From Anderseniella sp. (GTDB taxonomy: Bacteria; Pseudomonadota; Alphaproteobacteria; Rhizobiales; Aestuariivirgaceae): a stretch of 58,004 nt of DNA. This document shows, one piece after another, positions 1 to 58,004 of the stretch (position 1 is the first letter of the stretch; each line of letters begins with the position of its first letter). Where the stretch lies: assembly GCA_028289645.1 (NCBI GenBank), contig JANQOK010000010.1:1-58004 (forward strand), read 5' to 3'. The notes below the pieces were generated by a model that did not search any database, had not been told where the DNA came from, and saw nothing but the letters and a program-made list of their open reading frames with translations. Made by a program: the position numbers and the translations under genes.

Positions 1-75
1 CTTACTGAACCCACGGTAAAAGCCGGCATCCGCCGTCTTGATCGGGAGATCGGTAAGTGCTGGCTTGACTGCCAT
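1..75 (-). CDS. N-terminal fragment of an unidentified protein (runs off left edge)
   Basis: Only the first 25 codons are in the window, read leftwards from an ATG at 75; the peptide begins MAVKPALTDLPIKTADAGFY. The start is well supported by a strong AGGAGGG ribosome-binding site about 7 nt upstream on this strand. An inverted repeat lies just beyond the ribosome-binding site and may be an operator. There is too little protein to name a family. No signal peptide is apparent in the part that is visible. Confidence 0.6.
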   Translation of the reverse strand, partial: MAVKPALTDLPIKTADAGFYRGFSK

Positions 76-599
76 TGATAGTTCCCTCCTCAGTTTGCCA
101 AACTACAGTGTACAGTCATGCGACAAATTGCCTATGAAAAATGCAAAAATGTGATGTGGGGGTCATATGTTGCCCACAACTGAATGTTCGTCCGCAAAAA
201 TTGAGAATCTTTGCCTTAATAAAGTGGTCATTTTTGAGACTTAGCGGGCTGCCGCATCATTGATTCGCCACTCAGCCGAGCAATTTTTGCAAGCGCAACC
301 GCTCGGAATGCCCGGGAATGCACGGTCCGGATGCGGGTTGCGCACAGGTTTGCCAATTAAAAAAAATTAACCGCGGAAATACCCTGATCACAAAACCTCC
401 ACAAAAAAGCCGGATTTTCAAACGGTTACCCGCGCGTCACGGAAACTGCTGATTGCGGTGCCTGCAAGAATGGCGATCAACTTTGTGTATATCCGAAAAA
501 TTCCCGGCGTGATGGCTGTACAAATCGCCGGTGTTTGCCCATCATTTGGATGAGGGCAACAGTAGGCGGCGGACTGAGTAAAAGTTAGGAGCAGGTATT
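76..599. other. 524-bp noncoding region between divergent genes
   Basis: This gap separates the leftward edge gene from the rightward cold-shock gene. It is AT-rich around 110-240 and 350-420, which is unlike the surrounding coding DNA. It should hold both promoters and a long leader for the cold-shock gene; long structured leaders are typical of csp mRNAs, but I could not identify a specific cold-shock element. I see no convincing ORF or RNA gene in it. Confidence 0.5.
92..104. promoter_or_regulatory. Inverted repeat upstream of the edge gene, possible operator
   Basis: AGTTTG-C-CAAACT is a perfect 6+6 inverted repeat with a 1-nt centre. It lies a few bases upstream of the AGGAGGG ribosome-binding site of the leftward edge gene. 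Next to it is a tandem TACAGT-G-TACAGT repeat (104-117). The position, between the start codon and the probable promoter, suits a repressor site. No regulator gene is adjacent in the window, so the assignment rests on symmetry and position only. Confidence 0.3.
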
Positions 600-1226
600 A
601 TGGCTGGTGATGGCGGGCCAGTGGACGATGGGGCTGAGGTAACTAACAAGACAATGGCGCAGACAGGAAAAGCGCGCCAGTCGTCTCTATCAGAGCTTGA
701 ATCCAATGTTGAAATTTTCGAGGTTGCAGGCTTCGTCAAATGGTTTGACGTGGCGCGCGGCTACGGTTTCATCATTCCTGACAGCGGCATCCCGGATGTC
801 CTGCTGCATTTGAGTTGTCTCAAGCGCGACGGATTCGAGGCGCCGCTGGAAGGTACCCGTGTGGTGTGCGAGGCCGTGCAGCGCCAGAAGGGAATCCAAT
901 GCCTGCGTGTGCTCGACGTGGACACGACGACAGCCATCCATCCGGTAGAGCGGGTGCCGCGCACCCACCAGCATGTGGAAGCCGGCAGTGACTGGACACG
1001 TGTGAAGGTCAAATGGTTCAACCGCACTCGCGGGTTCGGATTTGCCAGTGAAGGTGAGGGCCATCCCGACATCTTCATTCACATGGAGGTGCTGCGCAAA
1101 ACCGCGATTGCCGAGATTGAGCCGGATCAATGGATCTATGTCCGTTTCGGTGACGGCGCCAAGGGAAAGATGGCCGCCGAAGTTCGTCTCACCCTGGATG
1201 ACGACCGGTTGCCTGGCACCAATTGA
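600..1226 (+). CDS. Tandem cold-shock-domain protein (CspA family)
   Basis: A 208-aa cytoplasmic nucleic-acid-binding protein with two cold-shock domains. Domain 1 (about residues 42-105) carries VKWFDVARGYGFI, and domain 2 (about 138-203) carries VKVKWFNRTRGFGFA followed by DIFIHMEVL. These match the RNP1-type (KWFN..KGFGFI) and RNP2-type (VFVH) signatures. A double-CSD protein of about 200 aa with a charged N-terminal extension is a common alphaproteobacterial form. The ATG at 600 has AGGAG upstream. Its stop overlaps the start of the DUF192 gene, so the two are translationally coupled. The probable role is binding single-stranded RNA or DNA under cold or stationary-phase stress. Confidence 0.9.
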   Translation: MAGDGGPVDDGAEVTNKTMAQTGKARQSSLSELESNVEIFEVAGFVKWFDVARGYGFIIPDSGIPDVLLHLSCLKRDGFEAPLEGTRVVCEAVQRQKGIQCLRVLDVDTTTAIHPVERVPRTHQHVEAGSDWTRVKVKWFNRTRGFGFASEGEGHPDIFIHMEVLRKTAIAEIEPDQWIYVRFGDGAKGKMAAEVRLTLDDDRLPGTN

Positions 1227-1729
1227 TCTGCTGTGCGATACGACGGCCTGCAGTTCAAGCTGTTCAGGCCTTGGCGTCAGTTCTGCTGGCAATGTTGTTG
1301 ATCACCGCCGGGGCAGCGCAGGCGCAAACTTCGCAAGACGTCGTCCGCCTGCCGGTTGAACAGGTCACAGTCACCACCGAAAAAGGTGACATCACATTTG
1401 CCACGGAAATGGCCACCGATGACAAGACCCGTTCGCGCGGACTGATGTTCCGCCGTTCCATGGGGGAGCGCGAGGCCATGCTGTTCCACTGGCCGACGCC
1501 GCGGGTCGTTTCCATGTGGATGCGCAACACCTATCTCTCCCTGGACATGTTGTTTGTCACCGCTGACGGCATCGTTGTTCATATTGAAGCAAACACGGTC
1601 CCGCAGTCGCTGGATGTGCTCAGCGCCGGACGGGAAGTATCAGCGGTGATGGAGCTTGTCGCCGGTACGGCGGCGAAACTCGGCATCAGGCCGGGCAGCC
1701 GGCTGAAGCATCGGTTCTTCCGTCCTTAA
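1223..1729 (+). CDS. Exported DUF192 family protein
   Basis: A 168-aa protein beginning with TTG inside a TTGA overlap with the stop codon of the cold-shock gene. Residues 1 to about 34 form a hydrophobic signal peptide ending ...AGAAQA. The rest matches DUF192: a LMFRRSM segment, then HWPTPRVVSMWMRNTYLSLD, then the downstream VSAVMELVAGTA stretch. DUF192 proteins are small periplasmic or extracellular proteins of unknown biochemical function. Pairing of DUF192 with a csp gene suggests co-expression. The alternative downstream ATG at about 1292 would cut the signal peptide, so TTG is preferred. Confidence 0.85.
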   Translation: MICCAIRRPAVQAVQALASVLLAMLLITAGAAQAQTSQDVVRLPVEQVTVTTEKGDITFATEMATDDKTRSRGLMFRRSMGEREAMLFHWPTPRVVSMWMRNTYLSLDMLFVTADGIVVHIEANTVPQSLDVLSAGREVSAVMELVAGTAAKLGIRPGSRLKHRFFRP

Positions 1730-1869
1730 CGACTTTTCTGATCTGCCATCTGGTTGCCCTGCCGGCTCACCTGAGTGTGACGCGGGCCCTGTTGCCGCAG
1801 TCCGCTGTCGGTGATAGATTCCCGTGAAAATCTAGGGCGTTGGGGGCTTTCAGATGAGAGATTGTACAA

Positions 1870-2838
1870 ATGCCGCCATCCGTCACTTTGGTCCTGGAAT
1901 GGGAGAACGCACTGCTTGCCGAGATGGCGCGCCCCCTCGAAATGCTCAACAGACTGAGCCGGCAGGTCATCGACTATGCAGCCGCCAACAAGACCCGTTT
2001 TGAGCTTCTGATCGTTTTCAACCCGGAAGACGTGTCGCCCGAGTTCGTAGACGGTGTCATTTCAGACCACATTGATGGGAAAAAGTGGCCGGGCAAGATT
2101 CGAAAGGAATCCGCCATTGGTCTGCACTACTATGACTTGAAAAACTTTGGTGCGCAGAAGGCCGTTTCCGACATCGTGCTGTTTCTGGACAGCGATGTGA
2201 TCCCTGATGACAACTGGCTGCCGGCACTGCTCGACGTTTTCGATGATCCCGATATTCAGTTTGTTGCCGGAAACACATACATGGCACCCGATGGTTTCCT
2301 AGGCAAATGCTTTGCCTTGACGTGGAATTTTCCCGCCAAGGAAGACAAGCCTGATCTCTTCACGCAAGGTGGATTCTACGCCAACAACATTGCCTTCAGA
2401 AGAGAGTTCTTCCTCGCCAATCCGTTTCCGAGCGAGGATTGCTACAGGGGACAATGCGGGCAACTTGCCAGCAACCTGAGCCAAAAAGGCTATCTGACCC
2501 ACGTCTCAGGGCGGGCCTGGGTAAGTCATCCGGCTCCCAACGGTCTGGAACACTATGTCGTGCGTGCCATCGCCAAGGGGTATGACAACCAGTACTGGAG
2601 CACCAGGCGGCACTCCGGCGGACTGCTGGCCAAACCGGTCGGAACCGTGCGGCGTTTCGCGGTCGGTTGCGCAAAGGTGCTCATCAACACCGTCAAGCGG
2701 TATCCGAAGGTCAAGGTTGGGTTCGGTTACGTGATCGTCGCTATACCGGTCGGGTTGACCTATCAACTTATTGTGCTGGGGTCTGAACTGTTTTGCTACG
2801 CCAGACCGCAGGCGATCCGGCGCAGGTTTTCCATCTGA
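1870..2838 (+). CDS. Glycosyltransferase family 2 protein
   Basis: A 322-aa GT-A-fold glycosyltransferase. The nucleotide-sugar site is visible as VLFLDSDVIPDDNWL at about residue 100-114, with the DxD metal-binding motif. It is followed by an acceptor-side region containing FYANNIAFRREFF. The C-terminus has basic and hydrophobic helices (about 255-322) that could associate with the inner membrane. It probably transfers a sugar to a surface glycan or lipid acceptor; the substrate cannot be told. It stands alone between the DUF192 gene and the tRNA region. Confidence 0.8.
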   Translation: MPPSVTLVLEWENALLAEMARPLEMLNRLSRQVIDYAAANKTRFELLIVFNPEDVSPEFVDGVISDHIDGKKWPGKIRKESAIGLHYYDLKNFGAQKAVSDIVLFLDSDVIPDDNWLPALLDVFDDPDIQFVAGNTYMAPDGFLGKCFALTWNFPAKEDKPDLFTQGGFYANNIAFRREFFLANPFPSEDCYRGQCGQLASNLSQKGYLTHVSGRAWVSHPAPNGLEHYVVRAIAKGYDNQYWSTRRHSGGLLAKPVGTVRRFAVGCAKVLINTVKRYPKVKVGFGYVIVAIPVGLTYQLIVLGSELFCYARPQAIRRRFSI

Positions 2839-3206
2839 TTGAGCTGTTCGGTGTTCAGGCCGGTTTCGTGTTGGTTGTCTTCGCTAAATCTCATTTGCTG
2901 CTGTCTTGTTTCGGCCTGGCGCAAATACAAAGAGCCAGCGCAAGGACGGCGATCCGGCACACTGGCTCCAATCAAACCCTTTATGCGGCAACAACCAGAG
3001 TTCGATATAATCTGTATACGTCTTAATGTATGAACATGACTACTAGTTAAAAGTTGCAATAGTCAGAATTATGCACTTCCAGGGATTGGGTGCCCGTTCC
3101 CGACCAGGCCACGGGGCACTATTGTTGTTCGGCGCAATTTTCGGACTTGCAGGGCTATGCTGAAAAGGCTAGAGCATTCAGCAACTTTGCAGGGCAGTGA
3201 CGGTAA
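2839..3206. other. 368-bp gap before tRNA-Pro
   Basis: No gene is supported here. Short ORFs on both strands have no recognisable content. The region should contain the promoter of tRNA-Pro and the end of the glycosyltransferase transcript, but I see no clear intrinsic terminator. Confidence 0.4.
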
Positions 3207-3283
<77 letters not shown>

Positions 3284-3338
3284 CCGGCCGGCCCTGAGAC
3301 GAGTTTGGAGCCAACCGGCAACACTTGAGGCGACACAC

Positions 3339-3644
3339 ATGCCTGCACGAATTTACCAGCCCACCCGCAATGCCATGCAGTCCGGCAAGGCCAAGACGAA
3401 AAAGTGGGTGCTGGAATTTGAAGCAGAGGCCCGGCGTGAAACCGACCCGCTGATGGGCTGGACATCATCCGGCGACATGAAGCAGCAACTGAAGCTGATC
3501 TTTGACACCCGGGAAGCGGCTGAAAACTACGCCAAGCGCAAGGGCCATGCCTATCAGGTCATCGAGCCGAAAAAGCCGTCGGCCAAGTCAAAGTCCTACG
3601 CCGATAATTTCCGCTGGGGCCGGACCGACAACTGGACCCACTGA
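3339..3644 (+). CDS. NDUFS4-like ETC complex I accessory subunit
   Basis: A 101-aa protein starting ARIYQP.RNAMQSGKAKTKKWVLEFE, followed by DPLMGWTSSGD and ending KSYADNFRWGRTDNWTH. This is the conserved pattern of the complex I NDUFS4/AQDQ (18 kDa-type) subunit family found in mitochondria and alphaproteobacteria. It acts at the peripheral arm of NADH:ubiquinone oxidoreductase. The ATG at 3339 is chosen because an upstream in-frame start (3240) would translate the tRNA. Its position between tRNA-Pro and tRNA-Arg may mean co-transcription with tRNAs. Confidence 0.93.
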   Translation: MPARIYQPTRNAMQSGKAKTKKWVLEFEAEARRETDPLMGWTSSGDMKQQLKLIFDTREAAENYAKRKGHAYQVIEPKKPSAKSKSYADNFRWGRTDNWTH

Positions 3645-3715
3645 ACTGGTCGCCATCTAACACTTGGCAAACACACGCACTTGCGGCAAACAGAATGCCG
3701 CAACTGCTGAACAAC

Positions 3716-3792
3716 GGTCCCGTAGCTCAGCTGGATAGAGCACCAGCCTTCTAAGCTGATGGTCGCAGGTTCGAATCCTGCCGGGATCGCCA
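3716..3792 (+). tRNA. tRNA-Arg (anticodon TCT)
   Basis: A 77-nt cloverleaf with encoded CCA. The acceptor stem is GGTCCCG/CGGGATC with one G-T wobble (positions 2-71) and discriminator G. The anticodon loop CTTCTAA gives TCT, reading AGA/AGG. The anticodon stem is CCAGC/GCTGA, which leaves a C-A mismatch at the 27-43 position. The T-loop TTCGAATC is standard. It is likely functional. Confidence 0.95.
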
Positions 3793-3816
3793 ATCTTTTC
3801 AGACAGATCATCTGAC

Positions 3817-3835
3817 CTGCCGCCGGCACCGGCAG
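3817..3835 (+). terminator. Hairpin 25 nt after tRNA-Arg, weak terminator candidate
   Basis: CTGCCG and CGGCAG form a perfect 6-bp stem around a 7-nt loop just downstream of tRNA-Arg and before the convergent 3865-4746 gene. No T-run follows, so it is at best a weak or bidirectional terminator. Confidence 0.3.
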
Positions 3836-3864
3836 AGGGGCCGGGCATCGGTCGTGCCTCGCCC

Positions 3865-4746
3865 TCAAGGGTCTGCAGCCGATCCGGCACTCACACTGAC
3901 CCCGAGACAGGGATTGTTGTCTTGAGCCGATGGCGGAGAGTTTACCGTCAGCTTGCCCTCCGGCGCGTGGCAGAAGTAACGCCACTCACTCGGCAGGGTG
4001 TAGGCCTTGCGGCTGAACGATGCACGCACCCGGACGCGCCTGGCTGTCGGTCTGCCGGGCACCTCCAGCTCAATCGACACCTGTTTCGGCAGAACGACCG
4101 GCAGTTCGAACCCGGCCAGGTTTCCTGATTTCCAGTCCGGCCGCCAGGCCTGGTCATCCTCGTCCCGGCGTTCGACTTCGGCATACAACGTCCCGTACGG
4201 CCGCTGTGGCACGGTTGCCCAGAACGGCTCCCAGTCAATGACAAGCGGCACCTTCGCGCCCTGGTAAACCCGGTGGTTGGGTCCTATGAGGCGGTGCAGC
4301 GGGCGTTCCAGGCTAAACGTGGTGGAAAAGGTGATTTCAACCGGGTGATCCTTGAAACCGTCAGCGCGGGCGCGGATCGAATAGGTGCCGGGCGCCAACG
4401 TCCAGAAATAGGGAAGCTGCGTTTCATGGCTGGTCTTGCCGGGCAGGATCGCGTTCCACACCTCACTCACAAACCCGTACGGATGTGGCAAATGTCGGAT
4501 CTCAAACAGCACATTGACGGCTTCGGTTTCAGGCACCCCCGCGTCCGTTTTGCGGTTGATCCGCAACGGGATCGGCAGGGTGTGGTAGACTTGGTCGGCG
4601 ACAGGGTGCTGGAACTCGAATGGCGCGTCTGCGTTGCCGGCGACGGACATCATCGGCGGCATAAGCAAGGTTGCGGCCACAACAACAAGGTGGCGCGGTC
4701 TGCCGGTCAGCTTTCGATCGCAACTCTTGACCTGGCTCATGATCAT
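3865..4746 (-). CDS. Secreted protein of unknown function
   Basis: A 293-aa protein with a basic N-terminus and a hydrophobic stretch at about 17-35 (RHLVVVAATLLMPPMMSVAG), probably a signal peptide. The body is beta-rich with alternating hydrophobic residues and FEFQHPVADQVYHTLPIPLRI-type segments, suggesting Ig-like or fibronectin-like beta sandwiches. It has few cysteines. The start could be 4746 or the internal ATG at 4740. It is read in the same direction as, and 83 nt after, the next secreted hypothetical (4830-5429). I do not recognise the family. Confidence 0.6.
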   Translation of the reverse strand: MIMSQVKSCDRKLTGRPRHLVVVAATLLMPPMMSVAGNADAPFEFQHPVADQVYHTLPIPLRINRKTDAGVPETEAVNVLFEIRHLPHPYGFVSEVWNAILPGKTSHETQLPYFWTLAPGTYSIRARADGFKDHPVEITFSTTFSLERPLHRLIGPNHRVYQGAKVPLVIDWEPFWATVPQRPYGTLYAEVERRDEDDQAWRPDWKSGNLAGFELPVVLPKQVSIELEVPGRPTARRVRVRASFSRKAYTLPSEWRYFCHAPEGKLTVNSPPSAQDNNPCLGVSVSAGSAADP

Positions 4747-4829
4747 ATGCTTCGGCTGCGGATACCCGGGAGCAATTGTTTCCTCTATCGCCTCCCGCGT
4801 ACAACCATTTTTGCAGAAACCCGTGGTAC

Positions 4830-5429
4830 TTACTCCGGCATCGGCAGTGTCAGGTCCGGCGCGTCTTCTATGACCTGGGTCGTGAAGCTCTGGTACCCGC
4901 TGCTCTTGCTGTCATATGTCGACTTGGTGATCCGCCCGGTTTTCCGGTTCACCCAGTACTTGTAGTGGTTGGACGATTTGTACTGCTGCACAGTATCGAA
5001 ATCGGCTTCGACGGTGTCATGCATGACCCCGTCGAGCAGCTCTTCACCGCATACGGCATTCTTTATGGTCTTCGCGTTGGCTTCCTGGTTCCTGATATTG
5101 TCGAGCCGGTTTTTTTCGCTGTCCATGTCCCGGATCTTCTTCCACGACTTGCCGTTGTCCGAAGAGGTATACATCTTGTTGTCGTAGGCCAGCGTAACGG
5201 GCTGGTTGGCCGGTTCGGTCATCACTGTCATCCAGTGGCCGGTGGTTTTGAAAAAGAAGTCGTTCTTTGAAACCTGGCCGCCCTTCGGCTCGGTTGTGAT
5301 GCGAATGATGGACGGCCGGTCACCGTTACCGTGAATCAGCAGCTGGGCGAATTTTTCCTGGCATGGGTTTGCAAACGCAGCCTGAGTAGAGGCCAGTAGC
5401 AGTGCCGTGGTTGCGAAAAACGATCTCAT
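4830..5429 (-). CDS. Secreted hypothetical protein
   Basis: A 199-aa protein with a clean Sec signal peptide (residues 1-20, ending TQAAFA before NPCQEKF). The mature part has paired cysteines near the N-terminus and at about 126 and is rich in short beta-type segments (GHWMTVMTEPANQPVTLAYD). It contains a possible surface-exposed Lys/Asn-rich region. I do not recognise the family. The likely location is the periplasm. It sits upstream of the other secreted hypothetical on the same strand, so a two-gene unit is possible. Confidence 0.65.
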   Translation of the reverse strand: MRSFFATTALLLASTQAAFANPCQEKFAQLLIHGNGDRPSIIRITTEPKGGQVSKNDFFFKTTGHWMTVMTEPANQPVTLAYDNKMYTSSDNGKSWKKIRDMDSEKNRLDNIRNQEANAKTIKNAVCGEELLDGVMHDTVEADFDTVQQYKSSNHYKYWVNRKTGRITKSTYDSKSSGYQSFTTQVIEDAPDLTLPMPE

Positions 5430-5643
5430 TGTCCATCACCCTTTATCTTGCGGTTTGTCCAATTAGATATCTTTTTCAATGCGTTGTGGCAACTTTGTTC
5501 GGCTGCCCAAGCGCGCTTTTCAGCTTTGCAAAGCCATATTCCCGAACTGTGTGGAGACGCAGACCGGGTCCGTTCAGCACGGTCGAATTAATCTGGCGTT
5601 AATGTGCCGCATCTGTTCTGAGCCGCTCAGAGTGCCTATTGTC

Positions 5644-7281
5644 ATGCCCATGCAGATCAGAACAAAACTCGTCATGAGCGTCAGTACTCTTGCGGCGGTG
5701 GTCGTGGCGTGTTCGATCCTGCTGCTTTGGAACACCTACAGTGCCACCTACAATCAGAAGCGCACCAGTCTCGCCTATGAAGAGCTGACCGGGTATCTGA
5801 GCCTGTCCAGCGAGGTGCTGGGCACGTTCAAGCGCGTGCGCCGTGATCTGCTCAACGAGGGGCAGAGCCTGACCTTCGATCTGGGCGAAGCACAGGCCCG
5901 GGTCTCCAAGATCGTTGCCGATATCACCGAAACCACCATTGTCGAGGATGAGGTCGGACTGCGCGCCGGCGAGGTTGATGAAGACCGCCAGCGCGCCATG
6001 GACCTTGCCAAGGAGCTCGAGAATGCCTTCGCCGATGTGCGCCAGACTGAATTGCTTATCAAGAATGGCCGGCTCGACGAGGCCCGGGAATTTCTCGACA
6101 AGAGTCTGAAAGTACGGCTGGACGGTACGGTGACCGGGTACATCAATGATGCCGTCGAGGATGAGCGCACGGAACTGGACGATGCGCTGCGCGAAATCGA
6201 GTATTACAACACTGTGGCCTACTGGGCTGCATTGCTGGCATCGCTAACCGGAGCCCTGGTGGCAGGCTGGGCCATGTATGCGCTGGCATTGAGAATGTCC
6301 AGCGGCCTGCGCAATCTGGAAGACGGCGCGGAGCTGTTTGCATCCGGCAAGCTGGACCACACCATACCGATCACTGGGCGCGACGAGTTCGCCAAGCTGT
6401 CCGGCCGGTTCAATGCCATGGCCGGCCAGCTGAAGACCCAGCGCACGGCTCTGGAGGAGGCCAGGGACCAGCTTGAACAGCGGGTCATGGAGCGTACCGA
6501 CGAGTTGCAGGTCGCCAATGATGAGCTCAGGCGACGGGACGAGACCAGGCGGCAGTTCTTTGCCGACATCGGTCACGAACTGCGCACGCCCATAACGGCG
6601 GTTCGCGGTGAAGCGGAAGTGGCGCTCAGGGCGCGCCAGAAGCAGCGCGAGACCTATCATTCGGCACTGAGCCGGATCATCGCCATTTCCGACCAGTTGA
6701 CCCGCTTCGTCAATGACATTTTCTTGATTGCGCGCGAACAGGCCGGCGTCGTGGACATGCGCCACAACGAGATCGACCTGCGCGCACCGGTCATCGCGGC
6801 GGCTGAACAGCTGCATTCGAAATTTGAGCAGGACCGTTGCCGGCTTTCCATGGAGCTTGGCGAGGAGGCGGCAACAGTGGAAGGCGATGCCCAGCGACTG
6901 TGCCAGTTGATACTGATCTTGATGTGCAATGCGATCGAGCATTCGCCGGAGGGGGTCAGCATCAGGGTCGCGCTTGAGCGTCAGCAAGATGAATGGCGGT
7001 TGAGTGTTGAAGACGACGGGCCGGGCATATCGGACGAAGACGCCAGCCATGCATTCGAACGATTTTACCGCGGCGCCGTGGAAGCAGGTTCCGACCAGCG
7101 CCGCAACACCGGCCTGGGGTTGCCAATTGCGCGCTCGATTACCAATGCCCACGGCGGACGCATCTGGATTGATTCCGGTTTTGAAGGCGGCACGGCGGTT
7201 CGAATGGCGTTCCCCGTTGTCGAAGATCACCCCGATGAGCAAGAGACTGACCCCCAAGCTGAGATGGAGACTGTGAATTGA
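5644..7281 (+). CDS. Membrane sensor histidine kinase
   Basis: A 545-aa inner-membrane kinase. TM1 spans about 8-31, a periplasmic helical region about 32-186, and TM2 about 190-214. These are followed by HAMP (to about 270), a charged coiled coil, HisKA with FFADIGHELRTP (phospho-acceptor His311), and HATPase_c with an N box (MCNAIEH), G1 (DDGPGI) and G2 (NTGLGLPIA). The long helical periplasmic segment resembles four-helix-bundle sensors. The ATG at 5644 is preferred over an upstream one at 5479 because it places TM1 at the N-terminus. The stop overlaps the TTG start of the response regulator. The signal is unknown. Confidence 0.92.
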   Translation: MPMQIRTKLVMSVSTLAAVVVACSILLLWNTYSATYNQKRTSLAYEELTGYLSLSSEVLGTFKRVRRDLLNEGQSLTFDLGEAQARVSKIVADITETTIVEDEVGLRAGEVDEDRQRAMDLAKELENAFADVRQTELLIKNGRLDEAREFLDKSLKVRLDGTVTGYINDAVEDERTELDDALREIEYYNTVAYWAALLASLTGALVAGWAMYALALRMSSGLRNLEDGAELFASGKLDHTIPITGRDEFAKLSGRFNAMAGQLKTQRTALEEARDQLEQRVMERTDELQVANDELRRRDETRRQFFADIGHELRTPITAVRGEAEVALRARQKQRETYHSALSRIIAISDQLTRFVNDIFLIAREQAGVVDMRHNEIDLRAPVIAAAEQLHSKFEQDRCRLSMELGEEAATVEGDAQRLCQLILILMCNAIEHSPEGVSIRVALERQQDEWRLSVEDDGPGISDEDASHAFERFYRGAVEAGSDQRRNTGLGLPIARSITNAHGGRIWIDSGFEGGTAVRMAFPVVEDHPDEQETDPQAEMETVN

Positions 7282-7961
7282 GGTTACTGCTTATCGAGGA
7301 TGATGTCCGGATCGTGGAGTTTCTCGGTCGGGGACTGAAGGCTGAGGGCCATACAGTTGATATACAGACCGACGGCAAGTCCGGTTTCGACGCGGCCAGC
7401 AACGGGAGTTGGGATGCGATCATCCTGGACGTCATGCTGCCGGCGCTTGACGGGCGCGAGGTGTGCAGGTCGCTGCGCCTGGACAACAACCGCACTCCCA
7501 TCCTGATGCTCACCGCGCTGGACAGTACCGATGATGTCGTCCGTGGCCTGAGGCTAGGTGCTGACGATTACATGACCAAGCCGTTCGCCTTCGATGAACT
7601 GCTGGCCAGGCTGGAAAGCCTCGACCGCCGCGCCGAAGCTGGCGAACTGAAGCAGGCAAAGGGTGTCATGCAGGCCGACGATCTGACATTTGATCGTGAT
7701 GCACTCATCGTCAAGCGGGCCGGCAAGACTATCGAACTGACATCCCTGGAGTATGCCTTGCTGGAGTTCATGATGGTGGAGACCGGCAAGGTCCTGAGCC
7801 GTGCCAGGATATTGCAGAACGTATGGGGCGTGTCGCAGGACCCGCTTACCAATGTCGTTGACGTCTATATCAGACGGCTGCGCGCCAAGATCGACGATGG
7901 CGCCGAGACCAGGCTGATCAACACGGTCCGCGGCCGCGGCTACCGGTTTGGTGCGGTCTAG
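7278..7961 (+). CDS. OmpR/PhoB-family response regulator
   Basis: A 227-aa regulator. The receiver domain (1 to about 118) has acidic pocket D8/D9, phospho-acceptor D51 (ILDVMLP) and K101 (TKPF). The C-terminal winged-helix DNA-binding domain contains the SLEYALLEFMM and NVVDVYIRRLRAKID segments. The TTG start lies within a TTGA overlap with the kinase stop, so the pair is translationally coupled. It is phosphorylated by the kinase immediately upstream. The next operon (8216-12591) begins 254 nt downstream in the same direction and is a possible target. Confidence 0.93.
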   Translation: MRLLLIEDDVRIVEFLGRGLKAEGHTVDIQTDGKSGFDAASNGSWDAIILDVMLPALDGREVCRSLRLDNNRTPILMLTALDSTDDVVRGLRLGADDYMTKPFAFDELLARLESLDRRAEAGELKQAKGVMQADDLTFDRDALIVKRAGKTIELTSLEYALLEFMMVETGKVLSRARILQNVWGVSQDPLTNVVDVYIRRLRAKIDDGAETRLINTVRGRGYRFGAV

Positions 7962-8215
7962 AGCAGGAAATTCTGTCTCGCCTTCGAAATTGCGGCAACA
8001 TTCGTGCTTTGCCATGAACGCGAAATGAACCGGTTGTGAAGCCTGCATAAATGTGAGTTGAACTGCTTGTTAAGCGATAAATAACAACGTGTTAAGCAGA
8101 TTGCGCGGTGAAATTCCGGCATGCATCCTCTGCTCGTGACGGCATCGAAACACGCGTTGTGAGGCCTGCGCAGGCAGCCTCGAACAGCGGCTAACACGAA
8201 AGCAGAGGAACCGAC

Positions 8216-9286
8216 ATGAAACAGATCATTTTCAATCAGAAGGTTGTGCCAGCCAGTGCAAAATGGGCTTTCGCCGCGCGCCGGGTGAACAGACACGATG
8301 CGGTAGGCTATGGCGGCGATCTATATAATGCCCGGGCGGGCGATCTTGTGCTTGTGGAAGTGCAGACCATCGGTCAGCACAAGAAGCTGCAACTGGCGGA
8401 AGGGCGCTATTCGGAGAGCTACAAGGGCGACCTGATGGTCGTCGTATGCGGCAACCGCTATGCGCCTGATCAGTTCGAAGGCTTCGCCGAGATCGATTAT
8501 GACGGCTGTGACATGCTGGCGGGCGGCGGCATAGTCGGGCGTATGGAAGCGGCCCACGACAAGATGGCGACCCCGACCAGATTGCGCCCGCTGGGATTGC
8601 TGACCGATAGGCGTGGCGAAGTGATCAATATCGCCTCTTACGCCATACCGGACGCCACCATCCCCGCCCATGTCACCGTGATCGGCGTGTTTGGCGCGTC
8701 AATGAACGCGGGCAAGACAACCGCCGCTGTCAGTCTGGCCCACGGTCTGAGCCGGGCCGGATATGCCGTGGAGGGTGTCAAGGCCACCGGCACCGGTGCG
8801 TTTGGCGATTTCAATGCCTTTCTCGACGCCGGCGTGCCGGTCACCGACTTTACCGATGCCGGAATGGCATCCACTTACAAGGAGCCGCTTGAGCGGATCG
8901 AGGCCGGGTTTGACGCGCTCGTCGGTGGCGCGGCGGCACGCGGGGCCGATATTGTCGTGGTCGAGATTGCCGACGGTGTGTTCCAGGCCGAAACTGCCGA
9001 AATCCTGAAGAGCAGCCGCATCAAGGAGCGTTTTGATACCAGCCTGTTTGCCGCACCTGACGCATTGGGCGCCGTGGGTGGTGTTTCCATCATGCGGCGG
9101 CATGGCCTGGCCCCGTTTGCCATATCCGGCATGGTGACCCGCTCACCGCTGGCGGTGCGTGAGGCTGAAGCCGTTACCGGGACAAGCCTGTTGTCCCGTG
9201 ACGATCTGCTGGACCCGGAAAAGCTGGTGCCGGCAATGAAGCATACACTGCGCAACCGTGAGCAGCATGCAGTTCAGGCAGCGTGA
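8216..9286 (+). CDS. P-loop NTPase of the CobQ/dethiobiotin-synthetase-like type, function unknown
   Basis: A 356-aa soluble protein. The N-terminal half (1 to about 155) is a beta-rich domain without a known motif. The C-terminal half (about 158-345) begins VIGVFGASMNAGKTTAAVS, a Walker A/deviant P-loop typical of SIMIBI NTPases. It continues with GVKATGTGAFGD and VVVEIADGVFQAE, the latter a plausible Walker B. The arrangement resembles MobB/BioD/CobQ-like ATP-dependent ligase folds, but no specific family is recognised. It is the first gene of a four-gene operon with an SLC13-type permease and glycerate kinase, and its end overlaps the permease start. Confidence 0.65.
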   Translation: MKQIIFNQKVVPASAKWAFAARRVNRHDAVGYGGDLYNARAGDLVLVEVQTIGQHKKLQLAEGRYSESYKGDLMVVVCGNRYAPDQFEGFAEIDYDGCDMLAGGGIVGRMEAAHDKMATPTRLRPLGLLTDRRGEVINIASYAIPDATIPAHVTVIGVFGASMNAGKTTAAVSLAHGLSRAGYAVEGVKATGTGAFGDFNAFLDAGVPVTDFTDAGMASTYKEPLERIEAGFDALVGGAAARGADIVVVEIADGVFQAETAEILKSSRIKERFDTSLFAAPDALGAVGGVSIMRRHGLAPFAISGMVTRSPLAVREAEAVTGTSLLSRDDLLDPEKLVPAMKHTLRNREQHAVQAA

Positions 9287-10757
9287 ACAGATGCCACGCA
9301 ACAGCCAACCGGCGCTGCTCCATCGTGACGGCGCCGGTTGCACGCTGCAGCCGGGCCTGCGCTGGTCCATTGCCCTGACTATCGCCGCATTTGGTTGTGC
9401 TGCCATCTGGCTTGGGCTGGAGGATGCCAGTCTGAACATACGCACTGTCCTGTGCGTATTCCTCATGGCCGTCATCTGCTGGTCGATCTTGCGGCTTCCC
9501 GCAACGCCGGTGGCGCTGGTTGCCGGCCTGACCCTGGTGGTGACGGGCGTTGCCCCGGCACAAACCTTCTATCTGTCTCTCGGGCATCATCTCATCTGGC
9601 TGCTGTTCGCCGCGTTCGTGATTGGTCATGCCCTCAGCAAGACCGGATTGGCGCAACGTCTTGTGCTGGCAACGACCAGTAGGTCCGGCACGGTGCGTGA
9701 GCTGTTTTTTGCCATCGGGTTTGCCATTGCGGCCACCGCCTTTCTGGTGCCGTCGACAACCGGCCGGGCGGCACTGCTGGTGCCGGTCTACCTGGCGCTG
9801 GCCGCGAACATCGATGACCGTCGTATCAATCGTGCGCTGGCGCTGCTGTTTCCAACTGCCGTGCTGCTGTCGGCCGGTGCCAGCATGATCGGGGCCGGAG
9901 CCCATCTTGTTGCGGTGGACTTCATGGCATACACCGGCACGGAGGTCACCTTCCTGTACTGGGCGGTGTTGGGTGTGCCGTTTGCGGCACTGTCGTTGCT
10001 GTTGGCCATCATCGTCATTCTGACGTTGTTTCTGACGCCGGAAGAGCGCGCGCGTGGGCTGGTTATGGCGCAACCGGATGCATCTCCATTGCGCGGCGAA
10101 CAGGTTTACGTGCTCGCGGTGAGTGCGGCGACCATTGCCTTCTGGCTCACCCAGCAATGGCACAAGCTCGACCTTGCCATCGGCGCGATGGCCGGTGCCG
10201 TTGCGATCACCTTGAGACCTTTTTCGGGGATCTCGCTGAAAGACGCCATCAGTGACATCAACTGGAATCTGCTGGTTTTCCTGGCTGTCACCTTGATGCT
10301 GGGCCATATGCTGACCGACACCGGTGCGGCAGCGCTGATTGCCTCCAAGCTCATGCACCTGGCAGCCGGCAATGGCGGTCTTTCGCCGGCGGCCGCAGTG
10401 ATGATTGCAGCCTTTGCCGCCATGGCTGCACATCTGGTCATCACGTCGCGCACCGCCCGGGTTGCGGTGCTGATCCCGTCACTGGCCATCCCGCTGGCGG
10501 CGTTTGGAGTCAACCCCGCGGCCCTTATTTTCCTGGTGACCATGGGCAGCGGCTTTTGCCAGACCATGTATGTCAGCGCCAAGCCGGTCGCGCTATTCGC
10601 CGGTCTCGATGTTGCCACTTATGATGACCGCGACCTGGTGCGCCTCAGTGCCTGGCTGCTGCCGGGCATGACCGGCCTTCTGCTGCTGTTCAGCTTTCTG
10701 GTTTGGCCGATGCTGGGGCTGGATCTGTCGCCACCTGCAGATGGAGGCAGTTCGTGA
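9267..10757 (+). CDS. SLC13/DASS-type (CitT-like) anion permease
   Basis: A 496-aa integral inner-membrane protein with about 11-12 hydrophobic segments. Two re-entrant-loop-like stretches, TAFLVPSTTGRAALLVP and AHLVITSRTARVAVLIP, match the repeated SNT motifs that bind substrate and Na+ in the divalent-anion:Na+ symporter family. Candidate starts are GTG 9258, ATG 9267 and ATG 9291; none has a strong ribosome-binding site. The gene overlaps the P-loop gene by about 20 nt and the glycerate kinase by 4 nt. Operon context suggests uptake of glycerate or a related organic acid; this is inference. Confidence 0.85.
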   Translation: MQFRQREQMPRNSQPALLHRDGAGCTLQPGLRWSIALTIAAFGCAAIWLGLEDASLNIRTVLCVFLMAVICWSILRLPATPVALVAGLTLVVTGVAPAQTFYLSLGHHLIWLLFAAFVIGHALSKTGLAQRLVLATTSRSGTVRELFFAIGFAIAATAFLVPSTTGRAALLVPVYLALAANIDDRRINRALALLFPTAVLLSAGASMIGAGAHLVAVDFMAYTGTEVTFLYWAVLGVPFAALSLLLAIIVILTLFLTPEERARGLVMAQPDASPLRGEQVYVLAVSAATIAFWLTQQWHKLDLAIGAMAGAVAITLRPFSGISLKDAISDINWNLLVFLAVTLMLGHMLTDTGAAALIASKLMHLAAGNGGLSPAAAVMIAAFAAMAAHLVITSRTARVAVLIPSLAIPLAAFGVNPAALIFLVTMGSGFCQTMYVSAKPVALFAGLDVATYDDRDLVRLSAWLLPGMTGLLLLFSFLVWPMLGLDLSPPADGGSS

Positions 10758-12007
10758 AGCTTACGGTTCTCATAGCTCCATCGGGTTTCAAGGGCAGCAT
10801 TGGCGCCCAGAGGGTTGCGGACCTGATTGCGGAAGGCGTTGTGCGCGGGCTGCCTGATGCCAGCGTCATCAAGGCGCCACTGGTGGATGGCGGGGAAGGG
10901 TTTACCGAAGCGATCGCCGATGCCACTGGCGGCACCTTGCACGAAGTCACTGTCACCGGACCGGTCGCGCATCCTGTTGCGTCCTTCTTCGGCATTCTCG
11001 GCGGTGCCGGGCCGAGGACGGCGATTATCGAAATGGCCGCTGCCGCAGGGCTTAGCCTGGTGCCTGCCGACATGCGCGATCCGACCGTTACAACCAGTTA
11101 CGGTGTGGGTGAACTGATTGCCGCGGCGCTGGATCACGACGTTGACCGTATTCTGCTGGGCTGCGGCGATTCCGGCATCAATGACGGTGGTGCCGGCATG
11201 GCCCAGGCACTGGGCGTCCGGCTGGTTGACGGCGACGGCGAGTCCATCGGCTTTGGCGGCGCGCAATTGGCGCGCCTGGACCGGATCGATCTGTCGGGCC
11301 GGGACCCGCGTCTGGACGATGTAACAATTGATGCTGCCGTGAACTGGCACAATGTGCTGCTGGGCCAGCGCGGCGTTGCCCGTGTGTTCGGCCCGCAGAA
11401 AGGCGCCACGCCACGCCAGGTTGAACAGCTCGAGGCAGCTCTGGAAAACTATGCGGCGAAAATCCTGGCTGAAACCGGGCTTGACATGGCGTATCTCCCA
11501 GGCAGCGGCGCATCCGGCGGGCTGGGTACAGGGCTGGTGGCGCTCCTGGGCGGAAACCTGCATCCGCGCTACGACATCGTCATGCAATACCTGGAGCTTG
11601 ACCGGCTGATTGCCAGGGCCGACCTGGTCATCACCGCGGAAGGCTGCCTGGATGGCCAGACGCCCTACGGCAAGATTCCGTCCGAGGTCGCCCGCCGGGC
11701 CAAGCAGTTCGACCTGCCGGTGGTTGTGCTGGCCGGCACAATCGGCAAGGGCGTCACCGAAAATTTCGATCATGGTATCGACGCGTTTGCCAGCATTCTG
11801 AAACGGCCCGGCAGCCTGGACGACGCTATTGCGGACACCGACAGGCTGCTGGTGCAGGCTGCCGAGGACTGTATCCGGATGGTCGGTGTCGGCGTCACAC
11901 TTTCTCAATCAAACGAACATCGTGCAGCCCAATCTTCATCATCAAGCGCAGTCAACATATCCCGGGTCGGTCGCCATGCAGACTTCACCCCGGATGATGA
12001 GAAGTGA
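10754..12007 (+). CDS. Glycerate 2-kinase (GK1/GarK family)
   Basis: A 417-aa enzyme predicted to phosphorylate D-glycerate to 2-phosphoglycerate. Family features are IAPSGFKGS at the N-terminus (residues 6-14), VDGGEGF (about 42-48), GCGDSGINDGGAGMAQALG (about 137-155), GSGASGGLG (about 252-260) and GQTPYGK (about 302-308). The GTG start at 10754 is fixed by the GTGA overlap and an upstream GGAGG. The last 35 or so residues (Ser-rich, ...SSSSSAVNIS...) extend past the usual family end and have no obvious partner. It probably works with the upstream permease. Confidence 0.9.
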   Translation: MKLTVLIAPSGFKGSIGAQRVADLIAEGVVRGLPDASVIKAPLVDGGEGFTEAIADATGGTLHEVTVTGPVAHPVASFFGILGGAGPRTAIIEMAAAAGLSLVPADMRDPTVTTSYGVGELIAAALDHDVDRILLGCGDSGINDGGAGMAQALGVRLVDGDGESIGFGGAQLARLDRIDLSGRDPRLDDVTIDAAVNWHNVLLGQRGVARVFGPQKGATPRQVEQLEAALENYAAKILAETGLDMAYLPGSGASGGLGTGLVALLGGNLHPRYDIVMQYLELDRLIARADLVITAEGCLDGQTPYGKIPSEVARRAKQFDLPVVVLAGTIGKGVTENFDHGIDAFASILKRPGSLDDAIADTDRLLVQAAEDCIRMVGVGVTLSQSNEHRAAQSSSSSAVNISRVGRHADFTPDDEK

Positions 12008-12591
12008 CCTGGAACATCACAGTCAGAATAGCCCAGGAGATCGTTTCACATGAGGCCATCGTGCGCGAAGCCTACCTGGACAGCGTTGGTGTATGGACCT
12101 GGAGTGTGGGCATCACAAATTCGTCCGGGCGCACGGTGTTCCCCAGATACAAGGACAATCCGCAAACCGTCAGGCGCTGTCTTGAAGTGTTCGAATGGGT
12201 GCTGCGCACAACCTATGTGCCGGCGGTTGCCGATGTGTTCGAAGGTTTCGGTCTGACGGAACAGCAATTCGGCGCAGCCTTGTCGTTTCATTACAACACC
12301 GGCGGCATCCGACGGGCCACCTGGGCAAAGCGCTGGAAGGCCGGCGATGTTGCGGCTGCCCGCACCACGTTCATGAACTGGTCCAGACCGCCGGCGATAA
12401 TTCCGCGCCGGCGCAAGGAGCGGGACCTGTTCTTCGACGGCTTGTGGTCCAGCGACGGAACCGCGACAGTTTTCCCGGTCAGGAAGCCATCCTACCGGCC
12501 CGATTGGGGCAGGGCGCAGAGGGTCGATATCAATCCGGTGCTGGAAGAGCTGCTGGGCTCGCCTGGCCCGGTGAGCCCGGTTGAGACTTGA
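12004..12591 (+). CDS. GH24 lysozyme-like protein
   Basis: A 195-aa protein with a GH24 (phage T4-type lysozyme) catalytic region at its N-terminus. Glu17 is followed 8 residues later by Asp26 and 5 residues later by Thr32, giving the E-8x-D-5x-T triad in HEAIVREAYLDSVGVWT. A GALSFHYNTGG segment follows (about 95-105), a typical N[TV]G fold motif. It starts with GTG in a GTGA overlap with glycerate kinase. No signal peptide, holin or phage gene is nearby. It is therefore not a visible prophage remnant; the unusual feature is its coupling to a metabolic operon. The C-terminal 50 residues are unassigned. Confidence 0.8.
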   Translation: MTWNITVRIAQEIVSHEAIVREAYLDSVGVWTWSVGITNSSGRTVFPRYKDNPQTVRRCLEVFEWVLRTTYVPAVADVFEGFGLTEQQFGAALSFHYNTGGIRRATWAKRWKAGDVAAARTTFMNWSRPPAIIPRRRKERDLFFDGLWSSDGTATVFPVRKPSYRPDWGRAQRVDINPVLEELLGSPGPVSPVET

Positions 12592-12600
12592 GTTGCGTTG

Positions 12601-12621
12601 ACCCCGAAACCGTGTTGGGGT
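12601..12621 (+). terminator. Hairpin after the 8.2-12.6 kb operon, candidate terminator
   Basis: ACCCCGAA pairs with TTGGGGT (7 bp with one bulge) around ACCGTG and is followed by TTTGT. It lies 10 nt after the lysozyme-like gene and is a reasonable intrinsic terminator for the four-gene operon. Confidence 0.4.
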
Positions 12622-12864
12622 TTGTGACAGTGACATGCAGGCACTCGATCTGCTGGGACACGGTTGTGGAAATGGCGCCGACTTTCGGCAAGCTGCGCGA
12701 TGCGGAGGCGGCGAAAAACATCGCATACACTTCATGACTGTGGCGTTGAACAGCGAAACATGCGCATTGTCGGGGTGTAATCTTGCCTCTCGCTCATGCG
12801 ATTTGTGAAACTGCGGGATGCTGAAAACCAAGGTTCTGTCACGCACGGGGACAATTGAAGCTGC

Positions 12865-13782
12865 ATGTGGCCAACCATAATCAACGTATTCGTTTGTGTC
12901 AGGCATTTCAGGCTGGTTCACCAGTATGTACGGAAGACCGGTCGATTTCCCAGTGCGGCCCTGCCTGTCGCCACCCTCGACAAGTTTTTCTGGAGGAAGG
13001 TCTTTGACCGCAATCCCCTGTTTGTCCGCCTGAGCGACAAGATTCTGGCCAAGCAGTATGCGGTTTCCAAATGTCCCGACCTGCAGGTTGCCCGAGTTCT
13101 ATGGTCAGGACGCGATTTCAATGACATACCGGAGAACCTGCTGGCCGCTCCAGGTGTCCTGAAAAGCAATCACGGATCCGGTCATATCGTGTTTCTTGAT
13201 GGAAGCCCGGTTGACCGTACCAAATTCAAGTCAGAGACCGACAGGTGGCTGGCCAGGCCGTATGGGCAGGGCAATGGCGAGTGGGGCTATCGTGATGTTG
13301 ACCGCAAAATTTTCATCGAGGAACTCGTGCAGGCCGGGCAAGGTGCCTCGATTGTCGATTTCAAGACCTATGTGATGAATGGAAAGGTTCAACACGTACA
13401 GTGCATGTATGAAAGCAATGGCCCACACCCCGGCACATCGAGATATGATCGCGAGGGAAACCTGTTCGAAGCCCACCGCAGCGCCAGGTATACTTACATA
13501 CATGCCGATCCACCCTCGCAGTTTGGCCGGGTTGTGAACATGGCTGAACGCCTGGGCGCCGGCTTTGATCACATGCGCTGCGACTTTTACGTCTGCGGAG
13601 ATGCAATCTACTTCTGTGAAATGACCATTTATCCCGTCGCTGGGTTTCCCGACGTCGCCGGACAGCTGGAAGAAGCGTGGAAGTCCAACTGGGACATTCG
13701 GCACTCCTGGTTTCTGACAACACCACAATCAGGCTGGCGGCATGCTTACGCAACCTGGCTGAAGTCGAAACTGGCAAACTAA
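12865..13782 (+). CDS. TupA-like ATP-grasp protein (paralogue 1)
   Basis: A 305-aa protein of the TupA-like ATP-grasp family (named after teichuronopeptide synthesis). Motifs are FFWRKVFDRNPLFVRLSDK (about 40-58), VLKSNHGSGH (about 96-105), NGEWGYRDVDRKIFIEE, CEMTIYPVAGFPD, and a C-terminal HSWFLTTPQSGW. The family is thought to use ATP to join an amino or amide group to a surface glycan; substrates are mostly unknown. Two further paralogues are at 16377-17390 and 44682-45632. It is followed by a convergent monooxygenase gene. The start is at the only suitable ATG and its ribosome-binding site is weak. Confidence 0.75.
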   Translation: MWPTIINVFVCVRHFRLVHQYVRKTGRFPSAALPVATLDKFFWRKVFDRNPLFVRLSDKILAKQYAVSKCPDLQVARVLWSGRDFNDIPENLLAAPGVLKSNHGSGHIVFLDGSPVDRTKFKSETDRWLARPYGQGNGEWGYRDVDRKIFIEELVQAGQGASIVDFKTYVMNGKVQHVQCMYESNGPHPGTSRYDREGNLFEAHRSARYTYIHADPPSQFGRVVNMAERLGAGFDHMRCDFYVCGDAIYFCEMTIYPVAGFPDVAGQLEEAWKSNWDIRHSWFLTTPQSGWRHAYATWLKSKLAN

Positions 13783-13794
13783 CCTTATTGAGCC

Positions 13795-14082
13795 CTAGGG
13801 AATCCTGGTCATTTCATTCAGCACAAAATGACTGACAGCGCCGTCTGTCGCATCTCTGTAGGCCGCCAGATGCGGGGCGTTCATGTGCTGTTGCCAAAGC
13901 TCACGGCTTTGCCAGTTTTCATAGAAGACGAACAGGTTCGGGTTCTCGTTGTCCCGGTGCAGGTCGTACTGTTCGCAGCCCGGTTCAGCGCGTGTGATAT
14001 CCACGAGTTTTTCCAGCTCATTGCGAACCAGGTCTTCCTTGCCGGGAGCCGCTGTGATCTGCGCAAGTATCGTCAGTGACAT
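13795..14082 (-). CDS. ABM/YgiN-type putative quinol monooxygenase
   Basis: A 95-aa single ferredoxin-like dimeric alpha-beta barrel domain. It starts MSLTILAQITAAPGKEDLV and continues with EPGCEQYDLHRDNENPN, FVFYENWQS and HMNAPHL. This is the antibiotic-biosynthesis-monooxygenase (ABM) pattern of cofactor-free oxygenases and small detoxification enzymes. The substrate is unknown. It ends 12 nt from the convergent TupA-like gene. Confidence 0.85.
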   Translation of the reverse strand: MSLTILAQITAAPGKEDLVRNELEKLVDITRAEPGCEQYDLHRDNENPNLFVFYENWQSRELWQQHMNAPHLAAYRDATDGAVSHFVLNEMTRIP

Positions 14083-14188
14083 GATCTCGATTTCCTGTGC
14101 TTGCTGTTGCGATGAAAGCTTTTATCTTTGGATCGGCGTGGTGAGCAAGTAGGCGCCGGCAAGCAACAACACGCGCCAGCGAAGGTGT

Positions 14189-14803
14189 CTACTGCAACCC
14201 CCGCGCCAGCATCGGATAGATCGACATCACCAGAACCAGCGCGCAACAGATATTGAAGCTGCGGTGGGCTGCCGGTGTCCGCAGCAGATGCCTCAATTGC
14301 TGGCCCAGCATGGTCCACGAAGTTATGGTGACGGTTCCGATAACCGCGAAAACCAGTGCGATGAAAAACACACTGCCCAAAGGCCGCGCTTCAGGTGAGT
14401 AGGCAGTGATGGCGGTGACCGCCATTGCCCAGGTCTTGGGGTTAACCCATTGAAAGGCGGCGGCCTGAGCGAAAGATAGCGGCTTTGTAGGTTTGCCGGC
14501 GTGATTGCTGCTCAGCGGCTGCGCGGTGGCAATTTTCCATGCCAGGTAGACAAGGTAGCCTGCGCTCAGCACGCGTAGCGTGTTGAAGCTGTATGGCACC
14601 AACTCAAAAACCTGCATGATGCCGAGTCCGACCAGGACAACCATGACTGGAAAGCCAACACCGATGCCAAGCATGTGTGGCAGCGAGCGGAGCCAGCCAT
14701 AGTTCATGCCCGATGCCATCAGCATGAAATTGTTGGGGCCCGGTGACATCTGCGAAACAAACGCAAATCCGGCCAGAGCGATGGTCAGGTCAAGTGTCAT
14801 CAT
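14189..14803 (-). CDS. LysE/RhtB-family amino-acid exporter
   Basis: A 204-aa six-TM inner-membrane exporter. The hallmark SQMSPGPNNFMLMASG is at about 17-32, followed by GIGVGFPVMV and AFQWVNPKTWAMAVTAI (about 115-131). It probably exports amino acids or related metabolites. The start is ATG 14803 (MM); upstream in-frame sequence is noncoding. It is divergent from the Lrp-type regulator with 73 nt between, and a copy of a repeated sequence sits at each start codon. Regulation by that regulator is likely. Confidence 0.9.
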   Translation of the reverse strand: MMTLDLTIALAGFAFVSQMSPGPNNFMLMASGMNYGWLRSLPHMLGIGVGFPVMVVLVGLGIMQVFELVPYSFNTLRVLSAGYLVYLAWKIATAQPLSSNHAGKPTKPLSFAQAAAFQWVNPKTWAMAVTAITAYSPEARPLGSVFFIALVFAVIGTVTITSWTMLGQQLRHLLRTPAAHRSFNICCALVLVMSIYPMLARGLQ

Positions 14804-14881
14804 TGCGCAATCATATGAGAGTTTTGCTGCAATGTGCTTGCGTATTGGTGCGCCGTAAGTGTATTTTGCACAATATATGAG
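14803..14881. promoter_or_regulatory. Duplicated operator-like element between lysE-type and lrp-type genes
   Basis: TTGCGCAATCATATGAG (14803-14819) and TTGCACAATATATGAG (14866-14881) are near-identical direct repeats, one at each divergent start codon. The first contains the palindrome TTGCGCAA. The spacing of 63 nt is about six helical turns, which suits co-operative Lrp/AsnC binding. Confidence 0.5.
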
Positions 14882-15329
14882 CAGGTTAGACAAAATTGAC
14901 CGGACAATATTGCATGAGTTGGAGCGCGATGGCCGGCTCACCAATATCGAGCTTGCGCGCAAGGTCGGCTTGTCCACATCCGCCTGTTTGAGGCGAGTCC
15001 AGGCGCTTGAGCGGGATGGTACGATTCTCGGCTATCGTGCCATTGTCAATCGCGACGCCGTGGGCAACGGTTTCGTGGTGATGGTCGCAGTTGGCCTGTC
15101 GCGCCACTTGAAGTCAGACCAGGTCGAGTTTGAAAGAGCCATGGCCAATGCGCCGGAAGTGCGTGAATGCCACAGTATCTCCGGCACCATTGAATACCTG
15201 CTGCGGATCGAAGTTGCCGATCTGGCCGCCTACAAGCTCTTCCACACCGAAGTGCTGGGCACGGTGCCGCAGGTCAGCAGCATAACCTCCTATATCGTCA
15301 TGGCTTCGCCGAAGGATGAGCGCGGCTGA
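14877..15329 (+). CDS. Lrp/AsnC-family transcriptional regulator
   Basis: A 150-aa regulator. The N-terminal HTH is LDKIDRTILHELERDGRL..IELARKVGLSTSACLRRVQ, the classical Lrp pattern. The C-terminal RAM effector domain contains GTIEYLLRIEVADLAAYKLF and SSITSYIVM. Start 14877 (MSRLDKIDR) is chosen over 14859 because it begins right before the HTH. Its divergent neighbour is an amino-acid exporter, the usual partner of this kind of regulator; the predicted effector is an amino acid. Confidence 0.93.
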   Translation: MSRLDKIDRTILHELERDGRLTNIELARKVGLSTSACLRRVQALERDGTILGYRAIVNRDAVGNGFVVMVAVGLSRHLKSDQVEFERAMANAPEVRECHSISGTIEYLLRIEVADLAAYKLFHTEVLGTVPQVSSITSYIVMASPKDERG

Positions 15330-15477
15330 CGGTGGACGGGCAGGTGGACCTGTCAGTTCAATGGCGATTGGGCATATGGACCTGGCGTGATGGAGATTAA
15401 GGTGACCGGCCTGCACCCGGGCAGTGTTGCCTGGATCGCATGCCTCGTTGTGTAGAGAGCTCGCTGTCAGGAGTAAT

Positions 15478-16209
15478 ATGATGCGCCTATTGGTCTTCCA
15501 GCACATTGACTGCGAGCATCCCGGATCGTTGCGGAAGTTTCTGAAAGCTGACCGGATCGAGTGGGATGCGGTCAACCTTCATGCCGGAGACCGGATTCCC
15601 GAGCTTGAGGACTATGACGCCCTGTGGGTCATGGGCGGCCCGATGGATGTGTGGGATGTGGAGGACCATCCCTGGCTTGTGCCGGAAAAGGCGGCAATCC
15701 GAACCTGGGTGCGTGACCTGGAGAAGCCTTTCCTCGGCTTGTGCCTCGGACATCAATTGCTTGCCGATGCGCTTGGAGGAACATGCGGGCCGCAGCGCCC
15801 GCCGGAGATTGGCATTCTCGACGTGGAGTTGACCGAAGCAGGACGCAAGGACGGGTTGTTTGCAGGCCTGCCCGCCCGGCAGAAGTTTCTGCAATGGCAT
15901 TCCGTCAATGTTGCCCAGGCGCCTGAAGGCGCAATCGTTCTGGCCAGTTCCGACATATGCAGGGTGCAGGCGATGCGGATCGGACAGCATGCCTGGTCGA
16001 TGCAGTACCACGCCGAGATCGAGCCTGACACGGTGGCAAACTGGGGTGAGGTTCCTGCCTACCATGATGCGCTGTTGGCAGCCCTTGGAGAGGATGGCCT
16101 GACCACCATGCAGTCGGCAGCCGATGCGAACATGCCGGCATTCCTGTCCTGCGCTGAGACGCTGTATCGCAACTTCATGCGGCAGGTCAGTGGACAGGTG
16201 TCAGGCTAA
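15478..16209 (+). CDS. Class I glutamine amidotransferase-like protein
   Basis: A 243-aa protein with a GATase1 fold. WVMGGPMDVWD is at about 57-67, the nucleophile elbow GLCLGHQLL has Cys at about 86, and the His/Glu of the triad is in MQYHAEIEPDT (about 180). This is the GMP-synthase-GATase-like family that hydrolyses glutamine or related amides; with no synthetase domain its acceptor is unknown. ATG 15478 has GGAG upstream. It precedes a TupA-like ATP-grasp gene on the same strand, 167 nt away. Confidence 0.85.
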   Translation: MMRLLVFQHIDCEHPGSLRKFLKADRIEWDAVNLHAGDRIPELEDYDALWVMGGPMDVWDVEDHPWLVPEKAAIRTWVRDLEKPFLGLCLGHQLLADALGGTCGPQRPPEIGILDVELTEAGRKDGLFAGLPARQKFLQWHSVNVAQAPEGAIVLASSDICRVQAMRIGQHAWSMQYHAEIEPDTVANWGEVPAYHDALLAALGEDGLTTMQSAADANMPAFLSCAETLYRNFMRQVSGQVSG

Positions 16210-16376
16210 TTTTGCTCAACTGAAGTGTGCAGGCATGGATGCTGGCGCACCGTCCGCCAGGCCGAAGGAACAGATGTTGTCGCAAGGCGCTTGGTTTTCA
16301 CGGCCGGAATTGGTTTAGTGCTGGCACGGCGGTGTTGACGCCGAACCGGTTTGTCCAACGCACCGGTAGGGACGCT

Positions 16377-17390
16377 GTGTTTGAAAAAGAAGATCGCTGC
16401 GTGCTGAAGATAGCCAACTTCCTGTTCTGTTTTTCTCACCCGGTTCTGGTCCTGCGGTTCATTTTTAGAATGGGCCATTTCCCGAACATTCTGGTGCCCG
16501 GAAACCTGGCTGAGAAATACTTGTGGAGAAAAGTTTTCGACAGGAACCCGATGTTTGTCAAACTGTCCGACAAGATCCGGTTCAAGGAACATATCTCCGC
16601 AACCCTGCCCGGCATAAAGTTCGCAAAGGTGATGTGGCGCGGGAACAACATTGATGAGGCCATCGAAGCCGCATTGCATCGTTCCGGGTATCTGAAAATC
16701 AACAATGCTTCCGGCGCAAATTTGAACCTGGCGGAAGAAGGCGGTGACGAAGCGCAAGTAAGACGGCGGGCGCGGCGGTGGCTTCGGCGGAAATATGACA
16801 GATACCACGGAGAGTGGGCCTACAAAAACATCGTTCCGGAATTGTTGATAGAGGAAGATGTCTCTTTGGGCGGGCTCGAGCGGGTTGTTGATCTCAATCT
16901 GTATGTCTTTGGTGATTGCGTTCCCTGCTTCCATGCCATTCTGAAAAACAAGCGTCCCGACATGCAAGCGGGAATGTTTGACCGACACGGCCGGAATCTG
17001 GACACCCGCTTCCTCCAGGCCTGCTTCCGGATGTTCCCACCAGCGTACGAATTGAAGGCGCCATCTCGGCCCCTGCCTGCGGACTTTGTGCTCCCGGTTG
17101 ATGTCGAGCACCTGTGTGAGCTTGCCGTGAAGGTCGCACAAGGTCACGATCATCTGAGAGTGGATTTCATGTGGAACGGTCGGGATCTGTATCTTTGTGA
17201 GGTGACGGTGTATTCCATTGCCGGATATCTACGGTACACAAAGAGAGAGATACTGGACGTGATGGCGGATTGTTGGGACCTGCGCAAATCATGGTTCCTG
17301 ACGGCCCCACAGGCAGGCTGGCGGAAACGCTACGCTGACTGGTTGAGAAACAGACTGGAGGCCAGCCGGACCGACATTGTCAGGCCGTAG
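16377..17390 (+). CDS. TupA-like ATP-grasp protein (paralogue 2)
   Basis: About 337 aa. It shares the paralogue-1 motifs: YLWRKVFDRNPMFVKLSDK, YLKINNASGANL (ATP-binding loop), GEWAYKNIV, LYLCEVTVYSIAGY and KSWFLTAPQAGW. The loop HGSG seen in the other two paralogues is NASG here. The start is uncertain: GTG 16377 or GTG 16401 aligns with the other family members, while ATG 16227 would add a non-homologous extension. Substrate and role are unknown beyond the family's ATP-dependent ligation to a surface polymer. Confidence 0.7.
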   Translation: MFEKEDRCVLKIANFLFCFSHPVLVLRFIFRMGHFPNILVPGNLAEKYLWRKVFDRNPMFVKLSDKIRFKEHISATLPGIKFAKVMWRGNNIDEAIEAALHRSGYLKINNASGANLNLAEEGGDEAQVRRRARRWLRRKYDRYHGEWAYKNIVPELLIEEDVSLGGLERVVDLNLYVFGDCVPCFHAILKNKRPDMQAGMFDRHGRNLDTRFLQACFRMFPPAYELKAPSRPLPADFVLPVDVEHLCELAVKVAQGHDHLRVDFMWNGRDLYLCEVTVYSIAGYLRYTKREILDVMADCWDLRKSWFLTAPQAGWRKRYADWLRNRLEASRTDIVRP

Positions 17391-17429
17391 TGGGCCAGGC
17401 GCCGGGCGGTCGCTCCACTGAGGGTGTCG

Positions 17430-18347
17430 TTATCGCCTGAGTGAGGCGTCCTGGACCAGCAAGTGACATAGTTCAGACAGCGTCAGGTTTTTGGCGGCGA
17501 GCTGACTGTCGAATGTCCCACCCTCAAAACCTATCGCGGGCTGTGTGTTGGTTTCAATCACGGTGAATCCATCCAGACCTTTGCTCTCGTCCCAGCGCAA
17601 GTCGGTTCTGCTGATGAACCGGCAGCCTAGCGCATGATGCGCAGCTTCCCCGAGCTCGAGACATCTGGCAGTGATGTCCGGCGGCAAAGCTGCCGGTGTC
17701 ATGTACCGGGCATGAGGCTGAGAATACTTTGACTGGTAGTCCCAGACGCCTGACTCCGTCTCGATCTGGGTCACGCCAAACCCCCGATCACGAAGCACAC
17801 CTACCGTTAGGTCTACGCCTGGAACAAGCTCTTCAACCAGAACAATCTCCGGCATATCCGGGCCTGGCGTGGGTGCCGGCGTGGCCTTGTCCCAAATAAA
17901 CTGAATGCCGATGGAAGACCCCTCGAGATTGGGTTTAAGCACATAGGGAGGGTCCAGGGGATGGCCGTCAATCAACCGGTCCCGGTGTATCAGGTGGCCT
18001 TTGGCGACCGGCAAGCCGTTTGCCTGGTAAACCGCGCGGCTGGCAGCCTTGTTCATGCATATGGCTGAAGCATTCACGCCCGAATGGGTGTAGGGGATCT
18101 GCAGCCACTCCAGCAGTCCCTGGATAGCCCCGTCCTCTCCCCAACGCCCCATCAGGGCGTTGAACGCGACGTCGGCGCGAGCTGCAACAAGCTGCTCAAC
18201 GACATCATCTCCGGCGTCGATTCCGATCACATCATATTCTGCGCCCTCGAGTGCGGAAACGCAGTTTTTGCCCATCATGAGCGACCCTGTTCGCTCGGCA
18301 GAAATACCGCCCATCAACACAGCAATCCGTGTATTCCGATTACTCAC
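17430..18347 (-). CDS. D-alanine-D-alanine-ligase-like ATP-grasp protein
   Basis: A 305-aa ATP-grasp ligase with the Ddl order. GGISAERTGSL (Glu18) is N-terminal, FNALMGRWGEDGAIQGLLE is at about 62-80, KPNLEGSSIG is the Ser/Lys loop, and YQSKYS and IETNTQP are later. Against canonical DdlB, the ALHG histidine is Met66 and the EINTSPGMT loop is IETNTQPAIG. The catalytic Glu, Ser and Tyr appear kept. It could make D-Ala-D-Ala or another dipeptide. It is 75 nt downstream of a transglutaminase-fold gene on the same strand, so they may be one unit. Confidence 0.75.
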   Translation of the reverse strand: MSNRNTRIAVLMGGISAERTGSLMMGKNCVSALEGAEYDVIGIDAGDDVVEQLVAARADVAFNALMGRWGEDGAIQGLLEWLQIPYTHSGVNASAICMNKAASRAVYQANGLPVAKGHLIHRDRLIDGHPLDPPYVLKPNLEGSSIGIQFIWDKATPAPTPGPDMPEIVLVEELVPGVDLTVGVLRDRGFGVTQIETESGVWDYQSKYSQPHARYMTPAALPPDITARCLELGEAAHHALGCRFISRTDLRWDESKGLDGFTVIETNTQPAIGFEGGTFDSQLAAKNLTLSELCHLLVQDASLRR

Positions 18348-18422
18348 GCGAGCCGCCTTTCCGTATCAGGGCTGTTCCGGAGAACTCTGGTGTAGGTGCT
18401 TGCTCATATCTCACGCATATAT

Positions 18423-19295
18423 TCAGATCAACGGACATTCACGAAGCTCACCGTTTACAAAACTAAGGACTGTTGTGGTCGGTTTCGCCCAATCAAAATC
18501 TTCAAGCACCGAACACGCGTCCCGGGGTGAATCAGGCGTTGGAATGAAGCTTTGAGCCAGTTTCTCCAACTGCAATTGGGTCGCCTCGTTCACCGTGCGC
18601 TTGCGGCTGAATTCGCGGGCCGGACCCCAGTAATCCCAGGGCAGTGGCTCTGTGGCTGCAAGCGTGGCGACATCCTTGAGAACGTTTGATGCGGGAAACC
18701 AATGCCCGCTGATGCCGGCGTAGAAAAGACCGCATGTCTGCGGGTCGATGTCACCATTGCGAATTGCCAGCCACATTTCACAACCGGTCTTGAAGCGGGA
18801 TCTGGGAACATCAGTGATATCGAATGTGATACCATGGCCTTGCCGTGCCCGCATGCCAAGCTGGGCATCAAGCAGCCGCCAGCCATCTTTTGTGCGATAT
18901 TCGCACAGCCAGTGATCCTCCCATCGGTTTTCGCGGAAGTAGTTGACGAAACCGACGCGCAGCCGGGCCTCGATGCCCAGTGACCGGAACTTGCTGGCGG
19001 CGATCAGTACAAAGTCGTGGCAGCTCCCGTACAGATATGCCGGCAATCGGCGGTGCGCGGTGAACGGCCGGTTGTCCCGCTCCTTGGCCGTTTGAAACAG
19101 GCGTTCAACCGTGCGCAGGTTGCGATCTGTTTCCGCATAATCGGGCACGCCAAAGTTCAGGAACCTGGCCGCCGCATGATGTATCAGAAAGTTCTCAAGG
19201 CAGTCGGCCAGTTCGCTTGGATGCGCGGGAAGATCATCCAGGCCATCGGCAAACGGTCCCGGATCCGACCAGACCGTCTGTTGCGAGTAGCTCAT
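18423..19295 (-). CDS. Transglutaminase-fold cysteine protein
   Basis: A 290-aa protein with a transglutaminase-like core. Cys92 is in LYGSCHDFVLIAASKFRSLG, His128 in WEDHWLCEY and Asp143 in WRLLDAQLG, a plausible Cys-His-Asp catalytic triad. The region before it is alpha-helical and the C-terminal third is unassigned. Such domains act as peptidases, amidases or amide ligases. It has no clear signal peptide. It is directly upstream of the Ddl-like ligase, which suggests joint handling of a small peptide or amide; this is inference. Confidence 0.7.
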   Translation of the reverse strand: MSYSQQTVWSDPGPFADGLDDLPAHPSELADCLENFLIHHAAARFLNFGVPDYAETDRNLRTVERLFQTAKERDNRPFTAHRRLPAYLYGSCHDFVLIAASKFRSLGIEARLRVGFVNYFRENRWEDHWLCEYRTKDGWRLLDAQLGMRARQGHGITFDITDVPRSRFKTGCEMWLAIRNGDIDPQTCGLFYAGISGHWFPASNVLKDVATLAATEPLPWDYWGPAREFSRKRTVNEATQLQLEKLAQSFIPTPDSPRDACSVLEDFDWAKPTTTVLSFVNGELRECPLI

Positions 19296-19415
19296 CTCAG
19301 ATTATGCCTTTCCGCCATGGCATACATGACATTGTGATCGCTCCAGCCTGTCGCGGGGGACAAGGTCAGCAATAATACGAGATGTCCGTTGACGGATCAA
19401 ACCTGCTTCTGCTTG

Positions 19416-20333
19416 TCAGTAGGTTGCCTGGCCCGTTGTTGCCAGCAGCACCGAGTACACGCTGCGCGAGGCGGTAATGAATAGCCGGTTCAGCTTGGGT
19501 CCGCCAAAACACAGGTTTGACACTTTCTCCGGAACGAAAACCTTGCCCAGCAGGGTGCCGTCCTGGTGATAGCAGTGCACGCCGTCGCCTGCGCTGGTCC
19601 AGATGCGCCCCTGGTTGTCGAGGCGAAAGCCGTCGAATACGCCACACTCACATTCTGCAAACACCTGGCCACCGGACAGGCTGCCGTCCGACGCAACCGC
19701 AAATGCACGAATATGATGCTCACCGCTGGCATATCGTGTGGCCCCGGAATCGGCGATGTAAAGCGTCTTCTCGTCAAGCGAGAATGCAAGTCCGTTGGGA
19801 CAGGCAAAGTTGTCCGCCACACGTATGCAGTCTCCGCTGGCCGGATCGAGGCGATAGACATGTTCGCCGTCAAGTTCGGGCTCAGCCTGGAACCCCTCAT
19901 AGTCGGTTTCTATTCCGTAAGCCGGATCGGTGAACCAGATGCTGCCGTCTGAGCGCACGACGACATCATTGGGGCTGTTGAAGCGCTTGCCCTCGTAATG
20001 GGAGGCGAGTGTGGTGACCGAGCCGTCATGTTCTGTCCGGGTGACACTGCGGGTGCCATGCTCACAGGCAACGACGCGGCCTTCCCGATCCAGTGTGCTG
20101 CCGTTTGTATAGCAGCCAAGCCCGCTGCGGATGTCGCCAACCGCGCCGCTCAGTTCATCCCATCTCAGGCGGCGGTCGTTTGGTATGTCGCTCCACAACA
20201 GGCACCTGAAGGCCGGCGAATAGACCGGACCCTCCGTCCAGCGCCCACCGGTCCACAACTGTTCTATGGGTTCATCAAGTTTGATGCTGCGGCGAAAACG
20301 GTCATCTCTGATTTCGTATCTCTCGGTCTTCAT
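19416..20333 (-). CDS. SMP-30/gluconolactonase-family hydrolase
   Basis: A 305-aa six-bladed beta-propeller enzyme of the SMP-30/gluconolaconase/LRE type. Landmarks include LWTGGRWTEGPVYSP (metal ligand Glu), RFNSPNDVVVRSDGSIWFTDPAYG (Asn-Asp metal/catalytic region), ACPNGLAFSLDEKTLYIADS (Asn) and GVFDGFRLDNQGRIW (Asp). It probably hydrolyses a sugar-acid lactone. The ATG at 20333 has AGGAAA upstream; an in-frame ATG at 20375 lies inside the palindromic operator and is rejected. It is divergent from an HxlR-family gene. Confidence 0.85.
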   Translation of the reverse strand: MKTERYEIRDDRFRRSIKLDEPIEQLWTGGRWTEGPVYSPAFRCLLWSDIPNDRRLRWDELSGAVGDIRSGLGCYTNGSTLDREGRVVACEHGTRSVTRTEHDGSVTTLASHYEGKRFNSPNDVVVRSDGSIWFTDPAYGIETDYEGFQAEPELDGEHVYRLDPASGDCIRVADNFACPNGLAFSLDEKTLYIADSGATRYASGEHHIRAFAVASDGSLSGGQVFAECECGVFDGFRLDNQGRIWTSAGDGVHCYHQDGTLLGKVFVPEKVSNLCFGGPKLNRLFITASRSVYSVLLATTGQATY

Positions 20334-20361
20334 CGGCACTTTCCTGTCATCACGTGTTTGC

Positions 20362-20406
20362 GCTATACTTTCCATAGCGAAAATGAAACGCTATGGAAAG
20401 TATAGC
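20362..20406. promoter_or_regulatory. Perfect 18-bp inverted repeat operator between SMP-30 and HxlR genes
   Basis: GCTATACTTTCCATAGCG (20362-20379) and its exact reverse complement (20389-20406) flank a 9-nt spacer. Each arm is itself an inverted repeat of GCTAT/ATAGC, and each carries TATACT, a -10-like hexamer for its own direction. The right arm ends 2 nt before the HxlR ATG and contains its GGAAAG ribosome-binding site. It is the best operator candidate in the window. Confidence 0.7.
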
Positions 20407-20408
20407 AT

Positions 20409-20747
20409 ATGGTAAGAATACCCAAACCCGGCCAACCGGTGAGAGGGTCGCGCAGTGGTGCACCGATCATGGCATTGTTCGACCTGATTGGCAGGCGCTG
20501 GGCCATGGGTGTCTTGTGGACACTCAGTGAGATCGGTCCGGCCACGTTTCGTGATTTGCAGGACAAATGTGAAACCATTTCGCCCGCGGTGTTGAACCAG
20601 CGTCTAAAGGAATTGCAGGCTGCGCAGCTCGTGCACAAAGTCGCGTCGGGCTATGAAGTAACAGCGATCGGCCGGGAGATTTACCAAGATCTGGTGCCGC
20701 TCGGCAGCACCGCCAAACGCTGGGCCAGGCAGTTGTCGGATCAGTGA
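20409..20747 (+). CDS. HxlR-family winged-helix regulator
   Basis: A 112-aa single-domain regulator with DLIGRRWAMGVLWTLSEIGPATFRDL (helix 1-2), ISPAVLNQRLKELQAAQLV (recognition helix) and the wing YEVTAIGREIYQDL. This is the MarR-like winged-helix fold of HxlR. The ATG at 20409 gives normal family length, but the usual Cys near the N-terminus (CPV-type) is absent. The palindrome overlaps its own start, so autoregulation and control of the divergent SMP-30 gene are likely. No hxlAB genes are nearby. Confidence 0.9.
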   Translation: MVRIPKPGQPVRGSRSGAPIMALFDLIGRRWAMGVLWTLSEIGPATFRDLQDKCETISPAVLNQRLKELQAAQLVHKVASGYEVTAIGREIYQDLVPLGSTAKRWARQLSDQ

Positions 20748-20768
20748 TGGCAGCCCGTGCGACCTGGA

Positions 20769-21314
20769 TTAGCTGCAGGGTGCCAGCTTGAGCCGCATCA
20801 GGTTTCTTCTCGTGCCAACGGTCTCGACAAACTCGAAACCCATGGCGGTGAACGTGTCACAGATGCCCATGAACCGGTAACTGGGAGAATCTGCCGCTAC
20901 CGGATAGGCTTCAAGCCATACTGCGCCGTTGCTCCTGGCATAGTCGGTTGCCGCTGCAATAAGTTGCCGTGTGAGGCCTTGACCACGATAGTCCCGTTTC
21001 ACGAAGAAGCACACCAGTGACCAGATACCGTCGGAGGTTTCATCGCCTCCAAGTGGCCGGTAAGTGGTTTTTGGTGCTATCGAGCACCACGCAACCGGAT
21101 CGTTGTTCAGGTAACCGAGCAGCCCAACCGGGACGCGGTCATCAACGCGCCGCTTCATGGCTGCTTTTCGACCGGCCTTGCCAGGTTTGTCCTGCTTGAA
21201 CTCATTGCGGCGCCAAGCCATGCACCAGCAATAGTGCGGTCCGCCACGGCCTTCGATCAGGGTTTCCATATCGGCCCAACGTTCCGGCACGACCGCGTGG
21301 AAGTCCAGCTTCAT
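20769..21314 (-). CDS. GNAT-family N-acetyltransferase
   Basis: A 181-aa protein with the acetyl-CoA loop FFVKRDYRGQGLTRQLI at about residues 107-123, a canonical (R/Q)xxGx(G/A) motif A, and the motif B-type CDTFTAMGFEFVETVG. The N-terminus has GGPHYCWCMAWRR, common in a subgroup of GNAT proteins. The substrate is unknown. It is convergent with the HxlR gene and has a small ORF and DUF3592-like gene upstream on the same strand. Confidence 0.85.
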   Translation of the reverse strand: MKLDFHAVVPERWADMETLIEGRGGPHYCWCMAWRRNEFKQDKPGKAGRKAAMKRRVDDRVPVGLLGYLNNDPVAWCSIAPKTTYRPLGGDETSDGIWSLVCFFVKRDYRGQGLTRQLIAAATDYARSNGAVWLEAYPVAADSPSYRFMGICDTFTAMGFEFVETVGTRRNLMRLKLAPCS

Positions 21315-21336
21315 TGGTACGTCCTGCCCTTGAACA

Positions 21337-21483
21337 CTATGTGATCGTCAGCAGATGGTCGCCCTCTCGCGTCGACAGCAATCCTGCAGACTGGTTGTCC
21401 CAACGTCGGAGCTGCTCGTCAACTGACGGTCTGATGACAAGTAGAGGCAGGCTTTCTGTAACCGTACGCATCCGCAAGCTCAT
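21337..21483 (-). CDS. Possible small protein, 48 aa
   Basis: An ATG at 21483 lies one base after the stop of the DUF3592-like gene (TGACATG), and a 48-codon frame runs to TAG at 21339. The peptide is polar with a DEQLRRWDNQSAG segment and no membrane segment. It lacks a clear ribosome-binding site, so any translation would be by coupling. The family is unknown and it may be spurious. Confidence 0.3.
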   Translation of the reverse strand: MSLRMRTVTESLPLLVIRPSVDEQLRRWDNQSAGLLSTREGDHLLTIT

Positions 21484-21484
21484 G

Positions 21485-21898
21485 TCACAGCGACCATTGG
21501 CCGGTCAGGACGCCGACGCCCAGCACCAGCATGACACCGCCGAGCCCGGCCAACCCGAATATGACCCATCGTGTCACCCGGTCTTCCTTCCTGCTGTGCA
21601 CGTTGTCGGTTGCGCTGTCGAAGTAGCCGTCCACCAAGTCACCTATGGCATGCAGGGGAGGGTAGGTGCCGGCATCGCTTGTCCGTCGCAGTCCGGAGTG
21701 CGGACCTTCTGTGATCTTGTATTCAAGGTGGATGTAGCTGGCACCGTCTTCCCCGGTGCTGGCGTGACCATCGACGACCAGCAGTTTCACCGGTGTCCGG
21801 GTCCTGTTGATGCGGCGCTGGATCAGGAAGATCCCGAGGCTGGCCAGAATGAAGAATCCGCCACCAGCAATAAATAGGGCCGCTGCAACAACATTCAT
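21485..21898 (-). CDS. Two-TM membrane protein (DUF3592-like)
   Basis: A 137-aa protein with TM1 near the N-terminus (about 3-24) followed by basic RRINRTR, a small beta-type extracytoplasmic or cytoplasmic region (HASTGEDGASYIHLEYKI), and TM2 at about 111-132. The layout matches DUF3592-type proteins, whose function is unknown. Start 21898 (MNVV) is preferred over 21913. It lies downstream of the LuxR-type gene in the same direction. Confidence 0.6.
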   Translation of the reverse strand: MNVVAAALFIAGGGFFILASLGIFLIQRRINRTRTPVKLLVVDGHASTGEDGASYIHLEYKITEGPHSGLRRTSDAGTYPPLHAIGDLVDGYFDSATDNVHSRKEDRVTRWVIFGLAGLGGVMLVLGVGVLTGQWSL

Positions 21899-21937
21899 GC
21901 TCTCACCACACAATGCACCGACAGGTGCTGCCGGGCA

Positions 21938-22681
21938 TCACAGGTTTATCTCGCCGCTGAAGATCGCCCGGGCAATTGCCTGCTCACGGGTGTTGGCACC
22001 GAGTTTGCGCCGTGCGTTGGTGATGTAGAGGCGGACCGCAGATTCACTGAGCGACAGCCGGTCCGCGATCATCGAAACTCTCAAGCCCGCGCAAAGCCAT
22101 ATCAGGCATTCGCGTTCACGCTCGCTGAGCAACTGTTCCGCACCCATGCTGCCGAGCCCGAGTGCCACCATTCGCTCATAGGCCAGTACGCCCGCCAGGT
22201 GCATTGTGGTGGCATGATCTTCATGCAGTTTCTCAAACTGCTGTTCCGCCTCACTGTTTGAAAAGATCCAGCCGCCGAACAGTGTGTTGCTGTTTCCCGA
22301 CATCCGGACCGGGACGCCCAGATTATGGACCGCGCCGTTTTCAGCTGCATGTTCCAGAAACGTCGCGTGTTGAGAGGTTGCGTCCGGAAAGCTCGACAGG
22401 TCCTTGGTGACGATTTTCTTGGCAGTCAGCGTATTGCAGCTGAACAACAGAAACGGATCGATCTGCCCAAGGCCTTCCCTGGCATAGGCATGCTGGAACT
22501 CTGCGCTGAAATTGGAGCTGATGCGGGGACGTTCAATTTGCCCGTCGGTGCTCTTTCCGAGCACAAGAGAGCAGCCAGCATAACCGGTATCAGCGGCAAA
22601 GTCAGCCGTGCGCCGCCAGACGGCTGCTGAGTCCGGCAGTATGGTCAGGTCGTCGACAAACTCCGCAAAGCGTGAATCCAT
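21938..22681 (-). CDS. LuxR-family regulator with autoinducer-binding-like domain
   Basis: A 247-aa regulator. The N-terminal part (about 1-165) is like an autoinducer-binding domain, with Asp and Pro in the QIDPFLL motif and a downstream NLGVPVRMSG. The C-terminal LuxR HTH is LLSERERECLIWLCAGLRVSMIADRLSLSESAVRLYI. Two positions usually Trp in AHL receptors appear as Phe (before AYAREG) and Ile (KKIVTKDL). No luxI-like gene is visible, so it is a LuxR solo that may sense a different signal. The divergent gene is the Cys-rich secreted protein at 22847. An imperfect IR, TGGGATGT..ACACCCA, lies near 22711-22727. Confidence 0.88.
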   Translation of the reverse strand: MDSRFAEFVDDLTILPDSAAVWRRTADFAADTGYAGCSLVLGKSTDGQIERPRISSNFSAEFQHAYAREGLGQIDPFLLFSCNTLTAKKIVTKDLSSFPDATSQHATFLEHAAENGAVHNLGVPVRMSGNSNTLFGGWIFSNSEAEQQFEKLHEDHATTMHLAGVLAYERMVALGLGSMGAEQLLSERERECLIWLCAGLRVSMIADRLSLSESAVRLYITNARRKLGANTREQAIARAIFSGEINL

Positions 22682-22846
22682 ATGGGCACTCCCGCAGAAA
22701 GTTTACGTAGTGGGATGTTCACACCCATGGATTGCAAAAACAATATATCGATTCTGCCATATTGCGGCATGAGTGGGGTTTTCGTCTGTTTGATGTGTGA
22801 GAGGTGCTGCGATTTCTCAAGAATCGGCGTCCAGGGGATCGAACTG

Positions 22847-23560
22847 ATGAATATGTTCAGGATCGCGACCGGTGCAGTGTCCATGATGGCGGCCTGTCTG
22901 GTTTTAGTTGCCGCCCAGCCGCCGCTTCATGCGGCCTCGCAAGAGTATTGCAAGAAGTACGTCAAGCAGGCGCTCGAACAGCAAAGGCGCAATATCGGCA
23001 ACCAGTGCGGTCTGACCGGCAGCTTGTGGAGCGACAATTTTTTCGTGCATGCCTACTACTGCACCGGCGCCAGTGAGGCTGCCGCCGCCAACAACCGGAT
23101 ATCGCGTGAAAACGCGCTGAAAGCCTGCAAACCCCACAGCGGCGCTCGGGAGGACTGCATCCGCATGGCGAGGTACGGGCTTTACCGGCTCAAGGAAAAC
23201 CGCGACATGAAGTGCGGTTACAAGGGCCCGCTCGCCAACATCAGGACGCTCAAGGATTTCGTCAACCGCTGTGTGGAGGCCGGTGCCTTGTTCGGCCGGT
23301 TGTATAGACAAGTTGGCGCCACCGATGATTGTGCGGAAAGCAACCCGAGGGGAAACTCCGAGTTTTGCAGGTGGTATGGCCGCACCAGGGTGGACCTGGA
23401 GCTGAGGATCAAGTTCAGGGCTTGTGGCGGCCGGCCCAATGTAAACACTTCGGCCGCAGTCACCCAGGCCCAGTATCGCGACTGTCCGACCCGCTGGCGC
23501 GAAATCTCATTCGAACGTATCGAGCAGTTGCGGCGCAAGCTGAAGAAGATCTGTGGCTAG
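22847..23560 (+). CDS. Secreted Cys-rich protein of unknown function
   Basis: A 237-aa protein with a signal peptide of about 29 residues (MNMFRIATGAVSMMAACLVL...PLHAAS). The mature part is rich in cysteine (about a dozen) and basic residues, with repeated patterns such as YCKKYVKQALEQQ, CGLTGSLWSDNFFVHAYYC and FCRWYGRTRVDLELRIKFRAC, which suggest a disulfide-bonded helical protein. ATG 22847 is chosen for the signal peptide. It is 39 nt upstream of the hemopexin fusion gene, so the two are probably co-transcribed and may be exported together. Confidence 0.7.
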   Translation: MNMFRIATGAVSMMAACLVLVAAQPPLHAASQEYCKKYVKQALEQQRRNIGNQCGLTGSLWSDNFFVHAYYCTGASEAAAANNRISRENALKACKPHSGAREDCIRMARYGLYRLKENRDMKCGYKGPLANIRTLKDFVNRCVEAGALFGRLYRQVGATDDCAESNPRGNSEFCRWYGRTRVDLELRIKFRACGGRPNVNTSAAVTQAQYRDCPTRWREISFERIEQLRRKLKKICG

Positions 23561-23599
23561 CAGGAATCTCCGGCGAGACGGCGATCAAGGGAGGATAGC

Positions 23600-25771
23600 A
23601 TGTATATCGGTATATCTGATGCAGCGCATCGAAAGACTTACGCGCCGGGGGCGCTGGCAGCGGGAACTGTGTTCGGCCTGGTTGCCCTTGCCGCAGTCGG
23701 TACTGCCGCTAATGCCGAGTCATCCATCGATGCGGCGATGTTTGCCAATGGCAAGACCTATTTCTTCAAGGACATCGGCTATTACCGGCTGAACGGCAGC
23801 AGGGTAGAGCCTGGCTATCCCAAGCTGATGCGGCAGTGGAAAGGCCTGCCGCGCAAGTTTCAAAGCGGGCTGGACGCGGCACTGTACTTTCCCGAACGCA
23901 AGAAGATCTATTTCTTCAAGGGCAACCAGTACGTCCGCATCACCGGCAGCAAGATGGACAAGGGTTATCCCAACCTCATCTCAAGGGCCTGGCAGGGCAT
24001 GCCGGCGCGGTTTCACTCTAACCTGGATGCCGCCGTCTACAGGAAAGGCCATACCTACTTTTTCAAGGGCGGCGAATATGTCCGGTTCACCGGAACCCGC
24101 ATGGACAAGGGCTATCCCAGGAAGTTACCGGGCGGATGGGGGTTCCCCGGCGGCTTTCGCAACAACCTGGATGCAGCCTTCCAATCCGGCAAGAACAAAC
24201 GCTACTATGTGTTCAAGGGCAATCGCTACATCCGCCTGACCGACATCAAGCTCGACAAGGGCTACCCGCGCGCCTTAAGTGTGTGGAAAGGCCTGAGCGG
24301 CAATTTCGCCAACAACAAGCCCAAACCGAAGGACGGCGGCAGTGGAAAGGCCGGCGGTGCCGACAGCCCATATGATCTCAGCAAGGGCATTCTGCCGGCC
24401 CAGATGTCCTGGCTGCCGCAGGTCTGTCCCAACCTGGATTTCTGCTCCAAGCTGGTGAGCCGCGCCTACGATGTCCAGTTGCGCAGCTACGTGCCGCCGA
24501 GGTTCGTGGCTATGGGCGGATACGCCGACCTGGTCGCAACCCGCGATGTGCCCAAGTACGGTGTCCGGGCCGGCTGCCGTTTCGACAGTCAGGAATACAA
24601 GAATCGTATCCGTGACGACCAGACCCTGTGGGAAGAAGGTCTTGAGCTTGGCCAGGCCATCCTTGCCCAGTGGGGCGGAGCACTGAAGGCTGCCAAGTCC
24701 GCCGTGGCCTCTTCTGTGGCCGGCGAGATCTGCACCATTGTCGATGACAGCAATTCTTGCCGCAGCACGTTGAAGACGGCCATCACTGCCGGACTGAACG
24801 CCGGCATGGTCGCGCTTGGGCTGCCGCCGGAGATTCCCGATTTGCGGATGTTGCGCGAGCAGGGCATCAACTACCTGGCGTCCGAAGCGGTTTCCATCGC
24901 ACTGAGCAATGCCGACAAGATTGCCGGCGAAGCCGTACCTGGCCTGATCAGGGAACAGGTTTACGAGCGTGCGTTCGATGCGGCCAAGAAAGCCCTGACC
25001 AAGGAGTTGAATACACTGGTGCCGTCCGCCAACTATGATCCGGAAAAGCCTGAATCCTGGGGCTACATGGTCAGGGCCTATTCACCGCGTCCGGCACAGG
25101 CCTATGTCACCATCAAGCGGCGCGAGGGCATTGATCCGGTGATCTATGGTCTGATGGCGCAACTCAACATGCGCAACCGGCCGCAGCTGGCACTGATCGA
25201 CCGCAACAAGGTCTGGGGTCTGACCCTGGTACCATTCCCGGAATATGTGCCGGCCGAAGGCCTGATCCTGCCGATTGTGCTGAAGCCGTCCTATGGCCCG
25301 AAAAACGCTGCTGACCGGGTGCCCGACACCAAGATTCCCGGCCAGCCGATTTCAGATCACTGGCTCAACAACAAGTTCGGCATGAGCGCCTACCATATGC
25401 GCGCCCACCAAACCAACCTCGATCACCACAAGTCCACCAGCGGCCAGCCAGGCTCGGACTGGGACCTGTTCTATTCGAAGGTGAGACTCAGGTATGATTT
25501 TCAGCTTGCCGCCACCTGGTCGGCCTTCGGCCCGGCAAAGAAGGGGTATGAGCCGATTGTGTTCTCCGAACACTCGGAGAGAAACGGTATTGTCTGGGAT
25601 GCGGTCACCGGCCTCGGCATTCGCAAAACCAACCAGAAGTGCAGGACCAGCTGGTGGTATGCCGATCAGCTGAAAGACTATATGGGCCGCATTGACCCGC
25701 CGAAGCACTGCAATGGCCACCCAAACCTCGTAAACTACCTGGACAAGGAAATCAGGAAGCGATGTTACTGA
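23600..25771 (+). CDS. Secreted four-repeat hemopexin-propeller fusion protein
   Basis: A 723-aa protein. A signal peptide is at about 1-39 (ending TAANA). Four hemopexin-like repeats are at about 42-88, 89-140, 141-188 and 189-236, each with an (S/N)xLDAA/xIDAA strand, a YFFKG or YVFKG segment and the (M/L)DKGYPR turn. A Gly/Pro/Lys linker (about 237-257) leads to a 465-aa C-terminal region of unknown fold with eight cysteines. It contains an all-helical stretch (about 325-455) and YHMRAHQTNLDHHKS. Four repeats can close a full propeller. Hemopexin repeats are known in animals and rarely in bacteria (e.g. photopexins). The ligand is unknown; heme is only a guess. It overlaps the convergent LysR gene by 7 nt. 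Confidence 0.8.
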   Translation: MYIGISDAAHRKTYAPGALAAGTVFGLVALAAVGTAANAESSIDAAMFANGKTYFFKDIGYYRLNGSRVEPGYPKLMRQWKGLPRKFQSGLDAALYFPERKKIYFFKGNQYVRITGSKMDKGYPNLISRAWQGMPARFHSNLDAAVYRKGHTYFFKGGEYVRFTGTRMDKGYPRKLPGGWGFPGGFRNNLDAAFQSGKNKRYYVFKGNRYIRLTDIKLDKGYPRALSVWKGLSGNFANNKPKPKDGGSGKAGGADSPYDLSKGILPAQMSWLPQVCPNLDFCSKLVSRAYDVQLRSYVPPRFVAMGGYADLVATRDVPKYGVRAGCRFDSQEYKNRIRDDQTLWEEGLELGQAILAQWGGALKAAKSAVASSVAGEICTIVDDSNSCRSTLKTAITAGLNAGMVALGLPPEIPDLRMLREQGINYLASEAVSIALSNADKIAGEAVPGLIREQVYERAFDAAKKALTKELNTLVPSANYDPEKPESWGYMVRAYSPRPAQAYVTIKRREGIDPVIYGLMAQLNMRNRPQLALIDRNKVWGLTLVPFPEYVPAEGLILPIVLKPSYGPKNAADRVPDTKIPGQPISDHWLNNKFGMSAYHMRAHQTNLDHHKSTSGQPGSDWDLFYSKVRLRYDFQLAATWSAFGPAKKGYEPIVFSEHSERNGIVWDAVTGLGIRKTNQKCRTSWWYADQLKDYMGRIDPPKHCNGHPNLVNYLDKEIRKRCY

Positions 25772-26655
25772 TTTTCTTCGGCTCGGCTCTGCTCAATCAG
25801 CCAGTCCCACATGCGTCTGACCGCAGCGGCGTTGCCTGATTTGCGCGGTGCCACGATGAAAAACCCGAGGTCCTTCTGCACCGTTTGACGGAACGGTCGC
25901 ACCAGCCGTCCCGAGGCCAGTTCATCGGCGGCGAAGAGATCGCCGGCCAGCGCCACGCCCTGACCGGCAAGTGCCGCATCGATCGCATGGGCTGTCTGGT
26001 TGAACCTGATGGTGCGGAATTCTGCGACGGACCTGCCAGGGAGGACTTTCTCTATAAACAGCGGCCACAGCCCGTGCCCGTCAAGCAGCAGCGTGTGGTG
26101 TTGAAGGTCCTGCGGCGTTAGCAGCGGATGTTCTCCCTCTAATAGTGCCGGGCTGCACACCGTGTAAAACTCTGACGGGAACAGCGGTGCCGAGACGAGG
26201 CCGGACCCTTTTGGCGCGCGGCCCTGGCGAACGGCAAGGTCTATGCCGTCGTCCTGGAAGTTGGCCAGGTCGGACGATGCCACGATCTGCACATTCAGAT
26301 CGGGATTGGCGTCGGTAAACCGTGCCAGGCGCGGCACCAGCCATTTCGATGCGAACGACGGTGTGACTGAGATGGTCATCACACCGGGTTGCGGGCGCAG
26401 CTCATTGGTTGCGCTGCGCATCAGGTCAAAGGCCCGTTGCAGCGGCGCATGAAACTTGCGGCCTTCGTCGGTCAGCGCCAGCCCCCTGGCCAATCGGTCA
26501 AACAGCTTCACCTGAAGGTCGGCCTCCAGTGCGCGCACGTGCTGGGCCACAGCGCCCTGGGTGACGCCGATCTCGTCCGCCGCAAGCCGGAAGTTCAGGT
26601 GGCGGCCGGATGCTTCAAACGCCTTCAGCGCATTCAGGGGCGGCAGTCTGGTCAA
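25765..26655 (-). CDS. LysR-family transcriptional regulator (GcvA-like)
   Basis: A 296-aa LysR-type regulator. The N-terminal HTH is PPLNALKAFEASGRHLNFRLAADEIGVTQGAVAQHVRALE, followed by a substrate-binding domain with ISVTPSFASKWLVPRL, DLAVRQGR and GQGVALAGDLF. The opening PPLNALKAFEAxGRHL is typical of the GcvA/AmpR-like subgroup. It is divergent from an SDR gene with a 129-nt gap, so the SDR gene is its likely target. It overlaps the hemopexin gene tail to tail. Confidence 0.93.
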   Translation of the reverse strand: MTRLPPLNALKAFEASGRHLNFRLAADEIGVTQGAVAQHVRALEADLQVKLFDRLARGLALTDEGRKFHAPLQRAFDLMRSATNELRPQPGVMTISVTPSFASKWLVPRLARFTDANPDLNVQIVASSDLANFQDDGIDLAVRQGRAPKGSGLVSAPLFPSEFYTVCSPALLEGEHPLLTPQDLQHHTLLLDGHGLWPLFIEKVLPGRSVAEFRTIRFNQTAHAIDAALAGQGVALAGDLFAADELASGRLVRPFRQTVQKDLGFFIVAPRKSGNAAAVRRMWDWLIEQSRAEENQ

Positions 26656-26784
26656 GGATTCGGTCCGTCACACAGTAGTTTTTCTATAGTCTAGTGAGCA
26701 TAATTGTGGTTGGTCAACAGCGTGCCAGGAGCATAGTTTGCTGCCATCTGAGGATTTCAATGACAACAGCATAGGAAGTCGGAC

Positions 26785-27492
26785 ATGTCTGAACAAAGAG
26801 TAGCGGTCATCACGGCAGGCGGCAGTGGAATGGGGGCCGATTCTGCGCGCAAACTTGCATCGGATGGCTTTCACGTCGCCATCCTGTCGTCGTCCGGCAA
26901 GGGTGAAGCCCTGGCTGAAGAGCTCGGTGGCATTGGCGTCACCGGGTCCAACCAGTCAACCGATGATCTGAAGCGCTTGGTCGACGGCGCCATGGACAAA
27001 TGGGGCCGCATCGACGCGCTCGTGAACAGTGCCGGCCATGGCCCGCGCGCACCGGTGCTGGAACTGAGCGATGAAGACTGGCACACCGGCATGGATGTCT
27101 ACTTCCTTAATGTGGTGCGGCCGACCCGCCTGGTTACCCCGATCATGCAGGAACAGAAAGCCGGTGCGATCGTCAACATCTCGACCTTTGCCGCGTTCGA
27201 ACCGAACCCGGTGTTCCCGACATCGGGCGTGTTCCGCGCCGGCCTGGCCGCTTTCACCAAGTTGTTTGCCGACAAGTATGCGGCCGACAATATCAGGATG
27301 AACAACGTGCAGCCCGGCTTCATCAACTCGTTGCCGGAAAAGCAAGAGTTTCTTGAGCAGATCCCAATGCAGCGCTATGGCGATTCACTGGGCGAAATCG
27401 CATCCGTGGTCGCCTTCCTGGCCTCCAGCGGCGGCGCGTATATCACCGGGCAGAATATCCGCGTGGATGGCGGCATTACCCGGTCCGTGTGA
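26785..27492 (+). CDS. Short-chain dehydrogenase/reductase with altered active site
   Basis: A 235-aa Rossmann-fold SDR. The nucleotide-binding TAGGSGMG is at 10-17 and NSAG at 81-84, with catalytic Ser133 in VNISTF. The usual Tyr-xxx-Lys is replaced by Ser147-G-V-F-Arg151 (TSGVFRAGLAAF), the S-xxx-R pattern of an atypical SDR subgroup. It may use a different mechanism or have little oxidoreductase activity. It ends ITGQNIRVDGG. The gene is divergent from the LysR gene and probably regulated by it. A hairpin terminator candidate follows. Confidence 0.85.
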   Translation: MSEQRVAVITAGGSGMGADSARKLASDGFHVAILSSSGKGEALAEELGGIGVTGSNQSTDDLKRLVDGAMDKWGRIDALVNSAGHGPRAPVLELSDEDWHTGMDVYFLNVVRPTRLVTPIMQEQKAGAIVNISTFAAFEPNPVFPTSGVFRAGLAAFTKLFADKYAADNIRMNNVQPGFINSLPEKQEFLEQIPMQRYGDSLGEIASVVAFLASSGGAYITGQNIRVDGGITRSV

Positions 27493-27517
27493 CAGCGAAA
27501 GTTGGGCCTGGGATGTG

Positions 27518-27541
27518 AACCAGAGCTTTTGTGCTGGTTTT
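27518..27541 (+). terminator. Hairpin after the SDR gene, candidate terminator
   Basis: AACCAG pairs with CTGGTT (6 bp, extended by inner GC/GT pairs around TTTT) and ends in a T-run (27538-27541). It is 25 nt after the SDR stop and before the beta-helix gene. A second stem, 27543-27572 (GGGATGTGT/ACACATTCC), follows it. Confidence 0.45.
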
Positions 27542-27669
27542 CGGGATGTGTGTCTTTTGGGCAACACATTCCAAAAAAGTATTTCCTTGCGGCAGAATCC
27601 TCTGGAAACTGATCGGTGCACGTTTCATGCTGATCGATGGAGCGAGTTGCAGGGTCAGGGGAATTCACC

Positions 27670-30600
27670 ATGCGTCGGTGGTTGACTGCAATTTTGGCAG
27701 TGTGTGCGTGCCTGATGGTCGCGTCGGTCTCTGCCTATGCGCAGGATTCCGGCGTTTCCGGCACCAGGGGTGCACTGTTTGAGCCCTGGGGCAGGTTCGG
27801 AGCCAGCCTCGGAAACAAGCGCTCGGAGTCCGAACTCACCATTTTCACACCGCTGCAGCAGGATCACACGACACTGTTGTTCGGGCAACTGGATGCCCGG
27901 CTTGGCAGCAATGACCTGTCCGACCTGACCGATGAAGATTTTCAGGAACTCGGTCTGGCGTTGGCTTTCCGCATGATGGATGTCGACGGCGTCAATTATG
28001 GAGGCTTCATCGCCTATGACTATCAGCACACCAGGTTCGACAACGATTTCCACCACATTGTACTAGGCGGCGAGGCGCTGTCGGAAGACTATGAGGTCCG
28101 CGTCAACCTGCATCTGCCGCTGACCGAGCAGGGTGGCCGTGATGACGGCAATTTCATTATCGATGGCAACGCGATCCTGCTTGATGGTGCCGGTGAAGTG
28201 GGCATGTGGGGCATCGATGCAGAAGCGGGTCGGCGCTGGTACACCGGCGACACCAGTATCGGCCTGTGGGGCGGCGGTTATGTGTTTGATGACTGGTGGG
28301 GCACCGGGGCTGACACCATTGTCGGTGTCAGGGGCAGGGCGGAGTACGCCGCCTACAACGTGCTTGACATGGCAGGATCGAAGTTCTCGGTCGAAACATC
28401 GGTTCGCTGGGATGAGGAGCGCGGTGCCGATGCGCGTGGTGGTTTCCGGCTGCGCATCCCGTTCGGTGGCGTTGATGCCTCACCGCGCGACGGCACGCGC
28501 CAGGAAATCCTCATGGTCGAACCGTTGCGCCGTGAGGCACCTGTGCTGGGACGCTCGGGAACGGAGCAACTGGTGCCCGAAAACGGGACCGGCGCAACCA
28601 CCACCATCTTCTTTGCTGATGCGGCCGGCGGCGGCGCGGGCACACAGGACGACCCGACAACACTGGAAGACGCCATCAGCCAGGCCGGTGACAATGGCAT
28701 TGTCGTGGTCAGCGGCGATGCCGGCCAAGTCGGCGCGCCCGGTTCTGGCTTCCAGTTGGCAGAAGGCCAGTCCATCATCGGCGGCGGCCAGACCGCGCTG
28801 TTCTCCGGTGCCAGCAGCGGCGGCACCGGCAGCTTCACCGCGCCCGGCAGCAAGCCGGACATTGCCGGTACAAATGCCGCCAATCCGGTGTTCACGCTGG
28901 CCGACAACAACTATATCGGCGGCGTCGGCATCAGCGGTGCCTTCAGCGACGGCATCTTCGGCGATCAGATCAACCGCTGGCAGATTGTCGACAACATGAT
29001 CGTCGGCTATGCCGACCGCGGCATCGACATCACCACCCTCAACACCGTCAACGGCTCCGGCATCATCACCGGCAACCTGATTTCCGAAGGCGGCTCCCAG
29101 GCCGCCATTGCCGCGGTTGACCCGATCGCGGAACCGTTCACCGGCGATCCGAATGCACCCGAACCGCCCCTGCCGACACCGAACCTGGCAGCGGTTTCCG
29201 GCGATGACGACGATGACGACGACGATGATGACGACGACGATGACGATGACGATGACGACGACACGCTGCAGGCTGTCTCGGTCGTCAATGTCGTTGATGA
29301 TGGCGCGGCACATTCGCAGCAGCTGACCATCAGCGGCAACGAAATCTTCAACGTCACCAACGACGCGGTGTTCGTCGCAAACGATCTGACCGGCCCCGGC
29401 AGCAGTCTCGACCAGACGATCGTAGCCAACAACAACACCATCAACTCAGCCAGTGATGGCTTCTATGTGCGCAACCACGTGTTTGACCGGTCGACGCTGA
29501 CCCAGGACCTGACGTTTGACGGTGGGCTGTATGCCAACATCACCGACGACGCCATCGACATCGGCAACCTGGCCACCAGCGGCGGCACCATCGACCAGGG
29601 CAATACCATCCGGGTCATCAACGGCACGTTCAGGTCCGTCGCCTCGGCCGTAGACATTGAAAGCTTCGCCACCAGCCATGAGGCTTATGACCCTTCAGCC
29701 GTCGGTGTGGTGGGCAACACGCTGTTCGGGTCGACGATTATCCAGAACATCATCGTCACCGGCAACGACATCGGCAACGCCACCAGCGATGCCATCGACA
29801 TAGAAAATGACGTGCACACGGCGCTCAACGCGACACGATCCAGCCTGACGCAAACTATGAATCTGTCGAACAATACCATCGTTGGGTCGACCAGCGGCGT
29901 AATCGAGGTTGCCACTTTCACCAGCGGCAGTCCGCCCGGAGACGATGCACCGGCTTCGAACAAGAGCGGCGATGTCGACTTGACAGTTAACATACTGAAC
30001 AATGTGATCGACGGCGCAGACAGCGATGCTATTGACTACGAAGTCAACATGGATGGCAACCAGCGCGCCAATGCCGAAAGCCATGTGGTGTTCACCGACA
30101 CGGTCAACATCATTGGCAACACCATAACCGATGCCGATTCCGATGCCATCGAAGTGCGCTATACGGTTCAGGAAGTGGATCCAGTTTTCGACACCACGCC
30201 GGATCAGTTCACATCGACTGTCAACATTTCCGGCAACACCCTGTTCGGTGGCTTCGTGTTTGATGGCGACAATGTCGACGGCACAAGCGGAGGTACCGCC
30301 ATCAATTTCGAGACACAGCTCGACCGGAACGGCAACGGCTCTACACCTGCCGACGTTCACGATCCCGACCTCGTGGCGGACCGACAAGTGACCGTCACCC
30401 AGCAGTTCACGATTTCCGATAACACCATCCTCGGCGGATTCGGAGACGGCATATCTGTGGAACCGCACATCGACGGCGAAGCCGACAATGAGCTGACCGA
30501 GGCCCAAATCATTACCCAGACCGGCACGATCAGTGGCAACGTTATTCGCAATATCTCCGAAGAAGCCATCACCGTCGAGCAGTTGGTCTCGGACAATAAC

Positions 30601-31494
30601 GGCCTGGTCACCACGAACATCACCATTTCAGACAACACCATCGAGGCGGCCTTCCACGAACTGGTTCCGGCAGGTGGCGGCCCGATCTTCATTCCCTCCA
30701 GCGCACAAGGTATCCGGATAGAGAATTTGACTGGAGACGACGACGTAGGGACGACGGGCCAGTCCATCCAGAATATTGTCATCAGCGGCAATACATTGCG
30801 CAACATCTACAATGACGCGATTGGCATCGATAATGGCTCTGACATTGGCCTGGCCCGGCAGACCATTCTGATCGACAACAATTCGATCATCGCCACGCGC
30901 TGCGACGGACCAGGCGGCGTGTGTGATGTTGTGGGCGGTGACGATGGTGGTGAGGCCATCAACATCGACAACGAGTCACAAGGCGGCATAGCCACGCAAA
31001 CGGTCACCGTCCGCGATACGTTTGTGTCGAATTCCGGCGACAATGGCCTGTACGCCGAAAACCAGATGCGGGCGCTGAGTGTTTCCGGCAATGTGGAGCC
31101 GCCACCCGCCTTCCCGACCGCCACACAGACCATCAACATCGAGAACAGCACCTTCACGCTCAGTGTCGATGACGGTCTGCAGTTCCGCAACATCGTCGAA
31201 GGCGGCGCCCCGGCCGGGTCAACGGCGATACAGAATGTCAATGTCACCGGAACGACCGTCACCCAGAACGGCCAGGACGGCTTTGACTTCGACAATGAAG
31301 GCGCCGATGCCACCCAGACCGTCGATATCGGCGGTGGCAGTGTGATCACCGGCAATGTGAGCCAGGGCGTGGATGCCGACAACACGGACGGCACCCAGGT
31401 CATCGGGCTGTTCGGCTCGACGCTCAACACCAATGGCGGCGGCAATGTCGATGCCGACACGGTCGGCGGCACCCAGACGGTCAACGGACCATAG
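27670..31494 (+). CDS. Inverse-autotransporter-like barrel with beta-helix passenger
   Basis: A 1274-aa surface protein. A signal peptide is at about 1-24 (ending SAYAQ). Residues of about 32-290 resemble an inverse autotransporter (intimin/invasin) beta-domain, with FGASLGNKRSESELTIFTP, TLLFGQLDARL, GGFIAYDYQHTRFDNDFHHIVLGGEAL and a strand-rich end. Residues of about 320-1270 hold many degenerate right-handed beta-helix turns of the type ...I(S/T)GN.I......DAI.I.N.... Twenty consecutive Asp lie at residues 512-531. The ATG at 27670 has AGGGG upstream. It is an adhesin-like candidate; the ligand is unknown. Confidence 0.75.
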   Translation: MRRWLTAILAVCACLMVASVSAYAQDSGVSGTRGALFEPWGRFGASLGNKRSESELTIFTPLQQDHTTLLFGQLDARLGSNDLSDLTDEDFQELGLALAFRMMDVDGVNYGGFIAYDYQHTRFDNDFHHIVLGGEALSEDYEVRVNLHLPLTEQGGRDDGNFIIDGNAILLDGAGEVGMWGIDAEAGRRWYTGDTSIGLWGGGYVFDDWWGTGADTIVGVRGRAEYAAYNVLDMAGSKFSVETSVRWDEERGADARGGFRLRIPFGGVDASPRDGTRQEILMVEPLRREAPVLGRSGTEQLVPENGTGATTTIFFADAAGGGAGTQDDPTTLEDAISQAGDNGIVVVSGDAGQVGAPGSGFQLAEGQSIIGGGQTALFSGASSGGTGSFTAPGSKPDIAGTNAANPVFTLADNNYIGGVGISGAFSDGIFGDQINRWQIVDNMIVGYADRGIDITTLNTVNGSGIITGNLISEGGSQAAIAAVDPIAEPFTGDPNAPEPPLPTPNLAAVSGDDDDDDDDDDDDDDDDDDDDTLQAVSVVNVVDDGAAHSQQLTISGNEIFNVTNDAVFVANDLTGPGSSLDQTIVANNNTINSASDGFYVRNHVFDRSTLTQDLTFDGGLYANITDDAIDIGNLATSGGTIDQGNTIRVINGTFRSVASAVDIESFATSHEAYDPSAVGVVGNTLFGSTIIQNIIVTGNDIGNATSDAIDIENDVHTALNATRSSLTQTMNLSNNTIVGSTSGVIEVATFTSGSPPGDDAPASNKSGDVDLTVNILNNVIDGADSDAIDYEVNMDGNQRANAESHVVFTDTVNIIGNTITDADSDAIEVRYTVQEVDPVFDTTPDQFTSTVNISGNTLFGGFVFDGDNVDGTSGGTAINFETQLDRNGNGSTPADVHDPDLVADRQVTVTQQFTISDNTILGGFGDGISVEPHIDGEADNELTEAQIITQTGTISGNVIRNISEEAITVEQLVSDNNGLVTTNITISDNTIEAAFHELVPAGGGPIFIPSSAQGIRIENLTGDDDVGTTGQSIQNIVISGNTLRNIYNDAIGIDNGSDIGLARQTILIDNNSIIATRCDGPGGVCDVVGGDDGGEAINIDNESQGGIATQTVTVRDTFVSNSGDNGLYAENQMRALSVSGNVEPPPAFPTATQTINIENSTFTLSVDDGLQFRNIVEGGAPAGSTAIQNVNVTGTTVTQNGQDGFDFDNEGADATQTVDIGGGSVITGNVSQGVDADNTDGTQVIGLFGSTLNTNGGGNVDADTVGGTQTVNGP
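29203..29262 (+). repeat. Polyaspartate tract: 20 GAT/GAC codons
   Basis: The in-frame codons mix GAT and GAC with no uniform trinucleotide, so this is selected protein composition more than a simple microsatellite. It lies inside the beta-helix passenger and would form a very acidic, probably Ca2+-binding stretch. Confidence 0.85.
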
Positions 31495-31500
31495 GACCGG

Positions 31501-32748
31501 TTACTGGGCCATCAGGTCCTGAAACTTGCGGAACTGGATGAACGCGCTGAGCGCATGCTGCACATAGTCGATGCGGATTTCCGTGGCCCGGCGGTTGAAC
31601 TTGGCCGCATCGGGGTGGCTGGACCGGATGCGCGCGATGGCGCGCCGCACGCCGCCCCTGTAGCGGCCCTGCAGGATTTGCGCGCGCAGCATGAAGCGCA
31701 TGCCCCAGGTGATCGCCACATGGATGGATCTGTGAAACGCAGGCTCGTCACGGAACAGGAACTCCGCCGCCAGCAGGCCTTCCAGGCGGGTGGCGGTGGG
31801 CGTTGTGCGACCGTCCGGCGTGAAGCCGCCATTGGCGATTGAGTTTTCCTCCCACACCTGCTCGGACAGCATGAAATTCACCACTTGACGGGCATGCCGC
31901 CGGAACACCGCCCTGTCGGCCTCGTCCAGGTGCGGCCACAGCCGCCCGGTCGCGATCAGCGCCCAGTGATCGGCCGGCACTTTTGCCTGGCCCTTGCGGC
32001 TGGCGGACAGGAAATGAAGGGTCTTGCGCGCACCGTCCAGCCAGTCGCGATTGCCGTCCTGTTCATACAGCATGGTCAGGCCGAGCGCCGCCTCGCCGGG
32101 ATAGTACAGCGACACCCAGTCATCGTTCGGGCCGCCTTCGTCGGGAATGTATTTCGAATAGTAGGATCCGTCGGGTTTTTGCATGGCCACGATGAAACGG
32201 GCCAGGCCTTCCAGTTCCCGCACGGGCACCGATCCAGGCGTGATGTCCTGCAGGGCGGTCAGGGCGACAAGCCCAAGACCGGCCCCGCCGAGCTTGGCGG
32301 AGCCCGGTGGCTTGCTGCCGGTCACTTTCGGGTCTGTCCACACCGCCCAGGCGCCGGGAAACCGTTTCACGGGCGCCATCGCAGTCGTGCGCATATGGTT
32401 GGCGGCCCTGGTGATGGCCGTTGCGACATGCGGCTTTTTCGACACCTGGTAGTAGTCGGCGAGCGAGTACAGGGTTCCGGCATGGCGCAGCCAGTTGTAG
32501 CGCCTGCGCACCTCGACGGCCGGGTCCACATTGATCCGGTAGACGAATGATCCGTCCGGCTGTACCTGGGCCAGCAGGTAGTCGGCTGCGAGGCTGGTGG
32601 CGCGCGCCAGTTGCGCAGGGTTGATAGTCGCCGGCCTGTCAGGTGCAGTACCGGCCTTGGCGGAGCCAGCGAGCATTAGCAAGACAAGGCCGGGGAGCAT
32701 CGACCGCGCTATCGCCAGCATGGTGGAAGGTTGTCGAGACCCGATCAT
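31501..32748 (-). CDS. Secreted alpha/alpha-barrel protein, probable polysaccharide-active enzyme
   Basis: A 415-aa protein with an N-terminal signal peptide (to about 32, ending AGSAKAGT). The body is a series of helical hairpins of alpha/alpha-toroid type, with RRRYNWLRHAGTLYSLADYY, KLGGAGLGLVALTAL, SLYYPGEAALGLTMLYE and NGGFTPDGRTTPTATRLEGLLAAEF. These resemble six-hairpin glycosidase/epimerase/lyase or terpene-cyclase-like toroids. I do not recognise the exact family. It ends 6 nt from the convergent beta-helix gene. Confidence 0.65.
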   Translation of the reverse strand: MIGSRQPSTMLAIARSMLPGLVLLMLAGSAKAGTAPDRPATINPAQLARATSLAADYLLAQVQPDGSFVYRINVDPAVEVRRRYNWLRHAGTLYSLADYYQVSKKPHVATAITRAANHMRTTAMAPVKRFPGAWAVWTDPKVTGSKPPGSAKLGGAGLGLVALTALQDITPGSVPVRELEGLARFIVAMQKPDGSYYSKYIPDEGGPNDDWVSLYYPGEAALGLTMLYEQDGNRDWLDGARKTLHFLSASRKGQAKVPADHWALIATGRLWPHLDEADRAVFRRHARQVVNFMLSEQVWEENSIANGGFTPDGRTTPTATRLEGLLAAEFLFRDEPAFHRSIHVAITWGMRFMLRAQILQGRYRGGVRRAIARIRSSHPDAAKFNRRATEIRIDYVQHALSAFIQFRKFQDLMAQ

Positions 32749-33229
32749 AGGTCACCTTGTAACGTGTTTCCGATCAGTTCAAGCTGATTGCAAGCATTTG
32801 GCAAAACAGGCCAATCACCGGTGCGTTCGAACACATCGCGGACGGTTTCTCGGGACTGGAATCTGTTACAACACAGGCATAAAAAACAGCTGCCACGACC
32901 GCCAGCATGGTGGATACCAATACCGACGACGCGACAGCTGCTTTGGTCTCCGTGACCCCCTCAGGTCTCCCGGCCCGCCCCGTGCTTTCATCTGTACGCT
33001 AGATGTGAAGACACGACAGTACAATCAGTTTCGCAGGCCCGGCTGCGGTTTTTTGAAAACTGTGTCCTAAATGTCACAGTTGCATCAGTGCCACCGTATA
33101 CTGAACTGCTCCGAAGCAGTGCGGCCGGCTCTTTGCCGGGCAGGTTTTACACCTTTGCCGCCAGGAAAAGCTGGATCGGAGCGTGGATTCCGGGCAATGA
33201 TACTCGCCCATTCTGCCGGAGGCTTTCAG
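32749..33229. other. 481-bp gap between divergent genes
   Basis: This lies between the secreted toroid gene and the LysE-type gene. It is lower in GC in places and contains a short frame at 32908-33003 (31 codons) and other small ORFs with no recognisable content. No supported gene or RNA is seen. Both promoters must be here, and the LysE-type ribosome-binding site (GGAGG) is at its right end. Confidence 0.4.
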
Positions 33230-33841
33230 ATGAGTGTTGAATTTCTGCTGACGTCGATCGTTGTTGTGCTGCTGCCGGGCACCGGTGTGCTGTATACGCT
33301 GGCTGTCGGGCTGGGCAGGGGCTTTCGACCAAGTGTCGCGGCCGCGTTCGGCTGTACCCTGGGTATCCTGCCGGCAGCCATTGCCAGCATTGTCGGACTG
33401 GCCGCCATCCTGCACACCAGCGCGCTTGCCTTCCAGATCGTCAAGTATCTCGGCGTTGCTTACCTGTTCTACATGGCTTGGAGCATCATGAAGGATGGCG
33501 GCACGCTGGATGTTGCCGAAGACCGGGCTCCGGTCCCGGCGCGCCGGACAATCGTGAACGGCATGCTGCTCAACGTTTTGAACCCCAAGCTGTCGCTGTT
33601 CTTCATGGCCTTCCTGCCACAATTCGTGCCGCTCAATGCGCAAGGTGCAACAGCTAACCTGGTGCTTCTGGCAGCCGTATTCATGGCGCTCACCTTTGTC
33701 ATCTTCGTCGGCTACGGCGCCTGCGCTGCCATGGCCCGCGACTATGTGATTTCCCGGCCCGTCGTGATGAAGTGGCTGAAACGGACATTTGCCGGCACGT
33801 TCGGTTTTCTCGGCCTGAGGTTGGCGCTGTCTGACAGGTAG
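33230..33841 (+). CDS. LysE/RhtB-family exporter
   Basis: A 203-aa six-TM exporter. The N-terminal TM1 region is VEFLLTSIVVVLLPGTGVLYTLAVGLGRG with the LPGTG/PGPN-type turn, followed by CTLGILPAAIASIVG and MLLNVLNPKLSLFFMAFLPQF (about 106-126). ATG 33230 has GGAGG 9 nt upstream. It is the second LysE-type gene in the window (the first is at 14189). It precedes an FMO-type flavoprotein on the same strand, 87 nt away. The substrate is unknown. Confidence 0.9.
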   Translation: MSVEFLLTSIVVVLLPGTGVLYTLAVGLGRGFRPSVAAAFGCTLGILPAAIASIVGLAAILHTSALAFQIVKYLGVAYLFYMAWSIMKDGGTLDVAEDRAPVPARRTIVNGMLLNVLNPKLSLFFMAFLPQFVPLNAQGATANLVLLAAVFMALTFVIFVGYGACAAMARDYVISRPVVMKWLKRTFAGTFGFLGLRLALSDR

Positions 33842-33928
33842 CTTCCCAAAAGCCTGCAAGCCATGACTGTGGTGTGAGGAACTGCACTTAATTTTTCCGC
33901 ATCCGGCGGCATTCAGTGTGCCGGAACC

Positions 33929-35065
33929 ATGCAACACTCATCAGGTCAAAACGCCATCATCATTGGCGCCGGGCTTTCCGGCCTCACTGCTGCCCATGAG
34001 CTTGCACAGCGTGGCGTGTCGGTAACCGTCCTTGAAGGCGGCGACCGGGTTGCCGATCCGTGGCGTGCGCGTCACCCGAAATTGCGTCTGAACATTCACC
34101 GCCACTTTGCAGGTTTGCCGGGCCGCCAGTCGCCGGACACTGACGGGCCGTTTCTGCGCCGCGATACGGTTGTGAACTATCTTGAGGATTATGCCCGCGA
34201 TCTTCAGGTGCCGGTCCGCTTTAGGGTCGCGGTGACAGGCATCGAGCGGGCAGGATCACGCTGGCGCGTTGGCACGGACAGCGATGCATATGAGTGCGAT
34301 CACGTCATCCTGGCCACCGGCAGGGACCGCATACCGCACATGCCGGACTGGAAAGGTCGGGAGGGTTTCAGCGGCGAACTGATCCATGCGGCTGATCTCG
34401 GCGATGTCACCAGGTTTGACGGCAAGCGAGTGCTGGTGGTCGGTGCCGGTAACTCGGGCGGTGATGTGCTGAACCATCTGGCGCGGCATCAACCTGCCGA
34501 GGTCCTCGTTTCGGTACGTCACGGCCCGGCCATCGTCCCGACCCGGGTGCTGGGGTTTCCTTTGCACCGGGCAGCCAGCCTGTTTGCCGTCCTGCCGTTG
34601 AGCGTGCTCGACCCGGCATTCCGATTGATGCAGTGGTTGTTTTTCGGCAACCTGACCCGGTATGGCCTGACCAGCCACCCGGACGGCGGCGGCACGCGCC
34701 TGCTGCGTGACGGTGTTGCGTTTGCCATGGATGACGGCTTCGTTGCGGCAATCCGGAGTGGCCGCTTCCGGGTCGCGGCAGAAGTAGCCGGTTTCCACCG
34801 GGACAAGGTTGAGTTCACGGATGGCAAAAGTTTCCATGCCGATACTGTGATCTGCGCCACCGGGTATCGCACCGGGCTTGAGCCGCTGCTCGGTCACTTG
34901 CCGGTGCTGGACCATTGCGGCGTCCCTTTGCATCCATCAGGCGAGGCCGACCCTGATCATCAAGGTCTCTGGTTCGTCGGCTACCGTCCTGGCTTCCGCG
35001 GATATTTTCATGCCGCCGCCGCCAGTGCCAGGCAGATTGCCGACGGTATGCGGCTGCAAGCATGA
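33929..35065 (+). CDS. FMO-like NAD(P)-binding flavoprotein monooxygenase
   Basis: A 378-aa flavoprotein. The FAD Rossmann motif is GAGLSGL (about 13-19), a FSGELIHAADL region fits the FMO-type FxGxxxH motif (about 146-156), and the NADPH Rossmann motif is VGAGNSGGD (about 170-178). ATGYRTGLEPLLGHL is near the C-terminus. It probably oxygenates a soft nucleophile or ketone. There is no signal peptide. It is followed after 13 nt by a GNAT gene, so the two form a likely pair. Confidence 0.88.
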   Translation: MQHSSGQNAIIIGAGLSGLTAAHELAQRGVSVTVLEGGDRVADPWRARHPKLRLNIHRHFAGLPGRQSPDTDGPFLRRDTVVNYLEDYARDLQVPVRFRVAVTGIERAGSRWRVGTDSDAYECDHVILATGRDRIPHMPDWKGREGFSGELIHAADLGDVTRFDGKRVLVVGAGNSGGDVLNHLARHQPAEVLVSVRHGPAIVPTRVLGFPLHRAASLFAVLPLSVLDPAFRLMQWLFFGNLTRYGLTSHPDGGGTRLLRDGVAFAMDDGFVAAIRSGRFRVAAEVAGFHRDKVEFTDGKSFHADTVICATGYRTGLEPLLGHLPVLDHCGVPLHPSGEADPDHQGLWFVGYRPGFRGYFHAAAASARQIADGMRLQA

Positions 35066-35078
35066 ATGGGAGGATTTG

Positions 35079-35543
35079 ATGGCAAACCCGGCGTTGAGCA
35101 ATCTCACCATACGGCGCGCGAACCACGCAGATCGGGCCTCGCTGCATCAGCTGCTGGTGCGCTCCTGGCTGACAAGCTGGGCGCCGCATCTGCCGGCAGA
35201 GTGTGTTCGCCGGTTTCATGATACCGACCCGACAAGTGCCTGGCTGGCTACGGACCTCGAACAGATTGATGTCGCCGTGCTTGACGAGAAAATTGTTGCC
35301 GCGATGCAGGTGCGTGACAAGGTGTTGGAAGACATCCATGTGGATCCGGACTTCAAAAGACAGGGTATCGGAAGCATGTTGTTGCGGCGGGACGAAGAGT
35401 TGGGGGCCAGGCGCCTGCTTGTTCGTGCCTTCAACGGACCGGCAATGGCGTTCTACGAGGCGCACGGGTGGGTGAACAGACGTCGTTTCGCGGCGACGGA
35501 ACTGGGCACGCCGGTTGAGACCGTTGAGTACGTGAAGACATAG
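35079..35543 (+). CDS. GNAT-family N-acetyltransferase
   Basis: A 154-aa acetyltransferase. Motif A is LEDIHVDPDFKRQGIGSMLL (RQGIG acetyl-CoA loop at about 95-99), with FYEAHGW near the C-terminus. The N-terminus is TIRRANHADRASLHQLL. The ATG at 35079 has GGGAGG upstream; the long upstream open frame overlaps the flavoprotein and is a shadow. The substrate is unknown. It is likely co-transcribed with the flavoprotein. Confidence 0.88.
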   Translation: MANPALSNLTIRRANHADRASLHQLLVRSWLTSWAPHLPAECVRRFHDTDPTSAWLATDLEQIDVAVLDEKIVAAMQVRDKVLEDIHVDPDFKRQGIGSMLLRRDEELGARRLLVRAFNGPAMAFYEAHGWVNRRRFAATELGTPVETVEYVKT

Positions 35544-35682
35544 TTCTCAATTTGCCCTGACTGCATTTCTGACGCAAAGATCCCGAAATTCAACCATTTT
35601 TGGCCCAACAAAAACCCGGTGGCGAAGGTCATATGTGCGCTTCGGCAGGGCTTCGAAACGCTGCGCTGGCCGGATGTGACAA

Positions 35683-35703
35683 AGCCCGTCATGACGACGG
35701 GCT
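35683..35703 (+). promoter_or_regulatory. Perfect 8-bp hairpin in the leader of the EF-hand gene
   Basis: AGCCCGTC and GACGGGCT surround ATGAC, 20 nt upstream of the EF-hand protein start and just before its GGAGGG ribosome-binding site. There is no T-run. It may be a leader structure or attenuator, or the terminator of the GNAT operon. Confidence 0.35.
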
Positions 35704-35723
35704 GGCCGATTTTGGAGGGTGCG

Positions 35724-35942
35724 ATGAAAAGGTTTTTTGCTGTTCTTGGGGTTTCTGTTCTGGCAGTCGGTGCCGTGCAGGCTGCGGAATTTGCCGATGT
35801 GGATACCGATGCCGATGGCTCGGTGTCGCTGGATGAAGCCGTGTCCCAGATGCCTGACCTGACCGAAGATGCCTTCCTGTCGGCGGATGTCAATGAGGAT
35901 GGCGCGCTGTCGCCGGATGAATTCGCCAGCATGAAAAACTGA
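35724..35942 (+). CDS. Small secreted EF-hand protein
   Basis: A 72-aa protein with a signal peptide (1 to about 20, ending VGAVQA) and two EF-hand loops: DVDTDADGSVSLDEA (about 25-39) and DVNEDGALSPDEF (about 55-67). Both have Asp at positions 1, 3 and 5 and Glu at 12. It probably binds Ca2+ in the periplasm. The start is fixed by GGAGGG. There is a leader hairpin 20 nt upstream. Confidence 0.85.
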   Translation: MKRFFAVLGVSVLAVGAVQAAEFADVDTDADGSVSLDEAVSQMPDLTEDAFLSADVNEDGALSPDEFASMKN

Positions 35943-36008
35943 GGCGGGGGCCTAGAGCGAGATGAGGTCAGATTCGATTATTTGATGGTGGAAAACCGGT
36001 TCACTCGG

Positions 36009-36464
36009 CTAGACGCTTTCGGCTTCCGGGGCCGGGCCGTGATAGATCATCTTCCATTCACCGGCGTCCTTGCGAAAGATGTTGATCATCCTCACCGTTC
36101 CCGGGTTGAGCTGTTCAAGACAGATGACTGCCCAACCGCCGTCGGAAAATCGAACCGCTTCGATATCGCAGCTGATGTCAGGCGGCCGGCGCATTACTTG
36201 CGCCCAGCTCTTCAGCACCGCGTCGCGACCGTTGATGCGCCCGCTTGACGGGTGCTGGACGGCAACCGGTTCCTGTTCGCTCCACACCCTTGCCATGGCG
36301 GCAATGTCGCTTTCCCGAAACGCCCTGTAGAATTCCGTGTTGAGGGCAAGAACGGCTTCGCGGTCTGAACCTGACTGGGCATTGACCTGAGACACATAGG
36401 CGGCGATGAGTACGCAGAGCGGGGCCAAAAGAAGTAGTAGTGGATTTCTCACGGCTGATATCAC
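36009..36464 (-). CDS. Secreted SnoaL/NTF2-like (DUF4440-type) protein
   Basis: A 151-aa protein with a signal or membrane anchor (about 8-29, ending VSQVNA) and a cone-shaped SnoaL-like fold. Landmarks are EFYRAFRESDIAAMARVWSEQEPV, HPSSGRINGRDAVLKSW and MINIFRKDAGEWKMIYHGPAP. The ketosteroid-isomerase/NTF2 superfamily includes enzymes and ligand-binding proteins, and the activity cannot be told. It is convergent with the EF-hand gene, 66 nt apart. Confidence 0.85.
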   Translation of the reverse strand: MISAVRNPLLLLLAPLCVLIAAYVSQVNAQSGSDREAVLALNTEFYRAFRESDIAAMARVWSEQEPVAVQHPSSGRINGRDAVLKSWAQVMRRPPDISCDIEAVRFSDGGWAVICLEQLNPGTVRMINIFRKDAGEWKMIYHGPAPEAESV

Positions 36465-36636
36465 TGCTTGTTTGCGTTAGTTGCTTTGGGCCATCACCGA
36501 GGCATAGACCGGCCGGATCACCGTTCCGGCCTCTCAGTTAGTGACGTCAAAACAACAGTATCAACGCATATCAATCAGGCCATTGTGGGCCCGTTGCTGA
36601 GCAACAGGCGGTTGCCGGCAACAGAACCGGTCAGCG

Positions 36637-37116
36637 CTACACTTCGGTCATCGACGCATGCGCATTCAGGTAGGCGTCAGCGTCCGGTTGCGGCACCATC
36701 ATGGTATCGCGCCAGATGCGCTGTTCTGCGTCAATCAGGCCCAATTCCCAGACACAGGCGATGACTGGCCGTGTGGCGGTATCCATAGGTGTTTCGGCGC
36801 CCCACAACGTCCGCTCAATGTGCTGGCACAAAACCGAGCCTTGTATCCACCAATGCAGCAGTACCGATACGCCGAGATCACCTGGGTGAATGATAACAAA
36901 TCCAAGTCCGTCATCCTCACCCACGGCGGCCATGAGTACCGGTAGCTCGCGCCGGGCAAAGCCTTGCGCCTTCCTAACAATGCCGTCAGTCAGTTCCTGT
37001 CCGTCGGCTGCAATTCCATAGACTTTCAGGCGAATGTCACCAATGTGCCAGACACCGAGATTGGACACAGCTCGCGGCTGATAAACCTCCAAGTTCGATA
37101 CCCTGCTAGAAGTCAA
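36637..37116 (-). CDS. Hypothetical protein
   Basis: A 159-aa protein of unknown family with a largely beta/alpha composition. It has a conserved-looking LHWWIQGSVLCQHIERTLWG centre and DTATRPVIACVWELGLIDAEQRIWRDTMM. It has no signal peptide or TM. The nominal start at 37116 is TTG; a GTG further in (V17) is possible. It is 18 nt after the IlvD-family gene on the same strand, so it is probably in the same transcript. Confidence 0.55.
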   Translation of the reverse strand: MTSSRVSNLEVYQPRAVSNLGVWHIGDIRLKVYGIAADGQELTDGIVRKAQGFARRELPVLMAAVGEDDGLGFVIIHPGDLGVSVLLHWWIQGSVLCQHIERTLWGAETPMDTATRPVIACVWELGLIDAEQRIWRDTMMVPQPDADAYLNAHASMTEV

Positions 37117-37134
37117 GATCTGCAGCCAGCCCGA

Positions 37135-38985
37135 TCAGGCATGATACTTGTTGCTCGGCGTGAACGACGACACCACCGGATCGCGCGGATCGTTGACCCA
37201 CAATTCCCGGTCCGGGTGCATGCCGGCACCCTGAATGGCCGGCACGGCAGAGCGCCGCATGCGATTGAGCAACCGGGTATCGGCATCACCGCAGGCCGGA
37301 TGAATGCCACCGTTTTCATCGACTGTTTTCTGCCAGGCCGCCTTGCGGGCTTCCAGCGTTGCCGGGTCGTCCAACTGCGTGCAGTTCAGTTCGTTCTTGT
37401 TCAGGTCGGCGATGATCTCGTCACCGTCCTCGATGAAGGCAATGGGCCCGCCGAGTGCCGCTTCCGGTCCGACGTGGCCGATCACCAGCCCCACGGACCC
37501 GCCGGAGAAGCGGGCATCGGTCATCAGCGCCACGACGATCTCGCGCTCGCGGCACAAGGCCGTGATGCGTGAGGTTGAATCAAGCATTTCCGGCATGCCG
37601 GGCCCGCCGCTGGGGCCTTCATAGCGCATGATGATCATGTCGTGATCCTTGAAGCTGTCAGGATCAGTGTCTAGTGCGTCGAGCAGTCCCTGTTCGCCTT
37701 CGAACACCCGGGCGGTGCCGCGGAACATATTGTCTTCAAGACCGCCCTCGACTCCGGCAAGTTTCAACACCGCGCTGAACTCCGGCGACAGGTTGCCGCC
37801 GAGGACCCGCAGGCCGCCGGTCGGTTTGTAGGGCTTGGCGACCGGATACACCACGCGGCCGTCGGCGGCAGGCGTTTCCAGCCGAGCGACCTGTTCAGCA
37901 AGCGTCTCGCCGGTGCAGGTCGGCACATCACCGTTCAGAAGACCAGCCTCGAGCAGTTCCTTGACGATAACCTGCACCCCGCCGACACCGTCGATGTCCA
38001 CCATCGAGTAGCGCCCATAGGGCCGGGCATCGGTCAGCACCGGCACCACGTTTTGCGAGATATGGTTGAACTCTTCCGGCGTGATGATGTCTTTCCAGAA
38101 GTTTGCGAATCCGGCGGCGCGCGCGATCTCCGGTGCATGCAGCACGACGTTGGTCGAGCCGCCGACCGCCATTGCCACGATCAGCGCATTGCGCAGCGAA
38201 TCGCGCCCGACAATGTCCCTCGGCGTCGTGTCGGTTTCGATCAGGTTCTTCAGATAGCCGACGAGTTCGGCGGGAAACTGGTCCAGACGGCGCGGGTCAT
38301 CGGACGCCGGCGCCACCATATGCAGCGGCTGCATACCGACAACCCCGATGAAGGTCTGCATGGTGTTGTAGGTGAACATGCCGCCGCAACTGCCGATCCC
38401 GGGACACGCCACGCACGAAATGTGCATGCGCTCTTCCTCATCCTTGTTGCCGGCTGCCTGATACGCGGTGACCAGGTCGACCGGACTGTTGGACTTGGGG
38501 TCAAAACCCGGATGTATCGAGCCGTCCGACATCATGATGGCGGGCCGGTTGTGCTCAAGCAGGGCGGCGAGCGTTCCGACCGGCGGCTTGTCGCAGGCCA
38601 CCACGGCGATGGTGCCAGCCAGGCCGCTGGCGCTCAAGTGTTCGCACACGGAATCGTGAGTGACCTCGCGCCCGATCAGTGAATAGCGCATTTCGCGGGT
38701 GCCGTTGCGGATGCCGTCCGATGTGGCAACCGTGTATTCCGGCTGAACCAGGCGCATCGGCATCTTGCCGGCCTCCCGGCCGATATTGTCGAGCAGCTTC
38801 TGGTGGATTGCCTCTACCTTGTCCTGGACCCCGATGTAACACTGGCTGTCGCCCTTATTGCCGATCACTCCCACCGACGGGCTGTGGATCAGGTCAGGGT
38901 CGGTTCCAAGTTCCCGTGCAATGCCGAAGGCCTGGGCGCTGCGGCCGGGATGTTTGTCGATGATGACGGTCCTGGATTTTGGCAA
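37135..38985 (-). CDS. Divergent IlvD/Edd-family dehydratase
   Basis: A 616-aa enzyme. Three cysteines at positions expected for the Fe-S cluster are present: Cys49 (DSQCYIGV), Cys131 (VACDKPPVGT) and Cys200 (CPGIGSCGGM). Mid-protein motifs are VAMAVGGSTNVVLH and RYEGPSGGPGMPEML. The pattern is dihydroxy-acid dehydratase-like, but CDKPPVGT and CPGIGSC differ from the usual CDKITPGM and CPTCGSC. It could act on a sugar acid or 2,3-dihydroxy acid. The substrate is not assignable from sequence, so no gene symbol is given. Confidence 0.85.
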   Translation of the reverse strand: MPKSRTVIIDKHPGRSAQAFGIARELGTDPDLIHSPSVGVIGNKGDSQCYIGVQDKVEAIHQKLLDNIGREAGKMPMRLVQPEYTVATSDGIRNGTREMRYSLIGREVTHDSVCEHLSASGLAGTIAVVACDKPPVGTLAALLEHNRPAIMMSDGSIHPGFDPKSNSPVDLVTAYQAAGNKDEEERMHISCVACPGIGSCGGMFTYNTMQTFIGVVGMQPLHMVAPASDDPRRLDQFPAELVGYLKNLIETDTTPRDIVGRDSLRNALIVAMAVGGSTNVVLHAPEIARAAGFANFWKDIITPEEFNHISQNVVPVLTDARPYGRYSMVDIDGVGGVQVIVKELLEAGLLNGDVPTCTGETLAEQVARLETPAADGRVVYPVAKPYKPTGGLRVLGGNLSPEFSAVLKLAGVEGGLEDNMFRGTARVFEGEQGLLDALDTDPDSFKDHDMIIMRYEGPSGGPGMPEMLDSTSRITALCREREIVVALMTDARFSGGSVGLVIGHVGPEAALGGPIAFIEDGDEIIADLNKNELNCTQLDDPATLEARKAAWQKTVDENGGIHPACGDADTRLLNRMRRSAVPAIQGAGMHPDRELWVNDPRDPVVSSFTPSNKYHA

Positions 38986-39177
38986 TTTGGGTGTCTCCTG
39001 ATAGGTATAACAGCACCACGATAGACCGTAATGCCGGATCAGAGCAGTTCATTAAATGATTGACGGCCATGTGACCAGAACAGATCTGCTTGCGCAAGTT
39101 TGCAAATGGCAATGAAGGCGGCAGGTCAGAGTGCTGGCCCAGGTTCAATCCGTCTGAATCGCGGTTCGCCGGGCGCT

Positions 39178-39375
39178 TCAGTCACTGTCCAGCCGAGCCC
39201 GGAGATCTTCCTTGATCTGTTCGGGTGTCGCGTAGCGTTTGAACACGCGGCTGGCCAGCCATGAACCGAAACAGCCGATGACAAAGAACCCGATCACACC
39301 CGGCCACGTCACAAAAGCGCACAAGCCCAGGAAGGCGAAAGCCAGAGAAATGAAAAACTTCAGGTAATGTGCCAT
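39178..39375 (-). CDS. Small two-helix membrane protein
   Basis: A 65-aa protein. MAHYLKFFISLAFAFLGLCAF forms TM1 and PGVIGFFVIGCFGSWLASRVF forms TM2, followed by a basic and acidic cytoplasmic tail ending EDLRARLDSD. The start is the ATG at 39375. No family is recognised. It is read in the same direction as the IlvD gene, 192 nt upstream of it. Confidence 0.6.
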   Translation of the reverse strand: MAHYLKFFISLAFAFLGLCAFVTWPGVIGFFVIGCFGSWLASRVFKRYATPEQIKEDLRARLDSD

Positions 39376-39582
39376 GGCGCAATCGTATCGGACTGTCCTT
39401 AAGTGTTTGCTGAGGGCTGCGCCGCTTTTTGTTATTTGTGATAAGCTTTTGTTTATGATAGCGAAAACGCCAAAGCGGCGACTGTTAAATTCAAATGTAC
39501 CGATGACTGGAATGACCGGCGCAATTGTCAAATGCCGTGAACTGATGTGCAGTTGATCCGGTAGACTGGGCGTGGAGGTTGC

Positions 39583-40521
39583 GTGATAAAGAATCTGTCT
39601 GTCGAAGCAATCAGGTTCCTGCCTTTCGGTGCTGCTAACCTGGCTGCGACACTGCTGGCGTGTGAAGTTGTCCGCTATCTGCGTCGCGCAGAGGCTGTCC
39701 GTAGCCTGACACGCGGCAACTTCGAGGCCCTGATCGCGTCTCGCAATGCTCTGCGTGTCCAGTTGATGACGTCTTCCAGCCGCCCGGTTGTGAAAACCAG
39801 GGTTGCCAGTCACCTCGCGCTCGAGGCGCTGCAGGAGTTCACCCGGGTGGCTGATGAATTCGGCCTGGACGCATTTCTGTTTTTTGGCACCTTGCTTGGA
39901 GCCGTCAGGGAACAGAGGCTCATTCCCGGCGACACTGATGTTGACCTCGGCGTCCTCGACAGTGTGAGGCTGCGTGAATTCAGCAGGTTTGCCGGCGATA
40001 GGGGGTTCAAAGCTGGCAGAATCCGTGAAGAGGAGAACCGTCCCTCGAAGCTGGTATTGTGGCATGCAAACGGCGCGACCATAGACCTCAAGGGTTGTGA
40101 TGTTGAAGAGGACGGTTCAACGGTCTGGTTCACCCATAGCGGCAGGTTGGTGCTGAAAAGGCGGTTTCCCCGCCAGGTGCGCTTGACACCAATGATGTTC
40201 GCCGAGATTCCGGTTATGATTCCGGACTGCGCTGCGGAGTTCCTGGAATGGCAGTACGGCAGCGGCTGGAGGACGCCGGATGCTTCCTACCACATGCTTA
40301 CCAGCGGTCCTTTGCAAGGAAATCATCATAGGCGGTTTGTCTCCCAGGTTGGACCGCTGGCAATCTTGCGGGTGTTGCTCGAAGGCCGGGTTCCCAAGGC
40401 CTGCGCCATGGTTTCGAGCATGGCCAGGCTGTTTCCGGAGGACGATTTGTGGCCCCGGTTTTCCGAAGCCCTTTCAGATGCACACGCAGAAGCGGTTGTT
40501 GTCCCGCAATCCAGGGCCTGA
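39583..40521 (+). CDS. LicD-like nucleotidyltransferase-fold protein
   Basis: A 312-aa protein with an N-terminal hydrophobic helix (about 10-30) and a LicD-type catalytic region. FFGTLLGAVREQRLIPGDTDVDLG (about 98-121) has the conserved G-x2-LG-AVR and D-x-D-V-D elements. The LicD family transfers phosphocholine or similar groups to surface glycans. GTG 39583 is preceded by GGAGG. It is convergent with the cytidylyltransferase gene, which would supply a CDP-activated donor, and close to a NeuD-like acetyltransferase. Confidence 0.8.
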   Translation: MIKNLSVEAIRFLPFGAANLAATLLACEVVRYLRRAEAVRSLTRGNFEALIASRNALRVQLMTSSSRPVVKTRVASHLALEALQEFTRVADEFGLDAFLFFGTLLGAVREQRLIPGDTDVDLGVLDSVRLREFSRFAGDRGFKAGRIREEENRPSKLVLWHANGATIDLKGCDVEEDGSTVWFTHSGRLVLKRRFPRQVRLTPMMFAEIPVMIPDCAAEFLEWQYGSGWRTPDASYHMLTSGPLQGNHHRRFVSQVGPLAILRVLLEGRVPKACAMVSSMARLFPEDDLWPRFSEALSDAHAEAVVVPQSRA

Positions 40522-40546
40522 CGGGCTCTAATCCTGAACCGTCAGG
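40517..40546. terminator. Hairpin spanning the convergent ends, candidate bidirectional terminator
   Basis: CCTGACGG (40517-40524) and CCGTCAGG (40539-40546) are perfect 8-bp complements flanking 14 nt. The hairpin covers the LicD-like stop and the last codons of the cytidylyltransferase. No T-run is present. Confidence 0.35.
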
Positions 40547-40977
40547 TCGCTCCGTGCCAGTATGCGGTCTATGATGTCGGATGTGCTGACGCCGTGTGTA
40601 TAGTCGATACGTTTGAAGTAGTCTCGGTTCATGTCTTTCCACAAGGTGGCGAAATTGCGCTCCTCTTCCGCCTTGCTGGCAGTGGCGTAGGCCCTGATGC
40701 GAAGATTGTGCCGTTGCATGAAATCATTGGTTATGTTTTCGTCCAGTTCCACAACCTCGTCGACGTAGCGACATGATCGTACGACCTCGCTACGCTCGGC
40801 GAACGACATGATTGGTTGTCTCTTGTAGCCCCGCGCACGACGGTCCGATACCAGCCCGACCGTAAGATGGTCGCCCAGAGAGCGGGCTTCACGCAGAAAA
40901 CGGACGTGGCCGAAATGAAACAGATCTCCAACCATGGCGGTGAATACCCGAACGGGTTCATTTTGTTGTCGCGGCAT
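40528..40977 (-). CDS. Cytidylyltransferase-family protein
   Basis: A 149-aa nucleotidyltransferase with the HxGH-type ATP/CTP-binding site GDLFHFGHVRFL (about 18-29) and a YKRQPIMSFAERSEVV segment. This is the pattern of small CTP:(glycerol-phosphate/ethanolamine/choline-type) cytidylyltransferases. ATG 40977 is separated by one base from the NeuD-like stop, so translation is coupled. It most likely activates an alcohol phosphate as CDP-X for the LicD-like transferase; the substrate is unproven. Confidence 0.8.
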   Translation of the reverse strand: MPRQQNEPVRVFTAMVGDLFHFGHVRFLREARSLGDHLTVGLVSDRRARGYKRQPIMSFAERSEVVRSCRYVDEVVELDENITNDFMQRHNLRIRAYATASKAEEERNFATLWKDMNRDYFKRIDYTHGVSTSDIIDRILARSDLTVQD

Positions 40978-40978
40978 G

Positions 40979-41641
40979 TCAGACACCGATGTTCCGGTAA
41001 CCGGGAGTTGCCCGCTGCACAATCCGTGCCGGGTTGCCGGTGACCACCGCACCGGGCGGGACATCCTTTGTCACCACCGCGCCAGCCCCAATAACAGCAT
41101 TGCGCCCAACTTTGACTTTCGGCAGCAATGTGGCTCCCGCTCCGATGTAGACCCCGTCGGCCAGCCGGCAACCGCCGCACAAAGCCGTGTTGGGTCCAAT
41201 GGTGCAATAGTCTGAAATCTCGCAGTCATGGCCCAGCGACGCGGAGCGATTGACGAGAAACTGTACGCCTGTGCTGACGAATGCTCCAATGGCGACACAC
41301 GGCCCGACAAGCGCACCCTTGCCCAGACTTGCAGTCGGTGACACGGCTGAACTCGGATGCACCACAGGGTCACATAAGTGCAGCCCCATATCCTGCGCCT
41401 CCTTTATCCGGAGCTTGCTTCTGCCCGGTGTCAACAGAGGGACAGCAAAGGCCTGTCCTTTCAAACCCGGCGCCAGGCTATCCGTCATGTTCGGGAAAGG
41501 ACCGGCAATTTCGCTGTCATGGGATGACTTTAAGCAGGCCAGTAGTTCGATACCGGCTGCCATCAGCAAATCGATGACATCGAAGCCGTATCGCGATTCC
41601 AGGCCAACTAAGACAACTCTGTTTCTGATTGAGCTTTCCAA
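40979..41641 (-). CDS. NeuD-like acyltransferase (left-handed beta-helix)
   Basis: A 220-aa protein. The N-terminus (about 1-90) is a Rossmann-like NeuD substrate domain. The C-terminus (about 91-210) has hexapeptide repeats such as SAVSPTASLGKGALVGPCVAIGA, CTIGPNTALCGGCRLADGVYIGAGATLLPKVKVGRNAVIGAGAVV, and ends GNPARI. These are acetyl-CoA-dependent acetyltransferases of sialic acid or other sugars. It is co-transcribed with the cytidylyltransferase (40528-40977) and may act on the same surface glycan. Confidence 0.8.
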   Translation of the reverse strand: MESSIRNRVVLVGLESRYGFDVIDLLMAAGIELLACLKSSHDSEIAGPFPNMTDSLAPGLKGQAFAVPLLTPGRSKLRIKEAQDMGLHLCDPVVHPSSAVSPTASLGKGALVGPCVAIGAFVSTGVQFLVNRSASLGHDCEISDYCTIGPNTALCGGCRLADGVYIGAGATLLPKVKVGRNAVIGAGAVVTKDVPPGAVVTGNPARIVQRATPGYRNIGV

Positions 41642-41822
41642 TACGGCACAACTTTGCTGGTTTCATTGCTTGGGCAATGGCAGACATTCTACATTTTTCG
41701 TGCGCGTTCAACCACTGTTCCGCCTGTTGAACAACTGCAATGACACAGTACCGTTGAATTCCGGAGCCAGCAGGAGCATGCGCCCTACGGCGAGATCAAG
41801 CCGGCGCCGGACAACAACACCG

Positions 41823-42299
41823 TCAAATCTCCAGATGCAGCTTCGGTTTCCAGAACGGCCGGAACAGTTCGATTTTCGGACACCTGTCCATGACGACCTT
41901 CATACCGGCTGCTTCGGCGATTTTCGCGGCTTCGGGATGAGTGACGCCGATCTGGCCCCACAATACCCTGGCACCGATGGCGGCAGCCTGCCTGGCCACC
42001 TCAGGCAGGTCTTCGGCGCGCCGAAACACCTCGACCATGTCGACCGGCCGGTCTATGGACGCAAGGTCAGGATAGACTTTCAGGCCGCGGATTTCGGTCA
42101 CGTCCGGGCGTGGATTGACCGGGATCATGTCATAACCGGTTTCGTGCAGCACCCGCAGAACGCCATAGCTGAACTTGGTTTTGTCCGGGCTGGCGCCGAC
42201 CATGGCGATGGTCTTCACCGTTTTCAGTATCGTTTGCAGGTAGTCGTCGCTGTAGGGCAGGTCGTGATTGGTATGGCTTAAGCCATCAAGGCTGGTCAT
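41823..42299 (-). CDS. CoA-binding protein (YccU family)
   Basis: A 158-aa Rossmann-fold CoA-binding-domain protein. TIAMVGASPDKTKFSYGVLRVLHETGYDMIPVNPRPDVTEIRGLKVYPDL carries the nucleotide-binding GASPD loop, and VLWGQIGVTHPEAAKIAEAAGMKVVMDRCPKIE carries the conserved Cys. It starts with ATG in an ATGA overlap with the ferredoxin stop. It is the last gene of a four-gene operon (GNAT, methanethiol oxidase-like, ferredoxin, this). The role is unknown. Confidence 0.85.
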   Translation of the reverse strand: MTSLDGLSHTNHDLPYSDDYLQTILKTVKTIAMVGASPDKTKFSYGVLRVLHETGYDMIPVNPRPDVTEIRGLKVYPDLASIDRPVDMVEVFRRAEDLPEVARQAAAIGARVLWGQIGVTHPEAAKIAEAAGMKVVMDRCPKIELFRPFWKPKLHLEI

Positions 42300-42673
42300 G
42301 GCGTGTCCTTGCGAGCTTGCTTTAGGGGAGTGGCGATGTCCGCCTTCAGTTCGTGTGGTTCCAGCGGGTCCAGAAACGGGTTGCGGTAGAGCTTGTCGTG
42401 GCTTTCCACGCCGATGTCGAACGTGCAGTCGGATTTGGGCCGCGCCACGCACAGGATGACATAGCCGTCGCTGATCTGCCTGTTGTTGAGGGCGACCTGT
42501 GCCGACTGGTTGACTTCGCCCCGGATCAGTTTGGCGGCACAGGTGATGCAGCCGCCGTACTTGCAGCCATAAGGCAGGTCCACACCCTGATCACGAAGAC
42601 TGTCCAGCAAGGGTTTCTTCGCATCCACCCGATAGGTCGCGCCGTCGCGGTTGGCTATGGTGATCGTGTGCAT
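42296..42673 (-). CDS. 2Fe-2S ferredoxin
   Basis: A 125-aa plant-type ferredoxin. The cluster ligands are in YGCKYGGCITCAAKL (C-x4-C-x2-C) plus the downstream Cys in YVILCVARPKSD, as expected for [2Fe-2S]. The C-terminus extends 40 residues (ESHDKLYRNPFLDPLEPHELKAD). It sits 34 nt downstream of the methanethiol oxidase-like gene, suggesting electron transfer linked to sulfur-compound oxidation. Confidence 0.9.
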   Translation of the reverse strand: MHTITIANRDGATYRVDAKKPLLDSLRDQGVDLPYGCKYGGCITCAAKLIRGEVNQSAQVALNNRQISDGYVILCVARPKSDCTFDIGVESHDKLYRNPFLDPLEPHELKADIATPLKQARKDTP

Positions 42674-42707
42674 GGCCACTGTCTGGGGCACTCCTTGAAG
42701 GCAGGCT

Positions 42708-44057
42708 CTAAAGCCAGATGTCGCTCGTGCAGTCTCCGCCGGGATAGCGGGTTTCGTGGCAGCGGCTGGGACCGTTCGGCTCCCTGCCGAAATCAACCAC
42801 GAAATCAGGGTCGATTTCCATACCGCCAGACTCGGTGTCGCAGTTCACCATCAGCATGCAGCCTCCATTGCTGCGTATCTCAGGGTAGAACTGGTTGTCC
42901 CAGGTGGAAAACAGCGAGGTCGTCACATAAAGCCGCTTGCCATCCAGCGACAACTGGATCATCTGCGGGCCACCTGTGACACTCACGCCGTTGACCTCCG
43001 GCGCACGCCCCAGCAGCCCGCCCATCCAGACCTGGCCGGTGAGCTTCGGCTTGTGTGGGTCGGAAATGTCATATTGGCGGATGTCGCCGTGCAGCCAGTT
43101 GCAGAGGTACAGGAACCGGTCGTCCATGGACAGCAGGATTACCGATATGACGCCGGGAACCGGGATCGGCCATTCCGGATGCGGTTCGTTTTCCACATCG
43201 ATGATCTTCTCCCATTGCCACTCACCGTCAGCGTCTTTCCACCAGTGGATAATGTTTGCAGACAGGGCGGCGCCGACGAAACCGTGCGACGAGGCCGGAT
43301 CGTGGTGAAAACGCACCTCCAGCGGGATCAGTCCGTCCTCGCCCAGATACATGGTCTGCTTGGGGGTCTTTGCTTCAAAATCCCAGAAATGGATCTCGCG
43401 CCCATATTTCAGATGCCCGACCTCTTCCAGGTCAAAGCCCGGCATGAACGTGTTGGGCGCTGCCCATTCTGACGACACCATGACGTTGTGACGGGGCTGG
43501 TACCAGAAGTCATAGCCGAACTTTATGTCGCCCATGGAGTTTTCCCAGCGCCCGACAATGTTGAACTCCTTGTCCAGATGCAGGTAGCCGCCCGGTGCGT
43601 TGCCCTGCGCATCGCCGAGCATCGAAATGATGATTTCCGAACCCAGGCAATGCACTGTATGCGGTGCCGACAGATTGGTTTTCGCCTTGATTTCCGATCC
43701 TTCAATCACCTTGAACAGCGCCGGGTTGCGCGGATCGCTGGCGCAATCCACGATATGCAGGGTGGATGACCGTACGCCCGGCACAATCATGTATTTGCGC
43801 TCCATGCCGGCGTCGTCGTGGCACGATGAGCACGCATTCCAGCCCATATGATGCAGTTCATCGCCAATGCCCGGCATCTCAAGCCGCGAGATCACTTGGC
43901 TGTAGGTATCGCTGTCGGGATCTGCATCAATGGTGCACAGATAGTCCGGCTTTTGAATGCCGGTGCCGGTGTATATGGCGATGGTGTAGAGCAGTTTCTC
44001 ACGCGGTGCCCGCATCGCTTCGGCTGGGGATGCGTAGCCGGGGCCGCAGCATTTCAT
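42708..44057 (-). CDS. Selenium-binding protein/methanethiol oxidase family protein
   Basis: A 449-aa protein of the SELENBP1/methanethiol oxidase family. It starts KCCGPGYASPAEAMRAPREKLLY and has GIGDELHHMGWNACSSCHDD and HTVHCLGSEIIISMLGD, with conserved His/Cys residues that probably bind metal (copper in studied members). MtoX oxidises methanethiol to formaldehyde, H2O2 and sulfide. Unlike some members it has no signal peptide, so it would be cytoplasmic. ATG 44057 has AGGAAC upstream. The operon order is GNAT, this, ferredoxin, CoA-binding protein. Confidence 0.85.
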   Translation of the reverse strand: MKCCGPGYASPAEAMRAPREKLLYTIAIYTGTGIQKPDYLCTIDADPDSDTYSQVISRLEMPGIGDELHHMGWNACSSCHDDAGMERKYMIVPGVRSSTLHIVDCASDPRNPALFKVIEGSEIKAKTNLSAPHTVHCLGSEIIISMLGDAQGNAPGGYLHLDKEFNIVGRWENSMGDIKFGYDFWYQPRHNVMVSSEWAAPNTFMPGFDLEEVGHLKYGREIHFWDFEAKTPKQTMYLGEDGLIPLEVRFHHDPASSHGFVGAALSANIIHWWKDADGEWQWEKIIDVENEPHPEWPIPVPGVISVILLSMDDRFLYLCNWLHGDIRQYDISDPHKPKLTGQVWMGGLLGRAPEVNGVSVTGGPQMIQLSLDGKRLYVTTSLFSTWDNQFYPEIRSNGGCMLMVNCDTESGGMEIDPDFVVDFGREPNGPSRCHETRYPGGDCTSDIWL

Positions 44058-44066
44058 GGCAAGTTC

Positions 44067-44516
44067 CTATCCGGTTGGCACAGTGTAGAAGATGAAGTCG
44101 GATTTCGGCTGGTAAGAGTCGTACAGTTGCCGGCCGGCATAATTGTCGTCCTGTGTCAGCCAGTCCACCGATGACAAGCCCTTGTCTCGTGCAAAGGTCG
44201 TGACACTGTCAATCAGCAACCTCCCCGCGCCGACACCGCGCGCCGGCGGCTCGACGAACAAGTCTGCCAGGTAACAGGCCATGCTCGCAGTCAGCGTGCT
44301 GTGCCAGAGTTGGTAGTGGGCGAAGCCGATGATCCTGCCGTCGTCATTGACCGCAAGGTTGCACCAGAAATCATTGTGCGGGTCGAATATCCAGTCCCAG
44401 ACCTGATCAAAACCGTTGTCCGGAACAGTGACCTCGTAGAACTCGAAGTAACCCTGGAACAGATCCTGCCATCTGTTCCGGTCTGCTTCTTCAAGTCGCC
44501 GTATTGAAACGGTCAT
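44067..44516 (-). CDS. GNAT-family N-acetyltransferase
   Basis: A 149-aa acetyltransferase with motif A ADLFVEPPARGVGAGRLLID (RGVGAG CoA loop at about 96-101) and FYTVPTG at the C-terminus. ATG 44516 is preceded by GGGAGG. The stop is 9 nt before the methanethiol-oxidase-like start, so it is probably the first gene of that operon. The substrate is unknown. Confidence 0.88.
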   Translation of the reverse strand: MTVSIRRLEEADRNRWQDLFQGYFEFYEVTVPDNGFDQVWDWIFDPHNDFWCNLAVNDDGRIIGFAHYQLWHSTLTASMACYLADLFVEPPARGVGAGRLLIDSVTTFARDKGLSSVDWLTQDDNYAGRQLYDSYQPKSDFIFYTVPTG

Positions 44517-44681
44517 TGCGGCCTCCCGGTCCACACAGTTGAGCTGCCATCGAATATCTCAACCAGTACCGTCTTGCACCATTGCCGCGCTGTCAATCAT
44601 GTCAATTCGCTTTGTGGCGGACTGTAAACAGTGTATTTTCGCCCCCGGGGTCGGGCCGCATCGTGCGGCGCAAGCTGGGCT

Positions 44682-45632
44682 ATGGGCGCGCTAATGTTTT
44701 GGGCAGTTGATCTGTGGGCCTACTGCAGGCATCCCGTGCTCGTGGCAAGGTTTTACCGGGCGCTGGGGTACCTTCCATCAGTTGGCCTGCCTGGTACCTA
44801 CAACGAGAAAATTCTCTGGCGCAAGGTATTCGACCGCAATCCGCTCATCGCAACTTTGAGTGACAAGCTCCAGGCCAAGGAATATTTTGCAGAAATCTGT
44901 CCGGAATTGAAAACTGCCGAGGTCCTGTGGTCAGGTATGCGGGCCGAAGACATTCCGTCAGACATTTTGCACGGCAATGTGGTTGTGAAGACGACCCACG
45001 GTTCAGGCTTCAATCTGTTCATTAAAGGGCAGGGGCCAGATCGGCAGTCACTCAACAAGAAGGTGAACCAATGGCTGGGTCATCACCCCTACGGCCGCAA
45101 ATCCGGCGAGTGGGGGTATCGCGCCGTTCAGCCTCGGGTCTATGTCGAACGGATGCTGTGTTCTGACCGGCAGGCAGAACCCGTCCAGCTCAACTTCTCG
45201 ACCTTTGCCGGACGCCCGGTAATGGCACTGGTGATTGCCGGTGCGGTGCATGGCCCGAAGCGGGCCGGGATTTTTTCGGCTGATGGCCGCCGACTGACCG
45301 GCACGCCTCACCACTTTCTGAACCGTGACCAGCAATTGCCACAGGATTACCAACTGCCGCAGTGCTTTCACAACGCAGCTGCCTGCGCCGCCAGGCTCGG
45401 AGAACAACTGGATTATGCCCGCATAGATTTCCTGGCGCTGGAGGATGAATTGTTTGGCGGCGAGATCACCTTCTACACGCTCGGTGGCTACGCCACCTAC
45501 ACCGACCCGGAAACGGAAAGGCTGTTGAGCCGGCCATGGGATCTGCGTCGGTCGTATTTCATGTCAGCGCCGGGAAATGGGTGGCGCGGGGCATATGCCC
45601 GCCACCTCCATGCAGCCCTGTCACGAACCTAG
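44682..45632 (+). CDS. TupA-like ATP-grasp protein (paralogue 3)
   Basis: About 316 aa, with the family motifs ILWRKVFDRNPLIATLSDK (about 40-58), VVKTTHGSGFNLF (about 103-115, the HGSG ATP loop), SGEWGYRAV, GGEITFYTLGGY and RRSYFMSAPGNGW. Start candidates are ATG 44682, ATG 44694 and an upstream ATG 44631; the first two align best with the paralogues. It is 29 kb from the other two copies and near FAS1, sulfotransferase and glycosyltransferase genes. Confidence 0.75.
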   Translation: MGALMFWAVDLWAYCRHPVLVARFYRALGYLPSVGLPGTYNEKILWRKVFDRNPLIATLSDKLQAKEYFAEICPELKTAEVLWSGMRAEDIPSDILHGNVVVKTTHGSGFNLFIKGQGPDRQSLNKKVNQWLGHHPYGRKSGEWGYRAVQPRVYVERMLCSDRQAEPVQLNFSTFAGRPVMALVIAGAVHGPKRAGIFSADGRRLTGTPHHFLNRDQQLPQDYQLPQCFHNAAACAARLGEQLDYARIDFLALEDELFGGEITFYTLGGYATYTDPETERLLSRPWDLRRSYFMSAPGNGWRGAYARHLHAALSRT

Positions 45633-45729
45633 CGCAAAATTTTTTTGAACTGGCTGAAACTTATTCCGGAGCCTCCTCGTTACTGCCGGGGTCCAAAGGG
45701 ACAAGCATTAACAACAAGGATACCCTCCA

Positions 45730-46290
45730 ATGTATACACACACGAAAATACTCTCCTCTGCTGTCACACTTGCTGCGGGCCTGGCCCTGTCTGCAAGCAT
45801 CGCGCTCGCCAACCCGGAAGTCGGTGGCGCGCCGATGTTCGAGAGCAAGAACATCGTCGAGAACGCGGTTAACTCGAAGGACCACACAACACTTGTGGCG
45901 GCGGTCAAGGCTGCAGGCCTGGTCGACACGCTGGCCAGTCCCGGTCCGTTCACGGTGTTTGCACCGGTCAATATGGGCTTTGAAAAACTGCCTGCAGGCA
46001 CCGTTGAAACCTTGCTCAAACCGGAAAACAAGGGCCAGCTCACCAAGGTCCTGACTGCTCACGTGGTGGCCGGAAAAATGTCGTCGGCAGATCTGGTGCG
46101 CAAGGCCAAGGCCAATGGCGGCCGCTACAACATGCAGGCCGTCAGCGGTGATGCCCTGACAGCGGTGATCAAGGGCAAGGCCTTGTACCTGTTTGATGAG
46201 AGCGGCGGCGCCTCAAAGATCACCATTGCGGATGTGAACCAGTCAAACGGTGTCATTCACGTGGTCGACAGCGTTCTGGTTCCCCGTTAA
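45730..46290 (+). CDS. Secreted fasciclin (FAS1) domain protein
   Basis: A 186-aa protein with a signal peptide (1 to about 27, ending ASIALA) and a single FAS1 domain. Landmarks are DHTTLVAAVKAAGLVDTLASPGPFTVFAPVN (H1/FAPVN box) and ADVNQSNGVIHVVDSVLVP (H2 box). FAS1 domains mediate adhesion. A 12-bp stem-loop follows, between it and the msrB-like gene. Confidence 0.9.
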   Translation: MYTHTKILSSAVTLAAGLALSASIALANPEVGGAPMFESKNIVENAVNSKDHTTLVAAVKAAGLVDTLASPGPFTVFAPVNMGFEKLPAGTVETLLKPENKGQLTKVLTAHVVAGKMSSADLVRKAKANGGRYNMQAVSGDALTAVIKGKALYLFDESGGASKITIADVNQSNGVIHVVDSVLVPR

Positions 46291-46306
46291 TCCGACATCG
46301 GCGCAT

Positions 46307-46336
46307 TATGGGTCTGTCAGCCAAGACAGGCCCATA
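46307..46336 (+). terminator. Strong hairpin between the FAS1 and MsrB genes
   Basis: TATGGGTCTGTC pairs with GACAGGCCCATA (12 bp, one G-U) around AGCCAA and is followed by TTT. It is 17 nt after the FAS1 stop and 46 nt before the MsrB start. It is probably a terminator or attenuator that lowers msrB expression relative to FAS1. Confidence 0.55.
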
Positions 46337-46381
46337 TTTCAGATAGTTACATTCGATTTCCTGACTCAAAGGAATAACAAC

Positions 46382-46909
46382 ATGAACAACAAAACCCCCA
46401 TCAGCCGGCGCCACTTCCTGCGCGACAGCGCTCTGGCCTGGGCTGCGACTTCTGCCGGTCTGGTTGCGGCAGGCGGCACAACAAGCGCCGCCTTCGCCAA
46501 CACCCCGGCCCAACAGTTTGAAATTGTGCGCACGCCGGAAGAGTGGCGGCGGCTCCTGACCAAAGAGCAGTTTGCCGTTCTGCGCGAAGAGGCGACCGAG
46601 AAGCGTTACTCCAGTCCGCTGCTGTCGGAAAAACGCGCTGGCACTTATCACTGTGCCGGGTGCAACCTTGCGGTGTACAGCTCGCAGACCAAATATGACA
46701 GCAAGACCGGTTGGCCGAGTTTCTGGGATGCGCTGGAAAATGCCGTCGGCACCAGACCTGACGATACATTCTTTTCAACCCGCACTGAAGTTCACTGCCG
46801 CAGGTGTGGCGGACACTTCGGCCACATTTTCGATGACGGGCCGGCACCCACCGGCAAACGGCATTGCCTCAATGGCCTTGCGCTCAAGTTCATGCCAGCT
46901 ACGGGATAG
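46382..46909 (+). CDS. Tat-exported MsrB-type methionine-R-sulfoxide reductase
   Basis: A 175-aa protein. A Tat-like signal (SRRHFLRDSALAWAATSAGL, about 8-27) precedes an MsrB fold: zinc Cys91/Cys94 and Cys139/Cys142, SKTGWPSFWDAL, and catalytic Cys162 in RHCLNG. It would repair oxidised methionine in periplasmic proteins. ATG 46382 is chosen over 46250 for the signal and the spacing. It follows the FAS1 gene through the hairpin. Confidence 0.92.
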   Translation: MNNKTPISRRHFLRDSALAWAATSAGLVAAGGTTSAAFANTPAQQFEIVRTPEEWRRLLTKEQFAVLREEATEKRYSSPLLSEKRAGTYHCAGCNLAVYSSQTKYDSKTGWPSFWDALENAVGTRPDDTFFSTRTEVHCRRCGGHFGHIFDDGPAPTGKRHCLNGLALKFMPATG

Positions 46910-47189
46910 AGTTCCTGCATGGCTGCAGGTCGCCAGCTGCCTTGCAAATCTCAAGGGGGGCATCGGACTGATGTCCGGTGTCCCACCGGCCTTCCGCTAC
47001 CCGGATTGTCCTGCTGTCCCTGATAATCTAAACAGGTGTTGCGGTTTTATGGCGCGGCCGGAACAATCCTCTCGCCAGTGCCAAAATTGTCACTTAGTCT
47101 TGCGCTCCAGGGAACTTCAAGACGGATAGACAGTTGTCACCGTGGCGATGGCCTTTTTGCAGCGTTTGATTTCCGGGGGTGAGGGTCAA

Positions 47190-48437
47190 ATGGGAAGGAT
47201 CGTGATCATTGATCCGGACTTTGAACAGCTGGGTGGTCACAATATTGCAGCAAATGAAATCATCAGGGCGCATACTTGTGCGCCCATGGACGTTGTGTGC
47301 GCGTCCAGCCTGCCGGACGAGGTTAGGCTGGAAGGCGCAACGCTCAAACGTGTCCTGCCGTTCAATTCCTATGAGGCGTATTCCAGATACAGGTCGCCGC
47401 TAAAAAGGGCCGCAAGGGGGGTGCGAAAACTGTTGCGGCAACAAGGTGGGCCAGGCCTTGATGAGACCGGTTTCGGTCGCGAACTGTTTCGGGTTTTCCA
47501 GTCCGTAAACATCTCCTCGCGCGATGCCGTCGTTGTGCACACCGGCTCGGCCGTGCTGCTCAACGCCATCATGGATGCGCTTGCGCAGTTTGCGGAATCT
47601 GACTGGCCCGACTTGCATTTTCGTCAGGTGCGCCCGCTGGACAACATCAACTACGAGCGCACGACACATGCGAGGGCACAACGCATGAAGCGGCTTGGCA
47701 AGCTGTTCATGTATTCAGAAACCAACGCATTTGCCGAGATGCTGGCCCCGTTGGGTTATGACAGATCCCTGATTGCTTTGATTGAGTTTTCCGACGTGTC
47801 GCGGCCTCTGGTGCATCGGTCGGGTCCGCAGGACGAGTTTGAAGTCGCCATGCTGGGAACCGTCAGGCGCGAGAAGGGGTACGGACACCTGGCGCAGATA
47901 GCCAGTGCGTATCGGGACATTGCGGACCGGCAGGGCGGTCCCCGGTTGAAGGTTCTGATTCAGACAGGGGCGGTGAAAAACCGCAAACTCTATCGGGCCA
48001 TGCTGAATGAACTGGAGCAGGCCGGCGTCAATTTTGCCCTGGTCGAAGAAGGTGCAGGGCTGGCCGGCCACTGGCGCTGCATTGAGCGTTGCCATGCCGT
48101 GATCATGCCCTATGACCGTCGGCGTTACACCGATCGCGGGTCTGCGGTGGGCATGGATGCCATCGCAGCCGCGCGGCCGCTGGTTGTTGCCGGCGAATGC
48201 ACGCTTGAGGAATACATTAGAAACCGCAACGGTCTTGCAGCTGTCGGTAACCGGAAACTGGCTGAAAGCCTGCATGCCATTGCATCGAACTACTCTGAGT
48301 TTTCGGGCAATGCCCTGCAGCTGGCGCAGAAATTTCGCAAGCAACAATCCCAGAACCTGCTGTTCAGGCGGCTGAACTCTTCCGCATCCGGCAATCCAGA
48401 CACAGCCAAAGCAGCAACCGCGGACAGCGCTGTCTGA
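47190..48437 (+). CDS. GT4-like glycosyltransferase
   Basis: A 415-aa protein with a GT-B layout. The N-terminal Rossmann starts GRIVIIDPDFEQLGGHNIAANEII. The C-terminal half has FEVAMLGTVRREKGYG and AVIMPYDRRRYTDRGSAVGMDAIAAARPLVVAGE, which is the E-x7-E-type GT4 donor-binding region in degenerate form. ATG 47190 has GTGAGGG upstream; GTG 47142 would add a weakly supported 16-residue N-terminus. It is followed 31 nt later by a sulfotransferase gene, so the two form a unit. Confidence 0.75.
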   Translation: MGRIVIIDPDFEQLGGHNIAANEIIRAHTCAPMDVVCASSLPDEVRLEGATLKRVLPFNSYEAYSRYRSPLKRAARGVRKLLRQQGGPGLDETGFGRELFRVFQSVNISSRDAVVVHTGSAVLLNAIMDALAQFAESDWPDLHFRQVRPLDNINYERTTHARAQRMKRLGKLFMYSETNAFAEMLAPLGYDRSLIALIEFSDVSRPLVHRSGPQDEFEVAMLGTVRREKGYGHLAQIASAYRDIADRQGGPRLKVLIQTGAVKNRKLYRAMLNELEQAGVNFALVEEGAGLAGHWRCIERCHAVIMPYDRRRYTDRGSAVGMDAIAAARPLVVAGECTLEEYIRNRNGLAAVGNRKLAESLHAIASNYSEFSGNALQLAQKFRKQQSQNLLFRRLNSSASGNPDTAKAATADSAV

Positions 48438-48468
48438 GAACCTGTATGATACCCGGCAAGACACCAAT

Positions 48469-49161
48469 ATGATTGTTTCACACAAGCACAGGTTCATTTT
48501 CCTGAAAACGCGGAAAACCGGCGGCACCAGCGTCGAGTGCGCGTTAAGCGCCATCTGCGGACCCGATGATATTCTGACCCCTGGCCTGGGCAAGGACGAA
48601 GGGTCCAGACTGGGAGAACTGGGACCCAGGAACTTTGAATACGTCCCGCCGTTTTATTCGACAGAATGGCCCAATCTCATCTTGCGGTTTATCCGCAACC
48701 GCAAGATGCCGCTTGACTACTACAATCATATGCAGGCCTGGCGGGTGAAACGGCGGGTGAGCAGGGCTGTCTGGAACAGCTACTACAAGTTCGCTTTTGA
48801 CCGGAATCCCTGGGACCGCGAAATTTCCTGGTATTACCAGTTGAAGGCGCATGGCCGGCGTACAGGCAGTTTCCAGGAGCACCTTCGCCAGCTGCCCGGT
48901 GCCAGAATGGGCAATCACGGCATCTATTCCATCGGTGGAAAAGTTGTTGTGGATTTTCTGGGTCGCTATGAAACCCTTGAAGAAGACTTGCGCAATGTGA
49001 TGTCTGATCTGGGTGTCAGTTCTCTGCCGCCGTTGCCGGTCACCAACAATCGCAACCGCACGAACCAACAGCCCTATCAGGAGCTGTATGACCACACCAA
49101 CCGCGAACTGATTGCAAACACCTACAAAAGGGAAATCGACCTGCTCGGCTACACATTCTAA
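48469..49161 (+). CDS. Sulfotransferase-family protein
   Basis: A 230-aa protein. The PAPS 5'-phosphate loop is FIFLKTRKTGGTSVECAL (about 9-26), and the 3'-phosphate site resembles KFAFDRNPWDREISWYY (about 106-122). It lacks the length of large carbohydrate sulfotransferases but has both PAPS elements. It probably sulfates a surface glycan made by the neighbouring glycosyltransferase. Confidence 0.8.
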   Translation: MIVSHKHRFIFLKTRKTGGTSVECALSAICGPDDILTPGLGKDEGSRLGELGPRNFEYVPPFYSTEWPNLILRFIRNRKMPLDYYNHMQAWRVKRRVSRAVWNSYYKFAFDRNPWDREISWYYQLKAHGRRTGSFQEHLRQLPGARMGNHGIYSIGGKVVVDFLGRYETLEEDLRNVMSDLGVSSLPPLPVTNNRNRTNQQPYQELYDHTNRELIANTYKREIDLLGYTF

Positions 49162-49237
49162 AGGGCACCTTGCGGTTTACGACTGGCTGTTTTCGCCGAT
49201 CCGACCGACGAGTGTATCCGGCCGGCATCAGGGTTGC

Positions 49238-49900
49238 CTACGAGCTGACCGGCTGCAGCCCGCACTCTTCGAACCAGCTTTGATGCCGGCGCTCGATCTC
49301 AGCGATCAATCCCGGTTTGACATGGCCATGCCACGAGTTGGATTTGCCGTCGGTAATATGCTGCTTGTGGAACAGGTTGATCTGGTTGTGCAGCGACTTC
49401 GGGCCGTCGCTGAAATAACTCATGCGAGATATCTCGTCGATGATGGGTTGAGGATCCGGGTCCTCGATACCCAGGGTTTTCGCCATCTGCTCGATAACCC
49501 TTGTCTTGTCTGCGATGATGTCTTCATATCTGACGATGTAATCCGCCTTCTCGGTCCACCGCCGGTACAGGGAAACCAGTCTGTCAGCCGTCTCTACCGA
49601 GGGTTTCTTGTTCCATATCCGTTTCATGCTGGCCAGCACATCGCGAATGTCGCGATATGAGTACAGGATATGGCTGGACTGACGCACCAGTCGCGCATCG
49701 TAGTCGTGAAGTTTGATAACGGCATTTGTCGGCGCGGGCAGATGTTCAATATCCTCGACCCAGCCAAAAACCATGTCGGCTCCAACACGGCGCGAGACCA
49801 GCAGTCGTGCAGCATTGTACAACCACGTACTGGCGGACCGGCTCATGCCGGCACACAGCACATTGTAATGGTTGGAATCGACCCTGGTGTCTTCAGGCAA
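49238..49900 (-). CDS. Sulfotransferase-like protein
   Basis: A 220-aa protein. YNVLCAGMSRSASTWLYNA (about 12-30) is a PAPS-loop-like GxxRSxSTWL motif. SYRDIRDVLASMKRIW (about 81-96) fits the 3'-phosphate motif, and YIVRYEDII follows. The start at 49900 is TTG; the downstream ATG at 49846 would remove the first strand of the PAPS loop. It is convergent with the other sulfotransferase, 76 nt apart. The substrate is unknown. Confidence 0.75.
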   Translation of the reverse strand: MPEDTRVDSNHYNVLCAGMSRSASTWLYNAARLLVSRRVGADMVFGWVEDIEHLPAPTNAVIKLHDYDARLVRQSSHILYSYRDIRDVLASMKRIWNKKPSVETADRLVSLYRRWTEKADYIVRYEDIIADKTRVIEQMAKTLGIEDPDPQPIIDEISRMSYFSDGPKSLHNQINLFHKQHITDGKSNSWHGHVKPGLIAEIERRHQSWFEECGLQPVSS

Positions 49901-50104
49901 TGCTTGCTGATCCGTTTGTTGTTTCGAGACACGCCGGGGCCGGGTCCCAGATTAGAGCCTATGGCCATGTTAGTGTACCGGTGGTCCGGACGGCAACGGA
50001 TAATCCTGGCGAAAGCGGTCGGCGCCGGCTTGTGAGACAGCCATTTCGGCGCTTTGAAAAAAAACTGTTGACCCTGACGTAGCGTGAGGCTCGATGAAAG
50101 GTCC

Positions 50105-50890
50105 ATGAAAACGCGTATCGAGGAATTCACAGTAGGGCAACTGGCCCGGCTCGCCGGTGTGTCGGTGCGTACCCTGCATCATTACGATGATATCGGCTTG
50201 CTGAAGCCGGCGCACATTGCTGGCAATGGGTACAGGCTTTATGGCCGCAGCGAAATGTTGCGGCTTCAGGAGATCATGTTCTACCGCGCTGCCGGCATGT
50301 CACTGGATGAGGTGGGACGCCTTCTCGATGGCCCGGCAACCGCCGTCGAACGCCTCATCCGGCACCGCGACCGGCTGCAGCAGCAAAGCCTGCGCACGGC
50401 CCGCATCATTGCCACGCTGGATGCCACGATCGCTCATCTCAAAGGAGAAAGAGACATGGAACTCAATGACCTGTACACACCGTTTTCAGAGCAAAAACAG
50501 GCCGAATACGAAGCCTGGCTGGTGAATGAGTACGGGCCGGACATGGCCGCGGGCATTGCGGCCTCTAGAGCAGCTGTCGAAAAACTGCCCGATGGCATGG
50601 CGGGCGCAATGGAGCGCCTGAAGGACATCGAAACCCGGTTGGTTGCGGCTTATGAATCCGGTTCTGCACCTGGGGCGGAGGACCTTCATCCCATACTTGA
50701 GCAGCATCGCGCCCTGATGTCGGATATGTGGGGCCGGGAGTGCAGTGCAGACGGTTTTGCTGGCCTGGCTGACATGTATGTCTCGCATGCCGACTTTGTC
50801 GCGCGCTATGAAAGGCTCAGCCCGAAGTTCTCCAACTGGCTTCCCGCCGCGATGAGGGTTCATGCCGGTCGCCTCAGGTATGGAACTTGA
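50105..50890 (+). CDS. MerR-family regulator with TipAS-like effector domain
   Basis: A 261-aa regulator. The N-terminal MerR HTH is FTVGQLARLAGVSVRTLHHYDDIGLLKPAHIAGNGYRLY, followed by a coiled-coil region (about 80-120). The C-terminal all-helical domain (about 130-261) is TipAS-like, with YTPFSEQKQAEYEAWL and HPILEQHRALMSDMWG. Such regulators respond to thiopeptides or other hydrophobic ligands. ATG 50105 is chosen. A GC-rich hairpin follows at 50910-50935. Confidence 0.88.
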   Translation: MKTRIEEFTVGQLARLAGVSVRTLHHYDDIGLLKPAHIAGNGYRLYGRSEMLRLQEIMFYRAAGMSLDEVGRLLDGPATAVERLIRHRDRLQQQSLRTARIIATLDATIAHLKGERDMELNDLYTPFSEQKQAEYEAWLVNEYGPDMAAGIAASRAAVEKLPDGMAGAMERLKDIETRLVAAYESGSAPGAEDLHPILEQHRALMSDMWGRECSADGFAGLADMYVSHADFVARYERLSPKFSNWLPAAMRVHAGRLRYGT

Positions 50891-50909
50891 GATGGTCGTG
50901 TTTTTGGCT

Positions 50910-50935
50910 GCACCGGCTCCGTCAAAGGCCGGTGC
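50910..50935. terminator. Hairpin between convergent MerR and SnoaL genes
   Basis: GCACCGGC (50910-50917) and GCCGGTGC (50928-50935) are perfect 8-bp complements around 10 nt, between the two convergent stops (50890 and 50955). It is preceded by TTTTT on the + strand. It lacks a downstream T-run for either direction, so termination is only plausible. Confidence 0.4.
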
Positions 50936-50954
50936 GCCGATCTGGTTCGACAAC

Positions 50955-51428
50955 CTATTTCGCCGACAACTGTTTAATGGCCTTGGCCCACTCCTCAACG
51001 TGATATGACCTGGTGATGCGGCCGTCCTCCACCGTATGGATGTCAATGGTCATAATCTCGAAGCTTTTGCCTGAAGGTTCCACACCGAAGAATTTCTTGA
51101 CCGGCGTGCCGGTCGCGATGCTCCTGACCGTGTAGCGGTTGCCGTCCTGAAGGATTTCCTGGACCGACCACTTGAGATCTGGAATGGCGGCGCCGAAGCC
51201 CTTGAGTGACTTGACCAGTCCGGCCGCGTCCTTGCCGCCGCGCGGGGTCGGAATGGAGACCCAGTTGTCAACGACGACCTTTGACACGCGCTGCTCTATA
51301 TCAGCGGCGTTGGGGGCACTGAGGAGCTGATTGTAAAAGGCTGTGACAACCGCCTTGTCATCAGCCTTGGCACCGACTGAAGTGGCGGTGAGCATCAGCG
51401 CGATCGCTGCCAGAGTTGAAAGTCGCAT
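50955..51428 (-). CDS. Secreted SnoaL-like polyketide-cyclase-fold protein
   Basis: A 157-aa protein with a signal peptide (1-20, ending TSVGAKA) and the SnoaL/ester-cyclase pattern: VTAFYNQLLSAPNAADIEQRV, LKGFGAAIPDLKWSVQEIL and DIHTVEDGRITRSYHVEEW. It is the second NTF2-like secreted protein in the window. The AGGAG ribosome-binding site lies within an inverted repeat in the leader. It is divergent from a LysR-type gene, so likely controlled by it. Confidence 0.85.
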   Translation of the reverse strand: MRLSTLAAIALMLTATSVGAKADDKAVVTAFYNQLLSAPNAADIEQRVSKVVVDNWVSIPTPRGGKDAAGLVKSLKGFGAAIPDLKWSVQEILQDGNRYTVRSIATGTPVKKFFGVEPSGKSFEIMTIDIHTVEDGRITRSYHVEEWAKAIKQLSAK

Positions 51429-51438
51429 TTTGTTTACT

Positions 51439-51494
51439 CCTGTTTGAGTGTGGACCCGGATTCCGGAGATGAGCCCGGAACGGCTTCAAACAGG
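51439..51494 (-). promoter_or_regulatory. Inverted repeat covering the ribosome-binding site of the SnoaL-like gene
   Basis: On the minus-strand mRNA, CCUGUUUGA (from 51494) pairs with UCAAACAGG (to 51439), 9 perfect pairs; the latter leads directly into AGGAG. Inside, UUCCGG and CCGGAA also pair. The start codon is 10 nt past the stem. A ribosome-binding site hidden in a stem suggests RNA-level control, temperature or ligand sensing. Confidence 0.4.
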
Positions 51495-51570
51495 GCTAGT
51501 GATTATCGATTTCGTTTGGTAGATAAGAAAAATAAAATTGGTTGTTCGTTTTTGCCAAACAGTGAAATGT

Positions 51571-52467
51571 ATGAATACCGGTGATTTCAGACTGCTTTAC
51601 TATTTTGTGGAAGTCGTCAAGGCGGGCTCCATCCGCAGTGCCGCCAGGCAACTGCGATTGTCACCTGCCGTTGTCAGCACTGCATTGTCGGACCTGGAAG
51701 CCGCACTGTGCGTGACTCTCATCAGCCGCACCACCCGGAAAATGCGCCTGACCGAAGCTGGCCGGATCACTTTCGAGAAGGCCGCGCTGGCCACAAAACA
51801 TGTGCAGGACGCCATGCAACCGCCCGCGGGAAACGCGACTGAAATCAGAGGCAGGGTATCCATGACTGTGCCGACGGAACTGGCGTCCAGTTGGCTGCCA
51901 CCACTGCTGACTCGCTTCCGGCAGCTTTATCCGGCAGTGGAAACAACCATCCATGCTGATGACGCCGCCCTGCACCTTAGCGGCAGCGATCATGACATTT
52001 CATTGCGCACGGAGTTTAATTCCGAGCCTAAACAGGGTGCCGACATTGCGGCGGTGTTCCAGCTCGAGCTGGTCTGCCAACCTGCCTTGCTGTCAGACCT
52101 GCCGGAGACCCTCCCGGAACGCCTCGGCGAGCTGGCATTCATCGGCAGCCGACATCAGTTGCTGGATGGCCGGCTATTTGCAACCGATCTGAAAACAGCG
52201 CGCGACATCATGCTGGCGGTCAACCCGGAGTTCACCATCAACAACCGGCAGGTGGCGCTGGAATTGGCCCGCAAGGGGTTCGGTGCGGCACTGCTGATCT
52301 CCGTGAGCACCGCTGATGATCTTGAAAACGGCACGCTTGCAAGGCTCAGCGAAGATCACGGGTTTGGGTGCGTGGTGGTCAGTGTTGTCATGCGCGATCC
52401 GCTGCCGTCGCCGGCGGCGTCCGCCATGCAGGCGTTCCTGCTGTCCAGCGGCCAGGCGTTGCCGTAA
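51571..52467 (+). CDS. LysR-family transcriptional regulator
   Basis: A 298-aa LysR-type regulator. The HTH is LLYYFVEVVKAGSIRSAARQLRLSPAVVSTALSDLEAAL, followed by the substrate domain starting GRVSMTVPTELASSWLPPLLTRF. ATG 51571 is preferred over the upstream TTG at 51538. The region before it (51502-51527) has TTATC-N14-GATAA, a LysR-box-like inverted repeat. It is divergent from the SnoaL-like gene, its probable target. Confidence 0.92.
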   Translation: MNTGDFRLLYYFVEVVKAGSIRSAARQLRLSPAVVSTALSDLEAALCVTLISRTTRKMRLTEAGRITFEKAALATKHVQDAMQPPAGNATEIRGRVSMTVPTELASSWLPPLLTRFRQLYPAVETTIHADDAALHLSGSDHDISLRTEFNSEPKQGADIAAVFQLELVCQPALLSDLPETLPERLGELAFIGSRHQLLDGRLFATDLKTARDIMLAVNPEFTINNRQVALELARKGFGAALLISVSTADDLENGTLARLSEDHGFGCVVVSVVMRDPLPSPAASAMQAFLLSSGQALP

Positions 52468-52625
52468 GCGGCGACTGATTGCGTGGCTACCCGATGTGGC
52501 GGCGCGGCGGCGAATTCCACACCGGCCTTGACGCAGGTCAAGATGTACCGCGCCGGTTTATTGGATGGTGCGCCGAGAGCTGGTTTCACCGTTCAGCATG
52601 CGCAACAGTAATCCGGAACTCCCAT

Positions 52626-53822
52626 ATGAAACTGAAAGCCTTGATGAAGATCTCGCTGGCCACGCTGGCATTGTCGATGTGTGCCGCATCCGGCGGTGTT
52701 GGCGCGACAACCGCTGATCCGGTCGAAGACGCCGCGCACTTCGGTCCGCCTGACCGCATCTTGTTCTGGTCGCAGGCGCAAAAGGTGGCCGGGTTCCGGA
52801 ACATGGACAAGATTGTCTGGACACGGGAAGTCAGGGCCGGTGACAAGGTTCTTCCCCTGCCGGAAGCCGGTGCCGACCTGTCCGGTTTCGAGTTTCGCCA
52901 CAACGGCAACAGCATGAGCGTGGACGACTATTTCAACAGCCAGAACGTTGCCGGCCTGCTGGTCATCAAGGACGGGAAGATCGTGTACGAGCGCTACGGT
53001 CTCGGCAATACCAGGAACACGCGCTGGTTGTCCTTCTCCGTAACCAAGTCAGTTGTTTCGATGCTGGTCGGAGCCGCGATCAGTGACGGCTTCATTGCCG
53101 GCATTGATGAACCCGTATCCGACTATCTGCCACGCCTCAAAGGGTCCGCCTACGACCAGGTGACCATCGGCAATGTCTTGCAGATGTCGTCCGGGGTCGA
53201 GTGGAACGAGGATTATGCAGATCCTCAGTCAGATATCGCCCGTGCCGACCTGAGCACCCTGGGAACGTTCAGGCAGTTGCGCCAGAAACAGGTTGTGGCC
53301 CCGCCCGGCGAGAAGTTCAATTACAACACGGCCGAGACCAATCTGGTCGGCATGCTGCTGCGGTCGGCCGTCGGCAACAATCTGTCCACCTATCTGAGTG
53401 AAAAGATCTGGCGGCCGTTTGGCATGCAGGCGGACGCCAACTGGATGTTGAGTGAGCCGGGAGGCGGGGAAAACGGTGGTTGCTGTATCAGTGCGACCTT
53501 GCGGTACTATGGTCGCATCGGCATGTTCGCGCTCGCCAACGGTCGGCTTGCCGACGGCACCGAGGTACTGCCGTCGGACTGGATGGCCAGGTCCGTGGCG
53601 CCTTCGCCGGGCAACAAGGACTATGGCTACCTGTGGTGGCTGAACGACGGCGGCAGCTTCCGTGCGCAGGGGATATTTGGTCAGGACATTTTCATAGATC
53701 CGAACAGCCGGATTGTCATCGCGCAGCAAAGTGCTCGCGAAGAAGCCGACAGGCCCGAAGACTGGAGCCTGCAGGATTCATTCTACAAAGCGCTGATTCA
53801 AGTTCTGGAAAGTCAGCCTTAA
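52626..53822 (+). CDS. Exported serine beta-lactamase/class C-like hydrolase
   Basis: A 398-aa protein with a signal peptide (1 to about 27). The Ser-x-x-Lys motif is S138-V-T-K141 (RWLSFSVTKSVVS) and Tyr-x-Asn is in KFNYNTAETNLVG. The C-terminal third has GYLWWLNDGGSFRAQGIFGQDIFIDP, the usual W..G region of the class C/EstB/penicillin-binding-like family. It is more likely an esterase or peptidase than an antibiotic-resistance enzyme. ATG 52626 is chosen for the signal; the upstream frame to 52479 is noncoding. Confidence 0.88.
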   Translation: MKLKALMKISLATLALSMCAASGGVGATTADPVEDAAHFGPPDRILFWSQAQKVAGFRNMDKIVWTREVRAGDKVLPLPEAGADLSGFEFRHNGNSMSVDDYFNSQNVAGLLVIKDGKIVYERYGLGNTRNTRWLSFSVTKSVVSMLVGAAISDGFIAGIDEPVSDYLPRLKGSAYDQVTIGNVLQMSSGVEWNEDYADPQSDIARADLSTLGTFRQLRQKQVVAPPGEKFNYNTAETNLVGMLLRSAVGNNLSTYLSEKIWRPFGMQADANWMLSEPGGGENGGCCISATLRYYGRIGMFALANGRLADGTEVLPSDWMARSVAPSPGNKDYGYLWWLNDGGSFRAQGIFGQDIFIDPNSRIVIAQQSAREEADRPEDWSLQDSFYKALIQVLESQP

Positions 53823-53840
53823 CATGCTGAAAACAATAAG

Positions 53841-53882
53841 GTTCATGCGCTTTGCCTGAAGTTGGCAAAAAAGCGCCTGAAC
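53841..53882. terminator. Imperfect hairpin between convergent genes, candidate terminator
   Basis: GTTCATGCGCTTTGCC (53841-53856) pairs imperfectly with GGCAAAAAAGCGCCTGAAC (53864-53882), with a 3-nt bulge. It lies between the beta-lactamase-family stop (53822) and the convergent 53905 stop, and could terminate either. Confidence 0.45.
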
Positions 53883-53904
53883 GTGACCGGACCTGTTCGC
53901 CTCT

Positions 53905-54270
53905 TCAGTAGTTGAAAGTGCCGGCCCGGTGCACGCGGATGCGTGAGGGATAAAATGTTGCGGCCCGATGCACCCTTATGTGCGGGCGGTAGTACGGTCG
54001 CACATGATTTACGGTGATATGTATGTGCCGATGCGTTGTCACATGATACTCGACAATATCGGCCGGTCCGTCTTCGGGAACATCAGAGGCAGCGGTCACG
54101 CCTTTCACGGGACCTTTGGGATATATGAAGGCCACATCGGCAGACCGTTTCGAGGAGTATCCCGGCGCATACTTTACCGAGTAGGCTGTTGCCTGTGACA
54201 CTGGCAGCAACAGCGCCAGGCCCGTCAACAGGGTCATGCGCAGGCAGGTTTTGCGTGTTCGGGAATCCAT
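53905..54270 (-). CDS. Small secreted His/Arg-rich repeat protein
   Basis: A 121-aa protein with a signal peptide (about 1-29, ending SQATAYS). The C-terminal half is rich in His, Arg and Tyr: EYHVTTHRHIHITVNHVRPYY, then two near-copies of IRVHRAxTF (HIRVHRAATFYP and RIRVHRAGTFNY). It may bind metal or nucleic acid, or polymerise. ATG 54270 is chosen. The family is not recognised. Confidence 0.6.
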   Translation of the reverse strand: MDSRTRKTCLRMTLLTGLALLLPVSQATAYSVKYAPGYSSKRSADVAFIYPKGPVKGVTAASDVPEDGPADIVEYHVTTHRHIHITVNHVRPYYRPHIRVHRAATFYPSRIRVHRAGTFNY

Positions 54271-54674
54271 GGGATCAAACCCTTTCAACTGACAACAAAG
54301 ATGGCCGCATCCTTGCCGGAGCATTTAAGCATCGCCACGCCAAAGGAGTAAAGAGCGGTGATGCCGGCATTCTGTCGGCTGTGCATATTTTGTGATCGAT
54401 CAGCTTTCTTGATTGGTGGTCGAATTAGGTTCTGTGCCGCTCACGCAAGCAGCCTTCGGCTGCGCTCCGCTGGGGCGCACTTCGTGCGGCGGCCGGTCGG
54501 CCTTGCCTCGGCACTTCGCGCCTCGGAGGGGAGTTCATCACAACTGTCATCCCAGCTTTCGCAGGAATGCCCCCTCTACATAGGAGTGTTCGGGATTTGG
54601 AGAACGGCCCGCCGAAGGCGGACAAGCTGTTCGACCAACAAAATCGAGCGACATAATGCAAAAGGTTCCACCAC
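54271..54674. other. 404-bp hairpin-rich noncoding region
   Basis: No gene is supported. The left part is ordinary promoter DNA. From 54425 the sequence is dense in short perfect stems and contains CCTGCGAAAGCTGGGATGAC on the minus strand, a motif of a kind seen in dispersed intergenic repeats of proteobacteria. The end of the adenylate cyclase gene is at 54675. Confidence 0.4.
54449..54621. repeat. Cluster of short hairpins, candidate dispersed repeat
   Basis: GCAGCC-TTC-GGCTGC (54449-54463, with a UUCG-type loop), a GCGCAC..GTGCG stem at about 54475-54489, a GNRA-type GAAA hairpin (CCTGCGAAAGCTGG on the minus strand, about 54551-54564), and CCGCC-GAA-GGCGG (54609-54621) lie within 175 bp. 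No single arm is repeated elsewhere in this window. Confidence 0.35.
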
Positions 54675-56504
54675 CTAAAGCCTGTACACCCTGATCTTGC
54701 CGCTCCGGCCGCGCACCGTCTGTTCGCCCAGATCGTCCAGCTCATGCTTGGCGGTCAGTTGCCTTGCGGTCACTTCGGTCAGCAAGGTTGTCACGGACCG
54801 TTTTAATGACGGATCTGTGGCCTGCTTGCCTAGTTGCTCGAGGCGCTGGGCCAGGTTCACATTGTCGCCGATGATGGTGTAGTTGATCCGGCCCGGCGCG
54901 CCGATATTGCCGACGGTGACTGGTCCGCTGTGCAGTCCTATGCGGATCCTGATTTCGGGTTCACCCGCCGCAACCCGCGCCTTGTTGTCCTCATCAAGGG
55001 CGCGTTCGATTGCCAGCGCGGCCCGTACCGCCCGGTCGGCATGATCGTCATAGTGGTCCGGCGCTCCCCAGAACGCCATGATGCTGTCGCCGATGAACTT
55101 GTCAACGGTGCCGTCTTCAGCCTCGATGCACCCGGCCAGCAGGCCGAAATGCCGGTTGAGCAGCCGGGCCACCTCATCTGCGGCGATGCCTTCGGACAAT
55201 CCGCTGTAGCCAACGATGTCGGTGAACATGACGGTGACGTCCCGCTCAACGGAAGAGGGGAATTGCTCAGAGTCCTGGCTGATCAGCCGGCGCACCAGCT
55301 TTTTCGGTACGTAGGTTTCAAACCATTTCAGGCCTTCCAGCATGGTGTTGAAGGCGATGGCCTGATCATTGAGTTCGCGGAACGTGCTGCCATTCAGCTT
55401 CGGCGTTGCGGAGATATCAAGCTGGCCGATGCGTGAAGCGGCCGTGGCGGTGTCGACAACCGGTTGCGCAATTCGCCGACCGAGCCATATGGCACCTGCC
55501 AGGGCGACAGCCAAGGTGACAAGACCGGAAAGGGCCGCCCATGCCAACCGCCGGAACTCGGCATCGACCTCGGAACTTCGAAAATAGGTGCCCACCTTCC
55601 ACGGTTTGCTGGCATAGCCCGGCAGGTCCTCATAGATGAATATGTATTCGTCGCCGAACAGGCCGAGTACGTGGCCCTGCAGGTCACTGCCTTCGGTAAT
55701 ATCAAGCGGAAACCTGTTTTCACTCTGCCAGAATGCGGCCAGCACCGGGTCACCGGTTTCGGCAAGGCTGGGCAGCGGAGCGTCTGCATTGCGGTTACCT
55801 CCGCGCGAGTCCGCCAGGTTCGGGTGCGCCAGAACTGTGTCCCTGTCATGCAGAATGAATACGTTGCTGCCAATATCCGGGTCCAGCTTGCCCAGGTAGG
55901 AAGACAGTTCGCTGACCGTGACCGATGCAACCAGCAGCCCGGGTTTGCCGCCTGGATAGGTCACAGGGGCGCGGTTGTTCAACAGCGTTTTTTCGATCTG
56001 CTGCAGCCAGATGGGCTCGCCCCACGAGCCCTTGCCCCCGGCAAGTGCCCGGTCGATGTTATCCCTGACGGTTTGATCGGATGAATAGTCCCCGAGGATT
56101 TCAGTTAAGCCGGTATCGGACCGCCCGATGCCGGTTCCTTTATAGGTATGATCGAAATACAACACCGAATTTAGCTGCGGCGCTGCCAACATGGCGCCCT
56201 TGAACATCTCCAGCAACTTGTCGCGCCGGGAGGGATCAACTTCACCGGCTGCTATGAGCTGTGCGAGAAGGCTCACCTGATTGCGGGCCGGTTCAAGATG
56301 AGTGCGAACCCTGTCGGACGTGGTGGCAAGGATCATCGAAGCTTGTTGCCGCAACAATTCCTGGGTGTTCTTGGCACCACTCCACAAGCCTATCAGCAGC
56401 ACGCTTGTAACCGCGACCAGCAGCAGTGCGCTGATGCTTGTCGCCAGGGTGAATGTGAGAGATACCCCGCCACGTTTACGCAGAGCGCGCCTTAACCCGA
56501 ACAT
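54675..56504 (-). CDS. Class III adenylate cyclase with extracytoplasmic sensor
   Basis: A 609-aa inner-membrane protein. TM1 is at about 18-40 (LATSISALLLVAVTSVLLIGL), followed by a large periplasmic region (about 45-300, Cache-like), TM2 at about 302-325, a HAMP-type linker, and a C-terminal class III cyclase domain (about 400-585). Catalytic elements are MFTDIVGYSGLSEG (metal Asp), DKFIGDSIMAFWGAP and NYTIIGDNVNLAQRLE (Thr and Asn/Arg). The residues favour ATP over GTP. Start 56504 is preferred over 56546. It makes cAMP in response to an external signal. Confidence 0.9.
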   Translation of the reverse strand: MFGLRRALRKRGGVSLTFTLATSISALLLVAVTSVLLIGLWSGAKNTQELLRQQASMILATTSDRVRTHLEPARNQVSLLAQLIAAGEVDPSRRDKLLEMFKGAMLAAPQLNSVLYFDHTYKGTGIGRSDTGLTEILGDYSSDQTVRDNIDRALAGGKGSWGEPIWLQQIEKTLLNNRAPVTYPGGKPGLLVASVTVSELSSYLGKLDPDIGSNVFILHDRDTVLAHPNLADSRGGNRNADAPLPSLAETGDPVLAAFWQSENRFPLDITEGSDLQGHVLGLFGDEYIFIYEDLPGYASKPWKVGTYFRSSEVDAEFRRLAWAALSGLVTLAVALAGAIWLGRRIAQPVVDTATAASRIGQLDISATPKLNGSTFRELNDQAIAFNTMLEGLKWFETYVPKKLVRRLISQDSEQFPSSVERDVTVMFTDIVGYSGLSEGIAADEVARLLNRHFGLLAGCIEAEDGTVDKFIGDSIMAFWGAPDHYDDHADRAVRAALAIERALDEDNKARVAAGEPEIRIRIGLHSGPVTVGNIGAPGRINYTIIGDNVNLAQRLEQLGKQATDPSLKRSVTTLLTEVTARQLTAKHELDDLGEQTVRGRSGKIRVYRL

Positions 56505-56631
56505 TTCCGACCACTCTCGATTCTCATGCGGCCCACGATAGGGCATGCAGGGCTATTCGCGAAATTTCGACTTATATGGCGGGTCGCAAACGGTTTTCAA
56601 CACTGCAGAAAGCCAGTGGCATGCAGGCCGG

Positions 56632-57747
56632 TCACGTCAGCCGGTTATCATCCACAGTGATTATGCCCAGAACATCATTGGTCAGGAAACCGTACGACCT
56701 TGGACACGCCATGTCCGGCACGACGGCGATGTCATAGAGTTCACCGATCTTGCCGTCGATGCGGAACCACTGCACGCAAGCCCCGTTGTTGAGATCAATG
56801 ACCTGCACCCCGCACCACGGTTCCGAGTCGGCGTCCTTGAGCTTCTTGTCCAGCGCCAGTCCCTCGAAGCGCTCATGGCGCGGCTTTGACAGGCCGACAA
56901 AGGCGTATTTGCCGTGAAACGAAAGGCCGCGCACGAAGCCCGGGCAGAAACACACCGGCGTGAAGCGGTCTGTGAGCTTCTTTTTCGACAGGTCGATCCA
57001 GCCGAGCTCGCCGGTGCCGGAATTGAGCACCCACAGCTTGCCGTCATGAAGCCGCGGCGAGTGTGGCATGGACAGCCCCTCGCAGACGACTTCGCTGGTC
57101 CCGACGTCGATGACGATACCGCCATCGAAGCGCCGGTCGCGCCAGCCGTCAATGGTGTCGGACCGGCTGACTGCCGTCACATAGCGCGGCGCGCCGTCTT
57201 GCATGGCCATGCCGTTCAGGTGGCAACGGTCCTCGGCCACGATTGACGAGATGAAGTCTGGCTTCCACACGGTTTTGAAACTGTGAACGGGTGAGACCTG
57301 CGCGATGCAGTTGTAGGCCGTGTTGATGAACACGACGTCGTTGTCGCTGGTTACACCGACATCATGGATGTCGAGGATGCCTGTAAAATGGGTGGTTCGC
57401 GGCATGAAGCAGTCACTGAACAGCTTGTCCATCACCTGGTCAGGCCGCAGTACGTTTTCCATGCGGTAGATGTTGGCCAGGGTCGCCATGAAGAGCGTCG
57501 AGCCGTCATAGTGCAGACCCATGGCCTTCTGGAAATACTGCTCGTTCACCATCAACCCGCCTTGCGGGTTGCGGCCCAGCAGGTATAGCCTGCCGGACTG
57601 GTAGGAGGTCACTGCCAAGGCGATGTTCAGGTCGTTGAGCAGGCTGACAAATCCGGCCGAAACCGAGTACCTGGCTGCAGGTTCACTAGTTTCATTGTCC
57701 GATGACGGCATTGTTTCTTTGTCAGTGCTGCCGGAGGAATTTGTCAT
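56632..57747 (-). CDS. TIGR03032-family protein
   Basis: A 371-aa protein with an acidic Ser/Thr-rich N-terminus and a beta-propeller-like body. Landmarks are LAVTSYQSGRLYLLGRNPQGGLMV, TGILDIHDVGVTSDNDVVFINTAYNCIA, HSPRLHDGKLWVLNSGTGELGW and CPGFVRGLSFHGKYAFVGLSKPR. These match the conserved TIGR03032 family of unknown function, often near surface-polysaccharide or tetratricopeptide genes. It has no signal peptide. It is 127 nt upstream of the cyclase on the same strand. Confidence 0.8.
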   Translation of the reverse strand: MTNSSGSTDKETMPSSDNETSEPAARYSVSAGFVSLLNDLNIALAVTSYQSGRLYLLGRNPQGGLMVNEQYFQKAMGLHYDGSTLFMATLANIYRMENVLRPDQVMDKLFSDCFMPRTTHFTGILDIHDVGVTSDNDVVFINTAYNCIAQVSPVHSFKTVWKPDFISSIVAEDRCHLNGMAMQDGAPRYVTAVSRSDTIDGWRDRRFDGGIVIDVGTSEVVCEGLSMPHSPRLHDGKLWVLNSGTGELGWIDLSKKKLTDRFTPVCFCPGFVRGLSFHGKYAFVGLSKPRHERFEGLALDKKLKDADSEPWCGVQVIDLNNGACVQWFRIDGKIGELYDIAVVPDMACPRSYGFLTNDVLGIITVDDNRLT

Positions 57748-57841
57748 GGAAGGTCTTGTGCGGCTGGCCGTAAATCGAGCGGTTCACGGTAACGCCTGAG
57801 CCGCATAAGGCAAGGGCAACCATGACTGCCGGACTTTCGCT

Positions 57842-58004
57842 CTAGAAGTTCCACACCGCATTGAGATTGCCGCGCAGTTCATAGGATCCATCGGAAGCAA
57901 AGTGAACTTCGGTGCTGGCCTTGAAGAAGCCTGAACCGTCCTCGCTGGTGCGCGCCAGGCTGCCGCCGACAAACCCGCTGACGATCTCGTCGTCGAACGT
58001 GGCG
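57842..58004 (-). CDS. C-terminal end of an autotransporter-type outer-membrane barrel (runs off right edge)
   Basis: Reading leftwards from the right edge, an open frame of 53 codons ends at TAG (57842-57844). The peptide contains FVGGSLARTSEDGSGFFKAS and SYELRGNLNAVWNF. Alternating hydrophobic and polar strands and the final Phe are the beta-signal of outer-membrane barrels, typical of type V autotransporters. No start is in the window. It lies upstream of the TIGR03032 gene on the same strand. Confidence 0.6.
   Translation of the reverse strand, partial: ATFDDEIVSGFVGGSLARTSEDGSGFFKASTEVHFASDGSYELRGNLNAVWNF

What the first reader, a model, noticed from the sequence alone, without database searches (positions are those of the whole stretch)
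22847..25771. Two-gene secreted module: Cys-rich protein plus hemopexin-propeller fusion with a large unknown domain
The second protein has four hemopexin-like repeats, enough for a full four-bladed propeller, fused to a 465-aa region with eight cysteines that I cannot assign. Hemopexin repeats are rare in bacteria. A small Cys-rich secreted protein is 39 nt upstream and a divergent LuxR solo lies next to it. The arrangement suggests a host- or neighbour-directed secreted complex. The sequence shows the repeats directly; the complex and target are inference.
Basis: partly seen in the sequence, partly recalled or inferred. Interest (0 to 1): 0.78.

Follow-up and report, generated by a model that had tools for sequence, protein, structure and literature searches.

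The report
LuxR-linked secreted hemopexin-propeller gene pair
A bacterium carries two neighbouring genes for exported proteins, one with an animal-like four-bladed hemopexin propeller, and a DNA switch shared with related genes suggests that they belong to a small set of secreted proteins run by a signal-sensing regulator.

Summary
P0002 (22847-23560) is a signal-peptide protein of helical Cys-repeats; P0001 (23600-25771) has four PF00045 blades followed by about 450 residues with no Pfam, NCBIfam or PDB match. Both are under purifying selection (dN/dS about 0.1). The genes are adjacent in 3 of 6 genus genomes searched (in one the hemopexin gene stops in the third blade); a hemopexin paralogue stands alone. 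The C-terminal region is not an orphan: a core of 100-150 residues is distantly shared (E about 1e-11) with four secreted proteins of the same order, three of them with a different Cys domain in front. The main new result is a 24-bp dyad between the divergent LuxR-family gene and P0002. It recurs ahead of the orthologous and G004 pairs, the hemopexin paralogue and some other Cys-repeat genes, and a 53%-identical LuxR paralogue sits beside a second site. A small LuxR-linked regulon of exported proteins is likely; 5 of 12 fetched Cys-repeat loci of the genus lack the site. Ligand, target and C-terminal function are inferred. Heme scavenging is disfavoured. The C-terminal model failed (pLDDT 39); the Cys-repeat model is good (pLDDT 80) and matches no known fold.

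The parts
21938..22681 (-). LuxR-family regulator (autoinducer-binding domain plus GerE HTH), divergent from the pair
   Evidence: Pfam PF03472 E 1.5e-12 and PF00196 E 1.6e-14; orthologue in the same place in G001 (77-78%), paralogue (53%) divergent to another Cys-repeat gene
22738..22769 (.). 32-nt block identical in G001, within an aligned stretch of mean column identity 76% (gene ends included)
22741..22764 (.). 24-bp dyad, proposed operator (CAATATATCGATTCTGCCATATTG)
   Evidence: recurs upstream of hemopexin and Cys-repeat genes in three species; leave-one-out score 28.8 against best 18.6 in 1,492,794 bases of the same genome
22847..23560 (+). P0002, secreted Cys-rich repeat protein, 237 aa, 13 Cys
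22847..22933 (+). predicted signal peptide of P0002 (residues 1-29, LHA|AS)
   Evidence: read from the sequence; hydrophobic maximum at residues 6-24; a lipobox is possible in the G001 orthologue (by eye)
22943..23131 (+). Cys-repeat 1 of P0002 (residues 33-95)
23150..23341 (+). Cys-repeat 2 of P0002 (detected 102-146; end set by eye)
23363..23557 (+). divergent Cys-repeat 3 of P0002 (by eye: C174, C193-G, C213, C236)
   Evidence: not detected by the repeat profile
23600..25771 (+). P0001, secreted hemopexin-propeller fusion protein, 723 aa
23600..23716 (+). predicted signal peptide of P0001 (residues 1-39, ANA|ES)
   Evidence: read from the sequence; hydrophobic maximum at residues 19-37
23726..23851 (+). 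hemopexin blade 1
   Evidence: E 1.1e-11
23870..24004 (+). hemopexin blade 2
   Evidence: E 4.5e-15
24023..24148 (+). hemopexin blade 3
   Evidence: E 1.2e-12
24167..24295 (+). hemopexin blade 4
   Evidence: E 1.3e-9
24416..25768 (+). C-terminal region (residues 273-723), all 8 Cys, no Pfam/NCBIfam/PDB match
24452..25177 (+). stretch covered by the five-row profile of the C-terminal family; the best-shared core is 24776-24967 (GLPPEIPDL..LREQGINYLA)

Best explanation
The two genes are an operon of exported proteins in a small LuxR-linked regulon. Shown by computation: four hemopexin blades, Cys-repeats, recurrent adjacency, and a common 24-bp dyad in front of this pair and of related genes, with a LuxR-family gene beside two of the sites in each of two genomes (signal peptides are read by eye). 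Inferred: a LuxR-type dimer (the neighbour or its paralogue) binds the dyad when a signal is present and turns the genes on. Sec then exports both proteins. The propeller is the recognition module, binding a surface protein, glycan or polyanion. It replaces the small Cys domain that related proteins carry at the same end. The C-terminal helical-plus-beta domain is the working or anchoring part. The Cys-repeat protein is a disulfide-braced binding partner or a co-secreted companion. The most likely overall role is attachment to, or recognition of, another surface (host, particle or neighbour) under cell-signal control.
For: Four blades, all with the DAA motif, no Cys in the propeller. Pair adjacent and on one strand in G000, G001 and G004. 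dN/dS about 0.1. Dyad: the window 32-mer led to sites in L029, L039, L047, L048, L030 and L032. All 7 places scoring over 25 in 542,684 bases lie just upstream of Cys-repeat or hemopexin genes. In leave-one-out each of 5 sites ranks first in its own locus and above the best of 1,492,794 background bases of G000; 10 Mb of Markov sequence gives none over 20. A LuxR paralogue (53 and 52%) is divergent to a second Cys-repeat gene with the dyad between them, in G000 and in G001. The C-terminal core recurs with other N-terminal modules.
Against: No binding, expression or export was measured. LuxR binding to the dyad rests on adjacency in two paralogous loci, whose copies in G000 and G001 are orthologous and so not independent. 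The L030 and L032 sites match the window 32-mer at only 20 of 32, against 18-19 for the best in loci without a site, and L030 is weak in leave-one-out (20.6 against 19.0); one block shuffle reached 22.8. Of 12 fetched Cys-repeat loci in G000, G001 and G004, 6 have a site over 25, one a weak site (L036, 23.1) and 5 none (L037, L038, L040, L041, L042). The hemopexin paralogue has no Cys-repeat neighbour (L030). The C-terminal model failed (pLDDT 39.3), and its relatives share only 100-150 residues.
Confidence: 0.5

Rival explanations
1. Heme or iron scavenging: the propeller captures heme or iron-bearing compounds for uptake, as proposed for the photopexins.
For: Hemopexin blades; iron scavenging is the suggestion in print for photopexins (passages of PMC2266911; PMC2422844), and heme carriage for hemopexin repeat proteins of a ciliate (passages of PMC4614350).
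Against: One propeller, not two, and only His139 and His151 within it; heme-binding hemopexin uses two propellers (recalled). The neighbouring ORFs read as LuxR-, LysR- and HxlR-type regulators, a dehydrogenase and an acetyltransferase (the last two by eye; Pfam for the three regulators), with no receptor or heme enzyme recognised among them. The dyad is tied to LuxR genes, not to a known iron regulator; no Fur-box search was run.
Confidence: 0.12
2. A secreted cell-damaging effector: the propeller targets a cell and the helical C-terminal part acts on its membrane.
For: Hydrophobic helices in the core (19-residue maxima 1.17 in P0001, 1.31 and 1.67 in the two G001 copies); targeting module plus conserved C-terminal domain; a Photorhabdus hemopexin gene was listed among putative toxins and its promoter was induced about tenfold by insect homogenate (passages of PMC2422844).
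Against: The hydrophobicity is below a typical membrane helix except in one copy (threshold recalled); no match to a toxin family; no immunity-like gene recognised next to it by eye.
Confidence: 0.15
3. An envelope or matrix structural protein of the bacterium itself, with propeller and Cys-repeats holding its own surface layer or biofilm together.
For: Cys-repeat proteins are multi-copy and some are fused to PAN domains (3 of 7 proteins scanned); LuxR-family control suits group behaviour (general knowledge).
Against: The full fusion gene was found in only two of the six genus genomes searched, which is unusual for a core envelope part; three of the other four are 78-86% complete, so some absences may be gaps.
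Confidence: 0.2

Closest known systems
Photopexins PpxA/PpxB and Plu1645 of Photorhabdus (passages of PMC2266911 and PMC2422844; the original structure paper was not seen)
   Same: bacterial hemopexin-repeat proteins fused to another domain, believed to serve in an animal host
   Different: photopexins are described as two HX domains, and Plu1645 as one, joined to a PA-IIL domain; here one propeller precedes an unrelated C-terminal domain, in what I infer to be another class of bacteria, beside a LuxR gene and a Cys-repeat gene
Vitronectin and MMP hemopexin domains (PDB 6o5e, 1gen, 1fbl)
   Same: hemopexin repeats, phmmer E 1.3e-22, 6.5e-19 and 3.1e-16
   Different: no Cys in the bacterial propeller, and no metallopeptidase domain in P0001
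LuxR solos (review PMC10134790, passages)
   Same: autoinducer-binding plus GerE regulator, divergent to its putative target
   Different: two paralogues share one dyad that lies ahead of exported proteins; absence of a LuxI is not proven
Undescribed secreted proteins with the same C-terminal core: G909 (L088 6162-8390), G986 (L089 6707-8902), G840 (L066 997-3042), G989 (L076 5344-8148)
   Same: core motif G[LI]PP.[IL]P, hydrophobic N-terminus
   Different: G909, G986 and G840 have a 'D.C..CG.PAA..FC' domain at the N-terminus instead of hemopexin; G989 has another N-terminus; identity only 17-26%

Membership tests
Hemopexin repeat protein (PF00045) | blades over the Pfam cut-off | tested here: met
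   4 stretches, E 1.1e-49; all four places over the cut-off
Hemopexin repeat protein (PF00045) | four blades closing into a propeller | not tested
   sequence shows four blades with DAA in each; the two structure jobs went to the C-terminal region and to P0002, so the propeller was not modelled
Heme-binding hemopexin | two propellers with heme-ligating His between them (recalled) | tested here: not met
   single propeller, His only at 139 and 151
Photopexin | HX domains joined to a PA-IIL domain (passage of PMC2422844) | tested here: not met
   no Pfam match in the C-terminal region
Matrix metalloproteinase | zinc peptidase domain with HExxH | tested here: not met
   motif absent, no peptidase Pfam
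LuxR-family AHL-type regulator | autoinducer-binding and GerE domains | tested here: met
   PF03472 and PF00196 over cut-off; closest PDB chain LasR
LuxR solo | no cognate luxI in the genome | tested here: inconclusive
   PF00765 0 of 1 in G000, but none of the 14 control genomes rang either
LuxR solo | dimer binds the neighbouring dyad | not testable with these tools
   co-location only
C-terminal 'GLPP' core family defined here | detected by a profile built without the window genus | tested here: met
   E 3.3e-11, 41.4 bits; best of 5000 shuffles 5.5 bits, best unrelated ORF 15.5 bits (L090) in the same database
Cys-repeat family defined here | C..Y......Q...N...CG..G..W....H..C......C repeats | tested here: met
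   repeats 1 and 2 of P0002 found by an iterated profile seeded with repeat 1; repeat 3 only by eye

The most novel reading that the evidence does not exclude
A dedicated LuxR-type regulon in this genus deploys a modular kit of exported recognition proteins: a conserved C-terminal domain is fitted with exchangeable front ends (an animal-like hemopexin propeller here, an undescribed Cys domain in other genera), alongside disulfide-braced Cys-repeat proteins, through one 24-bp operator.
Probability: 0.4. Interest if true: 0.68.

Novelty: new variant of a known kind. Interest (0 to 1): 0.52.

Why it matters
Bacterial hemopexin propellers have been guessed to scavenge heme or iron. This one comes with a candidate regulator, a candidate operator and candidate co-regulated genes, so expression, partner and ligand can be tested in a defined system. 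Two protein families involved (the Cys-repeat and the GLPP-core domain) had no Pfam match over cut-off in the members scanned, and the Cys-repeat model matches no solved fold.

Tried and rejected
C-terminal structure: the model from 3 sequences had pLDDT 39.3, so nothing was read from it and it was not fold-searched. Fold searches with the P0002 model gave no match at E <= 0.001 in PDB (best 1.8) or BFVD (best 0.43).

Scans of genome contigs and viral contigs with the C-terminal region confirmed no relative. Matches in other genomes that I did not accept: G763 (reads as an ABC transporter ATPase), G500 (reads as an HDOD-type protein, name recalled) and G797 (E 0.009, its own frame not examined); G907 (E 0.009, two stops in the frame); G485, G659, G652, G649 (E 0.005-0.009; judged by score); G968 and G080 (E 0.004 and 0.007; G080 reads as a transporter permease). 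G968's frame again scored 15.5 bits, E 0.0024, the best of the unrelated-looking ORFs, so I count it as unproven rather than excluded. Plasmid hits H10-H18 (E 2 to 9) were not accepted. I fetched H11, H12, H16 and H17; the ORFs printed over them looked unrelated, but some lie on the other strand from the match. H10, H13-H15 and H18 were judged from the listing.

The heme-scavenger reading was demoted (one propeller, no iron genes recognised by eye). The ORF start at 22682 was rejected: it would cover the conserved intergenic block, while 22847 has an SD-like sequence (by eye) and agrees with the G001 gene. A PADLOC hit (E 0.0047, a helical stretch) and weak Pfam hits of single Cys-repeat members (best E 0.0059) were ignored. 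Rfam gave only two tRNAs.
Full report
OBSERVATION. P0002 (22847-23560, 237 aa, 13 Cys) and P0001 (23600-25771, 723 aa) are read as described, 39 nt apart. Pfam gives P0001 four hemopexin stretches, E 1.1e-49, and nothing else; P0002 and residues 258-723 have no family above cut-off. NCBIfam and PHROGs add nothing convincing, and the C-terminal profile finds no PDB chain at E 10. The closest PDB chain to P0001 is vitronectin (E 1.3e-22), then MMP hemopexin domains, then plant hemopexin-fold proteins. Each blade keeps the DAA motif (44, 92, 143, 191); residues 1-260 have no Cys. Each protein starts with a Sec-type signal, read by eye. dN/dS against the G001 orthologues is 0.099 (P0001), 0.088 (P0002) and 0.137 (LuxR), dS about 1: real, constrained genes.

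HOW RARE. PF00045 rings in 1 of 289 class genomes, the window's own. Among 100 relatives (own included) P0001 finds 5 genomes: G000, G001, G004, G015, G097. Among 69 family genomes (own included) the three-row profile finds 6: G000, G001, G003, G004, G015, and G840 (the last by its C-terminal part). Outside this group, 9 of 72,556 plasmid records match the propeller part. So the repeat is rare here but not unknown in bacteria; Photorhabdus photopexins are in print (passages of PMC2266911 and PMC2422844).

THE PAIR. The full fusion occurs in G000 and twice in G001: an 82% orthologue on C2 with an adjacent 86% P0002 orthologue, and a 58% paralogue on C3 with no Cys-repeat neighbour. G004 has a Cys-repeat gene next to a hemopexin gene that leaves the family in the third blade and lacks the C-terminal domain. 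So the genes are adjacent in 3 of the 6 genus genomes searched (G000-G005; G002, G003 and G005 are 85, 78 and 86% complete), and one of four hemopexin genes of this type stands alone.

THE C-TERMINAL REGION. The first profile found no relative in 384 other class genomes, nor did the collection searches. The full-length profile then met G840 (1 of 69 family genomes; E 4.1e-5). A search with the G840 C-terminal part found G989 (8.5e-5) and, back again, the window protein itself (1.5e-4) among 219 order genomes. The five-row profile found G909 (1.3e-10) and G986 (2.1e-8) among 214 order genomes; among 214 genomes of the whole phylum it gave only four weak matches besides the own one (E 0.005-0.009). 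A profile realigned from the four outside proteins alone scores P0001 at 41.4 bits, E 3.3e-11; the best of 5000 shuffles of its C-terminal region reaches 5.5 bits, and the best unrelated-looking ORF 15.5 bits. The shared core is a helical stretch with G[LI]PP.[IL]P, and identity is 17-26%. G909, G986 and G840 begin with a Cys domain (D.C..CG.PAA..FC) that has no Pfam match; a like domain ends the Cys-repeat protein L044 (read by eye). The hemopexin propeller thus sits where relatives carry another module. The structure model of this region failed (pLDDT 39.3).

THE CYS-REPEAT PROTEIN. P0002-like repeats match in 31 of 100 genomes, own included. An iterated profile over the fetched loci found arrays of up to eight repeats; 64 stretches passed E 1e-8, a few of them the same repeat in overlapping loci. 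Some proteins join the repeats to PAN_4 domains (3 of 7 proteins scanned). The P0002 model from 30 sequences has pLDDT 80.1 and pTM 0.63: nine helices, about three per repeat. It matches no PDB or BFVD structure at E <= 0.001, and its profile matches no PDB chain. Disulfide pairing was not examined.

THE OPERATOR. Between the divergent LuxR gene (start 22681) and P0002 (start 22847), 22738-22769 is identical in G001, in an aligned stretch of mean column identity 76%. Scanning 15 sources with this 32-mer gave 32 of 32 in L029, 24 in L039 and L047 (Cys-repeat genes in G000 and G001), 21 in L048 (Cys-repeat gene in G004), and 20 in L030 (hemopexin paralogue) and L032 (the G004 pair); loci without a site reach 18-19, so the last two were accepted for their position, their match to the dyad and the later tests. 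The L048 form is a near-perfect dyad, CAATATGGC-N6-GCCATATTG. A matrix of five sites scores seven places over 25 in 542,684 bases, all just upstream of these genes. Leave-one-out: every site ranks first in its own locus and above the best of 1,492,794 background bases of G000 (window 28.8/18.6, L030 20.6/19.0, L032 24.1/19.0, L039 28.6/18.5, L048 32.5/17.8). Ten Mb of Markov sequence holds none over 20. One dinucleotide-block shuffle did reach 22.8, so single weak sites need care. In 1,609,802 scanned bases of G000 (34%) the sites over 20 are three: the window, L039, and a weaker one (23.1) in L036, ahead of another regulator with a LuxR-type HTH that is followed by a Cys-repeat gene. Of 12 fetched Cys-repeat loci in G000, G001 and G004, 6 have a site over 25, one has this weaker site, and 5 (L037, L038, L040, L041, L042) have none. 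The dyad thus marks part of the family, not all of it.

THE REGULATOR. The window LuxR has an autoinducer-binding and a GerE domain, with LasR the closest PDB chain. In L039 and L047 a paralogue (53 and 52% identical) again lies divergently to a Cys-repeat gene with the dyad between them. This repeated layout is the main argument that LuxR-type dimers bind the dyad. No LuxR homologue was found by blastp beside the sites in L030, L032 and L048, so control there would be in trans. By the LasR alignment the Tyr and Asp-Pro of the ligand site are kept, one Trp is Phe and another is not kept (residue roles recalled), so the ligand may not be a standard AHL. A luxI was not found, but the search was not controlled.

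INTERPRETATION. I read the finding as an exported recognition pair in a small LuxR-linked regulon. The regulatory part is the best supported. The function (attachment or recognition under cell-signal control) is inference from the propeller, the module exchange and the regulator. Iron scavenging is the published guess for other bacterial hemopexins, but this protein has one propeller and two His in it, and no iron genes were recognised nearby. A membrane-active effector is not excluded.

PRIOR WORK. The searches did not list a paper on a LuxR-linked hemopexin operon or on these two domain families; several lists were capped (20 of 420, 10 of 255, 10 of 218, 8 of 4,426), and the library lacks most subscription papers. 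Read in passages only: PMC2266911, PMC2422844, PMC4614350, PMC10134790; all other papers were seen in search listings.

Noticed in passing
window 27637-31494: A 1285-aa ORF, apparently exported, with repeated 'GNTI'-like strands as in a beta-helix and a run of about 20 Asp, lies downstream; not analysed.
   Followed up: no
L034 6300-7788 (G015): Hemopexin blades without an evident signal are followed in the same open frame by HETGHIFGAPDEYG, an HExxH peptidase-like stretch, an MMP-like pairing in reverse order; the contig ends there.
   Followed up: partly
L033 7989-8699, L031 about 7421-8032, L065 1117-1809: A different, leaderless hemopexin protein of about 235 aa in G004, G001 and G003; in L033 and L031 it lies between a molybdopterin-oxidoreductase-like gene and an ArsR-like gene (names by eye).
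   Followed up: no
L037, L041, L042, L043, L045: Secreted proteins joining Cys-repeats to an N-terminal PAN-like domain (PAN_4 confirmed by Pfam in L037, L043, L045; the other two by eye).
   Followed up: partly
L088 6162-8390, L089 6707-8902, L066 997-3042, L044 6960-7502: An undescribed Cys domain 'D.C..CG.PAA..FC...G...I.C' shared by GLPP-core proteins and a Cys-repeat protein; a plasmid of Legionella adelaidensis also matches it (listing only).
   Followed up: partly
L036 5019-6243: A weaker dyad (23.1) lies ahead of a 375-aa regulator with a LuxR-type HTH, followed by a Cys-repeat gene: possibly a further branch of the regulon.
   Followed up: partly
L032 7734-8291 (G004): The hemopexin gene next to a Cys-repeat gene leaves the family in the third blade and lacks the C-terminal domain; it may be decayed or a short version. 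Left as read.
   Followed up: no
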